Positions 1 through 55,973 of a stretch of 55,973 nt of DNA are shown here, piece after piece. Origin of the DNA: Kangiellaceae bacterium (GTDB taxonomy: Bacteria; Pseudomonadota; Gammaproteobacteria; Enterobacterales; Kangiellaceae); contig JABXIQ010000020.1 in the NCBI GenBank assembly GCA_013373015.1, positions 1-55,973 on the forward strand, read 5' to 3'. Numbering within the stretch: the stretch's first letter is position 1; each line of letters begins with the position of its first letter. Below the pieces are notes generated by a model. That model had not been told where the DNA came from. It was given only the letters and a program-made list of their open reading frames with translations, and did not search any database. The position numbers and the translations under genes are program-made.

Positions 1-93
1 CAACCTTATCCTGCTCGTGCCGCTATTGGTGTCAGCCAATTACCCAAAGGCGCACAAATTGAAATGGATGGCGTGATCTACTTAGAACAATAA
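1..93 (+). CDS. ridA: RidA family enamine/imine deaminase, 3' end only
   Basis: Open from the first base of the window to a TAA at 91-93, giving the last 30 residues of a protein. The tail contains [19 protein letters not shown], the typical C-terminal signature of RidA (YjgF/YER057c/UK114), which hydrolyses reactive 2-aminoacrylate-type enamines released by PLP enzymes. The arginine in PAR and the downstream glutamate are the family's substrate-binding residues. It ends 3 nt before trmH. In many gammaproteobacteria ridA lies between spoT and trmH/recG, so spoT is expected upstream of the window; that part is inference. Confidence 0.85.
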
Positions 94-96
94 ACT

Positions 97-783
97 ATGC
101 AACAACGAAGCCCCGAACGTTTAGAAAAAATTCATCAGTTATTTAGTAATCGCCAACCTGATCTGACGGTTTTTATGGATGAAGTCCACAAGCCCCATAA
201 TCTTGCGGCTATTGTTCGTACCGCGGATGCAGTGGGCATTGGCCATGTTCATGCAGTATTTCCGCAAGGCGTTAAGTTTTCTGGACACCATACAGCCAGT
301 GGCAGTAAGCGCTGGGTGACAACTCATCGCCACCCTGATTTAGCCACCGGCATTGCGCAAGTCAAAGCGCAAGGTATGCAGGTGCTTGCTGCTCATTTTT
401 CTGACGCAGCCGTAGATTTTCGCAACATAGACTACACCAAACCAACTTGTATATTAGTTGGTTCAGAGTTAGTTGGAGTTTCAGATCAAGCCGCTCAGCT
501 TGCCGATCAACATGTCATTATTCCAATGGTTGGAATGGTTCAATCGCTCAATGTATCAGTCGCCAGTGCTTTGATTTTATATGAAGCGCAACGCCAAAGA
601 GCCAACGCCAACATGTACGGTACTTGCCGCATGCCGCAAGAAGAAATGGATTTAATTATCTTATCTTCATTACAACCTAAAGTGAAAAAATTCTGCGATC
701 AACACCAGCTGCGCTATCCACAGCTAAATGAACTTGGTGACATTGATGATCCAGAGTGGGATCTGCTGCGTAAATCTCTGTAA
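97..783 (+). CDS. trmH: tRNA (guanosine(18)-2'-O)-methyltransferase TrmH
   Basis: 228 residues, the usual TrmH length. It is a SPOUT-class methyltransferase that 2'-O-methylates G18 in the D-loop of tRNA using SAM. Motif 1 (NLAAIVRTADAVG, about residues 35-47, with the catalytic Arg), motif 2 (ILVGSELVGVS, about 119-129) and motif 3 (IPMVGMVQSLNVSVASAL, about 142-159, forming the knotted SAM site) are all present. A C-terminal alpha-helical extension after residue 170 is typical of TrmH rather than of RlmB or TrmL. The ATG follows the ridA stop by 3 nt, so the two genes are probably co-transcribed. Neighbouring recG supports the conserved spoT-trmH-recG neighbourhood. Confidence 0.93.
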   Translation: MQQRSPERLEKIHQLFSNRQPDLTVFMDEVHKPHNLAAIVRTADAVGIGHVHAVFPQGVKFSGHHTASGSKRWVTTHRHPDLATGIAQVKAQGMQVLAAHFSDAAVDFRNIDYTKPTCILVGSELVGVSDQAAQLADQHVIIPMVGMVQSLNVSVASALILYEAQRQRANANMYGTCRMPQEEMDLIILSSLQPKVKKFCDQHQLRYPQLNELGDIDDPEWDLLRKSL

Positions 784-897
784 CACTTCCAACAGACAGT
801 ATTAAAGAAATAACTGTTTACTTTTTGCTACTGTTTTTTAATTTTTTTTTGGTTATAGTGACTTATGCATAGATACAACCATAACATGGGGATAGTT

Positions 898-2127
898 ATG
901 AGCTCACCGACAGACCAACTGACACCAGTAACCCAGCAAAACCGCCATCATTCTCTGGATTTAATTCGAGGTATTGCTGTACTTGGTATTCTGATTATGA
1001 ATATCAGTGCTTTTTCTCATATTTTTGCCTACTACTTAAACCCAAAAGTATTAGGTGAACCGAGTCAGATTGACTTATACACTTGGGTCATAACTCATAT
1101 CTTTGCCGATCAAAAATTTTACACCATTTTTTCCATGCTATTTGGCGCAGGCATAATGCTTATGGCAGAAAAAGCCATGCAAAAAGAATTTTCGCCCGCC
1201 AAATTACATTACAAACGCATGTTTTGGTTACTTTGTTTTGGCTTAATCCATGCGTTACTTATTTGGTTCGGCGACATTTTAGTAACCTATGCTTTTGCAG
1301 GCTCTATCGTTTATTTGTTTACCAAGACCCAAGCCAAAACTAAGCTCATTGTCGGCTCTGTGTTCATTGGTCTGATGCTACTGATGATGCAGAGTATTGT
1401 TGCTTATTTGGATGTGATTCCGCCACAAGACATCCAGGAAATGAAGGACATGTTTTCGCCTAGCGCTCAACAAATTGCTGATGAAATGGCTCCTTACACC
1501 ACCAGTTACATGGCACAGCTAGATGCACGTCTTGAATTCTTTGGCTATAACTTGGGCAATATGCTGTTCTTTGGACCGTTCCGAATTGGCGGAGCTATGC
1601 TCATAGGTATGGCTTTATTTCAATTAGGAATATTCACTGCTCAACGTGATAGAAGTTTCTATCTTAAATTTACTCTTATCAATTTATTGATTGGCGCTGC
1701 GCTAATGTATTGGGATGTCAGCAATTTGTTCGCGCAAGACTTTAGCATGAAACAAATGATGCACTCATACATGGTTATCAATAGTCTAGCGGCGGTATTT
1801 ATTGCGCTCGGTTATATTGGCTTGCTCTGCTTGTGGATTAAATGTGATTTATGGTCAACGCTCAAAACTAAACTACAAGCGGTTGGTCGAATGGCTTTCA
1901 CCAATTACATAACACAAAGCATCATCTGCACCACCATCTTCTACAGCTTTGGTCTAGGGCTTTATGCCGACCTTGATCGCTACCAATTGTACTTCGTTGT
2001 CGCTGCCGTATTTCTTGCGCAACTGTTTTGGTCTGACTGGTGGTTGAAACGCTATCATTTTGGCCCGCTTGAATGGCTATGGCGCACCTTAACTTATGGC
2101 GCAAAGCAACCGTTCAAAAAGCTATAA
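898..2127 (+). CDS. DUF418 family multi-pass membrane protein
   Basis: 409 residues from the chosen start. Many hydrophobic helices are visible, starting with LIRGIAVLGILIMN and ending in a C-terminal DUF418 domain (RMAFTNYITQS, LEWLWRTLTYG), as in YeiB-like proteins; the biochemical function of the family is unknown. Three in-frame ATGs exist (865, 886, 898). I chose 898 because GGGGA sits 5 nt upstream, whereas 865 has no Shine-Dalgarno and a possible -10 (TATAGT) lies immediately before it. The next gene starts 3 nt after the stop, so the two probably form a unit. Family assignment is firm; function is not. Confidence 0.8.
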   Translation: MSSPTDQLTPVTQQNRHHSLDLIRGIAVLGILIMNISAFSHIFAYYLNPKVLGEPSQIDLYTWVITHIFADQKFYTIFSMLFGAGIMLMAEKAMQKEFSPAKLHYKRMFWLLCFGLIHALLIWFGDILVTYAFAGSIVYLFTKTQAKTKLIVGSVFIGLMLLMMQSIVAYLDVIPPQDIQEMKDMFSPSAQQIADEMAPYTTSYMAQLDARLEFFGYNLGNMLFFGPFRIGGAMLIGMALFQLGIFTAQRDRSFYLKFTLINLLIGAALMYWDVSNLFAQDFSMKQMMHSYMVINSLAAVFIALGYIGLLCLWIKCDLWSTLKTKLQAVGRMAFTNYITQSIICTTIFYSFGLGLYADLDRYQLYFVVAAVFLAQLFWSDWWLKRYHFGPLEWLWRTLTYGAKQPFKKL

Positions 2128-2130
2128 ATC

Positions 2131-2946
2131 TTGTCTAACGCGAACTCTCCTATTATCGATCTAAGAACCGCTGATGAATATATCAGCGGTCATCTTGTTC
2201 ACGCCACTAATATCCCATTGGCTGAAATCGATCAGTGTTGGCATGAATTGCCGCCAAAACAAACCCCACTAGACTTGTGTGTTAATCAAAATGATCTGCA
2301 ACAAGCAGAACAGCTTTTCTCAAGTCAGCATTATCCAATAAATAACATTTTCATTGCACAACAACTGGATCAATCTCAGCTACAACAAGGAACTGAAAGC
2401 CGTCGTTTATGGCTAGCCAATCCCTTATTGGAACAACATATTGATCGGATCAAAACGCATACCAGAACCAAACAACCAATCGCTTTTGATATAGGTTGTG
2501 GCTCTGGACGCGACAGTGTATTTCTTGCCATTCATGGCTTTCAAGTCAAGGCCATTGATAATAATCATCTTGCTTTGCAACGCTTAACTCATTTTGCCAA
2601 ACGTTGGTCAGTTGAAGTAGATCAAATTGCGCTTGATTGTGAAGCGGATCCAGACACACTTGCCGACTTAATTAAAAAACATTCACCACAACTTATTATT
2701 CAAAGTCGTTATTTACATCGTCCTTTGCTGGATATTTATAGAGAACACTTACCATCAGGTTCAATGATTGCAGTTCATACCTTCTTCAAAGAAGCAGCAA
2801 AATTTGGCAAACCACGAAACCCAACATTTTTGCTTGAGAGAAATGAGTTAGCTGAAAAGTTTCACGATTGGATAATCTTACTGGATGAAGTGTATAGCTT
2901 AAATGATGGTCGTCCTTTAAGTTTGTTTTTGGCAAAGAATCCATAA
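2131..2946 (+). CDS. Rhodanese-like / SAM-dependent methyltransferase fusion
   Basis: 271 residues. The N-terminal third (about 1-90) looks like a rhodanese domain (DLRTADEYISGHLVHATNIP), with a candidate active cysteine in LCVNQN near residue 50. The C-terminal part (about 115-265) is a class I methyltransferase with the SAM motif DIGCGSGRD at about 120-128, of the kind seen in TehB-like proteins. It starts with TTG 3 nt after the upstream stop; there is no in-frame ATG until deep in the methyltransferase domain, so the TTG start is forced if the rhodanese part is translated. The substrate is unknown. Sulfur or selenium/tellurium chemistry is suggested only by the domain pairing. Confidence 0.75.
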   Translation: MSNANSPIIDLRTADEYISGHLVHATNIPLAEIDQCWHELPPKQTPLDLCVNQNDLQQAEQLFSSQHYPINNIFIAQQLDQSQLQQGTESRRLWLANPLLEQHIDRIKTHTRTKQPIAFDIGCGSGRDSVFLAIHGFQVKAIDNNHLALQRLTHFAKRWSVEVDQIALDCEADPDTLADLIKKHSPQLIIQSRYLHRPLLDIYREHLPSGSMIAVHTFFKEAAKFGKPRNPTFLLERNELAEKFHDWIILLDEVYSLNDGRPLSLFLAKNP

Positions 2947-3033
2947 CGCTTTGATCTCATACACAGATCATTGACTTCCCAATCATAAGGTCTAAGATAA
3001 ATAGATACAAACTATCATCTTGCTTAAATTGAT

Positions 3034-3966
3034 ATGACTTTAACCGAATTTCGATATATCGTCGCTGTTGCTCGTGAGCGTCACTTTGGGCGTGCAGCCG
3101 AGGCCTGTTATGTAAGCCAGCCAACGCTCAGTGTTGGAGTGAAAAAGTTAGAAGAGCAGTTAGGTATTACCTTATTTGAACGTAGTAAATCTGATGTGAA
3201 AGTTACTCCAGAGGGCGAGCCGATTATCGAACAAGCGCAACGCATTCTTGAGCAAGTGGGTCAAATGAAGCAGCTGGCCAAGCAAAACTCTGATCAATTG
3301 GACGGCCCTTTAAAAGTCGGAGCCATTTTCACCATTGGTCCTTATTTATTGCCATCTTTAATCCCCATGTTGCGAACCTTAGCACCTAAAATGCCTTTGC
3401 ATATTGATGAAGATTATACCCACAACCTACGCACCAAATTACGCAACGGGGAACTGGATGCGATCTTTATTGCGCTTCCCTTTGATGAGCCTGAAGTGGA
3501 TGTGATTCCTCTATATCAAGAAGAATTTACCGCCCTGTTGCCTGCAAAGCATCCATGGGTAAAAAAAGATAAGCTGCATATACTTGATATTGCAGATGAA
3601 GTGATGATCATGCTCGGTGCAGGTCATTGTTTCCGCGATCAAGTAATAGAGGCTTGTCCACAATGCCAAGATAACAGCTTAAATCCGCAAAAAGATTGGA
3701 TTACTGGCAGCTCTATCGAAACTATCCGTCAAATGGTAGCTAGCGGTTTAGGTGTCAGCGTTATTCCTAATTCTGCCGCCGACTATCACAATGATAAACT
3801 GGGTTTAGTCACTCGCACTTTTGACGATCCCAAACCTAGCCGTCGCGTTGCTTTAGCTTTTAGACGCAGCTTCCCGCGCAAGCAAGCGATAGAACTTATT
3901 CAACAAGCTTTGCAGCAAATTACCATTTCTGGCGCGCAACCTTTACCCAACACCACTACCTCTTAA
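3034..3966 (+). CDS. oxyR: LysR-type peroxide sensor OxyR
   Basis: 310 residues. The N-terminal LysR winged helix (FRYIVAVARERHFGRAAEAC ... SQPTLSVGVKKLE) is followed by a type 2 periplasmic-binding-like sensor domain. The redox pair of OxyR is present: GAGHCFRDQ and IEACPQC place Cys at residues 199 and 208, the same numbers as the disulfide-forming cysteines of E. coli OxyR. An additional Cys at 211 follows. The protein should activate peroxide-defence genes when oxidised. It lies 24 nt upstream of recG on the same strand; oxyR next to recG is common in gammaproteobacteria. Confidence 0.92.
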   Translation: MTLTEFRYIVAVARERHFGRAAEACYVSQPTLSVGVKKLEEQLGITLFERSKSDVKVTPEGEPIIEQAQRILEQVGQMKQLAKQNSDQLDGPLKVGAIFTIGPYLLPSLIPMLRTLAPKMPLHIDEDYTHNLRTKLRNGELDAIFIALPFDEPEVDVIPLYQEEFTALLPAKHPWVKKDKLHILDIADEVMIMLGAGHCFRDQVIEACPQCQDNSLNPQKDWITGSSIETIRQMVASGLGVSVIPNSAADYHNDKLGLVTRTFDDPKPSRRVALAFRRSFPRKQAIELIQQALQQITISGAQPLPNTTTS

Positions 3967-3990
3967 TAGGTTAAACATTCACGAATTCTA

Positions 3991-6093
3991 ATGGCTATTT
4001 CTAAACTTGCTGCCCATGTCAATCTCAACCATTTAGCTTGTACTAGCTTAAAAGGGGTTGGCCCCAAGGTTGCTGAAAAACTTGAGAAATTGCATATCAG
4101 TAACGTATTAGACTTATTACTACATCTACCTTATCGCTATGAAGATCGGACTCAAGTTCGTGACATTGCCACTCTAAAAGATGGCGAGCGAGCACTGATT
4201 AAGGTGACGGTTGAGTTGAGCCAAATTAAATATGGTAAACGCCGCTCCTTGCTATGCCGCGCCAGTGATCAAAGTGCCAGTATTGATTTTCGCTTTTTTT
4301 ATTTCAACAAAAGCCAACAGCAAAGGTTACAACGCGGCGCAGAGCTTTACGCCTTCGGTGAGGTAAAGCGCTTTGGTTATCAGTGGTCGATGGTTCATCC
4401 TGAACTGACTCAAGTTGATTCTAAAGGTGCCGCCCCCCTACTAGAAAGCCTTACACCCGTTTACCCCACTACCGATGGATTACATCAAGCCAGCTTTCGT
4501 CAAATGCAACGACAAGCGGTTGAGTTATTAAAAAAACACCCTATTGAAAACCTTCTGCCGACAAACATAATGCAGGAGTTTCAATTACCTGATATCAATA
4601 GCTCATTGGCATGGATTCATTTACCGCCTAAAGGCGCTGATTTGGCGCAATTAGAATCCAACCAAACGCCTGCCGTAAAACGCTTGATCGTTGAAGAGTT
4701 ATTGGCGCAACAACTGAGCCTACTCAGTCAGCGTTTCCAAAACAAAGAGGATACTGCTTTTGCCATACAGCATAGCGGAGCATTGCAACAGCGTTATCTT
4801 GAATTATTACCATTCAAACCAACAAAAGCGCAGCAGCGAGTCAGCCAAGAGATCATTGATGATATAAGCTCAAATAGGCCAATGTTACGCCTATTGCAAG
4901 GTGATGTTGGTGCGGGCAAAACACTGGTTGCGGCAATTGCAGCCTTGCAAGCCATTGAAGCTGGATTTCAGGTCGCGATCATGGCACCAACAGAAATTTT
5001 GGCCGAACAGCACTTCAATTCTTTTGCCCAATGGTTCGAGCAGCTTGGTATTACTTGCTTATTCCTTGTAGGAAAACTCACTGCCAAACAACGCACTGAT
5101 GCACTGCAACAAATTGCAGATGGACAGGCACAATGCATTATCGGCACCCACGCTCTTTTTCAAAAAGATGTTGAATATCAAAAACTTGGGTTAGCCATAA
5201 TTGATGAACAGCATCGTTTTGGCGTCAATCAACGGCTGGCATTAAAGCAAAAAGCACCTGATGGCTATCAATTGCATCAATTGATGATGACCGCCACACC
5301 GATCCCAAGAACTTTAGCCATGACTGTTTATGCAGACATGGACGTATCGATTATTAATGAATTGCCGCCTGGTCGAACTCCTGTGAAAACCGTGGCGCTT
5401 TCCGATCAAAAGCGTAATCAAATCATCAAAAGTATTCATAAAGCGGTCAAACAAGAGAAGCGACAAGTCTATTGGGTTTGCACATTAATCGATGAATCAG
5501 AAGAAGTGCAATGCCAAGCGGCTGAAACAGCGGCCAATTTATTAACAGAACAACTTGCAGATTGCCGCGTAGGTTTGGTGCATGGCCGACTGAGACCAGA
5601 ACAAAAACAAATGGTTATGCAACAATTTAAGCAAGGTCATTTGGACATTTTAGTCGCCACTACGGTGATTGAAGTAGGTGTCGATGTTCCCAACGCCAGT
5701 TTGATGATCATTGAAAATCCTGAACGTTTGGGGTTGTCGCAACTGCATCAATTGCGCGGACGTGTCGGGCGCGGCAACATTGAGAGCCATTGTATTTTAC
5801 TTTATCAGCACCCGCTTTCGGACAACGCCAAGGCGCGTATTCAGGTTATGCGCGATACCAATGATGGTTTTATCATTGCCGAAGAAGACCTGCGTCTGCG
5901 AGGGCCTGGCGAAATGCTCGGCACGCGCCAAACTGGTGATGTTAGTCTGCGCTTTGCCGATATTGTTCGTGATGCAGAGTTAATTCCTGTAATACAAGAT
6001 CAAGCACGCAGTTTGATGCAACAGGATCCAGAGCTTGCCAATAAGCTGAGCGAGCGCTGGCTTGGTGCGCGACAAGAGTTCGCCGAAGTCTAA
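3991..6093 (+). CDS. recG: ATP-dependent DNA helicase RecG
   Basis: 700 residues, matching the family length. It has an N-terminal wedge/OB-fold (SLKGVGPKVAEKLEKL onward), Walker A GDVGAGKT near residue 305, the DEQHRFG motif II near residue 405, MMTATPIPRT (motif III), and motifs V/VI in TTVIEVGVDVPNA and QLRGRVGRG. RecG remodels stalled replication forks and drives branch migration. The start follows the oxyR stop by 24 nt. Nothing is missing or broken in the sequence. Confidence 0.96.
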   Translation: MAISKLAAHVNLNHLACTSLKGVGPKVAEKLEKLHISNVLDLLLHLPYRYEDRTQVRDIATLKDGERALIKVTVELSQIKYGKRRSLLCRASDQSASIDFRFFYFNKSQQQRLQRGAELYAFGEVKRFGYQWSMVHPELTQVDSKGAAPLLESLTPVYPTTDGLHQASFRQMQRQAVELLKKHPIENLLPTNIMQEFQLPDINSSLAWIHLPPKGADLAQLESNQTPAVKRLIVEELLAQQLSLLSQRFQNKEDTAFAIQHSGALQQRYLELLPFKPTKAQQRVSQEIIDDISSNRPMLRLLQGDVGAGKTLVAAIAALQAIEAGFQVAIMAPTEILAEQHFNSFAQWFEQLGITCLFLVGKLTAKQRTDALQQIADGQAQCIIGTHALFQKDVEYQKLGLAIIDEQHRFGVNQRLALKQKAPDGYQLHQLMMTATPIPRTLAMTVYADMDVSIINELPPGRTPVKTVALSDQKRNQIIKSIHKAVKQEKRQVYWVCTLIDESEEVQCQAAETAANLLTEQLADCRVGLVHGRLRPEQKQMVMQQFKQGHLDILVATTVIEVGVDVPNASLMIIENPERLGLSQLHQLRGRVGRGNIESHCILLYQHPLSDNAKARIQVMRDTNDGFIIAEEDLRLRGPGEMLGTRQTGDVSLRFADIVRDAELIPVIQDQARSLMQQDPELANKLSERWLGARQEFAEV

Positions 6094-6228
6094 AGCAAAT
6101 CATACTGAAAACAGCTCTTCTCAATGATATAGATCATAGGATTTTAGCCAGTCAATACTGCACTTTTAGCCTATTTATGGTAAAGTTGCGCCCTATTTTT
6201 GTTATCTCCGTCAATTGAGGATTCAGGA

Positions 6229-7206
6229 ATGAAACAGCCTGTTCGCGTTACAGTTACCGGTGCTGCCGGCCAAATTTGTTATTCACTATTATTCCGTATT
6301 GCCAGCGGCGAAATGCTTGGCAATGACCAACCCGTTATTTTGAACCTACTAGAAATCACTCCTGCGCTTAAAGTGTGTGAAGCCGTAGCGATGGAATTAA
6401 ACGATTGTGCTTTCCCACTAGTGAAAGACATCGTTGTAACTGACGACCCTGCTGTTGCTTTCAAAGATGCGCAAATTGGTCTTTTGGTTGGTGCAAAACC
6501 GCGTGGTCCAGGTATGGAGCGTAAAGACCTTATCACTGATAACGGTAAAATCTTTAGCTCATTAGGTAAAGTGATTAATGAAGTTGCTGATAAAAATATC
6601 AAAATTTGTGTGGTAGGAAACCCTGCAAACACAAATGCTTTCATCTTGGCTGCTAATGCTCCAAGCATCAATCAGCGCAACATCACCGCATTAACACGCC
6701 TTGATCATAACCGTGCTTTATACCAATTGGCTGAAAAAGCGGGTGCAGACATTTCTGATATCAAGAAAATGACGATCTGGGGCAACCACTCAGTTACTCA
6801 AGTACCTGATATTGCTTTCGCAACCATTAACGACCAAGATGCAGCTGGTAAAGTTGACGCTACCTGGGCAAAAGAAGACTTTATGCCAACGGTAGCAAAG
6901 CGTGGCGCAGCGGTAATCGCAGCGCGTGGCGCATCATCAGCCGCTTCAGCAGCCAACGCAATCCTCGACCATATGCGCGACTGGTGCTTAGGCTCAGAAG
7001 CTGGTGACTGGGTATCAATGGCAGTTCCTTCAGACGGCTCTTATGGCGTCGAAAAAGGTCTAATCTACTCATACCCAGTTGTGTGCAAAGACGGTGACTA
7101 CGAAATCGTCCAAGGTCTTGAAGTATCTGACTTCATCAAAGGCAAAATGGACGAGTCAGAGCAAGAACTTAAAGAAGAAAAAGAAACAGTTGCTCATTTA
7201 ATCTAA
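6229..7206 (+). CDS. mdh: Malate dehydrogenase
   Basis: 325 residues. The Rossmann motif [16 protein letters not shown] at the N-terminus and the active-site stretch [12 protein letters not shown] (catalytic His) identify an NAD-dependent malate dehydrogenase of the cytosolic-type group (the about 325-aa form found in many proteobacteria), not the 312-aa E. coli form. It interconverts malate and oxaloacetate in the TCA cycle. ATG 6229 is chosen because TTGAGG lies 8 nt upstream; the in-frame extension to 6199 would add ten unlikely residues. A strong terminator follows at 7231. A decayed second copy of its 3' end lies about 1.3 kb downstream (8284-8540). Confidence 0.95.
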
Positions 7207-7230
7207 CCGTTACATCTTTTAATACTTAAA

Positions 7231-7255
7231 AACCCAGCAATCGCTGGGTTTTTTT
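7231..7255 (+). terminator. Rho-independent terminator of mdh
   Basis: Perfect 8-bp stem AACCCAGC / GCTGGGTT with a 4-nt loop, followed by a run of T, 24 nt after the mdh stop. It isolates mdh from the peptidase gene downstream. Confidence 0.92.
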
Positions 7256-7328
7256 ACATTTGTTTTCATCATTGTTCTTCTAAATTTATTATGATTAGAT
7301 ATTGTGCGTATTAAAGAGAGGGAAAATG

Positions 7329-8153
7329 ATGAAAAAGACTAAAATATTATTGGCAACGGCCTTGTTGGCTTTATCAGCTAGTGTTCTTGCTGCAGATGTT
7401 CAGGTAGAGCAAGGAGCGATTGGGCGCTGGGCTGGTGCAGAAGCGACTAACTGTTTCTTTTTGGGTAAATCCTATAAGCCTGTAGATGGAGCTTGTTACT
7501 ACCCTGTTGATATGGCAAAACGCCCAGCAGTTTATGAAATTGCCCGTACTGTTAATGGGGTGCTAGAAACAGCGAGCTTAGAAGTTATCGAAAAGCCATG
7601 TGAACTGGAAGAAATTGATTTTCCAAAAGAAGAGTATGTTAATTTATCGCCTGAAGATGCTAATCGACATTGGGGTGAGCAAGCTGAAGTTAAATCTGTA
7701 CTTCGTCAAACTCGTCCGCGCGATCCTGAATTTTCTTTAGCATTAGGAAAACCATCAAGCCCATTACCAAATGGCGATAATTTTGGTGTATGTCGTAAAT
7801 TTAACGACATTGATAAAAACCGTCATACTGGTATCGATTATCCTGTAGGTATGGGGAATAACGTACTATCAGTAGCTGCTGGCACAGTCAGCCTAACGGG
7901 TGATCACTTCTTCTCTGGTCAATCGGTTTATGTGAATCATGGCAATGGACTGACTACCATGTATTTTCACTTGTCTGAAATTAATGTTGCCAAAGGTGAT
8001 AAGGTACAAAAAGGAGATAGTATAGGAAAGATAGGTAGCACAGGCCGCTCGACTGGCCCGCACTTGCATCTCGGCGCGCGCTGGCTTAATCAGCGCATCA
8101 ATCCCAACCTTTTGATGACCGATCCAGCCAGCTATCCACAAGTGAATAAATGA
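7329..8153 (+). CDS. Secreted M23 family metallopeptidase
   Basis: 274 residues. A clear signal peptide (KKTKILLATALLALSASVLAA) is followed by a Cys-containing N-terminal region of about 120 residues that I do not recognise. The C-terminal peptidase M23 (LytM/lysostaphin-type) domain carries both zinc motifs: HTGIDYPVG (HxxxD) and HLHLGARW (HxH). The active-site residues are intact, so it is probably a peptidoglycan or peptide endopeptidase in the periplasm or outside the cell, not an inactive NlpD-type activator. GAGGG lies 6 nt before ATG 7329; the adjacent ATG at 7326 is also possible. It is a single gene between two terminators. Confidence 0.88.
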   Translation: MKKTKILLATALLALSASVLAADVQVEQGAIGRWAGAEATNCFFLGKSYKPVDGACYYPVDMAKRPAVYEIARTVNGVLETASLEVIEKPCELEEIDFPKEEYVNLSPEDANRHWGEQAEVKSVLRQTRPRDPEFSLALGKPSSPLPNGDNFGVCRKFNDIDKNRHTGIDYPVGMGNNVLSVAAGTVSLTGDHFFSGQSVYVNHGNGLTTMYFHLSEINVAKGDKVQKGDSIGKIGSTGRSTGPHLHLGARWLNQRINPNLLMTDPASYPQVNK

Positions 8154-8167
8154 AGCACATTCAATTT

Positions 8168-8202
8168 AAAGCCTTTATAAACCACCTATAAAGGCTTTTT
8201 TT
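8168..8202 (+). terminator. Rho-independent terminator of the M23 gene
   Basis: 12-bp stem AAAGCCTTTATA / TATAAAGGCTTT with a 7-nt loop and a T tract ending near 8202, 14 nt after the peptidase stop. Confidence 0.9.
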
Positions 8203-8231
8203 CTACCCTGATGATAATCCAAATATTTATC

Positions 8232-8267
8232 GTGAACTTTTTGTGACCACCTTAAGTCTTTATAGTA
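8232..8267 (+). promoter_or_regulatory. ECF-type promoter, copy 1 (upstream of the mdh remnant)
   Basis: GTGAAC, 18 nt, then GTCTTTATAGTA. The GAAC core is the usual -35 of extracytoplasmic-function sigma factors. The same two blocks at exactly the same spacing occur at 11300-11335, just before the sigma factor gene. Transcription would begin near 8274 and run into the mdh pseudogene, then antisense to the 3' end of the hydrolase gene. Confidence 0.6.
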
Positions 8268-8283
8268 GTCCATCACAAAAATA

Positions 8284-8540
8284 GGCAACGCAATCCTTAA
8301 TTATATGTACGGTTAGAGCTTAGACTCAGAAGTTGCTAACCAGGTATCAATGGAAGTGCCATCAGATGGCAACTATGGTGTTGACAAAGACTTAATCTTC
8401 TCTTTTACCCAGTCGCGTGCAAAGACTGCGACTATGAAATCGTCTAAGACCTTGAAACATCAGATTTCATCGCAGGTAAAATGGACAAGTCTGAGTAAGA
8501 ACTTAGAGAAGAAAAAGAAACGGTTGCTCATTTAATTTAA
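8284..8540 (+). pseudogene. Decayed second copy of the mdh 3' end
   Basis: Base by base this stretch aligns with the last 84 codons of mdh (residues about 242-325, bases 6952-7206). Shared peptides include NAIL, VPSDG, YGV, DYEIV, SDFI, GKMD and the identical end [10 protein letters not shown]. The copy carries an in-frame TAG at the position of W in the DW motif, a +1 insertion near 8405 after the stretch equivalent to LIYSY, and two further stops (replacing Q in EIVQ and Q in SEQ). No N-terminal part is present. Many differences from mdh are synonymous or conservative, so it probably derives from a formerly functional paralog and not from a recent local duplication. The stretch 8204-8597 holds no intact gene. 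Confidence 0.9.
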
Positions 8541-8597
8541 TCAATAACTTCTTTTTTATGATATATAGAAGTAATTAATTTTTTAAAATTTGAAGTG

Positions 8598-10547
8598 TCA
8601 AGGTCCTGCTCCGATAGACACAAGTGTAATAAATATAGACATTGAAAAAAGAAAATTAAGAGTAACTAAGATTAGGATCTGGACTTTGGAACTATCTCGA
8701 ATACTCCCGATAAGGGCAACGATATTAAGTAAACATCCAGCAATAGCAAGCCATCCTGCCGCTGTTACCGAATAAGGCAATGACATAGGAGCTGCTAACG
8801 GATGCTCTGTTATCCATTTGATGCTTGTGAAAATAGCATATGAGTAACTAGTTGTACTAAAAATTAAACCGATAAAGCTTATCCATTTGGTAACCATTGA
8901 AAGCCGGATAATACTGACCAATGTTATGCATAACAAAAGTATGGCTGAGAGAGCATTGATAATTAGTCCCCAAGGAAGCTTGCCATTTTGTATTAGATTA
9001 ATTTGTTGAAACATGGCATTTGTTATTCGGTATTTTGTAGTGACGATTATTGGTTTTTGCTGTGTAATGCAGTCTATATTGAGCTCTTCATAAGGAGAGA
9101 CTAAAAAAGTGAGTAAGAGATCTTTGGCGCAACTTCCAGAAAATAAAACGCTATGCCCTGTATTTGGAAACTCTACATACTGTGCATTGGGGTAATTGCT
9201 TGCAATCTGACGAGCCATAAATGGAGGTGTAACAGGATCAGTTTGCCCAACTCCAATAAGGACGGGAACATTAGACCTATGCTCTGCAACAGATTGATCG
9301 GGTTCAATTTTATATGCTGCTTTACAGTTTTCAGTTGTTTCATGAAAAACCAACCAATCTGAAAACTCAGGTTCTGAAGCATGATATATTGATTTCATTT
9401 TATCAGATAATGGGGCAGAGCCTCTGCAATTGGTTATAAACCTCATGCCTTGACCGATTTGTGTGTCCATGGGCCAAGCGACGGCTTGCACATAAGCGCG
9501 AAGAGCCAACTCATCTTTTTTTTCCAAAACCTCTATAAACAGAGGTAAATCCCTGTATAAGTCTTCATCATAAAGTAACTGGAAGGTGAACAAAGCAATT
9601 AATTTATCATCCAGAATGACTTTGCCATTTAGAAATTGTGATGGGTTAAGGCCTTGTAGGATGATAGGCTTTTCCTTAAAACTACGAATAGCTTCAATTA
9701 AACGCTTAGATAAGATACCGTGTCGCTCGGTACAACCTGCTGACTCACGGCACATTTGATCAATTGCTTGTAAAGATGTACGAAATCCGTATCCAACGGC
9801 GCCCCACCCCCCTGTTTTTATTGCTGCAGTTGGAGCTGGTGAATCTAAAACTATAGAACGAACACCTTCAGTATCTAAGCTAGCGGCAACTTGGGCTAAT
9901 TGCGCACCGTAAGAAGTGCCTATAAGATTCCATTTTTTGTATCCAAGAGCTATTCTCAAATCACGCAAATCAAGTGCGTTCTCCCAAGTAGAGTAAGAAT
10001 CTATGTTGATCCCTTTATTTCTTGATTCTTCTAGACATTGCTTAATTGTGCTTTGAAAAGCAAGCATACCATCAGGTGCTAGCGGGACTCCATATTGATA
10101 TGCGTCAGGTATGCCCCGACAAATATCCCCATCTGAAAATCCGATCCCTCTCTGATCGTGATAAATGACATCCCCGATTTGCCTTAAAGAATTTTCAGTA
10201 TTATCAGCTAAATATTTGGCTCGTGAAGCATCTAAGGAAGGGCCTCCTGGCCCCCCATCTAGGCGCAAAATGGCATTTGTTTTGTCACTAGTCTGTAAAG
10301 CTGGAAATTTCATCAGCTGTAAGGTTATGAGATTGCTGCCTGGATCTGAGCGTGTTTCAGGGACTTTAACTGAGCCACAGATCACATCATCCTTATTATG
10401 TATATTACTTATATCAAAAGGACAAGTGCCTTTAACAAAAACGGGCTTGAATTTTACCCACTTGGGATGAATTGGATTTGAAGATAAATTCTCTGCAAGG
10501 ACACCATTAAAAGATATTATTATAGTGAATAAAATTATAATTCTCAT
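8598..10547 (-). CDS. Exported alpha/beta hydrolase with C-terminal membrane helices (TAP-like)
   Basis: 649 residues. A signal peptide (IIILFTIIISFNGVLAE) is followed by an alpha/beta-hydrolase core with the oxyanion motif RLDGGPGGPS (about residues 94-103), the DQRGIGFSDG motif, the nucleophile elbow IGTSYGAQ (Ser of GxSxG), the acid Asp in GVGQTDPVTPP and the His in NTGHSVL. This is the tripeptidyl/prolyl aminopeptidase (TAP-like C-terminal domain) lineage. Unusually, about 130 extra residues at the C-terminus form about four hydrophobic helices, so the enzyme is probably anchored with its catalytic part outside the cytoplasm. It begins 2 nt after the TetR stop and is co-transcribed with it. 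Confidence 0.82.
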   Translation of the reverse strand: MRIIILFTIIISFNGVLAENLSSNPIHPKWVKFKPVFVKGTCPFDISNIHNKDDVICGSVKVPETRSDPGSNLITLQLMKFPALQTSDKTNAILRLDGGPGGPSLDASRAKYLADNTENSLRQIGDVIYHDQRGIGFSDGDICRGIPDAYQYGVPLAPDGMLAFQSTIKQCLEESRNKGINIDSYSTWENALDLRDLRIALGYKKWNLIGTSYGAQLAQVAASLDTEGVRSIVLDSPAPTAAIKTGGWGAVGYGFRTSLQAIDQMCRESAGCTERHGILSKRLIEAIRSFKEKPIILQGLNPSQFLNGKVILDDKLIALFTFQLLYDEDLYRDLPLFIEVLEKKDELALRAYVQAVAWPMDTQIGQGMRFITNCRGSAPLSDKMKSIYHASEPEFSDWLVFHETTENCKAAYKIEPDQSVAEHRSNVPVLIGVGQTDPVTPPFMARQIASNYPNAQYVEFPNTGHSVLFSGSCAKDLLLTFLVSPYEELNIDCITQQKPIIVTTKYRITNAMFQQINLIQNGKLPWGLIINALSAILLLCITLVSIIRLSMVTKWISFIGLIFSTTSYSYAIFTSIKWITEHPLAAPMSLPYSVTAAGWLAIAGCLLNIVALIGSIRDSSKVQILILVTLNFLFSMSIFITLVSIGAGP

Positions 10548-10549
10548 GC

Positions 10550-11149
10550 TTATTCTACTTTTATATATGACATTATCGACTTAGTTAGTTCCTTAACAAA
10601 AATTTTTTTATTAAATTTAAAAAAACGAGTGTCCTCAGAATAAATAATCTGCTCTCGGCAGCTAGAAACAATAAGGTGCATTGAAAATTTTGCCTTAGTA
10701 GTAGCATGCTTAGAGCCGTCTTGTTTTAATTTCTCTACCAATCTTTGTTCTACTTTGATGTAAATGTCTTTGAACTTGTTAAATAAAGCGGAATCTCTGC
10801 GATCACGTACTAAAGTGAGTGCGGTTTTAATGACCCCTTTGTTATTTGAAAAAAGCTCTATCAAGCTATGATTAAGGAGTTCAATTGTAGAATATAGGTT
10901 TGCATCAGAAGTTTGTTCTAAAAAGTAAGCGAGTCGTTCCACAGTGCGTTGGTGATAGCGTTCTAAAATAAGAGACAATAAATGTTCTTTATTTTGAACT
11001 CGGGAGTAGATTGCGCCTGTAGTAACTTTAGCAGTGCTTGCAATTTGTCTTACAGACAAATCATCGAAGCGATGTAATGTGAGTAATTCCTCAGTAGCAT
11101 CTAGGATTTTCTCAAGGGTTCTCTGACTTTTAGTTTGGATAGCTTTCAT
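10550..11149 (-). CDS. TetR/AcrR family transcriptional regulator
   Basis: 199 residues from ATG 11149. The N-terminal TetR helix-turn-helix is clear (KILDATEELLTLHRFDDLSVRQIA, then KVTTGAIYSRVQNKEHLL). The C-terminal ligand-binding domain is divergent, as usual. The open frame extends upstream to 11275, but those residues are low-complexity and the HTH starts normally from 11149. No Shine-Dalgarno precedes the start; the upstream bases are AT-only and include a 14-bp inverted repeat at 11159-11172. It sits 2 nt upstream of the hydrolase gene, so it probably regulates that gene and itself. Confidence 0.82.
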   Translation of the reverse strand: MKAIQTKSQRTLEKILDATEELLTLHRFDDLSVRQIASTAKVTTGAIYSRVQNKEHLLSLILERYHQRTVERLAYFLEQTSDANLYSTIELLNHSLIELFSNNKGVIKTALTLVRDRRDSALFNKFKDIYIKVEQRLVEKLKQDGSKHATTKAKFSMHLIVSSCREQIIYSEDTRFFKFNKKIFVKELTKSIMSYIKVE

Positions 11150-11158
11150 AAAAAAATA

Positions 11159-11172
11159 ATAACAGTTGTTAT
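11159..11172. promoter_or_regulatory. Candidate TetR operator
   Basis: Inverted repeat ATAACA-GT-TGTTAT, 9 nt upstream of the TetR gene start. Short palindromes in this position are typical autoregulatory operators of TetR proteins. This is inferred from position and symmetry only. Confidence 0.4.
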
Positions 11173-11299
11173 ATAAATAGTCAAGCAAGCCTCTTAATGT
11201 ATATATGTATATGATCCTTTTGTATAGGTACAATGGATTTCTAACACCTAATAATCGTCTTGTTGCTAATGTCATAAAGAAATTGTATGAAAATAAGTC

Positions 11300-11335
11300 G
11301 TGAACCTTTTACTTTATCTTTTCGTCTTTATAGTA
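11300..11335 (+). promoter_or_regulatory. ECF-type promoter, copy 2 (sigma factor autoregulation)
   Basis: GTGAAC, 18 nt, then GTCTTTATAGTA, identical in both blocks and in spacing to 8232-8267. It ends 23 nt before ATG 11359. The match argues that the sigma factor transcribes its own gene and that translation starts at 11359, because an earlier start at 11287 would lie upstream of the promoter. Confidence 0.65.
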
Positions 11336-11358
11336 ACTCACAAACTAAAGCGACACCT

Positions 11359-11892
11359 ATGAAGCAAGCTAAACAAGAGCTACTCGTTTTATCAGCACAA
11401 CAAGGAAACACGAAAGCCTTTAATGCGCTTGTAGAACATTATCATAGCGCTTTGGTGAAGTTTGCTTATCGAATTTGCGCTAACCAGCAATTAGCTCAAG
11501 ATGCTGTGCAAGAAGCCTGGCTCAAACTCAGTCAGCAGTTGCGCAAACTCAATGACCCTCGTGCTTTTAAGAGTTGGATTTATCGGGCCGTACGTTGGCG
11601 TTGTATTGATCTGATGCGTAGGCAAAATAATAACGAGCAAGAACTCACTGACTATCAGCAGCAATTTTCAGACTCAATGACTGAAACTCCTAGCGTTTCA
11701 GAAGGCAGTTTATTGCCCTACATCAATCAATTACCCGACGTTGAGAAACAAATCATTTATTTGTTTTATCTCAATGAAATATCAATCACAGAGATAGCCA
11801 TTATTTTAGAAATACCGATTGGTACTGTTAAGTCGAGACTCAATCGTGCTCGCAATCAGTTACGAAACATTATACCAAGAGATGAACTGTAA
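11359..11892 (+). CDS. ECF-type RNA polymerase sigma factor
   Basis: 177 residues from ATG 11359. Sigma-2 region at about 20-88 (QDAVQEAWLKL ... FKSWIYRAVRWRCIDLMRR) and sigma-4 region at about 120-172 with the helix-turn-helix ISITEIAIILEIPIGTVKSRL. There is no sigma-3 domain, so this is an extracytoplasmic-function-type sigma. The open frame continues up to 11287 but a duplicated promoter motif lies inside that extension. The start has no good Shine-Dalgarno, consistent with a short leader of about 18 nt. The partner is probably the two-helix membrane protein encoded 22 nt downstream; no zinc-binding anti-sigma domain is visible. Confidence 0.85.
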   Translation: MKQAKQELLVLSAQQGNTKAFNALVEHYHSALVKFAYRICANQQLAQDAVQEAWLKLSQQLRKLNDPRAFKSWIYRAVRWRCIDLMRRQNNNEQELTDYQQQFSDSMTETPSVSEGSLLPYINQLPDVEKQIIYLFYLNEISITEIAIILEIPIGTVKSRLNRARNQLRNIIPRDEL

Positions 11893-11914
11893 ACTCAGTT
11901 CTAGGAGAAACACT

Positions 11915-12277
11915 ATGAACATTGATGAAAGAATCAAAAAAGAACTTGAAATTGAAAATCAACAGCTAGATGAAATACTTGCCCATGACAGTGGTCTTTT
12001 CGGAATGCTGGGGAATGCATTTAAGGGTAGTCTTAAGCGCTGGGTGATACTGATTAACATTATTGTATTGATAGTAACTGCCGTTATGGTTTGGGCTGGC
12101 TATCATTTCTTTGTTGCAACCAACTTAGATGACCGCGTGTTTTGGGGAGTCACCTTAATTGTACTAGCTATGATGCAGATTTCTTTAAAAGAATGGTTGT
12201 TCAGCGAAATGCGCCGCAACTCCATGCTGCGCGAAATTAAACGCTTAGAACTAGCCATTGAACAACTAAAACAATAA
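11915..12277 (+). CDS. Small two-helix membrane protein (DUF6768-like), sigma factor partner
   Basis: 120 residues from ATG 11915, with AGGAGA 6 nt upstream. It has an N-terminal soluble part (1-40), two membrane helices (about 43-66 and 74-92) and a C-terminal coiled coil (97-119, EMRRNSMLREIKRLELAIEQL). The arrangement resembles DUF6768 proteins, which are encoded directly after sigma-70 family genes. It lies 22 nt after the sigma gene in the same direction. A role in tethering or inhibiting the sigma factor is inferred from position and topology; no known anti-sigma motif is present. Confidence 0.7.
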   Translation: MNIDERIKKELEIENQQLDEILAHDSGLFGMLGNAFKGSLKRWVILINIIVLIVTAVMVWAGYHFFVATNLDDRVFWGVTLIVLAMMQISLKEWLFSEMRRNSMLREIKRLELAIEQLKQ

Positions 12278-12306
12278 TAAGATTTATTTTATTACCATTT
12301 TGCAGT

Positions 12307-12339
12307 AAGGTCATAACATGAATTCATCGTTATGGCCTT
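12307..12339 (+). repeat. 11-bp hairpin immediately before a GTG start
   Basis: AAGGTCATAAC / GTTATGGCCTT (one G-T pair) around an 11-nt loop that itself contains the palindrome ATGAATTCAT. It ends 3 nt before GTG 12343. There is no T tract, so it is not a classic terminator for the upstream gene; in RNA it could sequester the start of the next gene. Confidence 0.5.
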
Positions 12340-12342
12340 GTT

Positions 12343-13080
12343 GTGTCTCAAATCCATAATTCCGTAAGCCCTGCGCCAACTTGGGCGCTTTTTTTGCGCA
12401 AGATCACCAATCATCTAACAATAGATTTTTTGGGAGGTCCTCGTTTATGGAAATTTTCTTGGGTTATCAACTTCCAGAAAGCAGGTACATTCTTCTTTCT
12501 TGGTTTTTTGATCTGGTATTATCAAAACACCTCAACAGCGGCTTGGGTTTATTTGGCCATGCACGGAAGTTATGGTCTGGTCTGGCTGATTAAAGATATG
12601 GCTTTTCCTGATCCCAATTGGCAAACCAAAATCACTATAGGTGGCGGCCTCGTGGCTTTCTTTGGCGTGCTCTTTTGGTATTGGGTTTTTGGTTGGTTAT
12701 TAATTTCTGGAACCGTACAACCCGATTACCCTTTACCAGAATACGCTTGGTATTGTTTGTGTATCTCGTTATGCATTATTGGCTCTGTAATTATGATTGC
12801 GGCTGATGCGCAAAAATATTTCACGCTGCGCATCCAAAAAGGCTTGATTACTGATGGAGTGCATAAGTATATTCGCCACCCTAATTATTTAGGTGAAATG
12901 ATGATTTACGGTAGTTTTGCCATGATGGTCTGGCACTGGCTGCCAGTGCTAGTGTTAGCTTATATTTGGCTTGGTGTTTTTGCAGTGAATATGACGCTTA
13001 AAGAAACTAGTATGTCTCGCTATCCCGAATGGGCTGCGTATAAAAAACGTAGTTGGTGGTTAATCCCTTATATTTTCTAA
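12343..13080 (+). CDS. Membrane methyltransferase, isoprenylcysteine carboxyl methyltransferase/DUF1295-like
   Basis: 245 residues. There are several hydrophobic helices and a C-terminal signature LITDGVHKYIRHPNYLGEMMIYGSF followed by E-T-S and YPEWAAYKKR, which is the SAM-binding region of the ICMT/PEMT/DUF1295 membrane-methyltransferase superfamily. The substrate is unknown; lipid or small-molecule methylation is the usual guess. Translation appears to start at GTG 12343, with no Shine-Dalgarno and a hairpin just upstream, so the exact start is uncertain. The gene lies 65 nt after the sigma partner and may be read through from it. Confidence 0.78.
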   Translation: MSQIHNSVSPAPTWALFLRKITNHLTIDFLGGPRLWKFSWVINFQKAGTFFFLGFLIWYYQNTSTAAWVYLAMHGSYGLVWLIKDMAFPDPNWQTKITIGGGLVAFFGVLFWYWVFGWLLISGTVQPDYPLPEYAWYCLCISLCIIGSVIMIAADAQKYFTLRIQKGLITDGVHKYIRHPNYLGEMMIYGSFAMMVWHWLPVLVLAYIWLGVFAVNMTLKETSMSRYPEWAAYKKRSWWLIPYIF

Positions 13081-13091
13081 CAGACAAAAAA

Positions 13092-13598
13092 ATGATTATT
13101 GCCCAAACACAGCGCCTGACCTTGCGTCATATGAACGATAGCGATGTAGAATTTATCTTCGATCTTTATAATCAACCCTCGTTCAAAGAAAACATTGGCG
13201 AACGTGGCATAGACACGTTAGAAGATGCTGCTAACGCTATTCGTCATAATCAACATCACTATACAAACTTAGGTTATTGGCTTTATACCATTGAACTTAA
13301 CCAAACGGGTGAACAAGTGGGTATCAATGGATTAGTCAAACGCGAACAACTTGAACACCCTGATATTGGATTTGCTTTTTTACCTCAGTTTTGGAGATTG
13401 GGTTACGCTCACGAATCATCATTAGCGATACTCGATCATGCGAAAAATCTATCTCTTAAGACAGTTTTAGCGATAACATCCCCTCAGAACCAAGCCTCAC
13501 AAGCGTTGATTCGTAAGCTTGGCTTTGAGTCACGAGGACAAACCCAACTCGATGAGAATGACACTGTAAATCTCTTTAGAATAGAGCTTACAACCTAA
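13092..13598 (+). CDS. GNAT family N-acetyltransferase (RimJ/RimL type)
   Basis: 168 residues from ATG 13092. It shows the acetyltransferase_3 pattern: QTQRLTLRHMNDSD at the N-terminus, GINGLVKRE and HPDIGFAFLPQFWRLGYAHES (acetyl-CoA binding region, about residues 94-114), then SPQNQASQALIRKLGF. Relatives acetylate ribosomal protein N-termini or small molecules; the substrate here cannot be read. The start is 11 nt after the stop of the membrane methyltransferase gene. An alternative start at 13053 would overlap that gene. Confidence 0.85.
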   Translation: MIIAQTQRLTLRHMNDSDVEFIFDLYNQPSFKENIGERGIDTLEDAANAIRHNQHHYTNLGYWLYTIELNQTGEQVGINGLVKREQLEHPDIGFAFLPQFWRLGYAHESSLAILDHAKNLSLKTVLAITSPQNQASQALIRKLGFESRGQTQLDENDTVNLFRIELTT

Positions 13599-13713
13599 CA
13601 CATTCAAAGCGGTTCGACACAACTGTTAACAATTTAACCAATTTTGTTGCTTTAATTTCCTGTTAACAGCACCATATTTATACTGTAATAATAGAGTATT
13701 AATAAAAAGGAGA

Positions 13714-14121
13714 ATGAAACCCTTGTCTCTACTACTCAACATTTTATGGCTATTGTTTGGCGGAATTTTCGTGTTTCTTGGCTATATCGCAGGAGGAATT
13801 GCCTTGTGCATGACCATTATTGGCATTCCTTGGGGCGTACAGCTTTTCAAGCTGGCGATTTTCTCAGTATTCCCATTCGGACAAGATACGCGAATGCGTG
13901 ATCAACAACCTATGGGTGGTGTCATCAATGTAGTGCTCAATATTATTTGGTTAATCTTTGGTGGTATATGGGTTGTACTTAACCACCTTTTCTGGGGACT
14001 GGTATTGTGCATTACAATTATTGGCATTCCATTTGGTGTCCAACACTTTAAGATGGTTAAACTCGCGCTATGGCCATTTGGTCGTATTATCGTCGATAAA
14101 CGCACTTTAGCTCCCGCTTAA
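13714..14121 (+). CDS. yccF: YccF domain inner membrane protein
   Basis: 135 residues with two copies of the YccF motif: ILWLLFGGIFVFLGY ... CMTIIGIPWGVQLFKLA and IIWLIFGGIWVVLNH ... CITIIGIPFGVQHFKMV. Each repeat gives a pair of membrane helices. Function is unknown. AAGGAG lies only 1 nt before ATG 13714, an unusually tight spacing; TTG 13723 (residue 4) would have 10 nt. A strong terminator follows at 14152. Confidence 0.88.
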   Translation: MKPLSLLLNILWLLFGGIFVFLGYIAGGIALCMTIIGIPWGVQLFKLAIFSVFPFGQDTRMRDQQPMGGVINVVLNIIWLIFGGIWVVLNHLFWGLVLCITIIGIPFGVQHFKMVKLALWPFGRIIVDKRTLAPA

Positions 14122-14151
14122 CTCTTTTTAACCATAAACCTATTGATAATC

Positions 14152-14177
14152 AAGCCAGCAACTCGCTGGCTTTTTTT
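14152..14177 (+). terminator. Rho-independent terminator of yccF
   Basis: Perfect stem AAGCCAGC / GCTGGCTT, 5-nt loop, seven T. Confidence 0.92.
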
Positions 14178-14268
14178 ATTCCCCAAATTTGTACAATTTT
14201 TCCATATTTTTGCCACATTCATTTGTTATTATTAAGCAATCAACAGACCATAACTTCAGGAATTTCCA

Positions 14269-14988
14269 ATGAGTCAAAAGAATGCTTTCATCTCTTCACC
14301 ATTAGCAGGCCTATTTATTGGGCTTGGACTTTTAGTTGCAGGTTATTTTCTCGCCAATGCAATTATTGATTTCAAGAAGTTGGATCGCACCGTTACCGCT
14401 AAAGGCTTAGCAGAGGTTGAAGTTAAAGCAGATACTGCTATTTTCCCTATTCGCTTTTCAACTGGCGATAATGACCTAAAAACCTTGCATAGCACTGTCG
14501 CACAACAAAGCGATCAAATTAAACATTTTCTTCTTGAGCAGGGTTTCAATGAATCAGAAATATCCAGCAATGCACCGACAATCTTCGACAAGCGAGCGCA
14601 ACAATATGGTGGTGATCAAACAGGCTTTCGTTTTACTGCAAATGCTACTATCAATGTTTACACAGAAAATGTTGATAAGGTTATTGTAGCGAAAAAGAAC
14701 CTGTTAGATTTAGCTGCTAAAGGCGTCGTTATATCTGGTGATGATTATCAAGCCAGAACCGAATTTATTTTTACTGGGTTAAATGATTTAAAACCTAAAA
14801 TGATTGAAGAAGCGACCAAGAATGCGCGCGCGGTTGCTGAGAAATTTGCTCAAGACTCCAACAGCAAATTAGGCAAGCTTCGCAGTGCAAGCCAAGGTCA
14901 GTTTTCTATAAGTGATCGTGATTCAAACACCCCACACATCAAGAAGGTACAAATAGTATCTACGCTAGAATATTATTTGGTAGATTAA
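14269..14988 (+). CDS. SIMPL (DUF541) domain protein, membrane-anchored
   Basis: 239 residues. One N-terminal hydrophobic helix (LAGLFIGLGLLVAGYFLANAII, about residues 11-32) acts as an anchor or uncleaved signal. The rest is a SIMPL domain: VTAKGLAEVEVKADTAIFPI, then LKPKMIEEATKNARAVAEKFA and a C-terminal beta strand. SIMPL proteins (such as YggE and BP26 relatives) form periplasmic oligomers; their exact function is open. AGGA precedes the ATG by 10 nt. It is a single gene between two terminators. Confidence 0.87.
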   Translation: MSQKNAFISSPLAGLFIGLGLLVAGYFLANAIIDFKKLDRTVTAKGLAEVEVKADTAIFPIRFSTGDNDLKTLHSTVAQQSDQIKHFLLEQGFNESEISSNAPTIFDKRAQQYGGDQTGFRFTANATINVYTENVDKVIVAKKNLLDLAAKGVVISGDDYQARTEFIFTGLNDLKPKMIEEATKNARAVAEKFAQDSNSKLGKLRSASQGQFSISDRDSNTPHIKKVQIVSTLEYYLVD

Positions 14989-14996
14989 ATTTTTTT

Positions 14997-15022
14997 GGCG
15001 CTTTCTTTAGCGCCTTTTTTTT
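14997..15022 (+). terminator. Rho-independent terminator of the SIMPL gene
   Basis: GGCGCT / AGCGCC stem, 6-nt loop, eight T, starting 9 nt after the stop codon. Confidence 0.9.
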
Positions 15023-15117
15023 GCCATATTTCAATTGAAATCTATCAGTATTAATCACGCTATTTACAGTTCCTTTTAGTGTAATGGTTCCATCTACCAT
15101 TAATGCTAGGAGCAACC

Positions 15118-17169
15118 ATGAAATTCACACTTATAATTGCAGCTTTTTTCCTTACTTTTCCCATTTGCTGCTTCCCTACTGTCAGCAAGGCTAACCAGCC
15201 ATATGCGCACATCGAGTTTCATTCTATGCAATCCGAAAATACTTTTGAACAAATGCCCTTAACCACCAATATCGAAACCGATATTAACAGTATTGTTGCA
15301 AGAACACGCATAACACAGACTTTTAAAAATAATACCGTCGATTGGTTGGAGGGTGTTTATCGCTTCCCTTTACCTGAAGATGCAGCAGTTGATACATTAT
15401 TAATGCATATTGGTGAGCGAATTATTGAAGGTGAAATACAGGAAAAACAACAGGCAGAGAAAACTTACCAACAAGCCAAAGCACAAGGACAGAAAGCGAG
15501 TTTAGTCAAGCAAGAACGTGCAAACTTATTCACCACTAAACTAGCAAACATAGCCCCAAATGAAACTATTAAAATATCCATAGAATTCCAACAACTGATC
15601 CGCGTTGATGGCACCCAATTCAGTTTGCGTATGCCACTTGGAATAACGCCACGCTATGAGCCATCTGGTAAAAACCACGTATCTCATCAGCAGAATGAAG
15701 TGCTGGCTACAGATGATAATGATTTATATAAGTCACAAGCAGCGACAGAAAGTCCTCTTCCAAAAACCGTTACTCAATTTAACACCGAGCAGCAGCCAAA
15801 GCGTTCCGTTTATTTCAACATTAACCTTAATCCAGGTTTTGACCTATCTGAATTAACCAGTCCGAGCCATACGATCACTAGCCAGCAATATGCCGATCGC
15901 TATCAAATCACTTTGCAAAATCCGGCTCAAGCAGAACAAGATTTTATTCTCAATTGGCAACCTCAATTAGGTCAAACACCAAAAGTGGCATTATTCAGTG
16001 AAATCCATAACGGTTTTAATTACCACTTACTTATGATGGTTCCACCCACTCATGATCTCATTCAACAACAAATTCAACCCCGTGAAATGATTTTTGTTGT
16101 TGATTCATCTGGCTCAATGTCGGGACAATCAATGCATCAAGCTCAAGCAGGGCTTCGTTATGCATTAAGCCAACTTAATTCTCAGGACAGCTTTAATATC
16201 ATCGACTTTGATCATCAAGCACGCAATCTTTTTGCGGATGCAGTGCCTGTCTCAGATCAACATTTAGTACTTGCCAATAACTTTATTGATAACCTTGATG
16301 CTAATGGTGGAACCGAAATTGCATCTGCCGTTAATCAAGCTTTGACTAAACCCAATAGTGACAAATTACGCCAAGTTATCTTCATGACTGACGGCAGTAT
16401 CGGCAATGAACAACAAATATTTTCTTTGATTCAAAACCGTTTAGGTAACAACCGCTTATTTACTGTGGGTATTGGTGCAGCCCCTAATAGCTATTTCATG
16501 AAGAAAGCCGCAGAGCACGGTCGTGGTACTTTCACCTATATTGCTAATGTCAATGAAGTCAAAAGCAAGCTTAATACCCTTTTTGAAAAATTACGTTACC
16601 CTGTTTTAAGTAGTTTACAATTACAACAAGGGCCTTTGGCTACTATCGACCTTCAGCCAAAGTACTTGCCAGATTTATATTTAGGCGAAGTCTTATACGC
16701 AAGCTATCGTATACCTATTGGCACCAACTTTCCTTTACAAATACAAGGCAAAACCGATAGCTATAGTTGGAACTTCGATTTGCCAGCAGTAGTTAATGGT
16801 CATGATCAAGGTGTTGCCAAACTATGGGCGCGCATGAAGATTGAATCTTTAACCAATGAGCTGCACCATAAAGGATCCGATAGTCAACAAATCAAGCAGT
16901 CGATCACTGACACAGCGCTTACTTTCCATTTGGTCAGCGATTACACCAGTTTAGTTGCCGTGGACAAAACACCCGCTCGCGCGCAAGAACATCTCAAACA
17001 ATTGGATATGAAAAACCGTTTACCTAAAGGTTCGGCAGCACCAAAAGTTCATGGCTATCCTCAAGGCGCTACTGATACTAACTTGATGTTGCTTATTGGT
17101 TTATTGAGCTTGTTCTTAGCGGCTTTATTCTTTTTCTACGATAAGAGAAGACCTCATGAGTTGGCTTAA
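15118..17169 (+). CDS. Marine proteobacterial sortase target: VIT and von Willebrand A protein
   Basis: 683 residues from ATG 15118, which has AGGAG 5 nt upstream. Signal peptide at 1-25; VIT domain at about 35-180 (TRITQTFKNNTVDWLEGVYRFPLP, IEGEIQEKQQAEKTY); vWA domain from about 325 with an intact MIDAS start DSSGSMSG and later MTDGSIGN. The C-terminal sorting region has PQGATDTNL, a hydrophobic helix of about 20 residues and the basic tail DKRR. The gene overlaps the sortase gene by 14 nt, so the two are translationally coupled and this protein is almost certainly the sortase's substrate. The recognition motif differs from a canonical LPxTG. Confidence 0.9.
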   Translation: MKFTLIIAAFFLTFPICCFPTVSKANQPYAHIEFHSMQSENTFEQMPLTTNIETDINSIVARTRITQTFKNNTVDWLEGVYRFPLPEDAAVDTLLMHIGERIIEGEIQEKQQAEKTYQQAKAQGQKASLVKQERANLFTTKLANIAPNETIKISIEFQQLIRVDGTQFSLRMPLGITPRYEPSGKNHVSHQQNEVLATDDNDLYKSQAATESPLPKTVTQFNTEQQPKRSVYFNINLNPGFDLSELTSPSHTITSQQYADRYQITLQNPAQAEQDFILNWQPQLGQTPKVALFSEIHNGFNYHLLMMVPPTHDLIQQQIQPREMIFVVDSSGSMSGQSMHQAQAGLRYALSQLNSQDSFNIIDFDHQARNLFADAVPVSDQHLVLANNFIDNLDANGGTEIASAVNQALTKPNSDKLRQVIFMTDGSIGNEQQIFSLIQNRLGNNRLFTVGIGAAPNSYFMKKAAEHGRGTFTYIANVNEVKSKLNTLFEKLRYPVLSSLQLQQGPLATIDLQPKYLPDLYLGEVLYASYRIPIGTNFPLQIQGKTDSYSWNFDLPAVVNGHDQGVAKLWARMKIESLTNELHHKGSDSQQIKQSITDTALTFHLVSDYTSLVAVDKTPARAQEHLKQLDMKNRLPKGSAAPKVHGYPQGATDTNLMLLIGLLSLFLAALFFFYDKRRPHELA

Positions 17170-17725
17170 ACGTAATACTGTTTTAGTCGTCCTTCTTGCC
17201 ATCAGCCTCAGTGCTTTTGGCAAGGGATTTTATATCAAGGGCAAAGCAATAGTTGCTCAAGTTTTATTAGAACAAGCATGGCAGGAAACACTAAAAACTC
17301 AACAAACGGTTAAACCTTGGTCTTGGGCGGATACTTTTCCTATAGCAAAACTTAACATTCCCACACTTAACATCGAGCAAATCGTACTATCGGGAGCATC
17401 AGGACGCAATTTAGCCTTTGGACCAGGATTACTACTATCCAGTGACTCACCTGAAAAACAAGGCTATTCAATTATTGGCGGCCATAGAGATACTCACTTT
17501 AAATTCTTAAAAGAGTTAAAAATTGGCCAAAAGGTGTTTCTACAAGATAAAGATGGCAATATGCATCAATATGAAATTACCACAACAGAGATTCACAACA
17601 TCGAAACAGATAAGATTTTGGATCGTGGCGAAAATCAGCTAACTCTTGTCACCTGCTATCCCTTTGATACGCTCGAAACTGGCGGACCACTAAGATATTT
17701 AGTGCATGCTGAAAAACTTCGCTAA
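17156..17725 (+). CDS. Class GN sortase
   Basis: 189 residues. An N-terminal membrane helix at about 8-24 is followed by the sortase barrel, with catalytic His110 (IGGHRDTHF), Cys167 (LVTCYPFD) and Arg180 (GGPLRYLV). It matches the small class GN sortases found in gram-negative marine proteobacteria, each paired with one dedicated target. It starts inside the last 14 nt of the target gene. It should cleave the target's C-terminal signal and transfer it to an unknown acceptor in the envelope. Confidence 0.92.
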   Translation: MSWLKRNTVLVVLLAISLSAFGKGFYIKGKAIVAQVLLEQAWQETLKTQQTVKPWSWADTFPIAKLNIPTLNIEQIVLSGASGRNLAFGPGLLLSSDSPEKQGYSIIGGHRDTHFKFLKELKIGQKVFLQDKDGNMHQYEITTTEIHNIETDKILDRGENQLTLVTCYPFDTLETGGPLRYLVHAEKLR

Positions 17726-17817
17726 TGAACATAGGGACAACATTGACACTTTAAAAAACTGTTCTTATAAATTAAGCTGTTACAATCGTTTTCATATACT
17801 GTTATGTTAGGTGCTCA

Positions 17818-18297
17818 ATGAGATACTTCGCAATTATTTTGCTTTTTGTTTTTGGCTCAAACTCCGCAGCAGATGAAGGTGAATATGATTTGTCTCCCTT
17901 GTGTGATCAACTCTACAAGATTTCAACTTCGGCATTAATGTATAAAGAAAATGGTATGACTAAAGAAGAGCTATTGGCTCCGTTGCCAGACTTGGCAACT
18001 TTGCTTGTTATGCCATTCTCCAAGAAAAAGATTCTAGCGCAAAACATGCATCGTATAGCTGATGAGATTTATAATTTTGATGGGCTTGAAATGAGGTCGT
18101 ATTCTGCATACACAGCTGAATCCTGCCACAGAGGACTCAAAAACCTGTCTGTGCCAGAAAGCTTCGAAGAAGCATATCCTAAATTACTGAAGTGCAATGA
18201 GATTGAATCATCAGATGAAAGAATCAACTGTGGCATGGCTGTATCTGGATCAATAGTTGAACGTGGAAAAAATGCACCTAACAAACAAATTCGGTAA
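17818..18297 (+). CDS. Small secreted protein of unknown function
   Basis: 159 residues. A signal peptide (RYFAIILLFVFGSNSAAD) is followed by a helical domain with four cysteines in the mature part (LCDQLY, SCHRGL, KCNEIE, NCGMAV), which could form two disulfides in the periplasm. I do not recognise the family. It lies 92 nt after the sortase gene with a weak AGG before the ATG and is followed by a hairpin at 18304. Coding status is supported by the signal peptide and the cysteine pattern. Confidence 0.65.
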   Translation: MRYFAIILLFVFGSNSAADEGEYDLSPLCDQLYKISTSALMYKENGMTKEELLAPLPDLATLLVMPFSKKKILAQNMHRIADEIYNFDGLEMRSYSAYTAESCHRGLKNLSVPESFEEAYPKLLKCNEIESSDERINCGMAVSGSIVERGKNAPNKQIR

Positions 18298-18303
18298 ACG
18301 TAG

Positions 18304-18328
18304 GTTGGGGTAAATAATGAACCCCAAC
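18304..18328. terminator. Hairpin between convergent genes
   Basis: Perfect 8-bp stem GTTGGGGT / ACCCCAAC with a 9-nt loop, 7 nt after the small secreted gene. No good T tract on either strand, so termination is possible but not certain. Confidence 0.45.
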
Positions 18329-18376
18329 AATTCTAATTTATTGTCAGGGTTCACAAACTTACTACAAATCGCAAGA

Positions 18377-18889
18377 TTATTTTCTTTCTAAGGTTACAAA
18401 CTGATAATTATAGGGATTTTTCTCATCAGCTTGATGCTGCTCTCTTGAAACTTCTTGCCATTCCATATGATCCCAAGCAGGGAAATGGGCATCGCCAGCA
18501 GTTTCCAGATCAATAAAGGTTAAATACAATTTATCCGCTTGATCGATCATTTGATGATAAATATTCGAGCCACCAATAATCATAATTTCATCAACACTAG
18601 GATCAATGTTTTTTGCCGCTTCGATAGCTGCTTCTAAGCTAGTAACCGTTTGGCATTTATCATTAAAAAAGTCCGTTCTATACCCTGCATCACGACTGAT
18701 AATGATATTTTCACGATCTGGCAAAGCCATACCAATCGATTCATGGGTTTTACGTCCCATAATCACAGGTTTACCCATTGTCACAGCTTTGAAGTGCTTC
18801 AAATCAGCAGGCAAGTGCCATGGCATTTGATTATCTTTACCAATGACACGTCCATTGGCCATCGCCACAATTAAACTAATTTTTGGCAT
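18377..18889 (-). CDS. folA: Dihydrofolate reductase
   Basis: 170 residues from ATG 18889 (AGGAAG 8 nt upstream; the longer frame to 18955 runs into thyA and adds unrelated residues). Family landmarks are SLIVAMANGRVIGKDNQMPWHLPADLKHF in segments, the Asp/Trp active-site region, VIMGRKTHESIG, and IMIIGGSNIYHQM for NADPH. It reduces dihydrofolate to tetrahydrofolate. It follows thyA by 25 nt in the same direction, which pairs the producer of dihydrofolate with the enzyme that recycles it. Confidence 0.96.
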   Translation of the reverse strand: MPKISLIVAMANGRVIGKDNQMPWHLPADLKHFKAVTMGKPVIMGRKTHESIGMALPDRENIIISRDAGYRTDFFNDKCQTVTSLEAAIEAAKNIDPSVDEIMIIGGSNIYHQMIDQADKLYLTFIDLETAGDAHFPAWDHMEWQEVSREQHQADEKNPYNYQFVTLERK

Positions 18890-18914
18890 TGTCTTATCTT
18901 CCTTAGCCAACAAA

Positions 18915-19709
18915 CTAAACGGCCACAGGCGCTTTAATGTGCGGATGAGACTCATAGCCTACAATCTCGAAATCTTCAAATTGGTAATCAAATAGCGAAT
19001 CTGGTTTGCGCTTAATCACTAACTTTGGCAACGACAAAGTATCACGCGATAACTGCTCTTTAGCTTGCTCAAAATGATTGCTATACAAATGTACATCGCC
19101 ACCTGTCCAAATAAACTCACCAACATCTAAGCCCACTTGCTCGGCCATCATATGAGTTAGCAAGGCATAAGAAGCGATATTAAAAGGCACGCCCAAGAAA
19201 ATATCACAACTGCGCTGATAGAGCTGGCACGACAATTTGCCATTCGCTACATAAAACTGGAATAGTGAGTGGCAAGGTGGCAGTGCCATTTCATCGGCTA
19301 CGCCAGGGTTGTAAGCCACCACCATTAGACGACGGCTGTTTGGGTTATTTTTAATTTGCTCAAGTACGTTTGAGATTTGATCAACGGTTGTGCCGTCTGG
19401 CTTTTTCCAAGAACGCCATTGTTCGCCATAGACTGGGCCAAGGTCGCCATTTTCATCAGCCCATTCATCCCAAATTGACACACCATTGTCTTTCAAATAC
19501 TTGATATTGGTATCACCATTTAGGAACCATAACAGTTCATAAATGATTGATCGTAAGTGCAGCTTTTTGGTGGTAACCAATGGAAAACCTTCTTGCAAGT
19601 CAAAGCGCATTTGGTGACCAAACACACTGCGCGTTCCAGTCCCAGTTCTATCACCTTTGTCTTCGCCATTTTCAAGAACGTGGCGCATCATATCTAAATA
19701 TTGTTTCAT
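18915..19709 (-). CDS. thyA: Thymidylate synthase
   Basis: 264 residues, identical in length to E. coli ThyA. The catalytic cysteine lies in [10 protein letters not shown] at residue 146, the same position as in E. coli; [11 protein letters not shown] and the dUMP-binding QLYQRSCD are also intact. It methylates dUMP using methylene-tetrahydrofolate and produces dihydrofolate. It sits between lgt and folA, all on the minus strand, matching the common lgt-thyA order. Confidence 0.97.
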
Positions 19710-19751
19710 AACTGCTTTTCTTAAATCGTTTTTTATAAACTGTTGTAAATA

Positions 19752-20555
19752 CTATTTTTGCTTGCTGTTATAAGCTGTATATAACAGATAAGCCCCTAAA
19801 AGTATCATTGGTACACACAAAACCTGCCCCATGGTAAGCCATGAAATGACTTTACCCAAGTGCTCATCTGGCTCACGGAAAAACTCAATTGCAAAGCGGA
19901 AGGCGCCATAACCTAATAGGAACAGACCAGACACGGCGCGTCTAGGGCGCTGCTTTGCAGAGTAAAGCCAAAGAATAATAAATAATATTAAGCCTTCAAA
20001 TAAAGCTTCGTACAATTGCGAGGGGTGGCGCAATAAGCCTAAACGGTCATCTGGAAAACGCATGGCAAAGAAAAAATCTGGGCTGGCTTCACGCCCCCAT
20101 AACTCGCCATTAATAAAGTTTCCAATTCGCCCAAATAACAAACCCAATGGTGCTAATGGAGTGATAAAATCTGCTACTTCAAAGAAGTTTTTCTTGCTTC
20201 TACGAGCAAAATACATCACGCCAACAATAACCCCTAATAAGCCACCATGGAATGACATACCGCCTTCATTGATCTTGAACAGATACCAAAAATCCTGCTT
20301 CCACCATTCCATACCATAGAACAACACATAACCTACTCGCCCGCCGATGATTACGCCTAAAAAAGCATAAAACAGAAAGTCGGCAACTTGATCTTTCGTC
20401 CAACCCCGGCTTTGACCATTAGCAAAAGGCTGCGTTGCGCGATAGTTACCAAGAACCCAAGCCGCAATAAAACCCAATAAATACATCAAGCCATACCAAC
20501 GTAACGCTAATGGGCCAATTTCAAAGATGATTGGATCAATTTTTGGAAAATCCAT
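19752..20555 (-). CDS. lgt: Phosphatidylglycerol-prolipoprotein diacylglyceryl transferase
   Basis: 267 residues with about seven membrane helices. Lgt signatures are present: ALRWYGLMYL near the N-terminus, GGMSFHGGLLG, and GRIGNFINGELWG with the essential Arg and Asn. It transfers diacylglyceryl from phosphatidylglycerol to the lipobox cysteine of prolipoproteins at the inner membrane. It lies between a TSUP transporter gene and thyA; lgt-thyA coupling is widespread in gammaproteobacteria. Confidence 0.96.
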   Translation of the reverse strand: MDFPKIDPIIFEIGPLALRWYGLMYLLGFIAAWVLGNYRATQPFANGQSRGWTKDQVADFLFYAFLGVIIGGRVGYVLFYGMEWWKQDFWYLFKINEGGMSFHGGLLGVIVGVMYFARRSKKNFFEVADFITPLAPLGLLFGRIGNFINGELWGREASPDFFFAMRFPDDRLGLLRHPSQLYEALFEGLILFIILWLYSAKQRPRRAVSGLFLLGYGAFRFAIEFFREPDEHLGKVISWLTMGQVLCVPMILLGAYLLYTAYNSKQK

Positions 20556-20603
20556 AAAAATATCTATTCTTCTATTCGTTTAATGATTGTCTAAGCAATT
20601 GTT

Positions 20604-21410
20604 TTATATATGTTTTATAATGATTTTAATGCCAATTACGATCAGTAACACAGCAAAAATTCGTTTTACCATTAGCGTAGGTAGCTTGTGCGCTAACCAT
20701 GCCCCAAAAGGAGCTGTTGCCACCGAGCCGACAGCAATGGCAATCATAGCAGGTAGATAGACATAGCCCAAATGATAATCAGGCAAATCTGGTACATTCC
20801 AGCCTAATAACACATAGCCAACCGTTGCCATTATCGCTAATGGCAAACCACAAGTCGCCGCCGTGCCAATCGCTTTGACCAACTGCTGCTTATGATACAA
20901 CAAATAGGGCACCACCAAACTACCACCGCCAATACCTACTAGCGATGATATAGCACCCATAAATAAGCCAGCAGGGCCTGTTTCGGCAAACCGCAAGGGC
21001 TTACCCTGAGCTTGAGGTAATTTATCCATCATCAAGCGAATGCCCATTAAGATAGAAAAAGCTCCAAACACCCAAGCCAACCATTCAGTATTCATCAGTT
21101 TTGCTACATATGCGCCCAACAGAGCCCCTAAAGCAATCCCAGGCATCAACAACTTACTAAGCGGCACAGATACTGAGCCGCGACGATAGTGCGCCAATGC
21201 TGAAGAGATCGATGTAAAACAAATAGTCGCCATTGAGGTTGCCAAAGCCATATGCATCAAGTGTTGCTCTGGCGCTCCAATCATCGGCAACAACCAAATC
21301 ATTGCTGGCACAATGATCAAACCGCCACCGATACCTAGCAATCCTGCAAAAACCCCATTGACCAATCCCAAAACCAACAGGAGAATGATAAGGTATGCAT
21401 CTAAAGTCAT
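20604..21410 (-). CDS. TSUP family (TauE/SafE) transporter
   Basis: 268 residues with eight predicted membrane helices. Two glycine-rich repeats typical of the TauE/SafE (YfcA) family are visible: NGVFAGLLGIGGGLIIVPAM near residue 20 and GAISSLVGIGGGSLVVPYLL near residue 150. Members export sulfite, sulfoacetate or other anions; the substrate cannot be predicted. It is 49 nt upstream of lgt in the same direction and diverges from the TANGO2-like gene. Confidence 0.9.
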   Translation of the reverse strand: MTLDAYLIILLLVLGLVNGVFAGLLGIGGGLIIVPAMIWLLPMIGAPEQHLMHMALATSMATICFTSISSALAHYRRGSVSVPLSKLLMPGIALGALLGAYVAKLMNTEWLAWVFGAFSILMGIRLMMDKLPQAQGKPLRFAETGPAGLFMGAISSLVGIGGGSLVVPYLLYHKQQLVKAIGTAATCGLPLAIMATVGYVLLGWNVPDLPDYHLGYVYLPAMIAIAVGSVATAPFGAWLAHKLPTLMVKRIFAVLLIVIGIKIIIKHI

Positions 21411-21463
21411 CTTGGTGCCTTATTTAACCTTCTTTTATTAATGAGTAGGAAATATCTACAATT

Positions 21464-22273
21464 ATGTGTTTAGTGGTATTCGCCGTTCAACAACATCCTG
21501 ATTACCCATTAATTATTGCGGCAAATCGAGATGAATTTTTTGACCGCCCTACTGAGCCTGCTCACTATTGGCCTAGAAATGGCGATATATTGGCCGGCAA
21601 AGATAACGAAGCTGGTGGCACTTGGCTAGGCATCAATCGTCAAGGCTACTTTTCGGCAGTTACCAATATTCGCCGCTTTCCCCAACAACAGATTGGCAAG
21701 TTGTCTCGCGGTAAATTGATAGCCGATTATCTCGCTCTACAGCAAGACCCTCAGGCATTTTGCCAGCAGTTGCAGCAAACTGCGAGCCATTATAGCCCGT
21801 TTAACCTTTTTGTAGGAAAACTTAGCCGAAACACCAACCAACTTTACTATTTCAACAATCAACAACAACAAGAGCAAATCATTGACCAGGGTATTCATGC
21901 TATCAGTAATGGACTATTAAACGAGAAATGGTCGAAAGTTTCAGCAATAGAGCAACGTTTTGAGAAAGCGTTAAACCAAGATTTAGACTCGCAAACTATT
22001 GGCCCTCATAGCCTATTAAGTCTTTTACGTAGCACCGAAAAGCTCACGGACAAGGCTTTACCTAATACAGGCATAGAGCCACAATATGAGCAGCACCTTT
22101 CCAGTGCCTTTATCGACCCACTCGAAATCAATGGCCGAACCTACGGTACACGCAGTCAAACTTTTATTAGTATTAATAATGATTTTGAATGCCATTATTT
22201 TGAAATACAGCTCAATTCTGAGCAACAAATTATCTCTGAGATGGATTTTAAGTTACAGTTATCTGTAAGCTAA
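21464..22273 (+). CDS. TANGO2/NRDE family protein
   Basis: 269 residues. It begins directly with MCLVVFAVQQHPDYPLIIAANRDEFFDRPT, containing the Cys2 and NRDE motif that name the family; GGTWLGINRQGYFSAVTNIR and SNGLLN are also family blocks. The N-terminal Cys after Met resembles an Ntn-hydrolase start. Relatives have been linked to heme trafficking and to lipid metabolism, but the bacterial role is unsettled. It is divergent from the TSUP gene and 24 nt upstream of the DUF938 gene. Confidence 0.88.
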   Translation: MCLVVFAVQQHPDYPLIIAANRDEFFDRPTEPAHYWPRNGDILAGKDNEAGGTWLGINRQGYFSAVTNIRRFPQQQIGKLSRGKLIADYLALQQDPQAFCQQLQQTASHYSPFNLFVGKLSRNTNQLYYFNNQQQQEQIIDQGIHAISNGLLNEKWSKVSAIEQRFEKALNQDLDSQTIGPHSLLSLLRSTEKLTDKALPNTGIEPQYEQHLSSAFIDPLEINGRTYGTRSQTFISINNDFECHYFEIQLNSEQQIISEMDFKLQLSVS

Positions 22274-22297
22274 TACGATAGCTCAAAGGTATTATTT

Positions 22298-22897
22298 ATG
22301 CGTCAATTCAGTGAAGCATGTGAACGTAATCGAGATCCTATTCTTGATGTCATCAAACCCTATTTATCTTACGCCAAAGAAGTTTTGGAAATTGGCTCTG
22401 GCACAGGCCAACACGCGGTTTATTTCGCCGCAGCCATGCCGCATTTAATTTGGCATACTTCCGATTTGCGCAACAATCATCCATCCATTGTGGCATGGCT
22501 TGAGGCCAGTGAATTGCCAAACGTGCGCAAACCGCGAGAACTGAATGTCGGACAAAGAGTTTGGCCTGTCAATCAAGTGGATGCTGTTTTTACCGCCAAT
22601 ACCAGCCATATTATGGCTTGGGAGCGCGTCCGAGATATGTTTGCTGGTGTCAATCGGGTATTAAAACCAGGCGGTCATTTCTTAATTTACAGCCCCTTTA
22701 ACGTCAATGGCAAATTCACCTCTGAATCGAATGAAAAATTCGACCAATGGTTAAAGCAACAAGATCCAGAAAGTGGTATTCGCGATTATGATGATATGAA
22801 TCGAGTTGCTCGCCATAATGGACTATCTTTAATAAAACGCCACGAGATGCCTGCTAATAATATGCTCTTGGCTTATCAGAAAAGTTCGAGCATTTAG
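22298..22897 (+). CDS. DUF938 SAM-dependent methyltransferase
   Basis: 199 residues. DUF938 start FSEACERNRDPIL, SAM motif I VLEIGSGTGQHAVYFA (about 31-46), then SDLR, NTSHIMAW and VLKPGGHFLIYSPF. The family is widespread but has no assigned substrate. It follows the TANGO2-like gene closely and converges with rppH, with only 31 nt between the ends and no evident terminator. Confidence 0.88.
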   Translation: MRQFSEACERNRDPILDVIKPYLSYAKEVLEIGSGTGQHAVYFAAAMPHLIWHTSDLRNNHPSIVAWLEASELPNVRKPRELNVGQRVWPVNQVDAVFTANTSHIMAWERVRDMFAGVNRVLKPGGHFLIYSPFNVNGKFTSESNEKFDQWLKQQDPESGIRDYDDMNRVARHNGLSLIKRHEMPANNMLLAYQKSSSI

Positions 22898-22928
22898 TTA
22901 GGCTTGACAGAGTACAGACAATGACGAG

Positions 22929-23606
22929 TTAGCCATTGCCTGCTTCTTTGTTGGCTCGATAGGGATGCCTTGGACGTCGTCGTCGATTACCCTGCTTATT
23001 TTGGCTGTTAGGGTTGGTGCCTTGTTTATGCGCTTGCTGTCGATCATTGCGTCGAGTTTCACGGCTTTGATGTACGCCTTGGCCTTGAGGGTTTTGTCCC
23101 TGATGACGCAGGCCTTGATAACCGTGTAACTGAAACTTGAACATGCTACCCATCAATTCTGACAGAGCCGCTCGATACACATCACGCTTAAAATTCACCA
23201 CATTACGCACAGGGTACCAATAATTTACCCATATAAAACCATCAAATTCAGGATGATCTGTAGCGGCAAAATCTATTTTGCTTTCATCGGCAACCAATTG
23301 TAATAAAAACCATTTTTGCTTTTGCCCAATACACAATGGTTGCGAATTTTGTCTGATTAAACGTTGCGGCAATCGGTATTTATACCAATGCTGCGTACTC
23401 CCTAGAATACGGACATCATCTTTTTCCAGGCCAACTTCTTCGTATAGTTCTCGGTACATGGTTTGCTCTGCACTCTCGCCAGGGTTGACACCACCCTGCG
23501 GAAATTGCCATGACGTTTGTCCAAATCGTCTCGTCCAGAGCAACTGGCCGTGGTTGTTGCAAATGATGATGCCGACGTTGGCTCTAAAGCCTTCTGCGTC
23601 GATCAT
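22929..23606 (-). CDS. rppH: RNA pyrophosphohydrolase with long basic C-terminal tail
   Basis: 225 residues. The Nudix box is intact ([23 protein letters not shown], about residues 38-60, with the REXXEE glutamates), preceded by [11 protein letters not shown] and [10 protein letters not shown] typical of RppH. The enzyme removes pyrophosphate from the 5' end of mRNA and so starts decay. The core ends near residue 160; an extra tail of about 65 residues is rich in Gln, Gly, Asn and Arg and ends in clusters such as GNRRRRPRH. Such a tail is likely disordered and RNA-binding; E. coli RppH has only 176 residues. Confidence 0.92.
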
Positions 23607-23717
23607 CTATCTATCTCAGTATTAACTTTGTTATCATTGTTCCACAGAGTTAGAATTTCGACAATAATTATTTAACTAAACTATAATTCCAAACATACAA
23701 TTAGCACTTTATTATCA

Positions 23718-24374
23718 ATGGCTTATAAAACCCCACAACAACTGCTAGACAAAGCACAATCATTAGCTGGCTTTACACTTGGCGAGTTGGCCAGTAAATA
23801 TCAGGCAGATGTCCCTACACATTTGTTGCGAGAAAAAGGTTGGATAGGTCAATTTATTGAGTATTTGTTAGGCGCTAAATCAGGCTCTTTAGCGCAACCA
23901 GATTTCCCAGAGTTAGGTATTGAGCTAAAAACCATTCCCATTGATAGATATGGTCGACCACTTGAATCAACTTATGTCAGCGTTGTGCCTTTGAATAATC
24001 TCGCTGGATTGAGTTGGCATAACTCAGTTGTGCGCCATAAATTATTGCATGTTCTGTGGTTGCCGATCATTGCTGAAAAAGAAATCCCAATTGAACAGCG
24101 TCAAATTGCCATGCCTTTTTTATGGCATCCCAGCCAGCAGCAAGAGCAATTATTGCAACAAGATTTTGAAGATGTGATCGAAACTGTTGCGATGGGCAAG
24201 ATTGATCAGATTGATGCGCGGTTTGGTGAATTGATGCAAGTTCGTCCTAAAGCGGCAAACTCAAAAGCATTAACAGAAGCGATAGGCCCTGATGGTGAAA
24301 CCATTTTAACCTTACCTAGAGGTTTCTACTTACGACCTCAATTCACTCGCTCCATTTTAGACGAACAATTCTGA
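23718..24374 (+). CDS. mutH: DNA mismatch repair endonuclease MutH
   Basis: 218 residues. The active-site triad of MutH is present: Asp62 and, in ELGIELKTIP, Glu69 and Lys71 (equivalent to E. coli D70, E77 and K79). It nicks the unmethylated strand at hemimethylated GATC sites after MutS/MutL recognition. The presence of mutH implies a Dam-methylating gammaproteobacterium. It is divergent from rppH, as in several enterobacteria-like genomes, and converges with the TPR operon. Confidence 0.95.
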   Translation: MAYKTPQQLLDKAQSLAGFTLGELASKYQADVPTHLLREKGWIGQFIEYLLGAKSGSLAQPDFPELGIELKTIPIDRYGRPLESTYVSVVPLNNLAGLSWHNSVVRHKLLHVLWLPIIAEKEIPIEQRQIAMPFLWHPSQQQEQLLQQDFEDVIETVAMGKIDQIDARFGELMQVRPKAANSKALTEAIGPDGETILTLPRGFYLRPQFTRSILDEQF

Positions 24375-24409
24375 TTTACAGCATCAATTTTGGTAAATAT
24401 GTTTACCCA

Positions 24410-25471
24410 CTAGTTACGCATACTGACAGTAAAGTAAGCTAATTTGCGTTGATTGGTTTGCACCTCAAGCTGCTTTTCAAGATCCAAATATTCTTTATAT
24501 AGATCAATGGACTCTTTCAGTTTGTCATTTTTAGAATGGATAGTCGCCAAATGTTTTGCCGCTTCCATTATACGCACTTTATCATTGGCTTTTTTTGCAG
24601 CTTGATAACCTTTACCAAGATAAACACTGGCCTTATCAATATCATCTAAAGCCAAATAGGTCTCGCCTAATCGAATAGCGTAAATAGTTTTAATCGGCAA
24701 ATAAGTCATTTCATCAACATCCTTTTGCCACTTGGCTAAAACCTCATAGGCCTTCTGAGAATGATTATTATGCAAAAAATATCGGGCTTGTAGCTCACCC
24801 GCTAGCGCTTGAAAAATCGGGTCTTTGGCCTGCTGACAAGCATCATTGAGTTGCTGAATCCTTTCTTCTAATATTTCTAATTGAGAAGCCTGCAACTCCC
24901 AATTTGCCATTTCATAATGACTTACACACTGCTTGATTGGATCGCTACTCTGCTCTGCAATGATCAATAGCTGTCGGCTATAATCCATAGCCTTGCCAAA
25001 TACTCCCGCTTGCTTAAATAGGCTGGCAGCATTTTGAAGTACTGCAAAGCGATGAAAGTCTTGCTCTTTTAATTTAGGCAACAGTTGAAGCGCACTTTTC
25101 GAATGCTCAAATGCTTGCTCCAGCTCACCAGAGAAAAGCAACACATTTGAGAGCATTGAGTGTGCTCGCGCTTTTATTTTAACGAAGGATGTCTGATCAA
25201 TGACCTGATCTAACTCTTGACGAGCCGCAACATAGTTTCCTTGCAATACTAATGAATGCGCTCGAAATATTTTATAGAGACTTTGTTGCTCAAGAGACAA
25301 CTTTTCATACTTCAACTCAAGCTGATCTAGCAATTCTTTAGTCTGTCGCGGATTAGATGTTTTTTTTGATTCAAGATCGATAAAAACTTGCGAAAGATCT
25401 TGTTCTGCCTGAGTTTTTAATGCAAAAGTCAGCAAACTGAATAAAGCAATAATAGCAATCGTTCTAATCAT
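24410..25471 (-). CDS. Exported TPR-repeat protein B in the borosin operon
   Basis: 353 residues. The signal peptide (IRTIAIIALFSLLTFALKTQA) is followed by tandem helical TPR-like repeats to about residue 335 and the C-terminal motif NQRKLAYFTV. It is a paralog of the gene upstream: both share the layout, length and a terminal block of the form YxEYxDxEKxxxxQxxQRKLAY. The repeats resemble the periplasmic TPR sensor domain of TPR-GGDEF or TPR-kinase proteins, but the chain ends where the membrane helix and output domain would begin. It is the last gene of the borosin operon, 13 nt after its paralog. Function unknown. Confidence 0.75.
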   Translation of the reverse strand: MIRTIAIIALFSLLTFALKTQAEQDLSQVFIDLESKKTSNPRQTKELLDQLELKYEKLSLEQQSLYKIFRAHSLVLQGNYVAARQELDQVIDQTSFVKIKARAHSMLSNVLLFSGELEQAFEHSKSALQLLPKLKEQDFHRFAVLQNAASLFKQAGVFGKAMDYSRQLLIIAEQSSDPIKQCVSHYEMANWELQASQLEILEERIQQLNDACQQAKDPIFQALAGELQARYFLHNNHSQKAYEVLAKWQKDVDEMTYLPIKTIYAIRLGETYLALDDIDKASVYLGKGYQAAKKANDKVRIMEAAKHLATIHSKNDKLKESIDLYKEYLDLEKQLEVQTNQRKLAYFTVSMRN

Positions 25472-25484
25472 ACATCATCCAAAG

Positions 25485-26537
25485 TTAGCCTTGATTTTTA
25501 GCCATATAATAAGCCAGCTTTCTTTGTCGCATCTGAATCTTAAACTTTCTCTCAGCGTCTATATACTCTTGATAATATTCAACTGCTTTTTTTTCATTTT
25601 CTCGTTGGCTGTATGCTTTTGCAAGCACCCGAGCAGATTCTTTAATCAGAGGTAAATAGTTCAACTTTTTTGCCAGTTTATAGCCTTTCTCACCCAAGCC
25701 AACACTTTCTTCAACCGCTTTTTTTTCCAACGCCATTTCAGACAATGTAATATGAAAAGAAGAAATAAGCATGTCCCATCCAAAAGTTTCAATATCCTTT
25801 AATTTATTTTTTACTAAATTATAAGCTGTATTTGGGTCATTATCATGCAAACTGATTCTGGCACTTTCTTCTACCAAATAATATTGATAAAGTTTTTGTT
25901 CAGCTAATTGACAATTCTTTTTCGCAATAGAAAAGTTATGCCTCGCGACATCATACTTTTCCATCAATAGCTCTATTTTGCCAGCATTATAATAAGCAAA
26001 ACAATAGTCTTTTGGATCCTGCTCTGGAATGATGACTTTCAATAGATGTTTAGAATAAGGATAGGCTTTATCAATCAAACCTGTTGAAACATAAACGTTA
26101 ACTATATTTACTAAAACATCTTTTCTCGCTAGGTTATCGCTTAGTTCTGACAACATGCCATTAGCCGCTTCAATATTGACAAAAGCATCAATATATTGAC
26201 CTTGAGAAGCCTGAACAACGCCTTTTAGAACCTTTGCTCTAGCTTGATAATTGTTGTCTTGGCTGGTTGCAAGGATCTTATCAAAAGAATTGAGAGCATC
26301 ATCATATAAGCCAGACATCATTTGCGAGTGACCTGAATAAAGATGAAACTTGTCCAGTTGTTCAGGTGTCAGTAATGCTTTATTGCTTTCAACTTTCGAC
26401 AAATGCGTTTTAACTTTTGATAAGTCAATTAAGATGTCTTGTTTTATATCTGCCAATAATTGATCGACCTCGTCAGACTTTCCAGCCGAAGTTACTAGGC
26501 AAATGCAAAGCAATAATATCAATTTCTTAATGTGCAT
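25485..26537 (-). CDS. Exported TPR-repeat protein A in the borosin operon
   Basis: 350 residues from ATG 26537, chosen because GGGAG lies 5 nt upstream (a GTG at 26543 is also in frame). Signal peptide (HIKKLILLLCICLVTSAG), then TPR-like helical repeats and the ending QRKLAYYMAKNQG. It is a tandem paralog of the downstream gene. It starts 40 nt after the stop of the backbone N-methyltransferase gene, on the same strand, so it is very probably in the same transcript. A role in sensing, exporting or binding the methylated peptide is possible but is inference from context only. Confidence 0.75.
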   Translation of the reverse strand: MHIKKLILLLCICLVTSAGKSDEVDQLLADIKQDILIDLSKVKTHLSKVESNKALLTPEQLDKFHLYSGHSQMMSGLYDDALNSFDKILATSQDNNYQARAKVLKGVVQASQGQYIDAFVNIEAANGMLSELSDNLARKDVLVNIVNVYVSTGLIDKAYPYSKHLLKVIIPEQDPKDYCFAYYNAGKIELLMEKYDVARHNFSIAKKNCQLAEQKLYQYYLVEESARISLHDNDPNTAYNLVKNKLKDIETFGWDMLISSFHITLSEMALEKKAVEESVGLGEKGYKLAKKLNYLPLIKESARVLAKAYSQRENEKKAVEYYQEYIDAERKFKIQMRQRKLAYYMAKNQG

Positions 26538-26577
26538 CCTCACTCCCTACGATTAACCAAGCTAAAGCTAATGACAA

Positions 26578-27372
26578 CTAGCGTGCGGCTATCTGCTGTT
26601 CTGATATACCAAACATATCTAAAACGTCCTGATTTGCTTGAAGACTTCTTGACGGAGGAATGACCAGTGTAGTTTTAGGATTCAACTCGGCGTCGGGTAA
26701 ATCTTTCAAAGCAACAGTTTCAGCCCTAAAAGTTTCTATGGGCAAAACCGCCGCTTCGTACAAGATAACATTATGCGATAATGGATACCATTTTTTTAGA
26801 TGACTGACGAATATTTCAACCCACTCTTTTTTTGTTTCAAACTGCTTGGCGGTATACTCTCCCACCAAACCAATTTGCCACATAATTGCATAAGCAGAGT
26901 TGTTAAGCTCTTGATTATAAAATAAAAATTGAGAAGCCTCGTATCCTTGTATTCCGCTCTCACCAGGGTCAATCGCCAGATCAGCATATAAACACGCCTC
27001 AGCTGATACTCCCGGCTCCATATGTGCTCTAAAACCTTCTTTCACAGCCTGTTTCACTGCCATGCGCGGCACATAAGCGAAAACGCCTGCATGACCATAA
27101 AAAGCCCCGCATACTTTTTTACCCATTCGGACATCTTGTAGCATCGCATCAATCATCTCCTCATATGACTGCATACGATGTTTACCCTTTGCATAAAATG
27201 GCTGCAAACTTTTCACATTAGAATTAAGCGTGTGTATCCAGACCTCGCCTAAACTATGCGGCATTAAGCAGTAAACCACATCGGCTTGCTCAATATAGCT
27301 TCTGGAAATTTTCGAAATATGTCCCGCTAAATTCATGCCGGTACTGACGGCGACAAATTGTCCTTTTAGCAT
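26578..27372 (-). CDS. Borosin-type peptide alpha-N-methyltransferase (split, SonM-like)
   Basis: 264 residues of the tetrapyrrole (corrin/porphyrin) methylase fold. It matches the catalytic domain of fungal OphMA block by block: YAKGKHRMQSYEEM, DVRMGKKVCGAFYGHAGVFA, MEPGVSAEACLYADLAIDPG and GYEASQFLFY. Tyr60, Arg66, Tyr70 and Tyr92 correspond to OphMA Tyr66, Arg72, Tyr76 and Tyr98, residues used in amide N-methylation. Unlike the fungal enzymes it has no fused core peptide; the substrate is encoded immediately upstream with a 1-nt gap. This is the split-borosin arrangement known from Shewanella SonM/SonA. It should iteratively N-methylate the backbone of the partner peptide. Confidence 0.9.
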   Translation of the reverse strand: MLKGQFVAVSTGMNLAGHISKISRSYIEQADVVYCLMPHSLGEVWIHTLNSNVKSLQPFYAKGKHRMQSYEEMIDAMLQDVRMGKKVCGAFYGHAGVFAYVPRMAVKQAVKEGFRAHMEPGVSAEACLYADLAIDPGESGIQGYEASQFLFYNQELNNSAYAIMWQIGLVGEYTAKQFETKKEWVEIFVSHLKKWYPLSHNVILYEAAVLPIETFRAETVALKDLPDAELNPKTTLVIPPSRSLQANQDVLDMFGISEQQIAAR

Positions 27373-27373
27373 T

Positions 27374-27595
27374 TTACTTCTTCATTAGAGTGATAATTCC
27401 CGTGATATAACACTCCATATCACTACCTAATAATTTATTAATCTCTTTCGTCTCACCTTTTAGAATAGTTTTAATATCTGTTTCATCCAAGCCTGCACCA
27501 CGCATCACAGCTTTTGGATTTTCAACATAAGATTCCATTAGTTTTGCATCTTCACTCAATCGAATTACAAACTCTTCAAGTTTTTTATTTGCCAT
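27374..27595 (-). CDS. Split-borosin precursor peptide (SonA-like)
   Basis: 73 residues from ATG 27595, with AAAGGAG 8 nt upstream; a longer frame to 27628 lacks such support. The helical leader (LEEFVIRLSEDAKLMESY, ENPKAVMRGAGLDETDIKTIL) has the layout of a borosin-binding domain. The C-terminal tail from about residue 60 (MECYITGIITLMKK) is short, beta-branched and hydrophobic, as expected of the region that receives N-methyl groups. The stop is 1 nt before the methyltransferase ATG. The assignment rests on the partner gene, size and leader pattern. Which residues are methylated, and whether the tail is released, cannot be told. Confidence 0.85.
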   Translation of the reverse strand: MANKKLEEFVIRLSEDAKLMESYVENPKAVMRGAGLDETDIKTILKGETKEINKLLGSDMECYITGIITLMKK

Positions 27596-27654
27596 TGTCA
27601 CATCTCCTTTCACGATTTCATTATTCAAATATGCATAGAAATTATCGTATCTTC

Positions 27655-27683
27655 ATCAAAAAAGCCAGCAAATGCTGGCTTTT
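27655..27683 (-). terminator. Rho-independent terminator of gcvP
   Basis: On the minus strand: AAAAGCCAGC, loop ATTT, GCTGGCTTTT and further T. It lies 26 nt after the gcvP stop and separates gcvP from the borosin operon, whose promoter must therefore lie in the approximately 60 bases up to 27596. Confidence 0.9.
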
Positions 27684-27708
27684 CATTTCAGTGATACAAT
27701 CCGTAAAC

Positions 27709-30570
27709 TTAGTCTTGATAACTTTCAATACTTGGGCAGCTACAAATTAAGTTACGATCACCGTACACATCATCGATGCGATTGACTGTTGGCCAGAACT
27801 TACCTTGCATAGTCGCTTGAGAAGGATAAATCGCTTCTGCAATTGAATATGGCTTATTCCAATCACGCAAATCAGCTTGAGTATGTGGTGCATTTTTCAA
27901 TGGATTATTGTCAGCATCCCATTCACCCGAACGCACTTTTTCCACTTCTTGTTTAATATTGATCATCGCTTCAATAAATCTGTCTAACTCATATTTAGAT
28001 TCTGATTCAGTTGGCTCAATCATAAAGGTGCCGGCGACAGGGAAACTCATGGTTGGCGCGTGGAAGCCATAGTCCATCAAACGTTTCGCAAAATCCACTT
28101 CACTGATACCCGTTTCCGCCTTGATTGGTCGCAAGTCAATAATACACTCGTGAGCAACCTTCTCATTACGACCGGTATAAAGCACTGGATAATGCTCAGC
28201 TAATTTATTTTTCAAGTAATTAGCGTTTAGCAAAGCCACTTCGGTAGATTTGCGCAAACCTTCGCGACCCAGCATTTTGATATAGGTCCAAGAAATTGGC
28301 AGAATCATACCTGAGCCATAAGGTGCAGCAGAAACTGCGCCATCACGCGCATCAACACTGTGAACTTTACGAACCGCATGACCTGATACAAACGGTGCCA
28401 AATGAGCCTTAACCCCAATCGGTCCCATACCAGGACCACCGCCACCGTGTGGAATGGCAAAGGTTTTGTGTAAGTTTAGGTGTGAAACATCTGAACCAAT
28501 CTCGCCCGGTTTTGAAATACCCACCTGAGCATTCATGTTGGCGCCATCCATATATACCTGACCACCGTTATCATGAATGATCTGACAAATATGTTTGATT
28601 TCTTCTTCGTAAACACCGTGAGTAGAAGGATAGGTCACCATTAAAGCTGCTAAATTATCTTTTAATTCAACCGCTTTAGCTTCTAAATCTTCAACATCAA
28701 CGTTACCGTTATCGTCACATTTGACGATAACAACCTTCATGCCAGCCATTTGAGCTGATGCAGGGTTAGTACCGTGTGCAGAACTTGGAATTAAGCAAAT
28801 GTTACGGTGGCTTTGATTAGTTGATTCAAAGTATTTCTTGATGGCCAATAAGCCCGCATACTCGCCTTGCGCACCTGAATTGGGTTGCATTGAAACAAAG
28901 TCATAGCCTGTGATTTCGACTAAATCCGCTTCCAATTCTTTGATCATATCCAAGTAACCTTGAGTTTGATCTTCTGGTGCGAACGGATGGATATTGGCAA
29001 ACTCAGGCCATGTCACTGGGATCATTTCTGACGTTGCATTTAATTTCATGGTGCAAGAACCCAATGGGATCATGCCATGAGCCAGCGAAAAATCTTTATT
29101 TTCCAAACGTTTAAGATAACGCAGCATATCTGTTTCCGAATAGAAACTGTTAAACGTTGGGTGGGTTAAGAAATCCGAAGTACGCTTTACAGAAGCGGGG
29201 ATTGAGTCTCGCGCTTGGTTGTCCAAGTCATTCAAATTATAAGTTTCACCAGTAATAACTTGAATCAAGGTTTCAATATCCGCTTGAGTTTTTGCTTCAT
29301 CAATAGAAAAACTGATGTGATTATCTTGGTAACGTAAATTGATACCCTCAACTTGCGCGCGATGCTTTATCGCTTCCACATCATTAGCCTCAAAAGTCAC
29401 TGTATCAAACCAGCTATCATTCACCAACGACATACCTGCGTTGACTACCGCTTGAGCGACTACAGAAGCATAACGATTAATACGGCTGGCAATATTAGTT
29501 AAGCCTTTTTTGCCATGATAGACCGCGTAGAAACCTGCAATATTGGCTAACAATACTTGTGCCGTACAGATGTTTGAGGTCGCTTTCTCACGGCGAATGT
29601 GTTGCTCGCGAGTTTGCATTGCCATACGCAAAGCCTGATTACCACGTGTATCCACAGACACACCGATAATACGACCTGGTAATGAGCGCTTGAAAGATTC
29701 GCGTGTAGCGAAGAATGCCGCGTGTGGGCCACCAAAGCCCATAGGCACACCAAAACGTTGCGCAGAACCGAATACCACATCAGCACCCATCTCGCCTGGC
29801 GACTTCATCAACACTAAACTCATAATATCCGCAGCCACACAAGCTACAGCTTTATTGTTATGCAGTGCGCTGATAATAGGCTCAAGATCAACGATTTGCC
29901 CATCAATGTTGGTGTATTGCAATAATGCACCGAACACATCATGGCTAGCGGCATCTTCAGCTTTGCCCATCACCACATCCCAACCGTAATGCTCGGCACG
30001 AGTTTTCACCACATCAATGGTTTGCGGAAAACATTTTTCATCAATAAAGAACGTGTTGCACTTTTTATTCTTAGAAGAACGTTTGGCTAGTGCCATTGCT
30101 TCCGCCGCAGCGGTTGCCTCATCTAGTAAAGATGCTGAAGCAAGCTCCATGCCCGTTAAATCGATTGTCATTTGTTGGAAGTTCAAAATAGCTTCCAAGC
30201 GACCTTGAGCAATTTCGGGTTGATAAGGTGTATAGGCAGTGTACCAACCCGGATTTTCCAAAACATTGCGTAAAATAACGGTTGGCGTAACAGTATCGTA
30301 GTAGCCCATACCAATATATGATTTTGCCACTAAATTTTTACTCGCCAATGACTTCAAATAATCTAATGTTTCAGCTTCTGAACGCGAACTATCTACCGCT
30401 AAAGGCTTATCGATTTGGATTTTGTGCGGCACCGCTTTTTCAATCAGATCATCTAAAGAATCAAGCCCCAACTCCGCTAACATTTCTGAGATTTCATTCT
30501 CACGCGGTCCTAAATGACGACGAATAAAATCATCGTGCTGTTGCAACTCAAATAAACTTTTATCAGCCAT
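27709..30570 (-). CDS. gcvP: Glycine dehydrogenase (decarboxylating), P protein
   Basis: 953 residues, the fused form. The N-terminal half contains [11 protein letters not shown] and MGYYDTVTP; the C-terminal half carries the PLP-binding lysine in [15 protein letters not shown] near residue 704. It decarboxylates glycine and loads the aminomethyl group onto the lipoyl arm of GcvH. Its own promoter must lie in the 320-nt gap before it because gcvH is followed by a terminator. No defect is seen. Confidence 0.97.
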
Positions 30571-30890
30571 TGCTTTTTAACTACCTACTTTTAACGGTCA
30601 ATTGTAATTTGGTCAGGATTAAATCAACGCAAATCCAGCACCAAAAATCATAAAGTTAACTCAACTTCTTATCATCAATTTGAGCACAAGAAGCACTGAA
30701 TTTAACGGAAAAAGCCTCGATAACTCGAGGCTCAGTATTACCAGTACAATGTAATAAATTTTCTGTCTATCAAAGACTTTTTACTATGGACGCTCTAATG
30801 CGAGACAAATATTTTGATAAGGAGGCGTTGTTTGCTTTTGCAAATCAGCCGACGCATCAAGATATTTAACGATGCAATAGACAACCAGAG
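30571..30890 (-). other. Intergenic region between gcvH and gcvP
   Basis: 320 nt without a gene. Contents are the gcvH terminator (30708-30732) and, below it, the AT-rich leader of gcvP. I found no riboswitch aptamer or small ORF with a ribosome site. TTTGC/GCAAA forms a small hairpin near 30829-30842 in the gcvH 3' untranslated part. Confidence 0.6.
30708..30732 (-). terminator. Rho-independent terminator of gcvH
   Basis: On the minus strand AGCCTCGA, loop GTTA, TCGAGGCT followed by TTTTT. Perfect 8-bp stem. It uncouples gcvH from gcvP. Confidence 0.88.
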
Positions 30891-31280
30891 TTATTCGTCT
30901 GCTATCTCTTCTGCGTACTCTTCCGCTGACATCAAACCATCCAAATCTGCAACGTCTGCCAGTTGCATTTTGAACATCCAGCCATCACCGTAAGGGTCGC
31001 TATTGACCAATTCTGGTGAATCTTCTAATTCTTCATTCACTTCAATGATAGTGCCAGCAATTGGTGCATAGATATCTGAAGCAGCTTTTACCGATTCAAC
31101 AACCGCAATCTCTTCTTCTGCTTCAACTTCATTATCTACTTCTGGCGCTTCAACGAAGACCACATCGCCTAAAAGCTCTTGTGCATGGTCGGTGATACCA
31201 ACAGTTACCACACCATCACCTTCGTCACGGATCCACTCGTGGCTTGAAACGTATTTTAATTCTGCTGGAATTTGGCTCAT
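30891..31280 (-). CDS. gcvH: Glycine cleavage system H protein
   Basis: 129 residues. The lipoylated lysine sits in [17 protein letters not shown], and the start [14 protein letters not shown] is typical. It is the shuttle carrying the aminomethyl group between GcvP and GcvT and can also serve as a lipoyl donor. It lies between terminators of gcvT and gcvH, so it is transcribed alone. AGG in TGAGG precedes the ATG by about 9 nt. Confidence 0.97.
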
Positions 31281-31390
31281 TCTGACTGTTCCTCAAATCT
31301 TGCCCTGCGCTTTGGCGCTAGGCTTGTAACATGGTTTGAATTTATGTTTAAAAATTAGGCGTATTGTATATGAAACTTTGCCCCTACCCA

Positions 31391-31417
31391 AGCAAAAGTC
31401 AGCGAATAAGCTGACTT
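31391..31417 (-). terminator. Rho-independent terminator of gcvT
   Basis: On the minus strand AAGTCAGC, 6-nt loop, GCTGACTT then TTGC. Perfect 8-bp stem with a short T run, 76 nt after the gcvT stop. Confidence 0.75.
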
Positions 31418-31493
31418 GATGCTCTGAACATACAATCAACCAAACTAAGCTTGGATAGACTCAACTCAATATTTAGTAGGGATTTATCCGTTA

Positions 31494-32582
31494 TTAAACC
31501 AATGCCTCGCCTTTACGCACAAAACAAGGTTTTACCACCTTGGCTTCTAGTTGTTTTTTGCGCACTTGGATCAATAAGTTTTCTTCATTAATGTCACGCT
31601 TAATACGTGCCATAGCAATACTTTTACCGATAGTTGGCGACATAGTGCCCGAAGTCACTACACCAACAACTTCGCCATTAGCAATAACTTCTTGTCCTTC
31701 TCGCATGATGCCCTTGTCTTCCAGCACCAAACCAATTAATTTACGCGCCGCACCAGCTTGCTTCTGCTCAGTTAACGCTTTACGACCTACGAAATCACGC
31801 TCGGCAGGCTCCCAAGCAATGGTCCAGCCCATATTGGCTTCTAATGGCGAAACCGTTTCATCCATATCGTGCCCGTATAGGTTCATGCCAGCTTCCAAAC
31901 GTAAAGTATCGCGCGCGGCCAAACCGCATGGCTTTACGCCTGCAGCTTGTAATTGATTCCAAAAATCAATGCCTTGCTCATCAGGTAGCATGATTTCATA
32001 ACCATCTTCACCGGTATAACCCGTACGTGCCACAAACAAACTGCCCGCTTGAGCTGCCACGAATGGCTTTAACTGCGCAACCGCTGCTTTTTGCTCATCA
32101 GTCATAACGCTTTGTGCTTTGTCGATGGCATTAGGTCCTTGCACAGCAATCATAGCAACGTCAGTGCGTTCTTCCACAGACACCGCAAACTGTTGCGCCA
32201 CGTTTTCCATCCATGCTAAATCCTTGTCACGAGTTGAAGCATTAACTACCACACGATAATGCTCATCGGTCAAGTAATAGGTGATAAGATCGTCGATAAC
32301 GCCACCATCTTCGTTCAACATGCCGCTATACAACGCTTTGCCTGCAACCTGCAACTTATCAACATCATTCGCCAATAAATACTGCAAATAAGGCTTTGCT
32401 TCAGCACCCGTCACTTCTACCACCGTCATATGCGACACATCAAACATACCCGCATCTTGACGCACCGCATGATGCTCATCAATTTGTGAGCCATAATTTA
32501 ACGGCATATCCCAGCCGCCAAAATCTACAATTCGCGCTTCCGCGTCTACATGAGCCTGGTATAAAGGTGTTTTATTCGCCAT
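31494..32582 (-). CDS. gcvT: Glycine cleavage system aminomethyltransferase, T protein
   Basis: 362 residues. Family signatures are present: [23 protein letters not shown] at the N-terminus in segments, [27 protein letters not shown] and [20 protein letters not shown]. It transfers the methylene unit from GcvH to tetrahydrofolate and releases ammonia. A TATAAT box lies on the minus strand about 73 nt upstream (around 32650-32655), the best candidate -10. The order gcvT-gcvH-gcvP is conserved, but each gene here has its own terminator. Confidence 0.97.
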
Positions 32583-32676
32583 TTATCAATTCCCGATTTG
32601 CTAATTAACACTGTTATGAAAGCCATCTTCAACAGCACAATGGTCAGCGATTATACAAGGGAATGGTGGTAAGGAG

Positions 32677-32694
32677 AACCTTTGGACAAAGGTT
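32677..32694. repeat. Inverted repeat AACCTTTG-GA-CAAAGGTT
   Basis: Perfect 8-bp arms with a 2-nt loop between gcvT and the small membrane gene. On the plus strand it is followed by TTTT, but there is no plus-strand gene before it. With the elements at 33002-33193 it brackets the small membrane gene. Confidence 0.7.
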
Positions 32695-32722
32695 TTAGGG
32701 GTTACTAATGACTTTTAGATAT

Positions 32723-32980
32723 TTAGTTTCTCTTAGTTGTAATTCTCTCTATCAATATCCACAGCAACAAAACAAATATAACTGCGATTACCATTACCAC
32801 AATCCCACCTAAGTAGTTGTAGTATGGCTTATCTGTAAAAAATAGCTGTTCAAAACTACCAAGAAAGTATTTCAAAGGTCCGCCTATGATTTCAACTACT
32901 AAAAGCCTCAAGATATTTTGCACAGGAAGAAGTGAAATACCCACAAACACTAAAACAGTTATTATTTTCGACTTACTCAT
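32723..32980 (-). CDS. Small two-helix membrane protein, unknown
   Basis: 85 residues from ATG 32980 (a GTG at 32983 directly precedes it; AGG lies about 9 nt upstream). Two hydrophobic helices are evident: IITVLVFVGISLLP near the N-terminus, and a long one of about 22 residues beginning YLGGIVVMVIAV, ending in the basic tail ERITTKRN. I do not recognise the family. It is isolated between palindromic sequences, with no operon partner, so it could be a recent or mobile acquisition; that is speculation. Confidence 0.55.
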   Translation of the reverse strand: MSKSKIITVLVFVGISLLPVQNILRLLVVEIIGGPLKYFLGSFEQLFFTDKPYYNYLGGIVVMVIAVIFVLLLWILIERITTKRN

Positions 32981-33001
32981 CACTTAATACCTATCGTTCC
33001 C

Positions 33002-33019
33002 TATATTCAGCTGAATATA
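33002..33019. repeat. 18-bp perfect palindrome
   Basis: TATATTCAG / CTGAATATA without a spacer, 22 nt upstream of the small membrane gene start. It could be an operator for a dimeric regulator. Confidence 0.6.
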
Positions 33020-33034
33020 TAGCAGAACATAGTA

Positions 33035-33058
33035 ATTCAAATCATAGATGATTTGAAT
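33035..33058. repeat. 24-bp inverted repeat
   Basis: ATTCAAATCAT, 2-nt centre, ATGATTTGAAT: perfect 11-bp arms, located 16 nt beyond the palindrome at 33002-33019. Confidence 0.65.
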
Positions 33059-33159
33059 AATAAAACCCAATACAAGGATGTATTGTGTTTTGTGATACAT
33101 TTTGTTTTGCTATTTATGAAGGAACCTGTAAGGTTGAATATCGGGTGCGTTTTCTTTTG

Positions 33160-33193
33160 GTTCGTTTTCTTTGGGCATACAAAGAAAATGAAC
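33160..33193. repeat. Intergenic hairpin repeat element
   Basis: GTTCGTTTTCTTTG and CAAAGAAAATGAAC form 14-bp arms (one G-T pair) around GGCATA. The sequence just before it (GGGTGCG, TTTTCTTTTG) and the arms themselves look like a dispersed intergenic repeat I associate with many gammaproteobacterial genomes. It lies 22 nt beyond the permease stop, but neither strand has a T tract after the stem. Confidence 0.6.
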
Positions 33194-33214
33194 AAACAAA
33201 GTCCAGTTTAAATA

Positions 33215-34933
33215 CTAAACCTCACTCTTCTTAATCAAATAAATCACTGGCAAAATACCAATCGCTACCAGCAATACCCCTGGTAGCGCGGCCAGTTGCC
33301 ATTCGCCTTCTGAGGTCAGTTCATAAATACGTACCGCCAAAGTATCCCAGCCAAAAGGCCGCAACAATAAAGTCGCGGGCATTTCTTTCATCACTTCGAC
33401 AAACACCAATAACAAGGCGGTTAGTACACCTGGACGCAACAATGGGATATAGACTCGGGTGACTCGTTCTTTTTGATCGGCGCCTAAACTTCTAGCAGCC
33501 TCAATCACACTTGGCTTAATTTGCCCCATTGAGCTGGCTAACGGACCATAACCAATGCGCAAAAAGCGGATCACATATGCTAATAATAGCGCAAAAACGC
33601 CAGCCGCAAGCCATTGCCCTTTAACCCCTGTCATAGCTGCAATAGCATCATCAAAATAATTTAGCATCAACATAATGCCTACCGCTAAAACAGTGCCAGG
33701 AAGCGCATAACCCAACTGTGCTATTTCGGCACCAGCCTGTCGTAAGCCATTGGATTTACTATTTTTTTTACTCTGTTTTTTGCTCACCAATGCCCACACC
33801 ATGATTGCTGCAACCAGCAAAGTCATCAGTGCTGCAGCTACCGCCAATAGCACCGTATGCCATAACAGATCGAGCGTACCTTGCGTATGATGATCAAAGC
33901 TCGAAATGGCCCAAAACAGTAATTGGCTGATCGGTAAAACGAAGCCTAAAGCAAAAATAAACCAAGCACCAAACTGGGCTAGATAGCCCCAAGCGCCAGC
34001 TTCTGAGAGCGGCTGGCGATAATGTTTTAAGCTAGAACCGGACTGATCATAGCGGCTTTGCCCGCGCCCCCACTTTTCGGCAATCACTGACAAGGCCACA
34101 AACAATAATAAAATGCATGCTAGCTGGGCTGCGGTACTGGCACTAAAAAACCCAAACCATGATTTGTAGATAGCGGTGGTGAAAGTATCAAAATTGAAAA
34201 TGGATACAGCTCCAAAATCAGCTAAGGTTTCCATCAACACCAATGCCAAGCCTGCAATCCAAGCTGGACGGGTTAAAGGAATGACCAAACGCCAAAATGC
34301 ACCCGCTTTGCTATAGCCTAAGGTGCGTGCACTTTCGTAACTGGTGCGCCCTTTGCGTTGCAAGGCGCTGCGCATCAACAAATAAACATATGGGTAGAGT
34401 GATAAACTAAATACCAATCCGACACCCCATACATTGCGAATATCAGGCAACCAATTGACACCTAAACCCATGATTTGTAAGAGTTTTTGTAAAGGTCCTT
34501 GATAGTCGGTAAAGCCCAATAATACAAAGGCAAAAATATACGGCGGAATGGCCAAAGGCAGCATTAGTCCCCACTGTAGCAGGTTGCGCCCAGGAAAATC
34601 ATACATCACCACCAACCAAGCCAAGCTGGTTCCTAATAAAAAGCTGGTAACGCCAACGATTAGCATCAAGCTGATGGTATTGCCGAGCAATTCAGGCAGT
34701 TGTGTTTGCCATAAGTGCTGCCAAAGCTGACCATCAAACTCAAACCAAGAAGTAAATAGTGGTATTAGTGGCAATAAACTGATGGCGACGATTGTCCATA
34801 ACAAAACGCCATCTAATCGTGCCAATGTATGTGCTATTTTTTGTGCTATTTTTTGAGTCCATGGCAGCCACAAACGAGAACGCCAGCTCGAATGGCTGGC
34901 GTTGTTAATCTGCTTAATTGGCTTATGTGGCAT
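33215..34933 (-). CDS. Ferric iron ABC transporter permease, fused two-domain
   Basis: 572 residues with about twelve membrane helices in two homologous halves. Each half has a binding-protein-dependent transport signature (YESARTLGYSKAGAFWRLVIPLTRPAW in segments near residue 200; IEAARSLGADQKERVTRVYIPLLRPG near 480), the EAA loops that contact the ATPase. This is the FbpB/SfuB/HitB layout. It starts 29 nt after the binding-protein gene. No ATPase (FbpC) gene is present in the window, so it must be encoded elsewhere. Confidence 0.9.
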   Translation of the reverse strand: MPHKPIKQINNASHSSWRSRLWLPWTQKIAQKIAHTLARLDGVLLWTIVAISLLPLIPLFTSWFEFDGQLWQHLWQTQLPELLGNTISLMLIVGVTSFLLGTSLAWLVVMYDFPGRNLLQWGLMLPLAIPPYIFAFVLLGFTDYQGPLQKLLQIMGLGVNWLPDIRNVWGVGLVFSLSLYPYVYLLMRSALQRKGRTSYESARTLGYSKAGAFWRLVIPLTRPAWIAGLALVLMETLADFGAVSIFNFDTFTTAIYKSWFGFFSASTAAQLACILLLFVALSVIAEKWGRGQSRYDQSGSSLKHYRQPLSEAGAWGYLAQFGAWFIFALGFVLPISQLLFWAISSFDHHTQGTLDLLWHTVLLAVAAALMTLLVAAIMVWALVSKKQSKKNSKSNGLRQAGAEIAQLGYALPGTVLAVGIMLMLNYFDDAIAAMTGVKGQWLAAGVFALLLAYVIRFLRIGYGPLASSMGQIKPSVIEAARSLGADQKERVTRVYIPLLRPGVLTALLLVFVEVMKEMPATLLLRPFGWDTLAVRIYELTSEGEWQLAALPGVLLVAIGILPVIYLIKKSEV

Positions 34934-34962
34934 GGTTAAAATTAAACCTAATGGTTTTTAGA

Positions 34963-36027
34963 TTAGTTATAACCTGCCTTATCCATTAGCTGTACTGCCG
35001 CAGGTTGCAACTCGCCAGCTTTTGACAAATTCATATCATCAGCGCGGAATTCACCCCAAGCCGCAACTTCTGGAGTTGGCTGCACTTTTGGATTTGCAGG
35101 ATATTCCATGTTCTCACCCGCATACATTTGTTGAGCTTGCTCGCTGGCTAACCACTCCAATAATTTCAAAGCGCCAACCACATTATCAGAATGTTTTGTA
35201 ATACCCGCACCAGAAATATTCACGTGAACACCTTTACCTGCTTCACCTTGATCTGGCCAGAATAAGGCTAATGGTAATTGCGGATTTTCTTTTTGCAAAC
35301 GACCAAAGTAGTAAGTGTTCACTATTCCAGCATCACACTGACCTGCTACAATAGCATTCATAACTTTAGTATCATTTGAGAACGGATCGCTGGCTAAATT
35401 AGCTACCCAACCTTCAACAATCTGTTGCGCTTTTTCTTCGCCATAACGACCAATTAACATGGCTACCAACGATTGGTTATAGACTTTCTTTGAAGTTCGC
35501 AAACACAAACGACCTTTCCAACTTTGGTCGGCTAAGCCTTCGTATGAAACCAATTCGCCATTTTTCACACGCTCAGTGCTATAAACGATAGTACGCGCAC
35601 GAACAGTCAAACCAAACCATTGATTATCAGGATCACGCAAGTTTTCAGGAATACTCGCAGTTAACAAATCTGATTGAATTGGCTGCAAAACACCTTCTTT
35701 TTTTGCCAACCATAAATTACCTGCATCCACAGTCATAAAAATATCGGCAGGACTACGCTTGCCTTCAGCTTTCAAACGGCTGATCAATGGCGCTTCTTTA
35801 TCAGTAATAAACTTAACTTCAACACCCGTTTCTTGGGTATATTTTTCGAAAAAGGGCTTAATTAAATGCTCTTTGCGCGAAGAATAAACAACAATTTCTT
35901 TCTCACCAGCTGATGTTTTTTTCGCTTCTGTTGCGCTCTTTTCATCTGAAGAACAAGCGGTTAGTGTTAAAGCACCCGCTACTGATGCGGTTAATAGAAT
36001 TTTTTGTAGGTGTGATAATGTTTTCAT
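34963..36027 (-). CDS. Ferric iron-binding lipoprotein/periplasmic protein (FbpA/FutA type)
   Basis: 354 residues. The signal sequence ends in the lipobox LTAC (Cys at about residue 25), so this form is lipid-anchored. The mature part starts with EIVVYSSRKEHLIKPFF and contains NTYYFGRL near residue 245, the tyrosine pair that coordinates Fe3+, and VNISGAGITKHSDN. It delivers ferric iron to the permease encoded downstream. A near-consensus Fur box lies 69 nt upstream. Confidence 0.92.
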   Translation of the reverse strand: MKTLSHLQKILLTASVAGALTLTACSSDEKSATEAKKTSAGEKEIVVYSSRKEHLIKPFFEKYTQETGVEVKFITDKEAPLISRLKAEGKRSPADIFMTVDAGNLWLAKKEGVLQPIQSDLLTASIPENLRDPDNQWFGLTVRARTIVYSTERVKNGELVSYEGLADQSWKGRLCLRTSKKVYNQSLVAMLIGRYGEEKAQQIVEGWVANLASDPFSNDTKVMNAIVAGQCDAGIVNTYYFGRLQKENPQLPLALFWPDQGEAGKGVHVNISGAGITKHSDNVVGALKLLEWLASEQAQQMYAGENMEYPANPKVQPTPEVAAWGEFRADDMNLSKAGELQPAAVQLMDKAGYN

Positions 36028-36095
36028 GGTGACCCTGCTCAGCCCAAAGCTCTTTCAAAAAGCCTATTTATCATAAGCTTCAAATTATTAGCAAA

Positions 36096-36110
36096 TGATA
36101 ATTATTCTCA
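36096..36110 (-). promoter_or_regulatory. Fur box upstream of the ferric iron transporter
   Basis: TGATAATTATTCTCA matches the 7-1-7 Fur consensus (TGATAATNATTATCA) at all but one position, and is framed by GCAAAT and ATTTGC. It lies 69 nt before the binding-protein ATG. Iron repression by Fur is therefore expected. Confidence 0.85.
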
Positions 36111-36206
36111 TTAATATTTGCAAGTAGAAATGGAATTATAAATATGACAATTGAGTTAATGGATGATCTGGGTCAAGCATCTTCGCTTAAACATTTAGAA
36201 GGCTGC

Positions 36207-37427
36207 CTATAACCCCATCGCCTTCTTAATTAACTGCTGTTTCAGTAGTGGATGCCTATCGGCAATATTCATACCGTAACTTCGTAGCATTTGCACAAAA
36301 GGCTTCTCTTGCTCAAACAGTTTTTTAAAACCGAGCATCGCTTTTTGCATAACAAAAATGTCACCTTTGCGTGCTCTCTCATAAGGACGCAAAGAACTTT
36401 TTATGCCAATATCTTTTTGTTTTTGTTGGTTTTTTTCGATTAAATTGGCTAGCTCCAGCACATCGCTAAAGCCTAAATTAACGCCCTGCCCTGCAAGCGG
36501 ATGAATAGTGTGCGCAGCATCACCTACTAACGCTAACCTGTGGTTGATCATCCTGTCAGAAGTACGTTCGAACAATGGAAAAGCAACTCTTTTACTAATA
36601 TTTTTAATCCTACCAAGATGTGACTCAAAGGTTTGCTCTAACTGTTTAGTAAAATCTTGTTGTGATAAATCTAATAAATTCTTGGCTTTAGCTTCATCAA
36701 CTGACCACACAATCGAGCTGGTATGCTTTTCTGGCAAAGGCAAAAAAGCTAATGGCCCATGATGATCAAATCGTTGGTAAGCAGTCGCTTGGTGAGGCAG
36801 TTCAGTTTCAACGGTACACACAATTGCTTTATGACCATAAGCTGTGGCTTCAAGATCAACACCACTGTGTTCGCGCAACCACGAGAAAGCACCATCTGCA
36901 GCTACCAATAATTGGCAAGTCAGTTGTTGGCCCGATTGTAAGGTAAGCTGCGCAAAATCCTCATGATACTCGACACTGCTACATTGCTGCGGACAGAGCC
37001 AATCAATATTATTTTGTTTTTCAATGGCTTGGAAGAGAGCTCTGCGCAAGACGCGATTTTCAACGATATGTCCCAAGTCTGTTTGTGCAACTAAACCGGC
37101 ATCAAATTCAATCTTGCCGCGTGAACTCTCGCCATCCCAGACATACATTCTCTGGTAGGCTGATTTTTCTGTTTCCCCGATATAATCCCAAGCACCCACT
37201 TCGCGGAACAGATTTTCACTAGCGCGAGTAATAGCGCTAACTCGCAAATCATATTCGGACACATCCCAATCCATCTGTACTGGCTTCGGATCCACCACAG
37301 CAATTTTCAACTGACTGTTGCCAAAACCATAATTTGTCAGCTTTGCGGCTAAAGCTAAACCCACCATGCCACCACCAACAATGACAATGTCGTGACTAAA
37401 CTTAGGTTTAGGACTATGCGTTTTCAT
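36207..37427 (-). CDS. ubiI: FAD-dependent ubiquinone hydroxylase UbiI/VisC
   Basis: 406 residues. FAD motif VIVGGGMVGLALAAKL at the N-terminus; LRVSAITRASENLF and DLGHIVENRVLRRAL match VisC/UbiI more closely than UbiH; the second FAD motif is ALVGDAAHTIHPLAGQGVNLGFSD; the C-terminus LKQQLIKKAMGL matches E. coli UbiI. It should hydroxylate C5 of the ubiquinone ring. It overlaps the upstream unknown gene by 14 nt, so it is translationally coupled to it. Confidence 0.88.
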   Translation of the reverse strand: MKTHSPKPKFSHDIVIVGGGMVGLALAAKLTNYGFGNSQLKIAVVDPKPVQMDWDVSEYDLRVSAITRASENLFREVGAWDYIGETEKSAYQRMYVWDGESSRGKIEFDAGLVAQTDLGHIVENRVLRRALFQAIEKQNNIDWLCPQQCSSVEYHEDFAQLTLQSGQQLTCQLLVAADGAFSWLREHSGVDLEATAYGHKAIVCTVETELPHQATAYQRFDHHGPLAFLPLPEKHTSSIVWSVDEAKAKNLLDLSQQDFTKQLEQTFESHLGRIKNISKRVAFPLFERTSDRMINHRLALVGDAAHTIHPLAGQGVNLGFSDVLELANLIEKNQQKQKDIGIKSSLRPYERARKGDIFVMQKAMLGFKKLFEQEKPFVQMLRSYGMNIADRHPLLKQQLIKKAMGL

Positions 37428-38448
37428 TTAAACAGCCATCTAATAAAGATTCGAAATTGGTTCTCAATTCACTAAGGCGCATCATATTCTCAAAAACTAT
37501 CATCAATAACTCTGGAATTGGAGCAAACTGTTTCTCACCAATACCTTGCTCCGTTCGTTGCTGTAGTATGCTTTGCTGCATTTGCTTGGCACGTTCTCTT
37601 GCCGTTTCGTCAACGGTTAACCCCTCATCTCCGCCAAACTTTAATTGAAGATTGGTGGATAACTTTGCGATTTCATCACTGTATTGTTCGTTATAGGCCT
37701 GCCAAGTTAACAATTCCTGTTTAGTTTGCTCTAGCATTCCTTCGTCAGCATCTTTTTGCCCTTTCAATGCCATATAACGCAACTGCCAGCTTACCTGCAA
37801 ACAAACCGACATAGCTGGATAGCCATGTACTAAAGAACGCATACAATAGTGCTCTTGCTTTTCTGCAAACTCAGCACTAGAAATATCACCAAACAACTCG
37901 CGACCTTGGTGCATCATTAACTTTTGAGAAAATAACAGGTTAGCACGCTCGTCTCCTGCGTCGGCTAATTGCTTTAAGGTATCAGCTTCATAATAATCAT
38001 AATCTGATTTAGCAATGAAACTGGCACCCATCGAAAAATTAGCATAGCCTCTTTGCTTCATGGAAAGTTCTGCATCTTTGAGCAAGTTTTCAGAATACCA
38101 GTTAGCAGTCTGACTTCCTGCAGGATAATAGCCATAAACCCAATCATCGTATTGTTTGCTTGCGGCACAAAGCTGTTGCTTAAGCACTTCGAGCTCATCT
38201 TTTTCCGCCGCATCGGATAATTCAGACTTATCTTCAATGTTTTGCTCTACTTTAGTTTCTATCTCTTGCGTCGGTTCTAGATCTTGCTCTTGCTGATTTG
38301 TTATCGCTCGCTGAGGTTCGCTTTTTGAAACTGGTGTTTCTTGTTGAATCTGCTGATTATGGTTAAAACTGTTGTAAATTAGCCATACTAATAATAATCC
38401 AACCAACACAATGCCCAGCAAACTAAGTTTTTCTATTGTTGTTTTCAC
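37414..38448 (-). CDS. Membrane-anchored protein between ubiH and ubiI, unknown
   Basis: 344 residues. One N-terminal membrane helix (LLGIVLVGLLLVWLIYNSF, about 10-28), then an acidic Glu/Gln-rich linker (about 35-90) and a helical domain of about 250 residues with features of SEL1/TPR repeats (ADAGDERANLLFSQKLMMHQGRELFG in segments). I do not recognise the family. Its stop overlaps the ubiI start by 14 nt, and it lies 30 nt after ubiH, so it is in the ubiquinone operon. A scaffold role for the Ubi enzymes is possible from context only. Confidence 0.7.
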   Translation of the reverse strand: MKTTIEKLSLLGIVLVGLLLVWLIYNSFNHNQQIQQETPVSKSEPQRAITNQQEQDLEPTQEIETKVEQNIEDKSELSDAAEKDELEVLKQQLCAASKQYDDWVYGYYPAGSQTANWYSENLLKDAELSMKQRGYANFSMGASFIAKSDYDYYEADTLKQLADAGDERANLLFSQKLMMHQGRELFGDISSAEFAEKQEHYCMRSLVHGYPAMSVCLQVSWQLRYMALKGQKDADEGMLEQTKQELLTWQAYNEQYSDEIAKLSTNLQLKFGGDEGLTVDETARERAKQMQQSILQQRTEQGIGEKQFAPIPELLMIVFENMMRLSELRTNFESLLDGCLNENA

Positions 38449-38478
38449 TTCTATCTATCCTAATTTATTGTTATTCCA

Positions 38479-39702
38479 TTATTTTTTCGTTCCAGCGGCA
38501 AGACGGCTATTATCAAAATTAAAGCCCATAGCTCCTTGCGCGAACAATTGTTTCGCTGCTGGAGTTATGTCCATTGCTTTGAGTATTAAGTTGCGACTAA
38601 TCGACAAAGGTGCCCATTGATTGGCAAACAAGCGCGCTAAGGTTTCGGTGACCATTAATGTTTGCTCTCGATCTGGCTGACGTTGCTGTTGGTAACGCCT
38701 TAAAATCTCATAGTTACCATAATCCTCTGCTTGTGTTAAAACTTCTGTCAACACCGCCACATCACGTAGAGCCAAATTGAACCCTTGCCCTGCAATAGGG
38801 TGTAACGATTGAGCAGCATTACCAATTAACACCGCTCGGCCACGAAATATTGGCTCCGCTACCTGCTGAATTAAGGGAAACGCTTTGCGCTCGCCAACTT
38901 TGGTGATTTTCCCTAGACGAGCACCAAATGTATGCTCAAGCTCGCGAGCAAAGTCGCTTTCTGACATCGAAAGGTATTCATCAATCTTATCATTCGGTTT
39001 TGACCAAACAATAGCTAATCGCGATCCGGTTTGTTGTCTAGATGAAATAGGCAGCAACGCTAAAGGGCCGTCTTTCGTAAAACGCTCAAATGCCCAGTTA
39101 TTATGCGCTTGTTGAGTAGCGATATTACAAACAATCGCCGATTTGCCATAATCGGTGATCTGGCTATCTATATGTAATTGGCTTCTCAATGGTGAACGAG
39201 CGCCATCAGCCAACACCACCAACTGCGCCTCAACCTGCCGTTCCTGACCTTGATATTCAAGCGTTAGCTGAGCTGAATCTTTATCTTGCTGTAAACTTTT
39301 GACTTTAGCTGGAGCAAAATAATCAATCGTTTGATGCTCACTCATAGCTTGATTCAGCACATTGCCCATTTGCCAATTTTCAATCACAGCACCAAGCCTT
39401 TCAACGCCACACTCTTGTGCTTGTAAACGAGCAAAACCGATATTGCCTTGATCGGACACATGAATATTATCAATCGGCTGTGAAACCGCCAACACTTGCT
39501 GACCAAGACCCAAAGCATGAAAAATATTCAAAGATGCCGCTGATAAAGCTACCGTACGGTCATCAAAACTCGGTTGCTGTTGTGAGCTAGGTTCGAAAGC
39601 TTCAAAAACCGCACACTGAATACCCTGTTGTGCTAAAGCAATAGCCAAACTGGCACCTGCCATGCCACCGCCGATAATTGCAATAGGATAGTGTGTTTGC
39701 AT
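38479..39702 (-). CDS. ubiH: 2-octaprenyl-6-methoxyphenol hydroxylase UbiH
   Basis: 407 residues. FAD motif IAIIGGGMAGASLAIALAQ, DDRTVALSAASLNIFHALGL and RLGAVIENWQMGNVLNQAM fit UbiH; the second motif is AVLIGNAAQSLHPIAGQGFNLALRD. It hydroxylates C1 of the ubiquinone precursor. It follows pepP by 12 nt, as in the classical ygfB-pepP-ubiH-ubiI operon. Confidence 0.92.
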   Translation of the reverse strand: MQTHYPIAIIGGGMAGASLAIALAQQGIQCAVFEAFEPSSQQQPSFDDRTVALSAASLNIFHALGLGQQVLAVSQPIDNIHVSDQGNIGFARLQAQECGVERLGAVIENWQMGNVLNQAMSEHQTIDYFAPAKVKSLQQDKDSAQLTLEYQGQERQVEAQLVVLADGARSPLRSQLHIDSQITDYGKSAIVCNIATQQAHNNWAFERFTKDGPLALLPISSRQQTGSRLAIVWSKPNDKIDEYLSMSESDFARELEHTFGARLGKITKVGERKAFPLIQQVAEPIFRGRAVLIGNAAQSLHPIAGQGFNLALRDVAVLTEVLTQAEDYGNYEILRRYQQQRQPDREQTLMVTETLARLFANQWAPLSISRNLILKAMDITPAAKQLFAQGAMGFNFDNSRLAAGTKK

Positions 39703-39714
39703 TCGATTGATTAC

Positions 39715-41061
39715 CTATTTTTTGCTCTTGTTTTTGCTCTTGTCTTTGTTCGTGCCTTTGCTCATTAAGGCTTCTATGTCTTCGCGTGTTTTCGGCACAT
39801 CTTTGGACAAAATGTCATAGCCCTTTTTTGTCACCAATATATCATCTTCAATTCGAATACCAATGCCGCGCCACTTCTTAGCAGCTTTAGTATTATCTTT
39901 GGCGATATAGAGCCCAGGCTCAACCGTCAACACCATACCTGACTCTAGCACTCTAGGTTGGCCATGCACTTGATAATCGCCCACATCATGCACATCAAGA
40001 CCAATCCAATGCCCCGTTTTGTGCATATAAAAATCTCTATAAGCTCCTCGCTCAATCAAACTCTCAAGGGAGCCTTTGAGGATCTTCAAATCTATTAAAC
40101 CCTGAGTAATGACTCTAACCGCAGCATCATGAATTTGATTCCAATGATTACCCGGCTTGATCATCTCAATAGCTTTCAATTGTGCTTCTAGCACTATGTC
40201 ATACAAGGCCGCCTGCTCTTTGTTAAAGGCTCCATTGATTGGAATGGTGCGGGTAATATCCGAAGCATAATGCTCAAATTCGCAGCCAGCATCGGTTAGC
40301 AATAACTCACCATCGGTCAATTCACCGCTATTTTCTACATAATGCAAAATATTGGCATTATCACCCGCCGCCACAATTGACGGATAGGCCGCAAAACGAC
40401 AACCATTCTTGGCATAGTGATACTGTAGCTCTGCTTCCATATCCAGTTCTTTTAAGCCAGGCTCGCAAGCCTGCATCAAAGCACAATGAGCTTTAGCGGA
40501 AGTTTTAGCGGCATAGCGCATACGCTGAATTTCAGCAGCAGATTTTATCAAGCGCATTTCGTGAAGGTGATGACGCAAATCAACCATTTCACCTGGAGGC
40601 TCAGCGCCGCGCTTAACCTGCGCTTGAATTTGATTACGCCATTCCATAACTTTTTGGTCAAAATCGGGATTCATTCCCAGTGCAAAATAAATCCTCTCAC
40701 GACCTTCCATTAAACCCGGCAGAATGTCATCAATATCATTGATGGGAAAAGCATCATCAGCTCCCAACTCTTCAATCGCCGCGTCTTGCCCCAATCGCAA
40801 ACCATGCCAAATCTCTTGAGTTTTATCTTTTTCACGATTGAATAGAATGAATTCGCCGTGCTTACGGCCTGGAATTAATACCGCTACAGCTTCAGGTTCG
40901 GCAAAACCTGTCAAATACCAAAAATCATTATCTTGGCGAAAGTGGTAATGCACATCATGACTGCGGATCTTTTCACTGCTGGCTGGCAAAATAGCAACAG
41001 AATTCGGTCCCATCCATTGCATTAAGCGTTTACGGCGTGCGACAAAATTAATGGCTTGCAT
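39715..41061 (-). CDS. pepP: Xaa-Pro aminopeptidase
   Basis: 448 residues. The N-terminal aminopeptidase P domain (RRKRLMQWMGPNSVAILP, YHFRQDNDFWYLTGF) is followed by the pita-bread fold with metal ligands in LLTDAGCEFEHYASDITRT (two Asp), HKTGHWIGLDVHD (His) and LTVEPGLYI plus GIRIEDDILVT (two Glu). A lysine-rich tail (about 436-448) is extra. It removes N-terminal residues before proline using Mn2+. Placement between ygfB and ubiH is conserved. Confidence 0.95.
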   Translation of the reverse strand: MQAINFVARRKRLMQWMGPNSVAILPASSEKIRSHDVHYHFRQDNDFWYLTGFAEPEAVAVLIPGRKHGEFILFNREKDKTQEIWHGLRLGQDAAIEELGADDAFPINDIDDILPGLMEGRERIYFALGMNPDFDQKVMEWRNQIQAQVKRGAEPPGEMVDLRHHLHEMRLIKSAAEIQRMRYAAKTSAKAHCALMQACEPGLKELDMEAELQYHYAKNGCRFAAYPSIVAAGDNANILHYVENSGELTDGELLLTDAGCEFEHYASDITRTIPINGAFNKEQAALYDIVLEAQLKAIEMIKPGNHWNQIHDAAVRVITQGLIDLKILKGSLESLIERGAYRDFYMHKTGHWIGLDVHDVGDYQVHGQPRVLESGMVLTVEPGLYIAKDNTKAAKKWRGIGIRIEDDILVTKKGYDILSKDVPKTREDIEALMSKGTNKDKSKNKSKK

Positions 41062-41085
41062 CTATAACTCCATGATTTTATTGCA

Positions 41086-41640
41086 TTAATGCACTTGAGG
41101 ATGTTCTTCTACTACTGTGGTTTTCGGTTGGTTGGCCATAAAAATAATTTGTGATGACATTTTGACGTGTTCAGCAATAGTCACAAAAGCCGACTCCAAC
41201 TCTTCTGCATCTTGCTCTTCCAAATCAAATTCGATCTTGGAAATTTCGCTCAAATCTTGAATGGCTTCTTGAGCATCACCCGATAATGTCTTGCTTTGTT
41301 TCACCAAACCATAGCCCGTTAAATAACCCTGGCACCACTCGCCAATGGCTTTGGCTCGCTGCTCAAGTGGATAATCATCTTCAGGGATCAGCAAATCGAT
41401 TGAGAATGAGTCAGCTTGATAGTCTTTTTGAGTAAAAGCCAACAGTTGCTCAAGAGCCTTTTCGGCTTCATAACCCATCGGCTCACCAGACGTTAAAAAC
41501 TCGCTCATTTGCTGTTGCCAACGGCCCTCTTCAACCACAAAACCGTGTCCCAGCAAGCCGTGTAACATCCCCGCAAGCTCAGATGGCATTAGATCGGGAA
41601 AATGATTTTGGCAAAGTTCGTTAATTTGTAAATAATTCAT
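41086..41640 (-). CDS. ygfB: YgfB/YecA (UPF0149) family protein
   Basis: 184 residues from ATG 41640; a TTG at 41685 is in frame but adds an unlikely stretch. UPF0149 features: ELAGMLHGLLGHG, then AIGEWCQGYLTGYGLV and the acidic SEISKIEFDLEEQDAEELESAF. It is a conserved all-helical protein; relatives have been linked to gene regulation, with no agreed function. It is the first gene of the pepP-ubiH-ubiI operon and diverges from the TIGR02449/zapA genes. Confidence 0.88.
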   Translation of the reverse strand: MNYLQINELCQNHFPDLMPSELAGMLHGLLGHGFVVEEGRWQQQMSEFLTSGEPMGYEAEKALEQLLAFTQKDYQADSFSIDLLIPEDDYPLEQRAKAIGEWCQGYLTGYGLVKQSKTLSGDAQEAIQDLSEISKIEFDLEEQDAEELESAFVTIAEHVKMSSQIIFMANQPKTTVVEEHPQVH

Positions 41641-41758
41641 CGCTCGTGGCGCTGCCTGTCGTGTACAATGTTGAAAGTGGTTCAAGTGTAACCCGATATA
41701 GCCTCAAAACCCAGAGCTAACAGGGTTTAGAAATCCACTTTAAGTGATTGATTAAACA

Positions 41759-41787
41759 TTGACCAATATTACAACTAACTTTATAGT
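41759..41787 (+). promoter_or_regulatory. Sigma-70 promoter for the TIGR02449-zapA operon
   Basis: TTGACC, 17-nt spacer, TATAGT: each hexamer matches the consensus at five of six positions with ideal spacing. It ends 28 nt before ATG 41816. Confidence 0.8.
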
Positions 41788-41815
41788 GTACTTTAATATA
41801 AGTAGGTAACTCACT

Positions 41816-42013
41816 ATGACACAAGGTCAAATAGAAAAACTCGAAGATAAAATAGACGCCTTGCTTGCGCGATTTGAGAAAATCAACTTGGAAAACAGTC
41901 AGTTACGTCAGCAACTCAATGAACTGCGGGCTGAACGTGATCGTCTGCATACTCGAAACGAGTCTGCTCGTAAGCAGATTGACGTCATGATTTCTCGATT
42001 AAAATCTATATAA
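41816..42013 (+). CDS. TIGR02449 family small coiled-coil protein
   Basis: 65 residues, almost entirely one coiled coil (KLEDKIDALLARFEKI, NSQLRQQLNELRAERDRL). It matches the TIGR02449 family, regularly encoded just upstream of zapA and similar in form to ZapB-type division proteins. TAGGTAA lies a few nt before the ATG. The stop is 4 nt before zapA, so the two are co-transcribed from the promoter at 41759. A role with ZapA at the division ring is inferred from context. Confidence 0.85.
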   Translation: MTQGQIEKLEDKIDALLARFEKINLENSQLRQQLNELRAERDRLHTRNESARKQIDVMISRLKSI

Positions 42014-42017
42014 ACAT

Positions 42018-42344
42018 ATGGCAAAATCAAAAGTAAAACCTATCAATATCACTATTCTAGGGAAAGAATTTCAGGTTGCTAGCCCAGAAAGTGAGCATCA
42101 ACAACTGCTACAAGCAGCTAGCTTCCTTGATAAGAGGATGAAAGAGATCCGTGAGTCGGGCAAAGTGCTCGGTTTGGAGCGGATCGCGGTTATGGCTGCG
42201 CTCAATTTAAGTTACGAACTGTTAAATACGCCCAGTATTGACGCTGACGAAGCTTCTATAATTGAGCAACGAATTCAATCGCTTAACTCGCGAGTGGAAA
42301 ATGCACTCAAACAAAGTGAGCAGATTGAGCTAACCAATAACTAG
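42018..42344 (+). CDS. zapA: Cell division protein ZapA
   Basis: 108 residues. The N-terminal ZapA fold (INITILGKEFQVASPESEHQQLLQAASFLDKRMKEIR in segments) is followed by a C-terminal coiled coil (LERIAVMAALNLSYELL to RIQSLNSRVENALKQ). It cross-links FtsZ filaments at mid-cell. It lies directly before the 6S RNA gene, the conserved zapA-ssrS-ygfA arrangement of gammaproteobacteria. Confidence 0.93.
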   Translation: MAKSKVKPINITILGKEFQVASPESEHQQLLQAASFLDKRMKEIRESGKVLGLERIAVMAALNLSYELLNTPSIDADEASIIEQRIQSLNSRVENALKQSEQIELTNN

Positions 42345-42380
42345 TTGGCTTATTACTAAGTACAAACTAAAAAGTACTTA

Positions 42381-42409
42381 TTCGTAAGAAAAAGTATCCG
42401 TGGTATAAT
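42381..42409 (+). promoter_or_regulatory. Promoter of 6S RNA
   Basis: Perfect TATAAT at 42404-42409, with a weak -35 (TTCGTA, 42381-42386) at 17-nt spacing. Transcription is expected to start at about 42415. Confidence 0.65.
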
Positions 42410-42414
42410 AATAT

Positions 42415-42590
42415 CTGCCTGGACTGTTCGTCAGTAGTGAACGTCCTCGAGCCGATAATACCTTTATAGGGATTCCCAAACTGGGAGTGTTGTGCATGTC
42501 CGTCTTGAGCGGAAAGCCTGAACGACCAACGGGTCTCCCCCCTGAACCTTTGGGTTCATGGGCCATTACCTACAACGGCAGTCTGGGTTT
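42415..42590 (+). ncRNA. ssrS: 6S RNA
   Basis: Located between zapA and ygfA, the conserved ssrS site. The closing stem pairs 42418-42428 with 42577-42587 (11 bp with G-U pairs). Conserved blocks match E. coli 6S RNA: GAGCCGATA near the 5' arm, CCGTCTTGAGCGGAAAGCC in the 3' part, and CCTGAACCTTTGGGTTCATGGG-type stem before the end. It binds the housekeeping RNA polymerase holoenzyme through its open central bubble. A T run (42588-42592) follows directly. Ends are estimated to within a few nt. Confidence 0.93.
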
Positions 42591-42593
42591 TTA

Positions 42594-43193
42594 ATGAACG
42601 AAGCAGTAGCACAAAAGAACTACATTCGTACTAGGATCAAGCATGAACGCTTGAACCTAACCTCGCCTTTTATGCAACGCTCAGCTATCGCCTTGCTCGG
42701 CCATATTTCCCAATCTAGTCTTATTGAAGATCATCAGAATTTTGCTTTTTATCTGCCGGCTCGCGGTGAAATTAGCTGTTTACCGATTATTGAATATGCT
42801 CTCGCACAAGGCAAAAAATGCTTTGTGCCCAAGGTTTATCCCAACAAAAAACGCGGTATGTGGTTTTTACCTTATACAGGCCCAGAATCAGTTCAAAAAG
42901 GCAGTTACGGTATTCTCGAACCCAATGCTTCAATTAGCCAAGCCATCCGTCCGAGCGAGTTGGATATCATCTTCATGCCATTGGTTGCTTTTGATCCGCA
43001 TGGTAATCGCTTGGGTATGGGTGGCGGCTACTACGATGCTGTATTATCTAGCATTAAAAAAGCTGACCGTCCTCAATTGATAGGACTAGCCTATAATTTG
43101 CAGCAAGTTCGTATGATTCCCGAACAGAAGTGGGATGTGCGTATGGATGGCATTGTAACGCCAAGCAATTTCCGTCGCTTTATCAGTCACTAA
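42594..43193 (+). CDS. ygfA: 5-formyltetrahydrofolate cyclo-ligase
   Basis: 199 residues from ATG 42594; an upstream in-frame ATG at 42558 lies inside the 6S RNA. Family motifs are present: KNYIRTRIKHERLNL, ARGEISCLPII, and the ATP/substrate loop LVAFDPHGNRLGMGGGYYDAVL. It converts 5-formyl-THF to 5,10-methenyl-THF. The start codon is only 3-6 nt after the 6S 3' end with no Shine-Dalgarno outside the RNA, as expected of the ssrS-ygfA dicistronic unit. Confidence 0.93.
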   Translation: MNEAVAQKNYIRTRIKHERLNLTSPFMQRSAIALLGHISQSSLIEDHQNFAFYLPARGEISCLPIIEYALAQGKKCFVPKVYPNKKRGMWFLPYTGPESVQKGSYGILEPNASISQAIRPSELDIIFMPLVAFDPHGNRLGMGGGYYDAVLSSIKKADRPQLIGLAYNLQQVRMIPEQKWDVRMDGIVTPSNFRRFISH

Positions 43194-43287
43194 TCCTTAA
43201 AATCGCTACTTTCTCCTTGCTGGGCTGATATTTTTAAGCAGTTGCTTTATACTTAGCCTTTGTTTTGCAATCCAAAGAATACTCCTT

Positions 43288-43752
43288 ATGAATTACTGGT
43301 TAATGAAATCAGAGCCAGATGTTTTTGGTATTGATCATTTGATCGAAATGCCTAACCAAACAGAACACTGGGATGGTGTGCGTAATTATCAAGCCCGCAA
43401 TATGATGCGCGATGATATGAAAGTCGGAGATAAAGTCTTTTTTTATCACTCTAACTGCAAACCACCATGTATAGTTGGCATCATGAACGTTGTCAAAGAA
43501 GGCTATCCCGATCACACCGCATTCGATCCAGATTGCAAATATTTTGACTCCAAGAGCAACCCAGATAACCCGCGTTGGTTTATGGTGGACATTCAATTTG
43601 AGCGCAAGTTAAAACGTGAAATTCCATTGGAAGAGCTCAAAACATACCCAGAGCTTGCCGACATGCGCTTGATAAAAAAAGGCAATCGATTGTCAATTAT
43701 TCCTGTAACGAAACCAGAATGGGATTTTATTTTAAGTATCGAGGATCAATAA
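43288..43752 (+). CDS. EVE domain-containing protein
   Basis: 154 residues. It begins MNYWLMKSEPDVFGIDHL and contains HWDGVRNYQARNMMRDDMKVGDKVFFYHSN, the typical EVE (PUA-like) fold, thymocyte nuclear protein 1 type. EVE proteins bind modified bases in DNA or RNA; the specific target here is unknown. CTCCTT region upstream gives a normal start. The stop directly abuts the rpiA ATG, a very tight coupling. Confidence 0.92.
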   Translation: MNYWLMKSEPDVFGIDHLIEMPNQTEHWDGVRNYQARNMMRDDMKVGDKVFFYHSNCKPPCIVGIMNVVKEGYPDHTAFDPDCKYFDSKSNPDNPRWFMVDIQFERKLKREIPLEELKTYPELADMRLIKKGNRLSIIPVTKPEWDFILSIEDQ

Positions 43753-44421
43753 ATGACTCAAGATGAACTCAAGGCTTTAGTTGGAAAAGCGGCCATTGAT
43801 TATGTTGTTGAAGACTCTATCGTCGGTGTGGGCACAGGCTCGACCGTTAACTTCTTTATTGATGAATTGGCAAAAATCAAACACAACATTAAAGGTGCAG
43901 TGTCCAGCTCAGTAGCATCTACCGAGCGCTTGAAAACACATGGCATCGAAGTGTTTGAGCTGAATGAAGTTAGTAGTATTCCTGTATATGTAGATGGAGC
44001 AGACGAGTCGAATCATTTACTTGAACTGATAAAAGGCGGCGGCGGAGCCTTAACCCGCGAAAAAATAATCACTGCAGTTTCAGAAAAGTTTATTTGTATT
44101 GCGGATGAATCAAAATTAGTTCGTCGTTTAGGTGAATTTCCTTTACCTGTAGAAGTTATCCCGATGGCTCGTAGTTATGTTGCCCGCGAGATTGTTAAGC
44201 TAGGAGGTGACCCTGTGTATCGTAACGGTTTTATCACCGATAATGGTAACGTGATCCTTGATGTGCATGGTTTAGAAATTAACGAACCTATTAAAGTAGA
44301 GCGTATTCTTAATAATATAGTTGGGGTTGTCACTAACGGCTTATTCGCCGAGCGTTGTGCCGATGTTTTGTTGCTTGGCAAACAAAATTCAGTTGAAACC
44401 ATCAATCGCCAATCGTTGTAA
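43753..44421 (+). CDS. rpiA: Ribose-5-phosphate isomerase A
   Basis: 222 residues. Signatures: [55 protein letters not shown] and [19 protein letters not shown]. It interconverts ribose-5-phosphate and ribulose-5-phosphate in the pentose phosphate pathway. It begins immediately after the EVE stop and is followed by a bidirectional terminator. Confidence 0.96.
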
Positions 44422-44431
44422 AGATTATGAC

Positions 44432-44464
44432 AAAAAAAAAGGCATCAAAATGATGCCTTTTTTT
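44432..44464. terminator. Bidirectional terminator between rpiA and prsR
   Basis: GGCATCA / TGATGCC stem, AAA loop, with A-tract before and T-tract after, so it works on both strands for the convergent genes rpiA and prsR. Confidence 0.92.
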
Positions 44465-44484
44465 GTTTCCAGAGTTATCCTAAA

Positions 44485-45840
44485 TCAAGTTTGAATAGCA
44501 TACTTATCAATTAAGCTATATAACGTTGGACGAGTTAAACCCAACAACTTTGCGGCTTGAGAAATGTTTCCATCTGCAAGAACAATGGCTCGTTGAATGG
44601 CTCGCGTTTCAGCTTCTTCACGAACTTGACGTAAATTAAGCGGCATCTCTCGCAATTGCGACTCATCAATTTGCAAGTCTTCAGCCGTCACTTGATTGCT
44701 GTCCGACATCACCACCGCGCTTTTGATTTTATTTTCCAGTTCTCTAACATTTCCTGGCCAAGTATATGACTCCATTGCATGCACGGCACCTTTTGAAAAA
44801 GAGCGAATATTACGCGAGTACTGCTCATTATATTTTTCTAATAACTTACGTGCGATAAGAACCACGTCACCATTCCGTTTGGCCAGTGGAGGAATACTCA
44901 AAGTCACTTCGCTTAAACGGTAAAATAAATCTTCCCGAAACTTACCTTGCGCCACCAGATCTTCTAATGAGTGATGTGTTGCCGCAATGATCCGTACATC
45001 AACAGCAATCGACTCTCTACCACCTACTCGCTCAACCACTCGCTCTTGCAAAAATCGCAATAACTTTGCTTGCAACGGCATCGGCATATCACCAATCTCG
45101 TCTAAAAATAAGGTTCCATTATTAGCGTATTCGATCTTACCCATGTTGGTTTTATTGGCACCAGTGAAGGCTCCCGCTTCATAACCAAATAACTCGCTTT
45201 CCAACAAATTATCAGGAATAGCTGCACAATTAATTGCGACCAATTGGCCACTGCTGCGAGGACTAATATCATGAACGGCTTTTGCTAATAACTCTTTACC
45301 CGTGCCGCTATCTCCCAAAAGTAAAACACTAACATCCGTAGGTGAAACCTTTTCAATTTTTTGACAGACCGCTAACATTTCTGGGCTAGTGGCAATGATG
45401 CCATGAAAGCTATTTTTATTATTTTTGAAATGTTTACGATTTTCATCTTCTAGATTGGCTAACTCAAAAGCACGCTTAATGATCAAGGTTAACTCATCAG
45501 GTTGGATGGGCTTTTGATAATAATCGTATGCACCTAACTCTACCGCTTGCAAAGCCACTTCGCGCTGATCATTACCTGTGACAACGATCACTTTTGTCGT
45601 CGGAGCTAACTGTAAAATTTCTTCCAGCAAGGCTAAGCCAACGCTAGCATTAGCTGGATCTGGTGGCAAACCCAGATCAAGAGTGATCACTTTCGGCTGA
45701 AAGCGCCGTAATTCGGTTAATGCACTGTCACGATCATGCGCTAGCACCACATTATATTGATCGAATGACCACTTAAGTTGTTTCTGCAAGCCCAGATCAT
45801 CTTCGATGATCAATAAATCTGGTTTTGTCTGCTGTACCAT
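44485..45840 (-). CDS. prsR: PEP-CTERM-box response regulator PrsR
   Basis: 451 residues from ATG 45840 (AGGGGATGGGG just upstream; ATG 45846 is also in frame). Receiver domain 1-125 with phospho-acceptor Asp55; sigma-54 AAA+ domain with Walker A GDSGTGKE (176-183), GAFTGA (223-228) and LFLDEIGDM; C-terminal Fis-type helix-turn-helix (NISQAAKLLGLTRPTLYSLIDKY). The combination and the adjoining kinase match the PrsR/PrsK pair that governs PEP-CTERM/exosortase gene clusters. It should activate sigma-54 promoters. It starts 24 nt after prsK. Confidence 0.88.
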   Translation of the reverse strand: MVQQTKPDLLIIEDDLGLQKQLKWSFDQYNVVLAHDRDSALTELRRFQPKVITLDLGLPPDPANASVGLALLEEILQLAPTTKVIVVTGNDQREVALQAVELGAYDYYQKPIQPDELTLIIKRAFELANLEDENRKHFKNNKNSFHGIIATSPEMLAVCQKIEKVSPTDVSVLLLGDSGTGKELLAKAVHDISPRSSGQLVAINCAAIPDNLLESELFGYEAGAFTGANKTNMGKIEYANNGTLFLDEIGDMPMPLQAKLLRFLQERVVERVGGRESIAVDVRIIAATHHSLEDLVAQGKFREDLFYRLSEVTLSIPPLAKRNGDVVLIARKLLEKYNEQYSRNIRSFSKGAVHAMESYTWPGNVRELENKIKSAVVMSDSNQVTAEDLQIDESQLREMPLNLRQVREEAETRAIQRAIVLADGNISQAAKLLGLTRPTLYSLIDKYAIQT

Positions 45841-45864
45841 CCCCATCCCCTATTTTAGAAACTT

Positions 45865-47859
45865 TTAGTGCTCGTTAAGCATTTGCAAAATAACGATGCA
45901 GCGCGTTCCTTTGCCTAGTTCACTTTGTATTATTAAATCACCACCAAAACTTTGAAGCAAATAGCGACACTGGTAAACGCCAATACCCATGCCTGCATTA
46001 CCTTTAGTGGTAGCAAAAGGTTTAAACAGTTGTTTGCGTATAAAATCCTGATCCATCCCTTTGCCTTGATCGATAATATTCCAATGCAACTCATTGTCAA
46101 TCAATTCTAACTGATGCTCGACCAGTTGCTCGGCAGCACTTGCTTCAAGCGCATTTTGGTGTAAATGCTGCACAATATTCAACAACTGTTCACCATCGGC
46201 ATATACTGTCACCAAAGGTATATCACCTTTTAGAGTTAACTTTTCACTATTCGCCACAAATTGCTCAAAAACAGCGCTAATACTTGCTTGTTTGATGTCT
46301 TTACTGGATTGTTGTTTACGCTTCAATTGCGCCAACATTTTATTGAGTCTATTTGTCGCACTGTCGACGGTTTCAAAGGCATCATCAATAAAAGCGTCAT
46401 TATTACGGTATTTATGAGCATTATGAGTTATTAATTCCAATTGCGCAGTGACATTTTTCAGATCATGCACCACAAATGTCGATAACCGATTAAACGCATT
46501 AAATTGTTCTTGTTCATAGATTTGACTAGTAGCTTCATATAATGCCAAATAACTAGCTACCTGCTGCCCCGCAGCTTTTAATAAATCATGGTCTTCCCAG
46601 TTCAGACTTTGTTTAGTAAAACTCTTCCCCAATCCAACTATCGCTACTAATTCTTCACCGCGTCGCAGAGGAACAAAAATCTTAGAATTTGAAAAATTGT
46701 TGGCTTGTAAACTTAGCTGCAATCCTTGGTATAAATCTGGATTTTGTTGATACTCATTAAGATCGACCACCCAGTTATTTTTATCTATAAACGCCACTAA
46801 TGAACTCGGTAACTGAATGATATTTTCTTGTTCCAGCGGCGATTGCCAATGATCAGTAAATGAAAAGCGCTCTCCTCGGCTGCTCCATAATTTTCCCGAA
46901 CCACTATTGATCATGTTTGCCAAAGCTTTAATAGACAACTGATAAAAATCACCTTGTACATTGGCTTCATCTAACGCGCGGTTAAACCCTAGCCAACTTT
47001 TACGATAGTCATATTTGTATGAAGAAAATAACTTGGTGATTAAAATTTTAATTTGCCCATACAACTTTTTATTGTAAGCCAAAATAAAAAAACCAATTAA
47101 TGCGGTGATGATAAAAGAAAGGGAAAACTGATGATTCTGAGTTAAGAAATCAATTAAGATATAACCAACTGCCGATAACCAGCTAAATATTGCAAAAATA
47201 TTCAAGCTACTAGTTGGTCGATAACTTTGCTGCACTTCAGGAAGCTGTAAACTATCTTTATCAATTCGCTGGATATGAATGACCCCAAAAGCCATAGCCA
47301 ATGTTGATATTAGTCCACGTGATACATCTAAACTCTGAGGCTGATCATTATTACTGAGCATTAACACCAACATACTCAACAATTCCCATATCAACAGCAC
47401 GCTAAATGCACCCGACAGTGGGGCTATCTCAGCTCTAAAAGTTTCCGGGAATTGATTACCTGCGCGCTCAACTTGCTGCAACATCAATAAGAGCACCAGT
47501 CCTGCCAAGCTGGGCTGGATCAAAGGCTCTAACTCACCAGTTGGATGGATCAAAGTTAATAGCCAGATGACAAAAACGGCTAATGTTGCCAATTGCAACA
47601 ATAACGTCTTGCTATCGGCATGCTGCCTAAAATTACGCAAAAAGATATATAAAGAACAAAAAATACCGAATTGTCGACTCCATTCAGCATTCCAAAAATT
47701 CACCGTATGATAACCATCGACAATTTTGAAAAGACTCCAACCTACAAGCGTACTGGTCAATACAATCAAAGGCCAAAATAAGCTCGATCCACGCCATCGC
47801 ATGAATGCTATTAAGAATAATGCGCTTGCCAGAATAATACTGGCGATATATCCAGCCAT
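45865..47859 (-). CDS. prsK: PEP-CTERM system sensor histidine kinase PrsK
   Basis: 664 residues. The N-terminal membrane part has about eight helices (about 1-265), then a GAF-like domain (about 290-445), a dimerisation region with the phospho-acceptor His465 in VVHDLKNVTAQLELI, and a HATPase_c domain (HLHQNALEAS, IDQGKGMD, GNAGMGIGVYQ). The variant H-box HDLKN is characteristic of PrsK. Its stimulus is unknown. It is cotranscribed with prsR. Confidence 0.9.
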   Translation of the reverse strand: MAGYIASIILASALFLIAFMRWRGSSLFWPLIVLTSTLVGWSLFKIVDGYHTVNFWNAEWSRQFGIFCSLYIFLRNFRQHADSKTLLLQLATLAVFVIWLLTLIHPTGELEPLIQPSLAGLVLLLMLQQVERAGNQFPETFRAEIAPLSGAFSVLLIWELLSMLVLMLSNNDQPQSLDVSRGLISTLAMAFGVIHIQRIDKDSLQLPEVQQSYRPTSSLNIFAIFSWLSAVGYILIDFLTQNHQFSLSFIITALIGFFILAYNKKLYGQIKILITKLFSSYKYDYRKSWLGFNRALDEANVQGDFYQLSIKALANMINSGSGKLWSSRGERFSFTDHWQSPLEQENIIQLPSSLVAFIDKNNWVVDLNEYQQNPDLYQGLQLSLQANNFSNSKIFVPLRRGEELVAIVGLGKSFTKQSLNWEDHDLLKAAGQQVASYLALYEATSQIYEQEQFNAFNRLSTFVVHDLKNVTAQLELITHNAHKYRNNDAFIDDAFETVDSATNRLNKMLAQLKRKQQSSKDIKQASISAVFEQFVANSEKLTLKGDIPLVTVYADGEQLLNIVQHLHQNALEASAAEQLVEHQLELIDNELHWNIIDQGKGMDQDFIRKQLFKPFATTKGNAGMGIGVYQCRYLLQSFGGDLIIQSELGKGTRCIVILQMLNEH

Positions 47860-47894
47860 ATGACTAGTTATTATTAAGAATACCCCTGTTATAA

Positions 47895-47927
47895 AAGAAA
47901 AAGGCCAAAAAATCCACTTTTGGCCTT
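47895..47927 (-). terminator. Rho-independent terminator of the acyl carrier protein gene
   Basis: On the minus strand AAGGCCAAAA, 7-nt loop, TTTTGGCCTT followed by TTTC. It lies 34 nt after the ACP stop and before prsK. Confidence 0.88.
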
Positions 47928-47960
47928 AAAAATCAATAATCTAGAGTATCAGGTTTGTGT

Positions 47961-48224
47961 TTATATCGCTGTTGCAGCTTGTTGTATTTCAACAAAATCG
48001 GTTAAGGTCGTAACTGACTCAAACGCATCACCCGTCAATTCGTCTTCAGCAATTTGAATACCAAAAACTTCTTCTAGTTGCATCAAGATTGACACAATGG
48101 CCATTGAGTCGAATTCAGGAAGATTACCGATCAACAGCGTATCCTCTGACAACTGATCAGCGTCAATTGACAAGGTTTCGCTCAATAGCTTGATCATTGT
48201 ATCTATGTTTGTTTGGTACGCCAT
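47961..48224 (-). CDS. Acyl carrier protein, stand-alone
   Basis: 87 residues with an ACP fold. The phosphopantetheine serine is Ser40 in LPEFDSMAIVSIL. It differs from the housekeeping AcpP (which has the DSLDTVE motif), so it is a specialised ACP; exosortase/PEP-CTERM and exopolysaccharide gene clusters often carry one. It stands next to prsK-prsR but is separated by a terminator. AGGAGAT lies a few nt upstream of the ATG. No ligase or synthase partner is in the window. Confidence 0.85.
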   Translation of the reverse strand: MAYQTNIDTMIKLLSETLSIDADQLSEDTLLIGNLPEFDSMAIVSILMQLEEVFGIQIAEDELTGDAFESVTTLTDFVEIQQAATAI

Positions 48225-48468
48225 CCGGCATATCTCCTCATGCAGTAATGGGCTTCTTTTTCAAACAAAACTCCGCCCTTTTGCTAACCAGCAGGCGGCA
48301 AATTGTAGCAAAAACCACACTTTTAGACACGTTTTTTTGCTTCCTTTAATCGTAATATAAGCGACTTTTTAGTTTTTTTACTTTTATAAAATAAAAGCCT
48401 TTCGTCAAAAGGTTGGATTTGATTAAATAAAGCCAATAACTTCACCAACGTTAACTCTCGACCAACAG

Positions 48469-49716
48469 ATGACAAACCAAACAATGAACAGCTGTACATC
48501 ATTTGACAAGCAACAATTAAAAGTTTTGTTACTTGAAGGCGTGCACCCCAAAGCAGAACAGTTGTTTCGCCAAGATGGCTACAGCAACATCAAATACTTA
48601 AAAACCGCTTTATCTGGGCAAGAATTGATTGATGAAATCAGCAGCAGCCACTTTTTAGGCATACGTTCAAGAACTCAACTTACAGATGATGTGCTTGCTC
48701 ATGCCACTCGCTTAGTCGCTGTAGGTTGTTTCTGTATTGGTACTAATCAAGTTAATTTAAGCGCAGCACAACACAAAGGCATTCCAGTATTTAATGCGCC
48801 CTATTCGAATACTCGCAGTGTTGCAGAGTTAGTGCTTGGTGAAATTATTATGTTATTGCGCGGAATTCCTGCCAAAAACGCAGCAGCACATCGCGGAGAA
48901 TGGCAAAAATCTGCTAGCAATTCTAATGAAGCTCGTGGAAAAAAACTCGGTATTATCGGTTACGGACATATTGGGACTCAGCTTGGAATTTTAGCTGAAA
49001 GTATTGGTATGCAAGTGAGTTTTTTTGATATTGAAAATAAACTCACCCTTGGTAATGCCAATCAAGTCGCTGAATTGAAGCAACTGTTAAACGACTCCGA
49101 TGTGATCAGCCTACACGTTCCAGAAACACAGCAAACCAAAGGGATGATTGGTCACGCGGAACTGGCCTCCATGAAGCAAGATAGCATTCTGATCAATGCC
49201 TCACGCGGTACTGTTGTAGACATTGACGCCCTAGCTCAAGCCTTAGAGAGCGGCCACTTAGCCGGCGCAGCGCTTGATGTTTTTCCGACCGAGCCAAAAT
49301 CCAATACAGAAGAGTTTGTTTCACCTTTGCGTAAATTTGATAATGTCATACTGACGCCACATATAGGAGGCTCAACCTTAGAAGCTCAAGAGAATATAGC
49401 CATTGAAGTAAGTGAAAAAATGCTCAAATATAGTAACAATGGCTCTACTGTTTCAGCGGTAAACTTTCCTGAGGTTGCATTGCCTGAACACACCAACACT
49501 CACCGCATACTGCATATCCACAAAAATCAACCTGGTATCTTGTCTCAGATCACCAATATTTTGTCGCAAAACAATATCAATATTTCTGCACAATATTTGC
49601 AAACAAAAGATGATATTGGCTATGTGGTTACAGATATTGAGGAAAGCTCAAGCCACATTGCACTGGAAAAAATGCGTGAAATTGAAGGCACTATACGCAC
49701 TCGCATTTTATACTAA
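48469..49716 (+). CDS. serA: D-3-phosphoglycerate dehydrogenase
   Basis: 415 residues. The E. coli-type form: catalytic domain FLGIRSRTQLTDDV and VGCFCIGTNQV; NAD motif GKKLGIIGYGHIGTQLG; LINASRGTVVDIDAL and the catalytic His in LTPHIGGST; a single C-terminal ACT domain (about 340-415, ILHIHKNQPGILSQITNIL) for serine feedback. It catalyses the first step of serine synthesis and feeds glycine for the gcv system. No Shine-Dalgarno is seen before ATG 48469; ATG 48484 is an alternative. The 244 nt upstream is AT-rich without other features I can name. Confidence 0.95.
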   Translation: MTNQTMNSCTSFDKQQLKVLLLEGVHPKAEQLFRQDGYSNIKYLKTALSGQELIDEISSSHFLGIRSRTQLTDDVLAHATRLVAVGCFCIGTNQVNLSAAQHKGIPVFNAPYSNTRSVAELVLGEIIMLLRGIPAKNAAAHRGEWQKSASNSNEARGKKLGIIGYGHIGTQLGILAESIGMQVSFFDIENKLTLGNANQVAELKQLLNDSDVISLHVPETQQTKGMIGHAELASMKQDSILINASRGTVVDIDALAQALESGHLAGAALDVFPTEPKSNTEEFVSPLRKFDNVILTPHIGGSTLEAQENIAIEVSEKMLKYSNNGSTVSAVNFPEVALPEHTNTHRILHIHKNQPGILSQITNILSQNNINISAQYLQTKDDIGYVVTDIEESSSHIALEKMREIEGTIRTRILY

Positions 49717-49726
49717 TACAATTTTG

Positions 49727-49754
49727 CATGAGTTATTGCAAATGATAACTCATG
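49727..49754. repeat. 10-bp hairpin at a convergent gene end
   Basis: CATGAGTTAT / ATAACTCATG, perfect, 8-nt loop, overlapping the last codons of the receiver-membrane gene. No T tract follows on either strand; it may still mark the end of the serA transcript. Confidence 0.5.
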
Positions 49755-51040
49755 TCTTCCACGCCGGTTATTGCGCTATTATTGGGCAGTAACACTCGTA
49801 CGTTAATCGCATCTCCTTGATAACTTTGACATTCGTTTTTAACTTGTTTTGACAGCGGTACAAATCGATTGGTTTGACTGCTAAGTTCAGTATAACCGAG
49901 TAGTTGCGAGTTAATGCGCAATATTAAACCCGGCAAAGCCTGTACATAGGGAGTGCTTAAACAATCGTTATCCATATAAAATAATTCTAAAGGCTCGTTG
50001 CTAATCTGACCATTTTCATCGACTAATAATCGATAGTCTTGTGTTGTACGAGCGCTGATCCAACGGCCACTAGGATCAATCCCAATAACATCCGCAATAA
50101 CGTTATGATCTTGAAGCAAGCGCATTGAATGATCGTTACTGTTTTCTTGAACTTGCAGTTGCTTATCATTCAATTGCTGCTCTAAAGAAAATTGATATTC
50201 CTGCAACAATTGCTGAGTAATAGCGCTTTGATTTTTTAACTGCGTTAATTCTCCTTGAATTTGAATGTTCTGTTGTTGTAATTTTTGACCTGATAACAAA
50301 CTCCAAATCAAACCCATACCGAGTAATAGCAATGCAATGATAAATATTCCACTGGTTAAACGATATTGCCGAAAAGAGTTTTGAAACAGCTGTTTTAGAT
50401 AGTCCGTTTGACCTTTCACTTGCTCTAACACTGCTTGTTGCTTATCATTTTTCGCCAATTCATCAAGCATCCTTTTTCCGTAATGAATGGTGTCACGTCG
50501 TAAATCATCGGTAGCTTTTTGCACTTTATTTGATAGCTTCGGTGAAAATTCATTTTCCAAAAATGATTCCAACCAGACTCGTAATTTTTCATCTGCACTT
50601 GGCTGTCTTCGATCTACATCAACTTGGATTTGATTATCGGACCCAACATCCCATAGCTTGATTTTCACTAAAGCACTTTCAACTTCCTCAGCAGTTAGCT
50701 CTTTCGGCAAAACGCCAATAGCTCCCAACGCTTTAACTTCTCGCAAATAGTCGTCACCTGATCGCGCAGTAAACATCATAATTGGTATAGACTGGAGTTC
50801 TGGGTCGGCTTTTAATTCCTTAATGGTTTCAATTCCATCTTTACCCGGCATTGCCTGATCTAAAAATATCACATCTACTTTTTGCCGCTGTAAGAACTCT
50901 ATCGCTTGGTCACATGAACTGGCATACTGCGCATTGATATTATAATTTTTAAGCATACGCGCTAACACCATATAAGCGGTTCGCGAATCATCAACGATTA
51001 ATGCTGTTTTGCTTTTTACTAGCGAATTTTGATTGGTCAT
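49733..51040 (-). CDS. Membrane-anchored response-regulator receiver protein
   Basis: 435 residues from ATG 51040, with AGGGGG 6 nt upstream. Receiver domain 1-125 with Asp16/Asp17, phospho-acceptor Asp61 (FLDQAMPG), Thr91 and Lys113; a helical linker 140-225; a membrane helix 229-249 (GIFIIALLLLGMGLIWSLL); a coiled coil about 252-300; and a C-terminal domain of about 130 residues I do not recognise. This is an unusual order, because receiver domains are normally soluble or followed by cytoplasmic outputs. The C-terminal part is predicted to be periplasmic. It converges with serA and has no kinase beside it. Confidence 0.75.
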   Translation of the reverse strand: MTNQNSLVKSKTALIVDDSRTAYMVLARMLKNYNINAQYASSCDQAIEFLQRQKVDVIFLDQAMPGKDGIETIKELKADPELQSIPIMMFTARSGDDYLREVKALGAIGVLPKELTAEEVESALVKIKLWDVGSDNQIQVDVDRRQPSADEKLRVWLESFLENEFSPKLSNKVQKATDDLRRDTIHYGKRMLDELAKNDKQQAVLEQVKGQTDYLKQLFQNSFRQYRLTSGIFIIALLLLGMGLIWSLLSGQKLQQQNIQIQGELTQLKNQSAITQQLLQEYQFSLEQQLNDKQLQVQENSNDHSMRLLQDHNVIADVIGIDPSGRWISARTTQDYRLLVDENGQISNEPLELFYMDNDCLSTPYVQALPGLILRINSQLLGYTELSSQTNRFVPLSKQVKNECQSYQGDAINVRVLLPNNSAITGVEDMSYHLQ

Positions 51041-51114
51041 TTTTCCCCCTGCACGCTCCCTTAAAATGTAGCAGACTATTTTATGAACAACAATCAAGTT
51101 CGGATACTAATTTG

Positions 51115-51147
51115 CAAAAAAAAAGGCCAGCATAAGCTGACCTTTTT
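51115..51147 (-). terminator. Rho-independent terminator of fba
   Basis: On the minus strand AGGTCAGC, loop TTAT, GCTGGCCT followed by ten T. It ends the glycolytic gene run before the receiver gene. Confidence 0.92.
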
Positions 51148-51164
51148 ACCCATTAAATCGAGGC

Positions 51165-52229
51165 TTAGTTTACACGAGGGTCTAATTTACCTGCTTTGTA
51201 ATCAATTGCCATTTGTTCCATGTTAATAGGTTTAATTTTAGAAGCATTGCCAGCCGTGCCAAAAGCCTCGTAACGTGCTTTACAGATTGCTTGCATAGCA
51301 TCTTGTGCGACCTTGTTATATTTACGCGGATCAAACTCTTTAGGATTGTGCGTTAAAAATTTACGCACAGCGCCAGTGGCCGCTAAACGTAGATCTGTAT
51401 CGATATTAACTTTACGCACACCATACTTAATACCTTCTTGAATTTCTTCAACTGGTACACCGTAAGTTTCACCTAAGTCACCACCATATTCATTAATCAC
51501 CGCTAACCAATCTTGTGGTACAGAAGAAGAACCGTGCATAACCAAATGGGTATCGGGAATACGCTCATGGATTTCTTTAATACGCTTGATAGATAAGACA
51601 TCACCCGTCGGCGGACGAGTAAACTTATAAGCACCATGAGAAGTACCAATTGCAATCGCTAGTGCATCAACACCAGTATCTTTAACAAACTGAGCCGCTT
51701 CTTCAGGATCCGTTAATAACTGATCGTGGGTTAATATACCCTCGGCACCCGAACCATCTTCTTCGCCAGCCATACCTGTTTCTAACGAACCTAAACAGCC
51801 CAACTCACCTTCAACAGACACACCGCAAGCATGAGCCATATCTACCGCTAATTTGGTGGTACGCGCATTGTATTCATAGCTTGAAGGCGTTTTCATATCT
51901 TCTTCTAGTGAACCATCCATCATTACAGAAGTGAAGCCCAGTTGAATCGATTGCTGACATATAGCTGGAGAAGCGCCGTGATCTTGATGCATACATACTG
52001 GAATATGCGGGAATTCTTCAGTTGCAGCCAAAATCAAATGACGTAGAAAATTTGACCCTGCATATTTACGCGCACCAGCAGAAGCCTGAACAATCACTGG
52101 AGAGTCAGTTTCATCAGCCGCCTGCATTACTGCACGCATCTGTTCCAAATTATTTACGTTAAATGCTGGAATACCATAACCATGCTCAGCAGCATGATCC
52201 AACAATTGTCTCAAAGTTATTAATGCCAT
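51165..52229 (-). CDS. fba: Fructose-bisphosphate aldolase, class II
   Basis: 354 residues. Zn-binding and active-site motifs are present: [14 protein letters not shown] (His and Asp), TSHGAYKF (His) and [10 protein letters not shown] (His), with [14 protein letters not shown] and KVNIDTDLR. The length and motifs fit the class II subtype also used in the Calvin cycle, distinct from E. coli FbaA. It splits fructose-1,6-bisphosphate. It lies 43 nt after pgk and is the last gene of the run. Confidence 0.95.
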
Positions 52230-52272
52230 AATTCTTTACCTTTTAATTCCGCCTTAATCCTATTACTTTTTT

Positions 52273-53457
52273 TTAAGCAGTTTCTCGCGCTCTTTGTTCA
52301 AGTATTGCAACTGCAGGCAACTCTTTACCTTCTAAAAATTCTAAGAAAGCTCCGCCACCAGTAGAAATATAAGAAACTTTATCTTTGATACCATATTTAT
52401 CAACCGCAGCTACAGTGTCACCACCGCCTGCAATTGAAAAAGCCTGGCTGTTGGCAATTGCACGAGAAATTATTTCAGTGCCCTTGCCAAATTGGTCAAA
52501 TTCAAAAACACCAACTGGGCCATTCCAAACAATGGTTTTTGCTTCGGCCAAAATCTTTGCAAGGTGTTCGGCCGACTTTTCACCGATATCAAAAATCATA
52601 TCGTCATCTGCAACTTCAGAAACTGATTTAGCTTCTGCTGCTGCACTTTCTGAAAACTCTTTACCTGTAACTACATCTACTGGAACTGGAATCTCGCCAC
52701 CATTCGCTTGTGCTTGCTCTATCAACCGCTTGGCTTCTGGAATTAAATCCTCTTCATACAAAGACTTTCCTACTTTATGCCCGGTGGCAGCGATAAAAGT
52801 ATTAGCAATTCCGCCACCCACAATTAATTGATCAACAATTCCAGATAGCTTTTCTAACACTGTGAGTTTAGTCGAAACTTTTGACCCACCAACAATTGCC
52901 ACCATGGGGCGCGCAGGATTATCCAAAGCTTTACCTAATGCTTCTAATTCTCCAGCTAATAATAAACCGGCACAAGCAATTGGAGCAAATTTTGCCACGC
53001 CATGAGTAGATGCTTGCGCACGATGCGCCGTACCAAATGCATCATGGACAAAAACGTCACAAAGATCGGCATACATTTTTGCTAAACGATCATCATTAGC
53101 CTTTTCACCTACATTGCAACGAACATTTTCAAAAACGACCACTTCGCCTTGCTCAAGCTCAACACCATTAAGGTATTCGCTGACCAAACGTACAGGGACA
53201 TCTAAATTATCATTTAAATAATCAGCAACGATTTGCATCGAATCTTTTTCGGTTAACACCCCTTCGGTAGGACGACCACGATGAGACATCACCATAACTT
53301 TAGCACCTTTTTCTAAAGCCAGCTTTATGGTGGGAATTGAGGCCTGAATACGTGCATCACTGGTGATGACGCCATCTTTCACCGGGACATTCAGATCTTC
53401 ACGAATAAGCACACGCTTTCCATTCAAATCCAAATCAGCCATTCGTAAAACATTCAT
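52273..53457 (-). CDS. pgk: Phosphoglycerate kinase
   Basis: 394 residues. [15 protein letters not shown] at the N-terminus, [25 protein letters not shown], and the C-terminal nucleotide region GGSKVSTKL and [16 protein letters not shown] 53457 is chosen (AGG 9 nt upstream; matches the E. coli start pattern M-V-x-x-M-x-D-L-D-L). It transfers phosphate from 1,3-bisphosphoglycerate to ADP. It follows gapA at a 205-nt distance that contains a large inverted repeat. Confidence 0.96.
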
Positions 53458-53575
53458 GTCTTAGAACCTTTTATAAAAAAATTTAATATCTTAAAACACA
53501 AAAGACTTTCCGAAAAAAGCCTTTGAACTTATCTAATCACTAATTTAACAAACTATTATTGTGTTTAGACGCGGC

Positions 53576-53635
53576 GCAATCATTTTAGATTAGCGAATAG
53601 TACTCAAGTACATGAGCGAAAACTAAAATGATTGC
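53576..53635. repeat. Long inverted repeat between gapA and pgk
   Basis: GCAATCATTTTAG and CTAAAATGATTGC are perfect 13-bp arms separated by 34 nt that contain a smaller GTACT/AGTAC hairpin. There is no T tract, so it is not a standard terminator. It could be an RNA processing or stabilising element in the gapA-pgk transcript or a dispersed intergenic repeat. Confidence 0.75.
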
Positions 53636-53662
53636 AACAAAGTATTAACCAATAATAGGCAG

Positions 53663-54664
53663 TTAAACAGACATCATCTTTATGGCAACGTCCAACATGC
53701 GATTCGAGAAACCCCACTCGTTGTCATACCAAGTAACCACTTTAACTAAGTTACCATTCATCACACGAGTTTGACCTGCATCAAAAGTTGAAGACGCTGG
53801 ACTGTGATTGAAATCGATTGATACTAGTGGCTCATCGTTGTAGCACAACACATGACCATCAGCCGCCTTCTTAACAATTTCATTGATTTCTTCTGCTGAA
53901 GTATCGCGTGCAGCTTCGAATGTTAAATCTACACAGGAAACATTAATGGTTGGAACACGCATTGCAAAACCGTCCATGACACCATTTAATTCAGGCAGAA
54001 CTAAACCTACAGCTTTCGCAGCACCCGTTTTAGTTGGGATAATGCTTTGAGCTGCGGCACGCGCGCGACGTAAATCTTTATGTTGGTTATCAATTAATTT
54101 TTGATCGTTAGTGTAAGCATGAATAGTGTTCACTAAACCAGACTTGATACCAACCGTATCATTCAATACTTTTGCTAATGGCGCTAAGCAGTTTGTCGTA
54201 CAAGAAGCATTAGAAACTACACGATGCTCTGGTTTTAAGATGTCATCGTTAACACCATAAACTACAGTCGCATCAACATCTTCCGCACCTGGTGCTGAAA
54301 TTAATACTTTTTTCGCACCACCTTTGAAGTGTTTTGAGGCGCCAGCTTGATCTTTGAAAACACCTGTACATTCGAAAACCACATCAACTTCTTGTTCGCC
54401 CCAAGGAATAAGCTCTGGGTTACGCTCGGCGTATAATTTGATTTTATCGCCATTAACGATCATATGTTCGCCATCAGTGGTTACATCGGCATTGAAACGA
54501 CCATGTGTCGTATCATACTTAGTCAAATGCACCGTAGTTTCCGCTGGATGCGATGAATTAATTGCCACCACTTGAATGCGGTCACGGTAACCGTGCTCAT
54601 AAATCGCACGCAAAGCTGTACGTCCAATACGACCATAACCATTAATTGCAACTTTAACTGTCAT
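53663..54664 (-). CDS. gapA: Glyceraldehyde-3-phosphate dehydrogenase
   Basis: 333 residues. NAD fold [14 protein letters not shown], catalytic Cys155 in [12 protein letters not shown], and [15 protein letters not shown] near the end. It produces 1,3-bisphosphoglycerate from glyceraldehyde-3-phosphate with NAD+ and phosphate. It follows tkt by 38 nt and precedes pgk, the widespread tkt-gap-pgk-fba order. Confidence 0.96.
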
Positions 54665-54702
54665 TTTAATCTCCGATCTTGCTCAAAGCTCGTTAAAACT
54701 AA

Positions 54703-55973
54703 TTATAAAATTTCTTCGGCTACAGCGACTACATTGTCCACTGTAAAACCAAAATGTTCGAATAGCTCGCCCGCTGGCGCCGACTCACCAAAACTATTCA
54801 TGCCAACAATACGTCCATCTAAACCAACATATTTGTACCAATAATCCGCAATTGCCGCCTCTACCGCCACACGAGCCAATACATCACTTGGTAAAACGCT
54901 TTCACGGTATGCCGCATCTTGCGCTTCAAAGGTGTCAGTTGATGGCATTGAAACGACACGAACTTGCTTACCTTTTGCGCTTAACTCTTTAGCCGCGTTA
55001 ACTGCTAACTCAACTTCAGAGCCAGTTGCGATAAAAATTAATTCAGGCTTTTCAGCACTATCAACCAATATATACCCACCACGAGCAACATTATCCAGCT
55101 GTTGGTTATCACGCTCTTGATGTGCTAAATTTTGACGGCTTAAACTTAATGCGGTTGGACCATCACGACGCTCAATGGCTGCTTTCCAAGCCACCGCAGT
55201 TTCCACCGCATCACAAGGACGCCACACTGACATGTTTGGCGTTAGACGCATATTGGCGAGTTGCTCAATAGGTTGATGGGTTGGGCCATCTTCGCCCAAA
55301 CCAATGGAATCATGGGTAAATACATAAATTGCTTGCTGCTTCATCAAAGCCGCCATACGCAATGCATTACGAGCATACTCCATAAAAATCAGGAAAGTAC
55401 CGCCATAAGGCATGAAACCACCGTGTAAAGCCATTCCATTCATGATCGCGCACATACCAAACTCGCGCACACCATAATAAAGGTAATTACCGCTCGCATC
55501 TTTTGCTTCGATACCTTTTGAAGTTTGACTAATAGTCAAATTAGAACCCGCTAAGTCCGCTGAGCCACCAACCATCTCAGGAAGTAATGGCGAATAGGCA
55601 TTTAAGGCCATTTGTGAAGCCTTACGACTTGCCACTACAGGACCCTCAGCTTGCAATTTTTCAATATATGCTTGCGCTTGCTCAGCAAAATCTTCTGGCA
55701 AACGGTTATTCAAGCGACGCTCTAATTCTACTGCTAATTGCGGATGTGCTTCTTTATAAGCAACAAACTTGTCATTCCAATTAGCTTCAGCACTTTGTCC
55801 AGCTTCCCGTGCATTCCATTGGCTAGCTATTTCTGAAGGAATTTCAAACGCGGGATATGGCCAATTCAACTTCTCACGCACTAATGCAATTTCATCGTCG
55901 CCTAATGGTGCGCCGTGGCAATCTTCTTTACCTTGTTTATTCGGCGAACCAAAACCAATAATGGTTTTACAAC
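54703..55973 (-). CDS. tkt: Transketolase, 5' truncated by the window edge
   Basis: The reading frame is open to the window edge; the coding strand begins outside it. The visible 423 residues start with [28 protein letters not shown] and include [30 protein letters not shown] (thiamine-diphosphate region) and [17 protein letters not shown]. An internal GTG at 55881 is not the true start. It transfers two-carbon units in the pentose phosphate pathway. It is upstream of gapA in the same direction. Confidence 0.96.

Follow-up and report, generated by a model that had tools for sequence, protein, structure and literature searches.

Type IV split borosins are defined, in the available text of PMC8429565, by an alpha-N-methyltransferase and a precursor that are separately encoded. 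The closest described system is the SonM/SonA pair of Shewanella oneidensis (PMC8429565; PDB 7LTC and others), which combines a separate methyltransferase of ~263 aa with a precursor of ~70 aa that has a five-helix leader and is methylated at L63 and I65. The available borosin literature states no biological role for bacterial split borosins, and literature searches returned no paper on borosin and diguanylate and none on shewanellamide, and the term SO1480 did not occur in the papers listed for it. An association of GGDEF with a borosin is already in print, since a GGDEF domain is drawn in some borosin architecture according to the Figure 1 legend of PMC11395268; neither "TPR" nor "tetratricopeptide" occurs in the available text of that paper. 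In Vibrio vulnificus, RcbA, a TPR protein that lacks GGDEF, acts together with the TPR-GGDEF cyclase RcbB, as described in PMC12282931, whose available text includes neither RiPP nor methyltransferase and which is not among the literature joining borosin and GGDEF.

Here we analysed a window of 55,973 nt, the whole stretch of contig JABXIQ010000020.1 from a Kangiellaceae bacterium. The split borosin that it encodes is of the known SonM/SonA kind; the new part is a pair of TPR proteins in the same cassette and the sensor family to which they belong.

A split borosin cassette between gcvP and mutH

The window ORFs contain a four-gene cassette on the minus strand, in the order precursor, methyltransferase, TPR1 and TPR2, with gcvP and mutH as neighbours. 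The sequence-only reading had placed all four genes correctly and had also been right that a protease is missing, as no protease or transporter gene was found within the cassette. The precursor gene ends 1 nt from the methyltransferase start. A hairpin with a T-run behind gcvP (27659–27684, minus strand) is a likely terminator of the gcv unit that separates it from the cassette; the surrounding segment (27648–27708) folds at −17.7 kcal/mol (z = −3.48), and the hairpin was missing from the output of a simple terminator scan. Together with the sequence AAAGGAG (27604–27610, minus strand), which reads as the ribosome-binding site of the precursor gene, the hairpin is consistent with a separate transcription unit for the cassette. 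Promoter-like sites were at chance level (9 found vs. 10.8 expected).

The methyltransferase (26578–27372, minus strand; 264 aa) matched SonM (7ltc_A) at E = 2.6e-81 and fungal OphMA-type chains at E = 7e-42 to 1e-36. Its Y60, R66, Y70 and Y92 are the counterparts of SonM Y58, R67, Y71 and Y93, the residues whose roles are given in the available text of PMC8429565, so the key Tyr and Arg residues seen in the earlier comparison with OphMA are indeed kept; among 126 aligned methyltransferases they were conserved in 126, 125, 126 and 126, respectively. Tetrapyrrole or cobalamin methylase identity was rejected, because the Pfam match to TP_methylase (E = 4.3e-11) supplies a broad name only and the SonM match is overwhelming.

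The precursor (27374–27595, minus strand; 73 aa) matched SonA (7ltc_B) at E = 3.9e-9 by phmmer, and its AlphaFold model (mean pLDDT 79) comprises a five-helix leader within residues 4–56 (helices 4–15, 17–25, 27–33, 38–46 and 49–56) followed by a flexible hydrophobic tail with the C-terminus CYITGIITLMKK. The first 25 Foldseek matches of this model were all SonA chains; the best E value was only 3e-3 because the protein is small, and superpositions were 0.8–1.1 Å over ~50 residues in leader-only alignments and 5–8 Å when the tail was included. The leader is thus predicted to form the five-helix borosin binding domain found in SonA, which bears out the earlier description of a helical leader and a hydrophobic tail encoded 1 nt upstream of the methyltransferase. 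Residues 57–73 (27377–27427, minus strand) lack secondary structure, have low model confidence and align with the SonA tail that contains L63 and I65, making them the predicted core and probable region of backbone N-methylation; the alignment can be shifted, so the methylated residues are only uncertainly placed. No signal peptide was apparent on inspection of the precursor.

Sequence, catalytic residues and synteny, along with the predicted leader fold, point to a real type IV split borosin with separately encoded methyltransferase and precursor, and so support the SonM/SonA layout that had been proposed. Catalytic residues and adjacent genes are common to both systems, while in the window the precursor comes before the methyltransferase.

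The TPR pair lacks an output domain

TPR1 (25485–26537, minus strand; 350 aa) and its tandem paralogue TPR2 (24410–25471, minus strand; 353 aa) both matched TPR_12 in Pfam (E = 1.7e-11 and 6.8e-10), and a simple hydropathy scan found one N-terminal hydrophobic segment in each and no second segment in either, in agreement with the earlier view of two exported paralogues. The ATG at 26537 is a more likely start for TPR1 than the listed GTG (26543), as GGGAG lies at 26543–26547; counted from the GTG, the gene is 34 nt downstream of the methyltransferase gene. Both proteins align to TPR-GGDEF and TPR-kinase proteins and end ~8 residues or less from a conserved LAY/LAF motif, short of the coiled linker and of the membrane helix that these related sensors have, so the impression that they end like a sensor half was correct. 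Membrane helix and GGDEF or kinase output are absent from both, which indicates a derived output-less branch of the sensor family. Identity of the TPR proteins to their counterparts in three near species was 34–36%, compared with 69–70% for the methyltransferase and 76–87% for the flanking genes.

The TPR1 model (pLDDT 94.8, pTM 0.87) matched LGN in Foldseek and then, as the nearest solved bacterial folds, Rap proteins with pheromones (TM ~0.60–0.64). Like TPR1, Rap-Phr receptors (PDB 8rsv, 4gyo, 6t46) are TPR superhelices of ~360 residues, and their structures include a short peptide signal; the resemblance is one of fold only, with 11–16% identity, and no Rap/RRNPP-type family was among the Pfam matches of the window TPRs. 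TPR superhelices are mutually alike, so this resemblance says little about the ligand. Rap-Phr receptors differ in being cytoplasmic and in binding an unmodified pheromone.

A sensor family beside borosin methyltransferases

The sequence-only reading had raised co-occurrence of the TPR pair with the borosin genes across Kangiellaceae as a check, and the result was positive at the gcvP–mutH locus of the genus Kangiella, where TPR genes were present in 20/20 genomes and methyltransferase plus precursor in 16/20; the remaining 4/20 had one or more TPR genes at the locus and neither borosin gene there. A genus sensor profile recovered 60 sensors at E ≤ 6.7e-52, with the next match only at 2.6e-29. 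Fifty-five of these 60 were at methyltransferase loci, and the other five were at the gcvP locus of the four genomes without methyltransferase and precursor there.

Within the order, the same TPR family is a near-constant partner of borosin methyltransferases, as a rule in fusion with GGDEF or a histidine kinase, which strongly supports the suggestion that the TPR pair is sensor-like. Loci were selected by methyltransferase without regard to TPR genes, from the fetched part of the methyltransferase match lists and with a second set hand-picked for diversity, and a sensor-family ORF lay on the same strand within 1 kb of 116/128 methyltransferase ORFs and within 3.5 kb of 124/128. The 40 later-fetched loci (L128–L167) are a fairer test, because the sensor profile came from the first 81 loci, and gave 38/40 within 1 kb and 39/40 within 3.5 kb. 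SonA-like peptides, together with small ORFs judged to be precursors by position and tail, went into the precursor profile, which is therefore no proof that those ORFs are precursors. Across 394 genomes of the order, 82 had methyltransferase and sensor, 6 sensor only, 13 methyltransferase only and 293 neither, in a table that includes two genomes (G382, G397) entered from the genome-level table and a test that ignores shared ancestry. With these counts, the 116/128 linkage and the 55/60 genus sensors, we rejected the TPR pair as chance neighbours.

The usual sensor consists of a signal segment, a TPR region, one membrane helix and GGDEF or a histidine kinase. Pfam searches of 10 neighbouring genes of the loci gave as outputs GGDEF, or HATPase with or without HisKA, some with receivers and Hpt, the GGDEF model resting on one protein and the kinase calls on two. 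Near-identical copies of the SonM locus are among those with an adjoining sensor: L128 and L129, with methyltransferases 98–99% identical to SonM, share the downstream TPR-sensor gene with the window and differ in that their TPR is fused to GGDEF, whereas that of the window is soluble, duplicated and output-less. Since this near-constant partner with receptor architecture also stands beside near-identical SonM copies, the borosin role is directly testable in a laboratory strain.

A cysteine pair was found in 119/148 sensors, and a single cysteine never. It was present in 80/80 GGDEF forms and 34/34 Kangiella gcvP-locus forms, in 2/25 histidine-kinase forms, and missing from the 5 forms that have a membrane helix but lack an output; 34 TPR-only proteins entered both the FastTree tree and this count, five from L168–L171 being left out. 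Both window proteins have the pair of the GGDEF branch, located in one TPR: it is C179 and C209 in TPR1, and the aligned cysteines are present in TPR2. Distances between cognate methyltransferases and sensors were correlated (ρ = 0.65), a value reached in 0/1000 within-genome partner swaps, although physical linkage by itself would make the distances agree. The family can also exist without a linked borosin, as among the 150 sensor matches listed 19 were >5 kb from any methyltransferase, five at the Kangiella gcvP locus and 14 elsewhere, some of the latter adjoining a maltose-type ABC operon. Two of the four methyltransferase ORFs without a sensor within 3.5 kb sit near contig ends.

Possible roles of the TPR pair

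The detached-receptor look of the exported TPRs suggests that backbone-methylated peptides may serve as bacterial signals, and the reading we favour, at about even chance, is that the borosin product is a peptide signal or ligand and that TPR1 and TPR2 are receptor-type binding proteins that have lost their output domain. By homology, the five-helix leader would dock on the SonM-like methyltransferase and backbone amides of the short hydrophobic tail would be methylated. A housekeeping protease, invoked because the locus encodes none, might then free the tail, which would cross the inner membrane by an unspecified route, N-methylation perhaps helping its permeability. In the periplasm, judging from the partner family, the tail may lodge in the groove of a TPR superhelix stapled by a disulfide, and since the inner half of most relatives examined is a diguanylate cyclase or histidine kinase, binding would alter c-di-GMP or a phosphorelay. 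At the Kangiella gcvP locus, where linker, membrane helix and output are absent, the TPRs would be soluble binding proteins of the periplasm, handing the peptide to another partner or withholding it. Of the roles offered in the sequence-only reading, receiving or sensing the methylated peptide is thus what we infer, and transport is less favoured. Against a ligand role, the cassette has no transporter or protease and the precursor no signal peptide, which leaves the meeting of a cytoplasmic product with a periplasmic TPR unexplained.

If the neighbouring TPR-GGDEF protein became more or less active in response to SonA-2Me or its processed core, a periplasmic TPR receptor would connect RiPP chemistry with c-di-GMP and phosphorelay signalling. 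A broader proposal, which we hold tentatively and at somewhat less than even chance, is that backbone-methylated ribosomal peptides, docked by their leader and methylated in the cytoplasm, form a class of Gram-negative signals that cross membranes with no exporter of their own. Periplasmic TPR receptors, which in the GGDEF branch carry a disulfide staple, would read them and switch either c-di-GMP synthesis or histidine kinases, and Kangiella would have turned one receptor set into soluble, multiplying and fast-diverging binding proteins.

Among the alternatives, the one that survives best, though unlikely, is that the TPR sensor reads another envelope cue and switches borosin production or release, the peptide being an effector (e.g., an antibiotic or metal ligand) and not a signal. 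Biosynthetic operons often include their own regulators, the outputs (GGDEF, kinases) are general and sensors without linked borosin exist; yet almost all borosin loci in the order would have to share that cue, even though the TPRs evolve faster than the genes around them, and the output-less window TPRs have nothing to regulate with. Rather less probable is that the TPR-only proteins serve TPR-GGDEF receptors of their own family encoded at other loci of the genome, whether as regulatory subunits or as decoys, in the way that RcbA acts on RcbB, a parallel drawn from the description in the available text of PMC12282931. The second borosin locus of the window's own genome (L003) has a TPR-GGDEF protein, and the four genomes with TPR-only genes and no linked methyltransferase all have two other TPR-GGDEF borosin loci, but one genome that is 99% complete (G018) encodes only the methyltransferase and the TPR-only proteins of the gcvP locus, without any further family match at E ≤ 1e-15, and another (G009, 100%) is alike except for one distant 766-aa TPR protein (E = 3.4e-27). 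TPR proteins are common scaffolds, and the soluble form in Kangiella at a locus without protease or transporter would suit maturation or export factors, such as a periplasmic chaperone or scaffold that takes up the peptide for processing, other lineages having gained signalling domains; this we consider improbable, as an export factor would not need the cytoplasmic enzymatic output that the common form has. That the methyltransferase is an ordinary tetrapyrrole methylase, or that it and the precursor have decayed, is very improbable, the Pfam label and four methyltransferase matches reported with an internal stop elsewhere in the genus being set against the SonM match, the key residues, an intact frame, a cognate precursor and conserved synteny.

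Borosin loci outside the order

A sensor beside the methyltransferase was rejected as a rule for all borosins, since 5/7 class-level loci outside the order had no sensor ORF there. The other two (L198 and L199) had a sensor-family ORF beside the methyltransferase, whose position in L199 was taken from the methyltransferase search and not from the ORF set, and a weak sensor match (E = 5e-5) was located ~4 kb away in L203. An Azospirillum plasmid locus was examined and offered nothing informative. A borosin locus on a Bradyrhizobium plasmid carried a dioxygenase and a prolyl oligopeptidase in place of the sensor.

A split borosin cassette with tandem TPR genes

The four-gene cassette proposed by the sequence-only reading was borne out: a SonA-like precursor gene (27374–27595), a SonM-type α-N-methyltransferase (MT) gene (26578–27372, 264 aa) and genes for two exported TPR paralogues, TPR1 (25485–26537, with ATG 26537 as the most likely start) and TPR2 (24410–25471), all lie on the minus strand, with gcvP and mutH on either side. 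The 73-aa precursor has a good ribosome-binding site upstream and ends 1 nt from the MT gene. A predicted hairpin behind gcvP (27659–27684; RNA fold z −3.48) makes it likely that the cassette is a transcription unit apart from gcvP.

In sequence searches, the MT matched chains of SonM, the Shewanella split borosin enzyme (E about 1e-81), as well as OphMA-type chains from fungi (E from 7e-42 to 1e-36), and the precursor matched SonA (E 3.9e-9). Residues shown to matter for SonM function (PMC8429565) correspond to Y60, R66, Y70 and Y92, all kept in the window MT and conserved in 126, 125, 126 and 126 of 126 aligned MTs, respectively. The precursor was modeled as a five-helix leader bundle with a loose tail, and its first 25 Foldseek matches were SonA chains; the small size of the protein kept the E values weak (3e-3 to 3e-2). 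Leader-only alignments reached 0.8–1.1 Å across about 50 residues, with tail-inclusive alignments poorer (mostly 5–8 Å). Separate MT and precursor genes define type IV borosins (PMC8429565, section 6), and the split layout initially read from the window is of this kind.

A TPR sensor family adjoins borosin methyltransferases

In gene maps of 81 loci, proteins of a single TPR cluster adjoined nearly every MT, and a profile built from this cluster defined the sensor family. Among 128 MT ORFs (122 loci, 85 genomes, 25 genus codes, 9 family codes), a sensor lay within 1 kb on the same strand in 116, within 1 kb on the opposite strand in one more, and at 1–3.5 kb in seven; no sensor was found beside four (L105, L146, and L058 and L113, the last two near contig ends). 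Since the profile derived from the first loci collected, 40 MT loci fetched later are a fairer test, and these had a sensor within 1 kb in 38 cases, at 1.1 kb in one and none in one. Two Shewanella loci encode MTs 98–99% identical to SonM: L128 has a precursor and a 595-aa TPR-GGDEF protein downstream, 260 nt from the MT, and L129 has a 595-aa TPR-GGDEF protein 560 nt downstream with two precursor ORFs between.

In 20 Kangiella genomes the profile gave 60 matches at E ≤ 6.7e-52, with the next only at 2.6e-29; 55 were at MT loci and five at the gcvP locus where it lacks an MT. Across 394 genomes of the order, 82 had both MT and sensor, 6 sensor only, 13 MT only and 293 neither (Fisher p = 9e-63, uncorrected for shared ancestry). 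Among the 150 sensor matches listed, 131 had an MT within 5 kb, and the other 19 comprised the five Kangiella gcvP-locus proteins and 14 orphans. No MT or precursor was found at the 13 of 14 orphan loci fetched, some of them short stretches; L186, fetched alongside, is an MT locus. Three orphan TPR-GGDEF genes adjoin a maltose-type ABC operon, identified by Pfam at L179 and L180 and by gene sizes only at L187.

Split borosins are already known, and the association has been published in part, as GGDEF is named in a figure legend of a borosin paper (PMC11395268). The terms "TPR" and "tetratricopeptide" are absent from PMC11395268 and, together with "GGDEF", from the main text of PMC8429565. Literature searches, whose text excluded the field's main papers, returned PMC11395268 alone for borosin with GGDEF and no match for borosin with diguanylate.

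Sensor architecture and outputs

By hydropathy scan, an N-terminal segment is followed by about 350 residues; a single membrane helix then comes near residue 380–400 (350–380 in many kinase forms), and the output lies beyond it. Among 116 MT-linked sensors, 69 carried GGDEF, 23 a kinase and 24 neither. The last include 16 from the Kangiella gcvP locus, four of 368–393 aa with a membrane helix (L114, L159, L160, L162) and four of 440–617 aa (L094, L104, L148 and L153, the last cut by a contig end); by eye, the C-terminal stretch of L094, L104 and L148 resembles a worn GGDEF domain. Pfam on ten proteins of the loci, including one GNAT, one peptidase and one kinase without TPR, found GGDEF, or HATPase mostly with HisKA, and receivers in some. 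TPR1 and TPR2 break off ahead of the coiled linker and membrane helix, no more than about 8 residues from a conserved LAY/LAF motif.

In the TPR1 model, a helical-repeat superhelix (pLDDT 94.8, pTM 0.87), C179 and C209 sit on two antiparallel helices of one repeat. This cysteine pair was complete in 119 of 148 sensors, with a single cysteine in none: 80/80 GGDEF, 34/35 TPR-only (the exception, from L137, lies outside the Kangiella locus), 3/3 worn-GGDEF, 2/25 kinase and 0/5 membrane-helix forms without output, which fits a candidate periplasmic disulfide. LGN complexes were the top Foldseek matches to TPR1, followed by Rap proteins with pheromones (8rsv, 4gyo, 6t46; TM about 0.60–0.64). Both bind linear peptides in the groove, in agreement with the entry titles. 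Since such folds may be matched by any TPR superhelix, the resemblance is permissive evidence.

Distribution and divergence in Kangiella

MT matches at E ≤ 1e-30 occurred in 57 of 119 relatives, including 19 of 19 within the genus, and three Kangiella records had the MT at 67–70% identity. The gcvP locus carried one to four TPR-only genes in 20/20 genus genomes (in G003 the contig stops short of mutH), and MT and precursor in 16/20, being absent there in G004, G010, G012 and G017. In these four genomes (loci L168–L171) the stretch from gcvP to mutH holds TPR-only genes, and MT and precursor were either lost or never gained. The order precursor-MT-MT-precursor-TPR at L040, in one genome, would explain why the window has precursor-MT and other loci MT-precursor. 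At L050 (3608–4012, G005), a partial mutH duplicate amid TPR genes suggests that this array grew by tandem duplication, taking the mutH piece along.

In the sensor tree, all 34 Kangiella TPR-only proteins included fell into a single starred group, and the MT tree likewise grouped the 17 MTs that have TPR-only partners (98); a single origin of the output-less form in Kangiella is therefore likely. MT and sensor distances were correlated across 96 GGDEF, kinase or worn-GGDEF pairs (ρ = 0.69) and across 65 pairs from 31 multi-system genomes (ρ = 0.65, reached by 0/1000 within-genome swaps; mean 0.34, max 0.55), which linkage alone could explain. Identity to three near species was 34–36% for TPR1/2, 53–55% for the precursor, 69–70% for the MT and 76–87% for flanking genes. 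The TPRs thus change fastest, as receptors of changing ligands might, although they may also diverge through relaxed constraint.

The window genome has a second borosin locus, L003, on another contig, with an MT, a small ORF and a TPR-GGDEF gene. This ORF, which is unlike the window precursor and ends in VCAILVPAEDDEDD..., is taken as the precursor of L003; it (6587–6832) and its relatives (clusters 16, 49 and 95) lie between MT and TPR-GGDEF genes with tails like VCAILVPAEDDEDD. Their leaders are barely similar to SonA, and they are likely a second precursor family sharing the enzyme and receptor families. Separately, at L054, L056, L057 and L080 (G006, G013, G019 and G017), an intact TPR-GGDEF gene has as its neighbour an MT frame of about 245 aa whose match is reported to contain a stop, with an intact MT about 2 kb away in three of these four genomes.

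Proposed pathway

By homology, the precursor would dock on the MT and be methylated. The methylated peptide would then be released by a general protease, cross the inner membrane and be bound by the TPR protein; the soluble TPRs of the window would need a further partner. Membrane permeability is named as a property of N-methylated peptides in the abstract of PMC8429565, and we infer that the peptide exits the cell unaided. In ten loci of other genera (L046, L053, L061, L072, L084, L085, L087, L089, L091, L101), an A1-type aspartyl-protease-like gene lies upstream of the MT, with a GNAT gene between in nine and a TPR-GGDEF gene after; PF00026 was found in all three proteases run against Pfam. 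These genes are candidates for a maturation protease and hint at a proteolytic step in the pathway at those loci.

Window-type TPRs may be helpers of the family's TPR-GGDEF receptors in genomes that have them. This is not their sole role, since G018 has no such receptor and G009 none barring one distant 766-aa match (E 3.4e-27). A different kind of borosin cluster was seen at L188 on a Bradyrhizobium plasmid, where a divergent borosin MT adjoins TauD-type dioxygenase and prolyl oligopeptidase genes.
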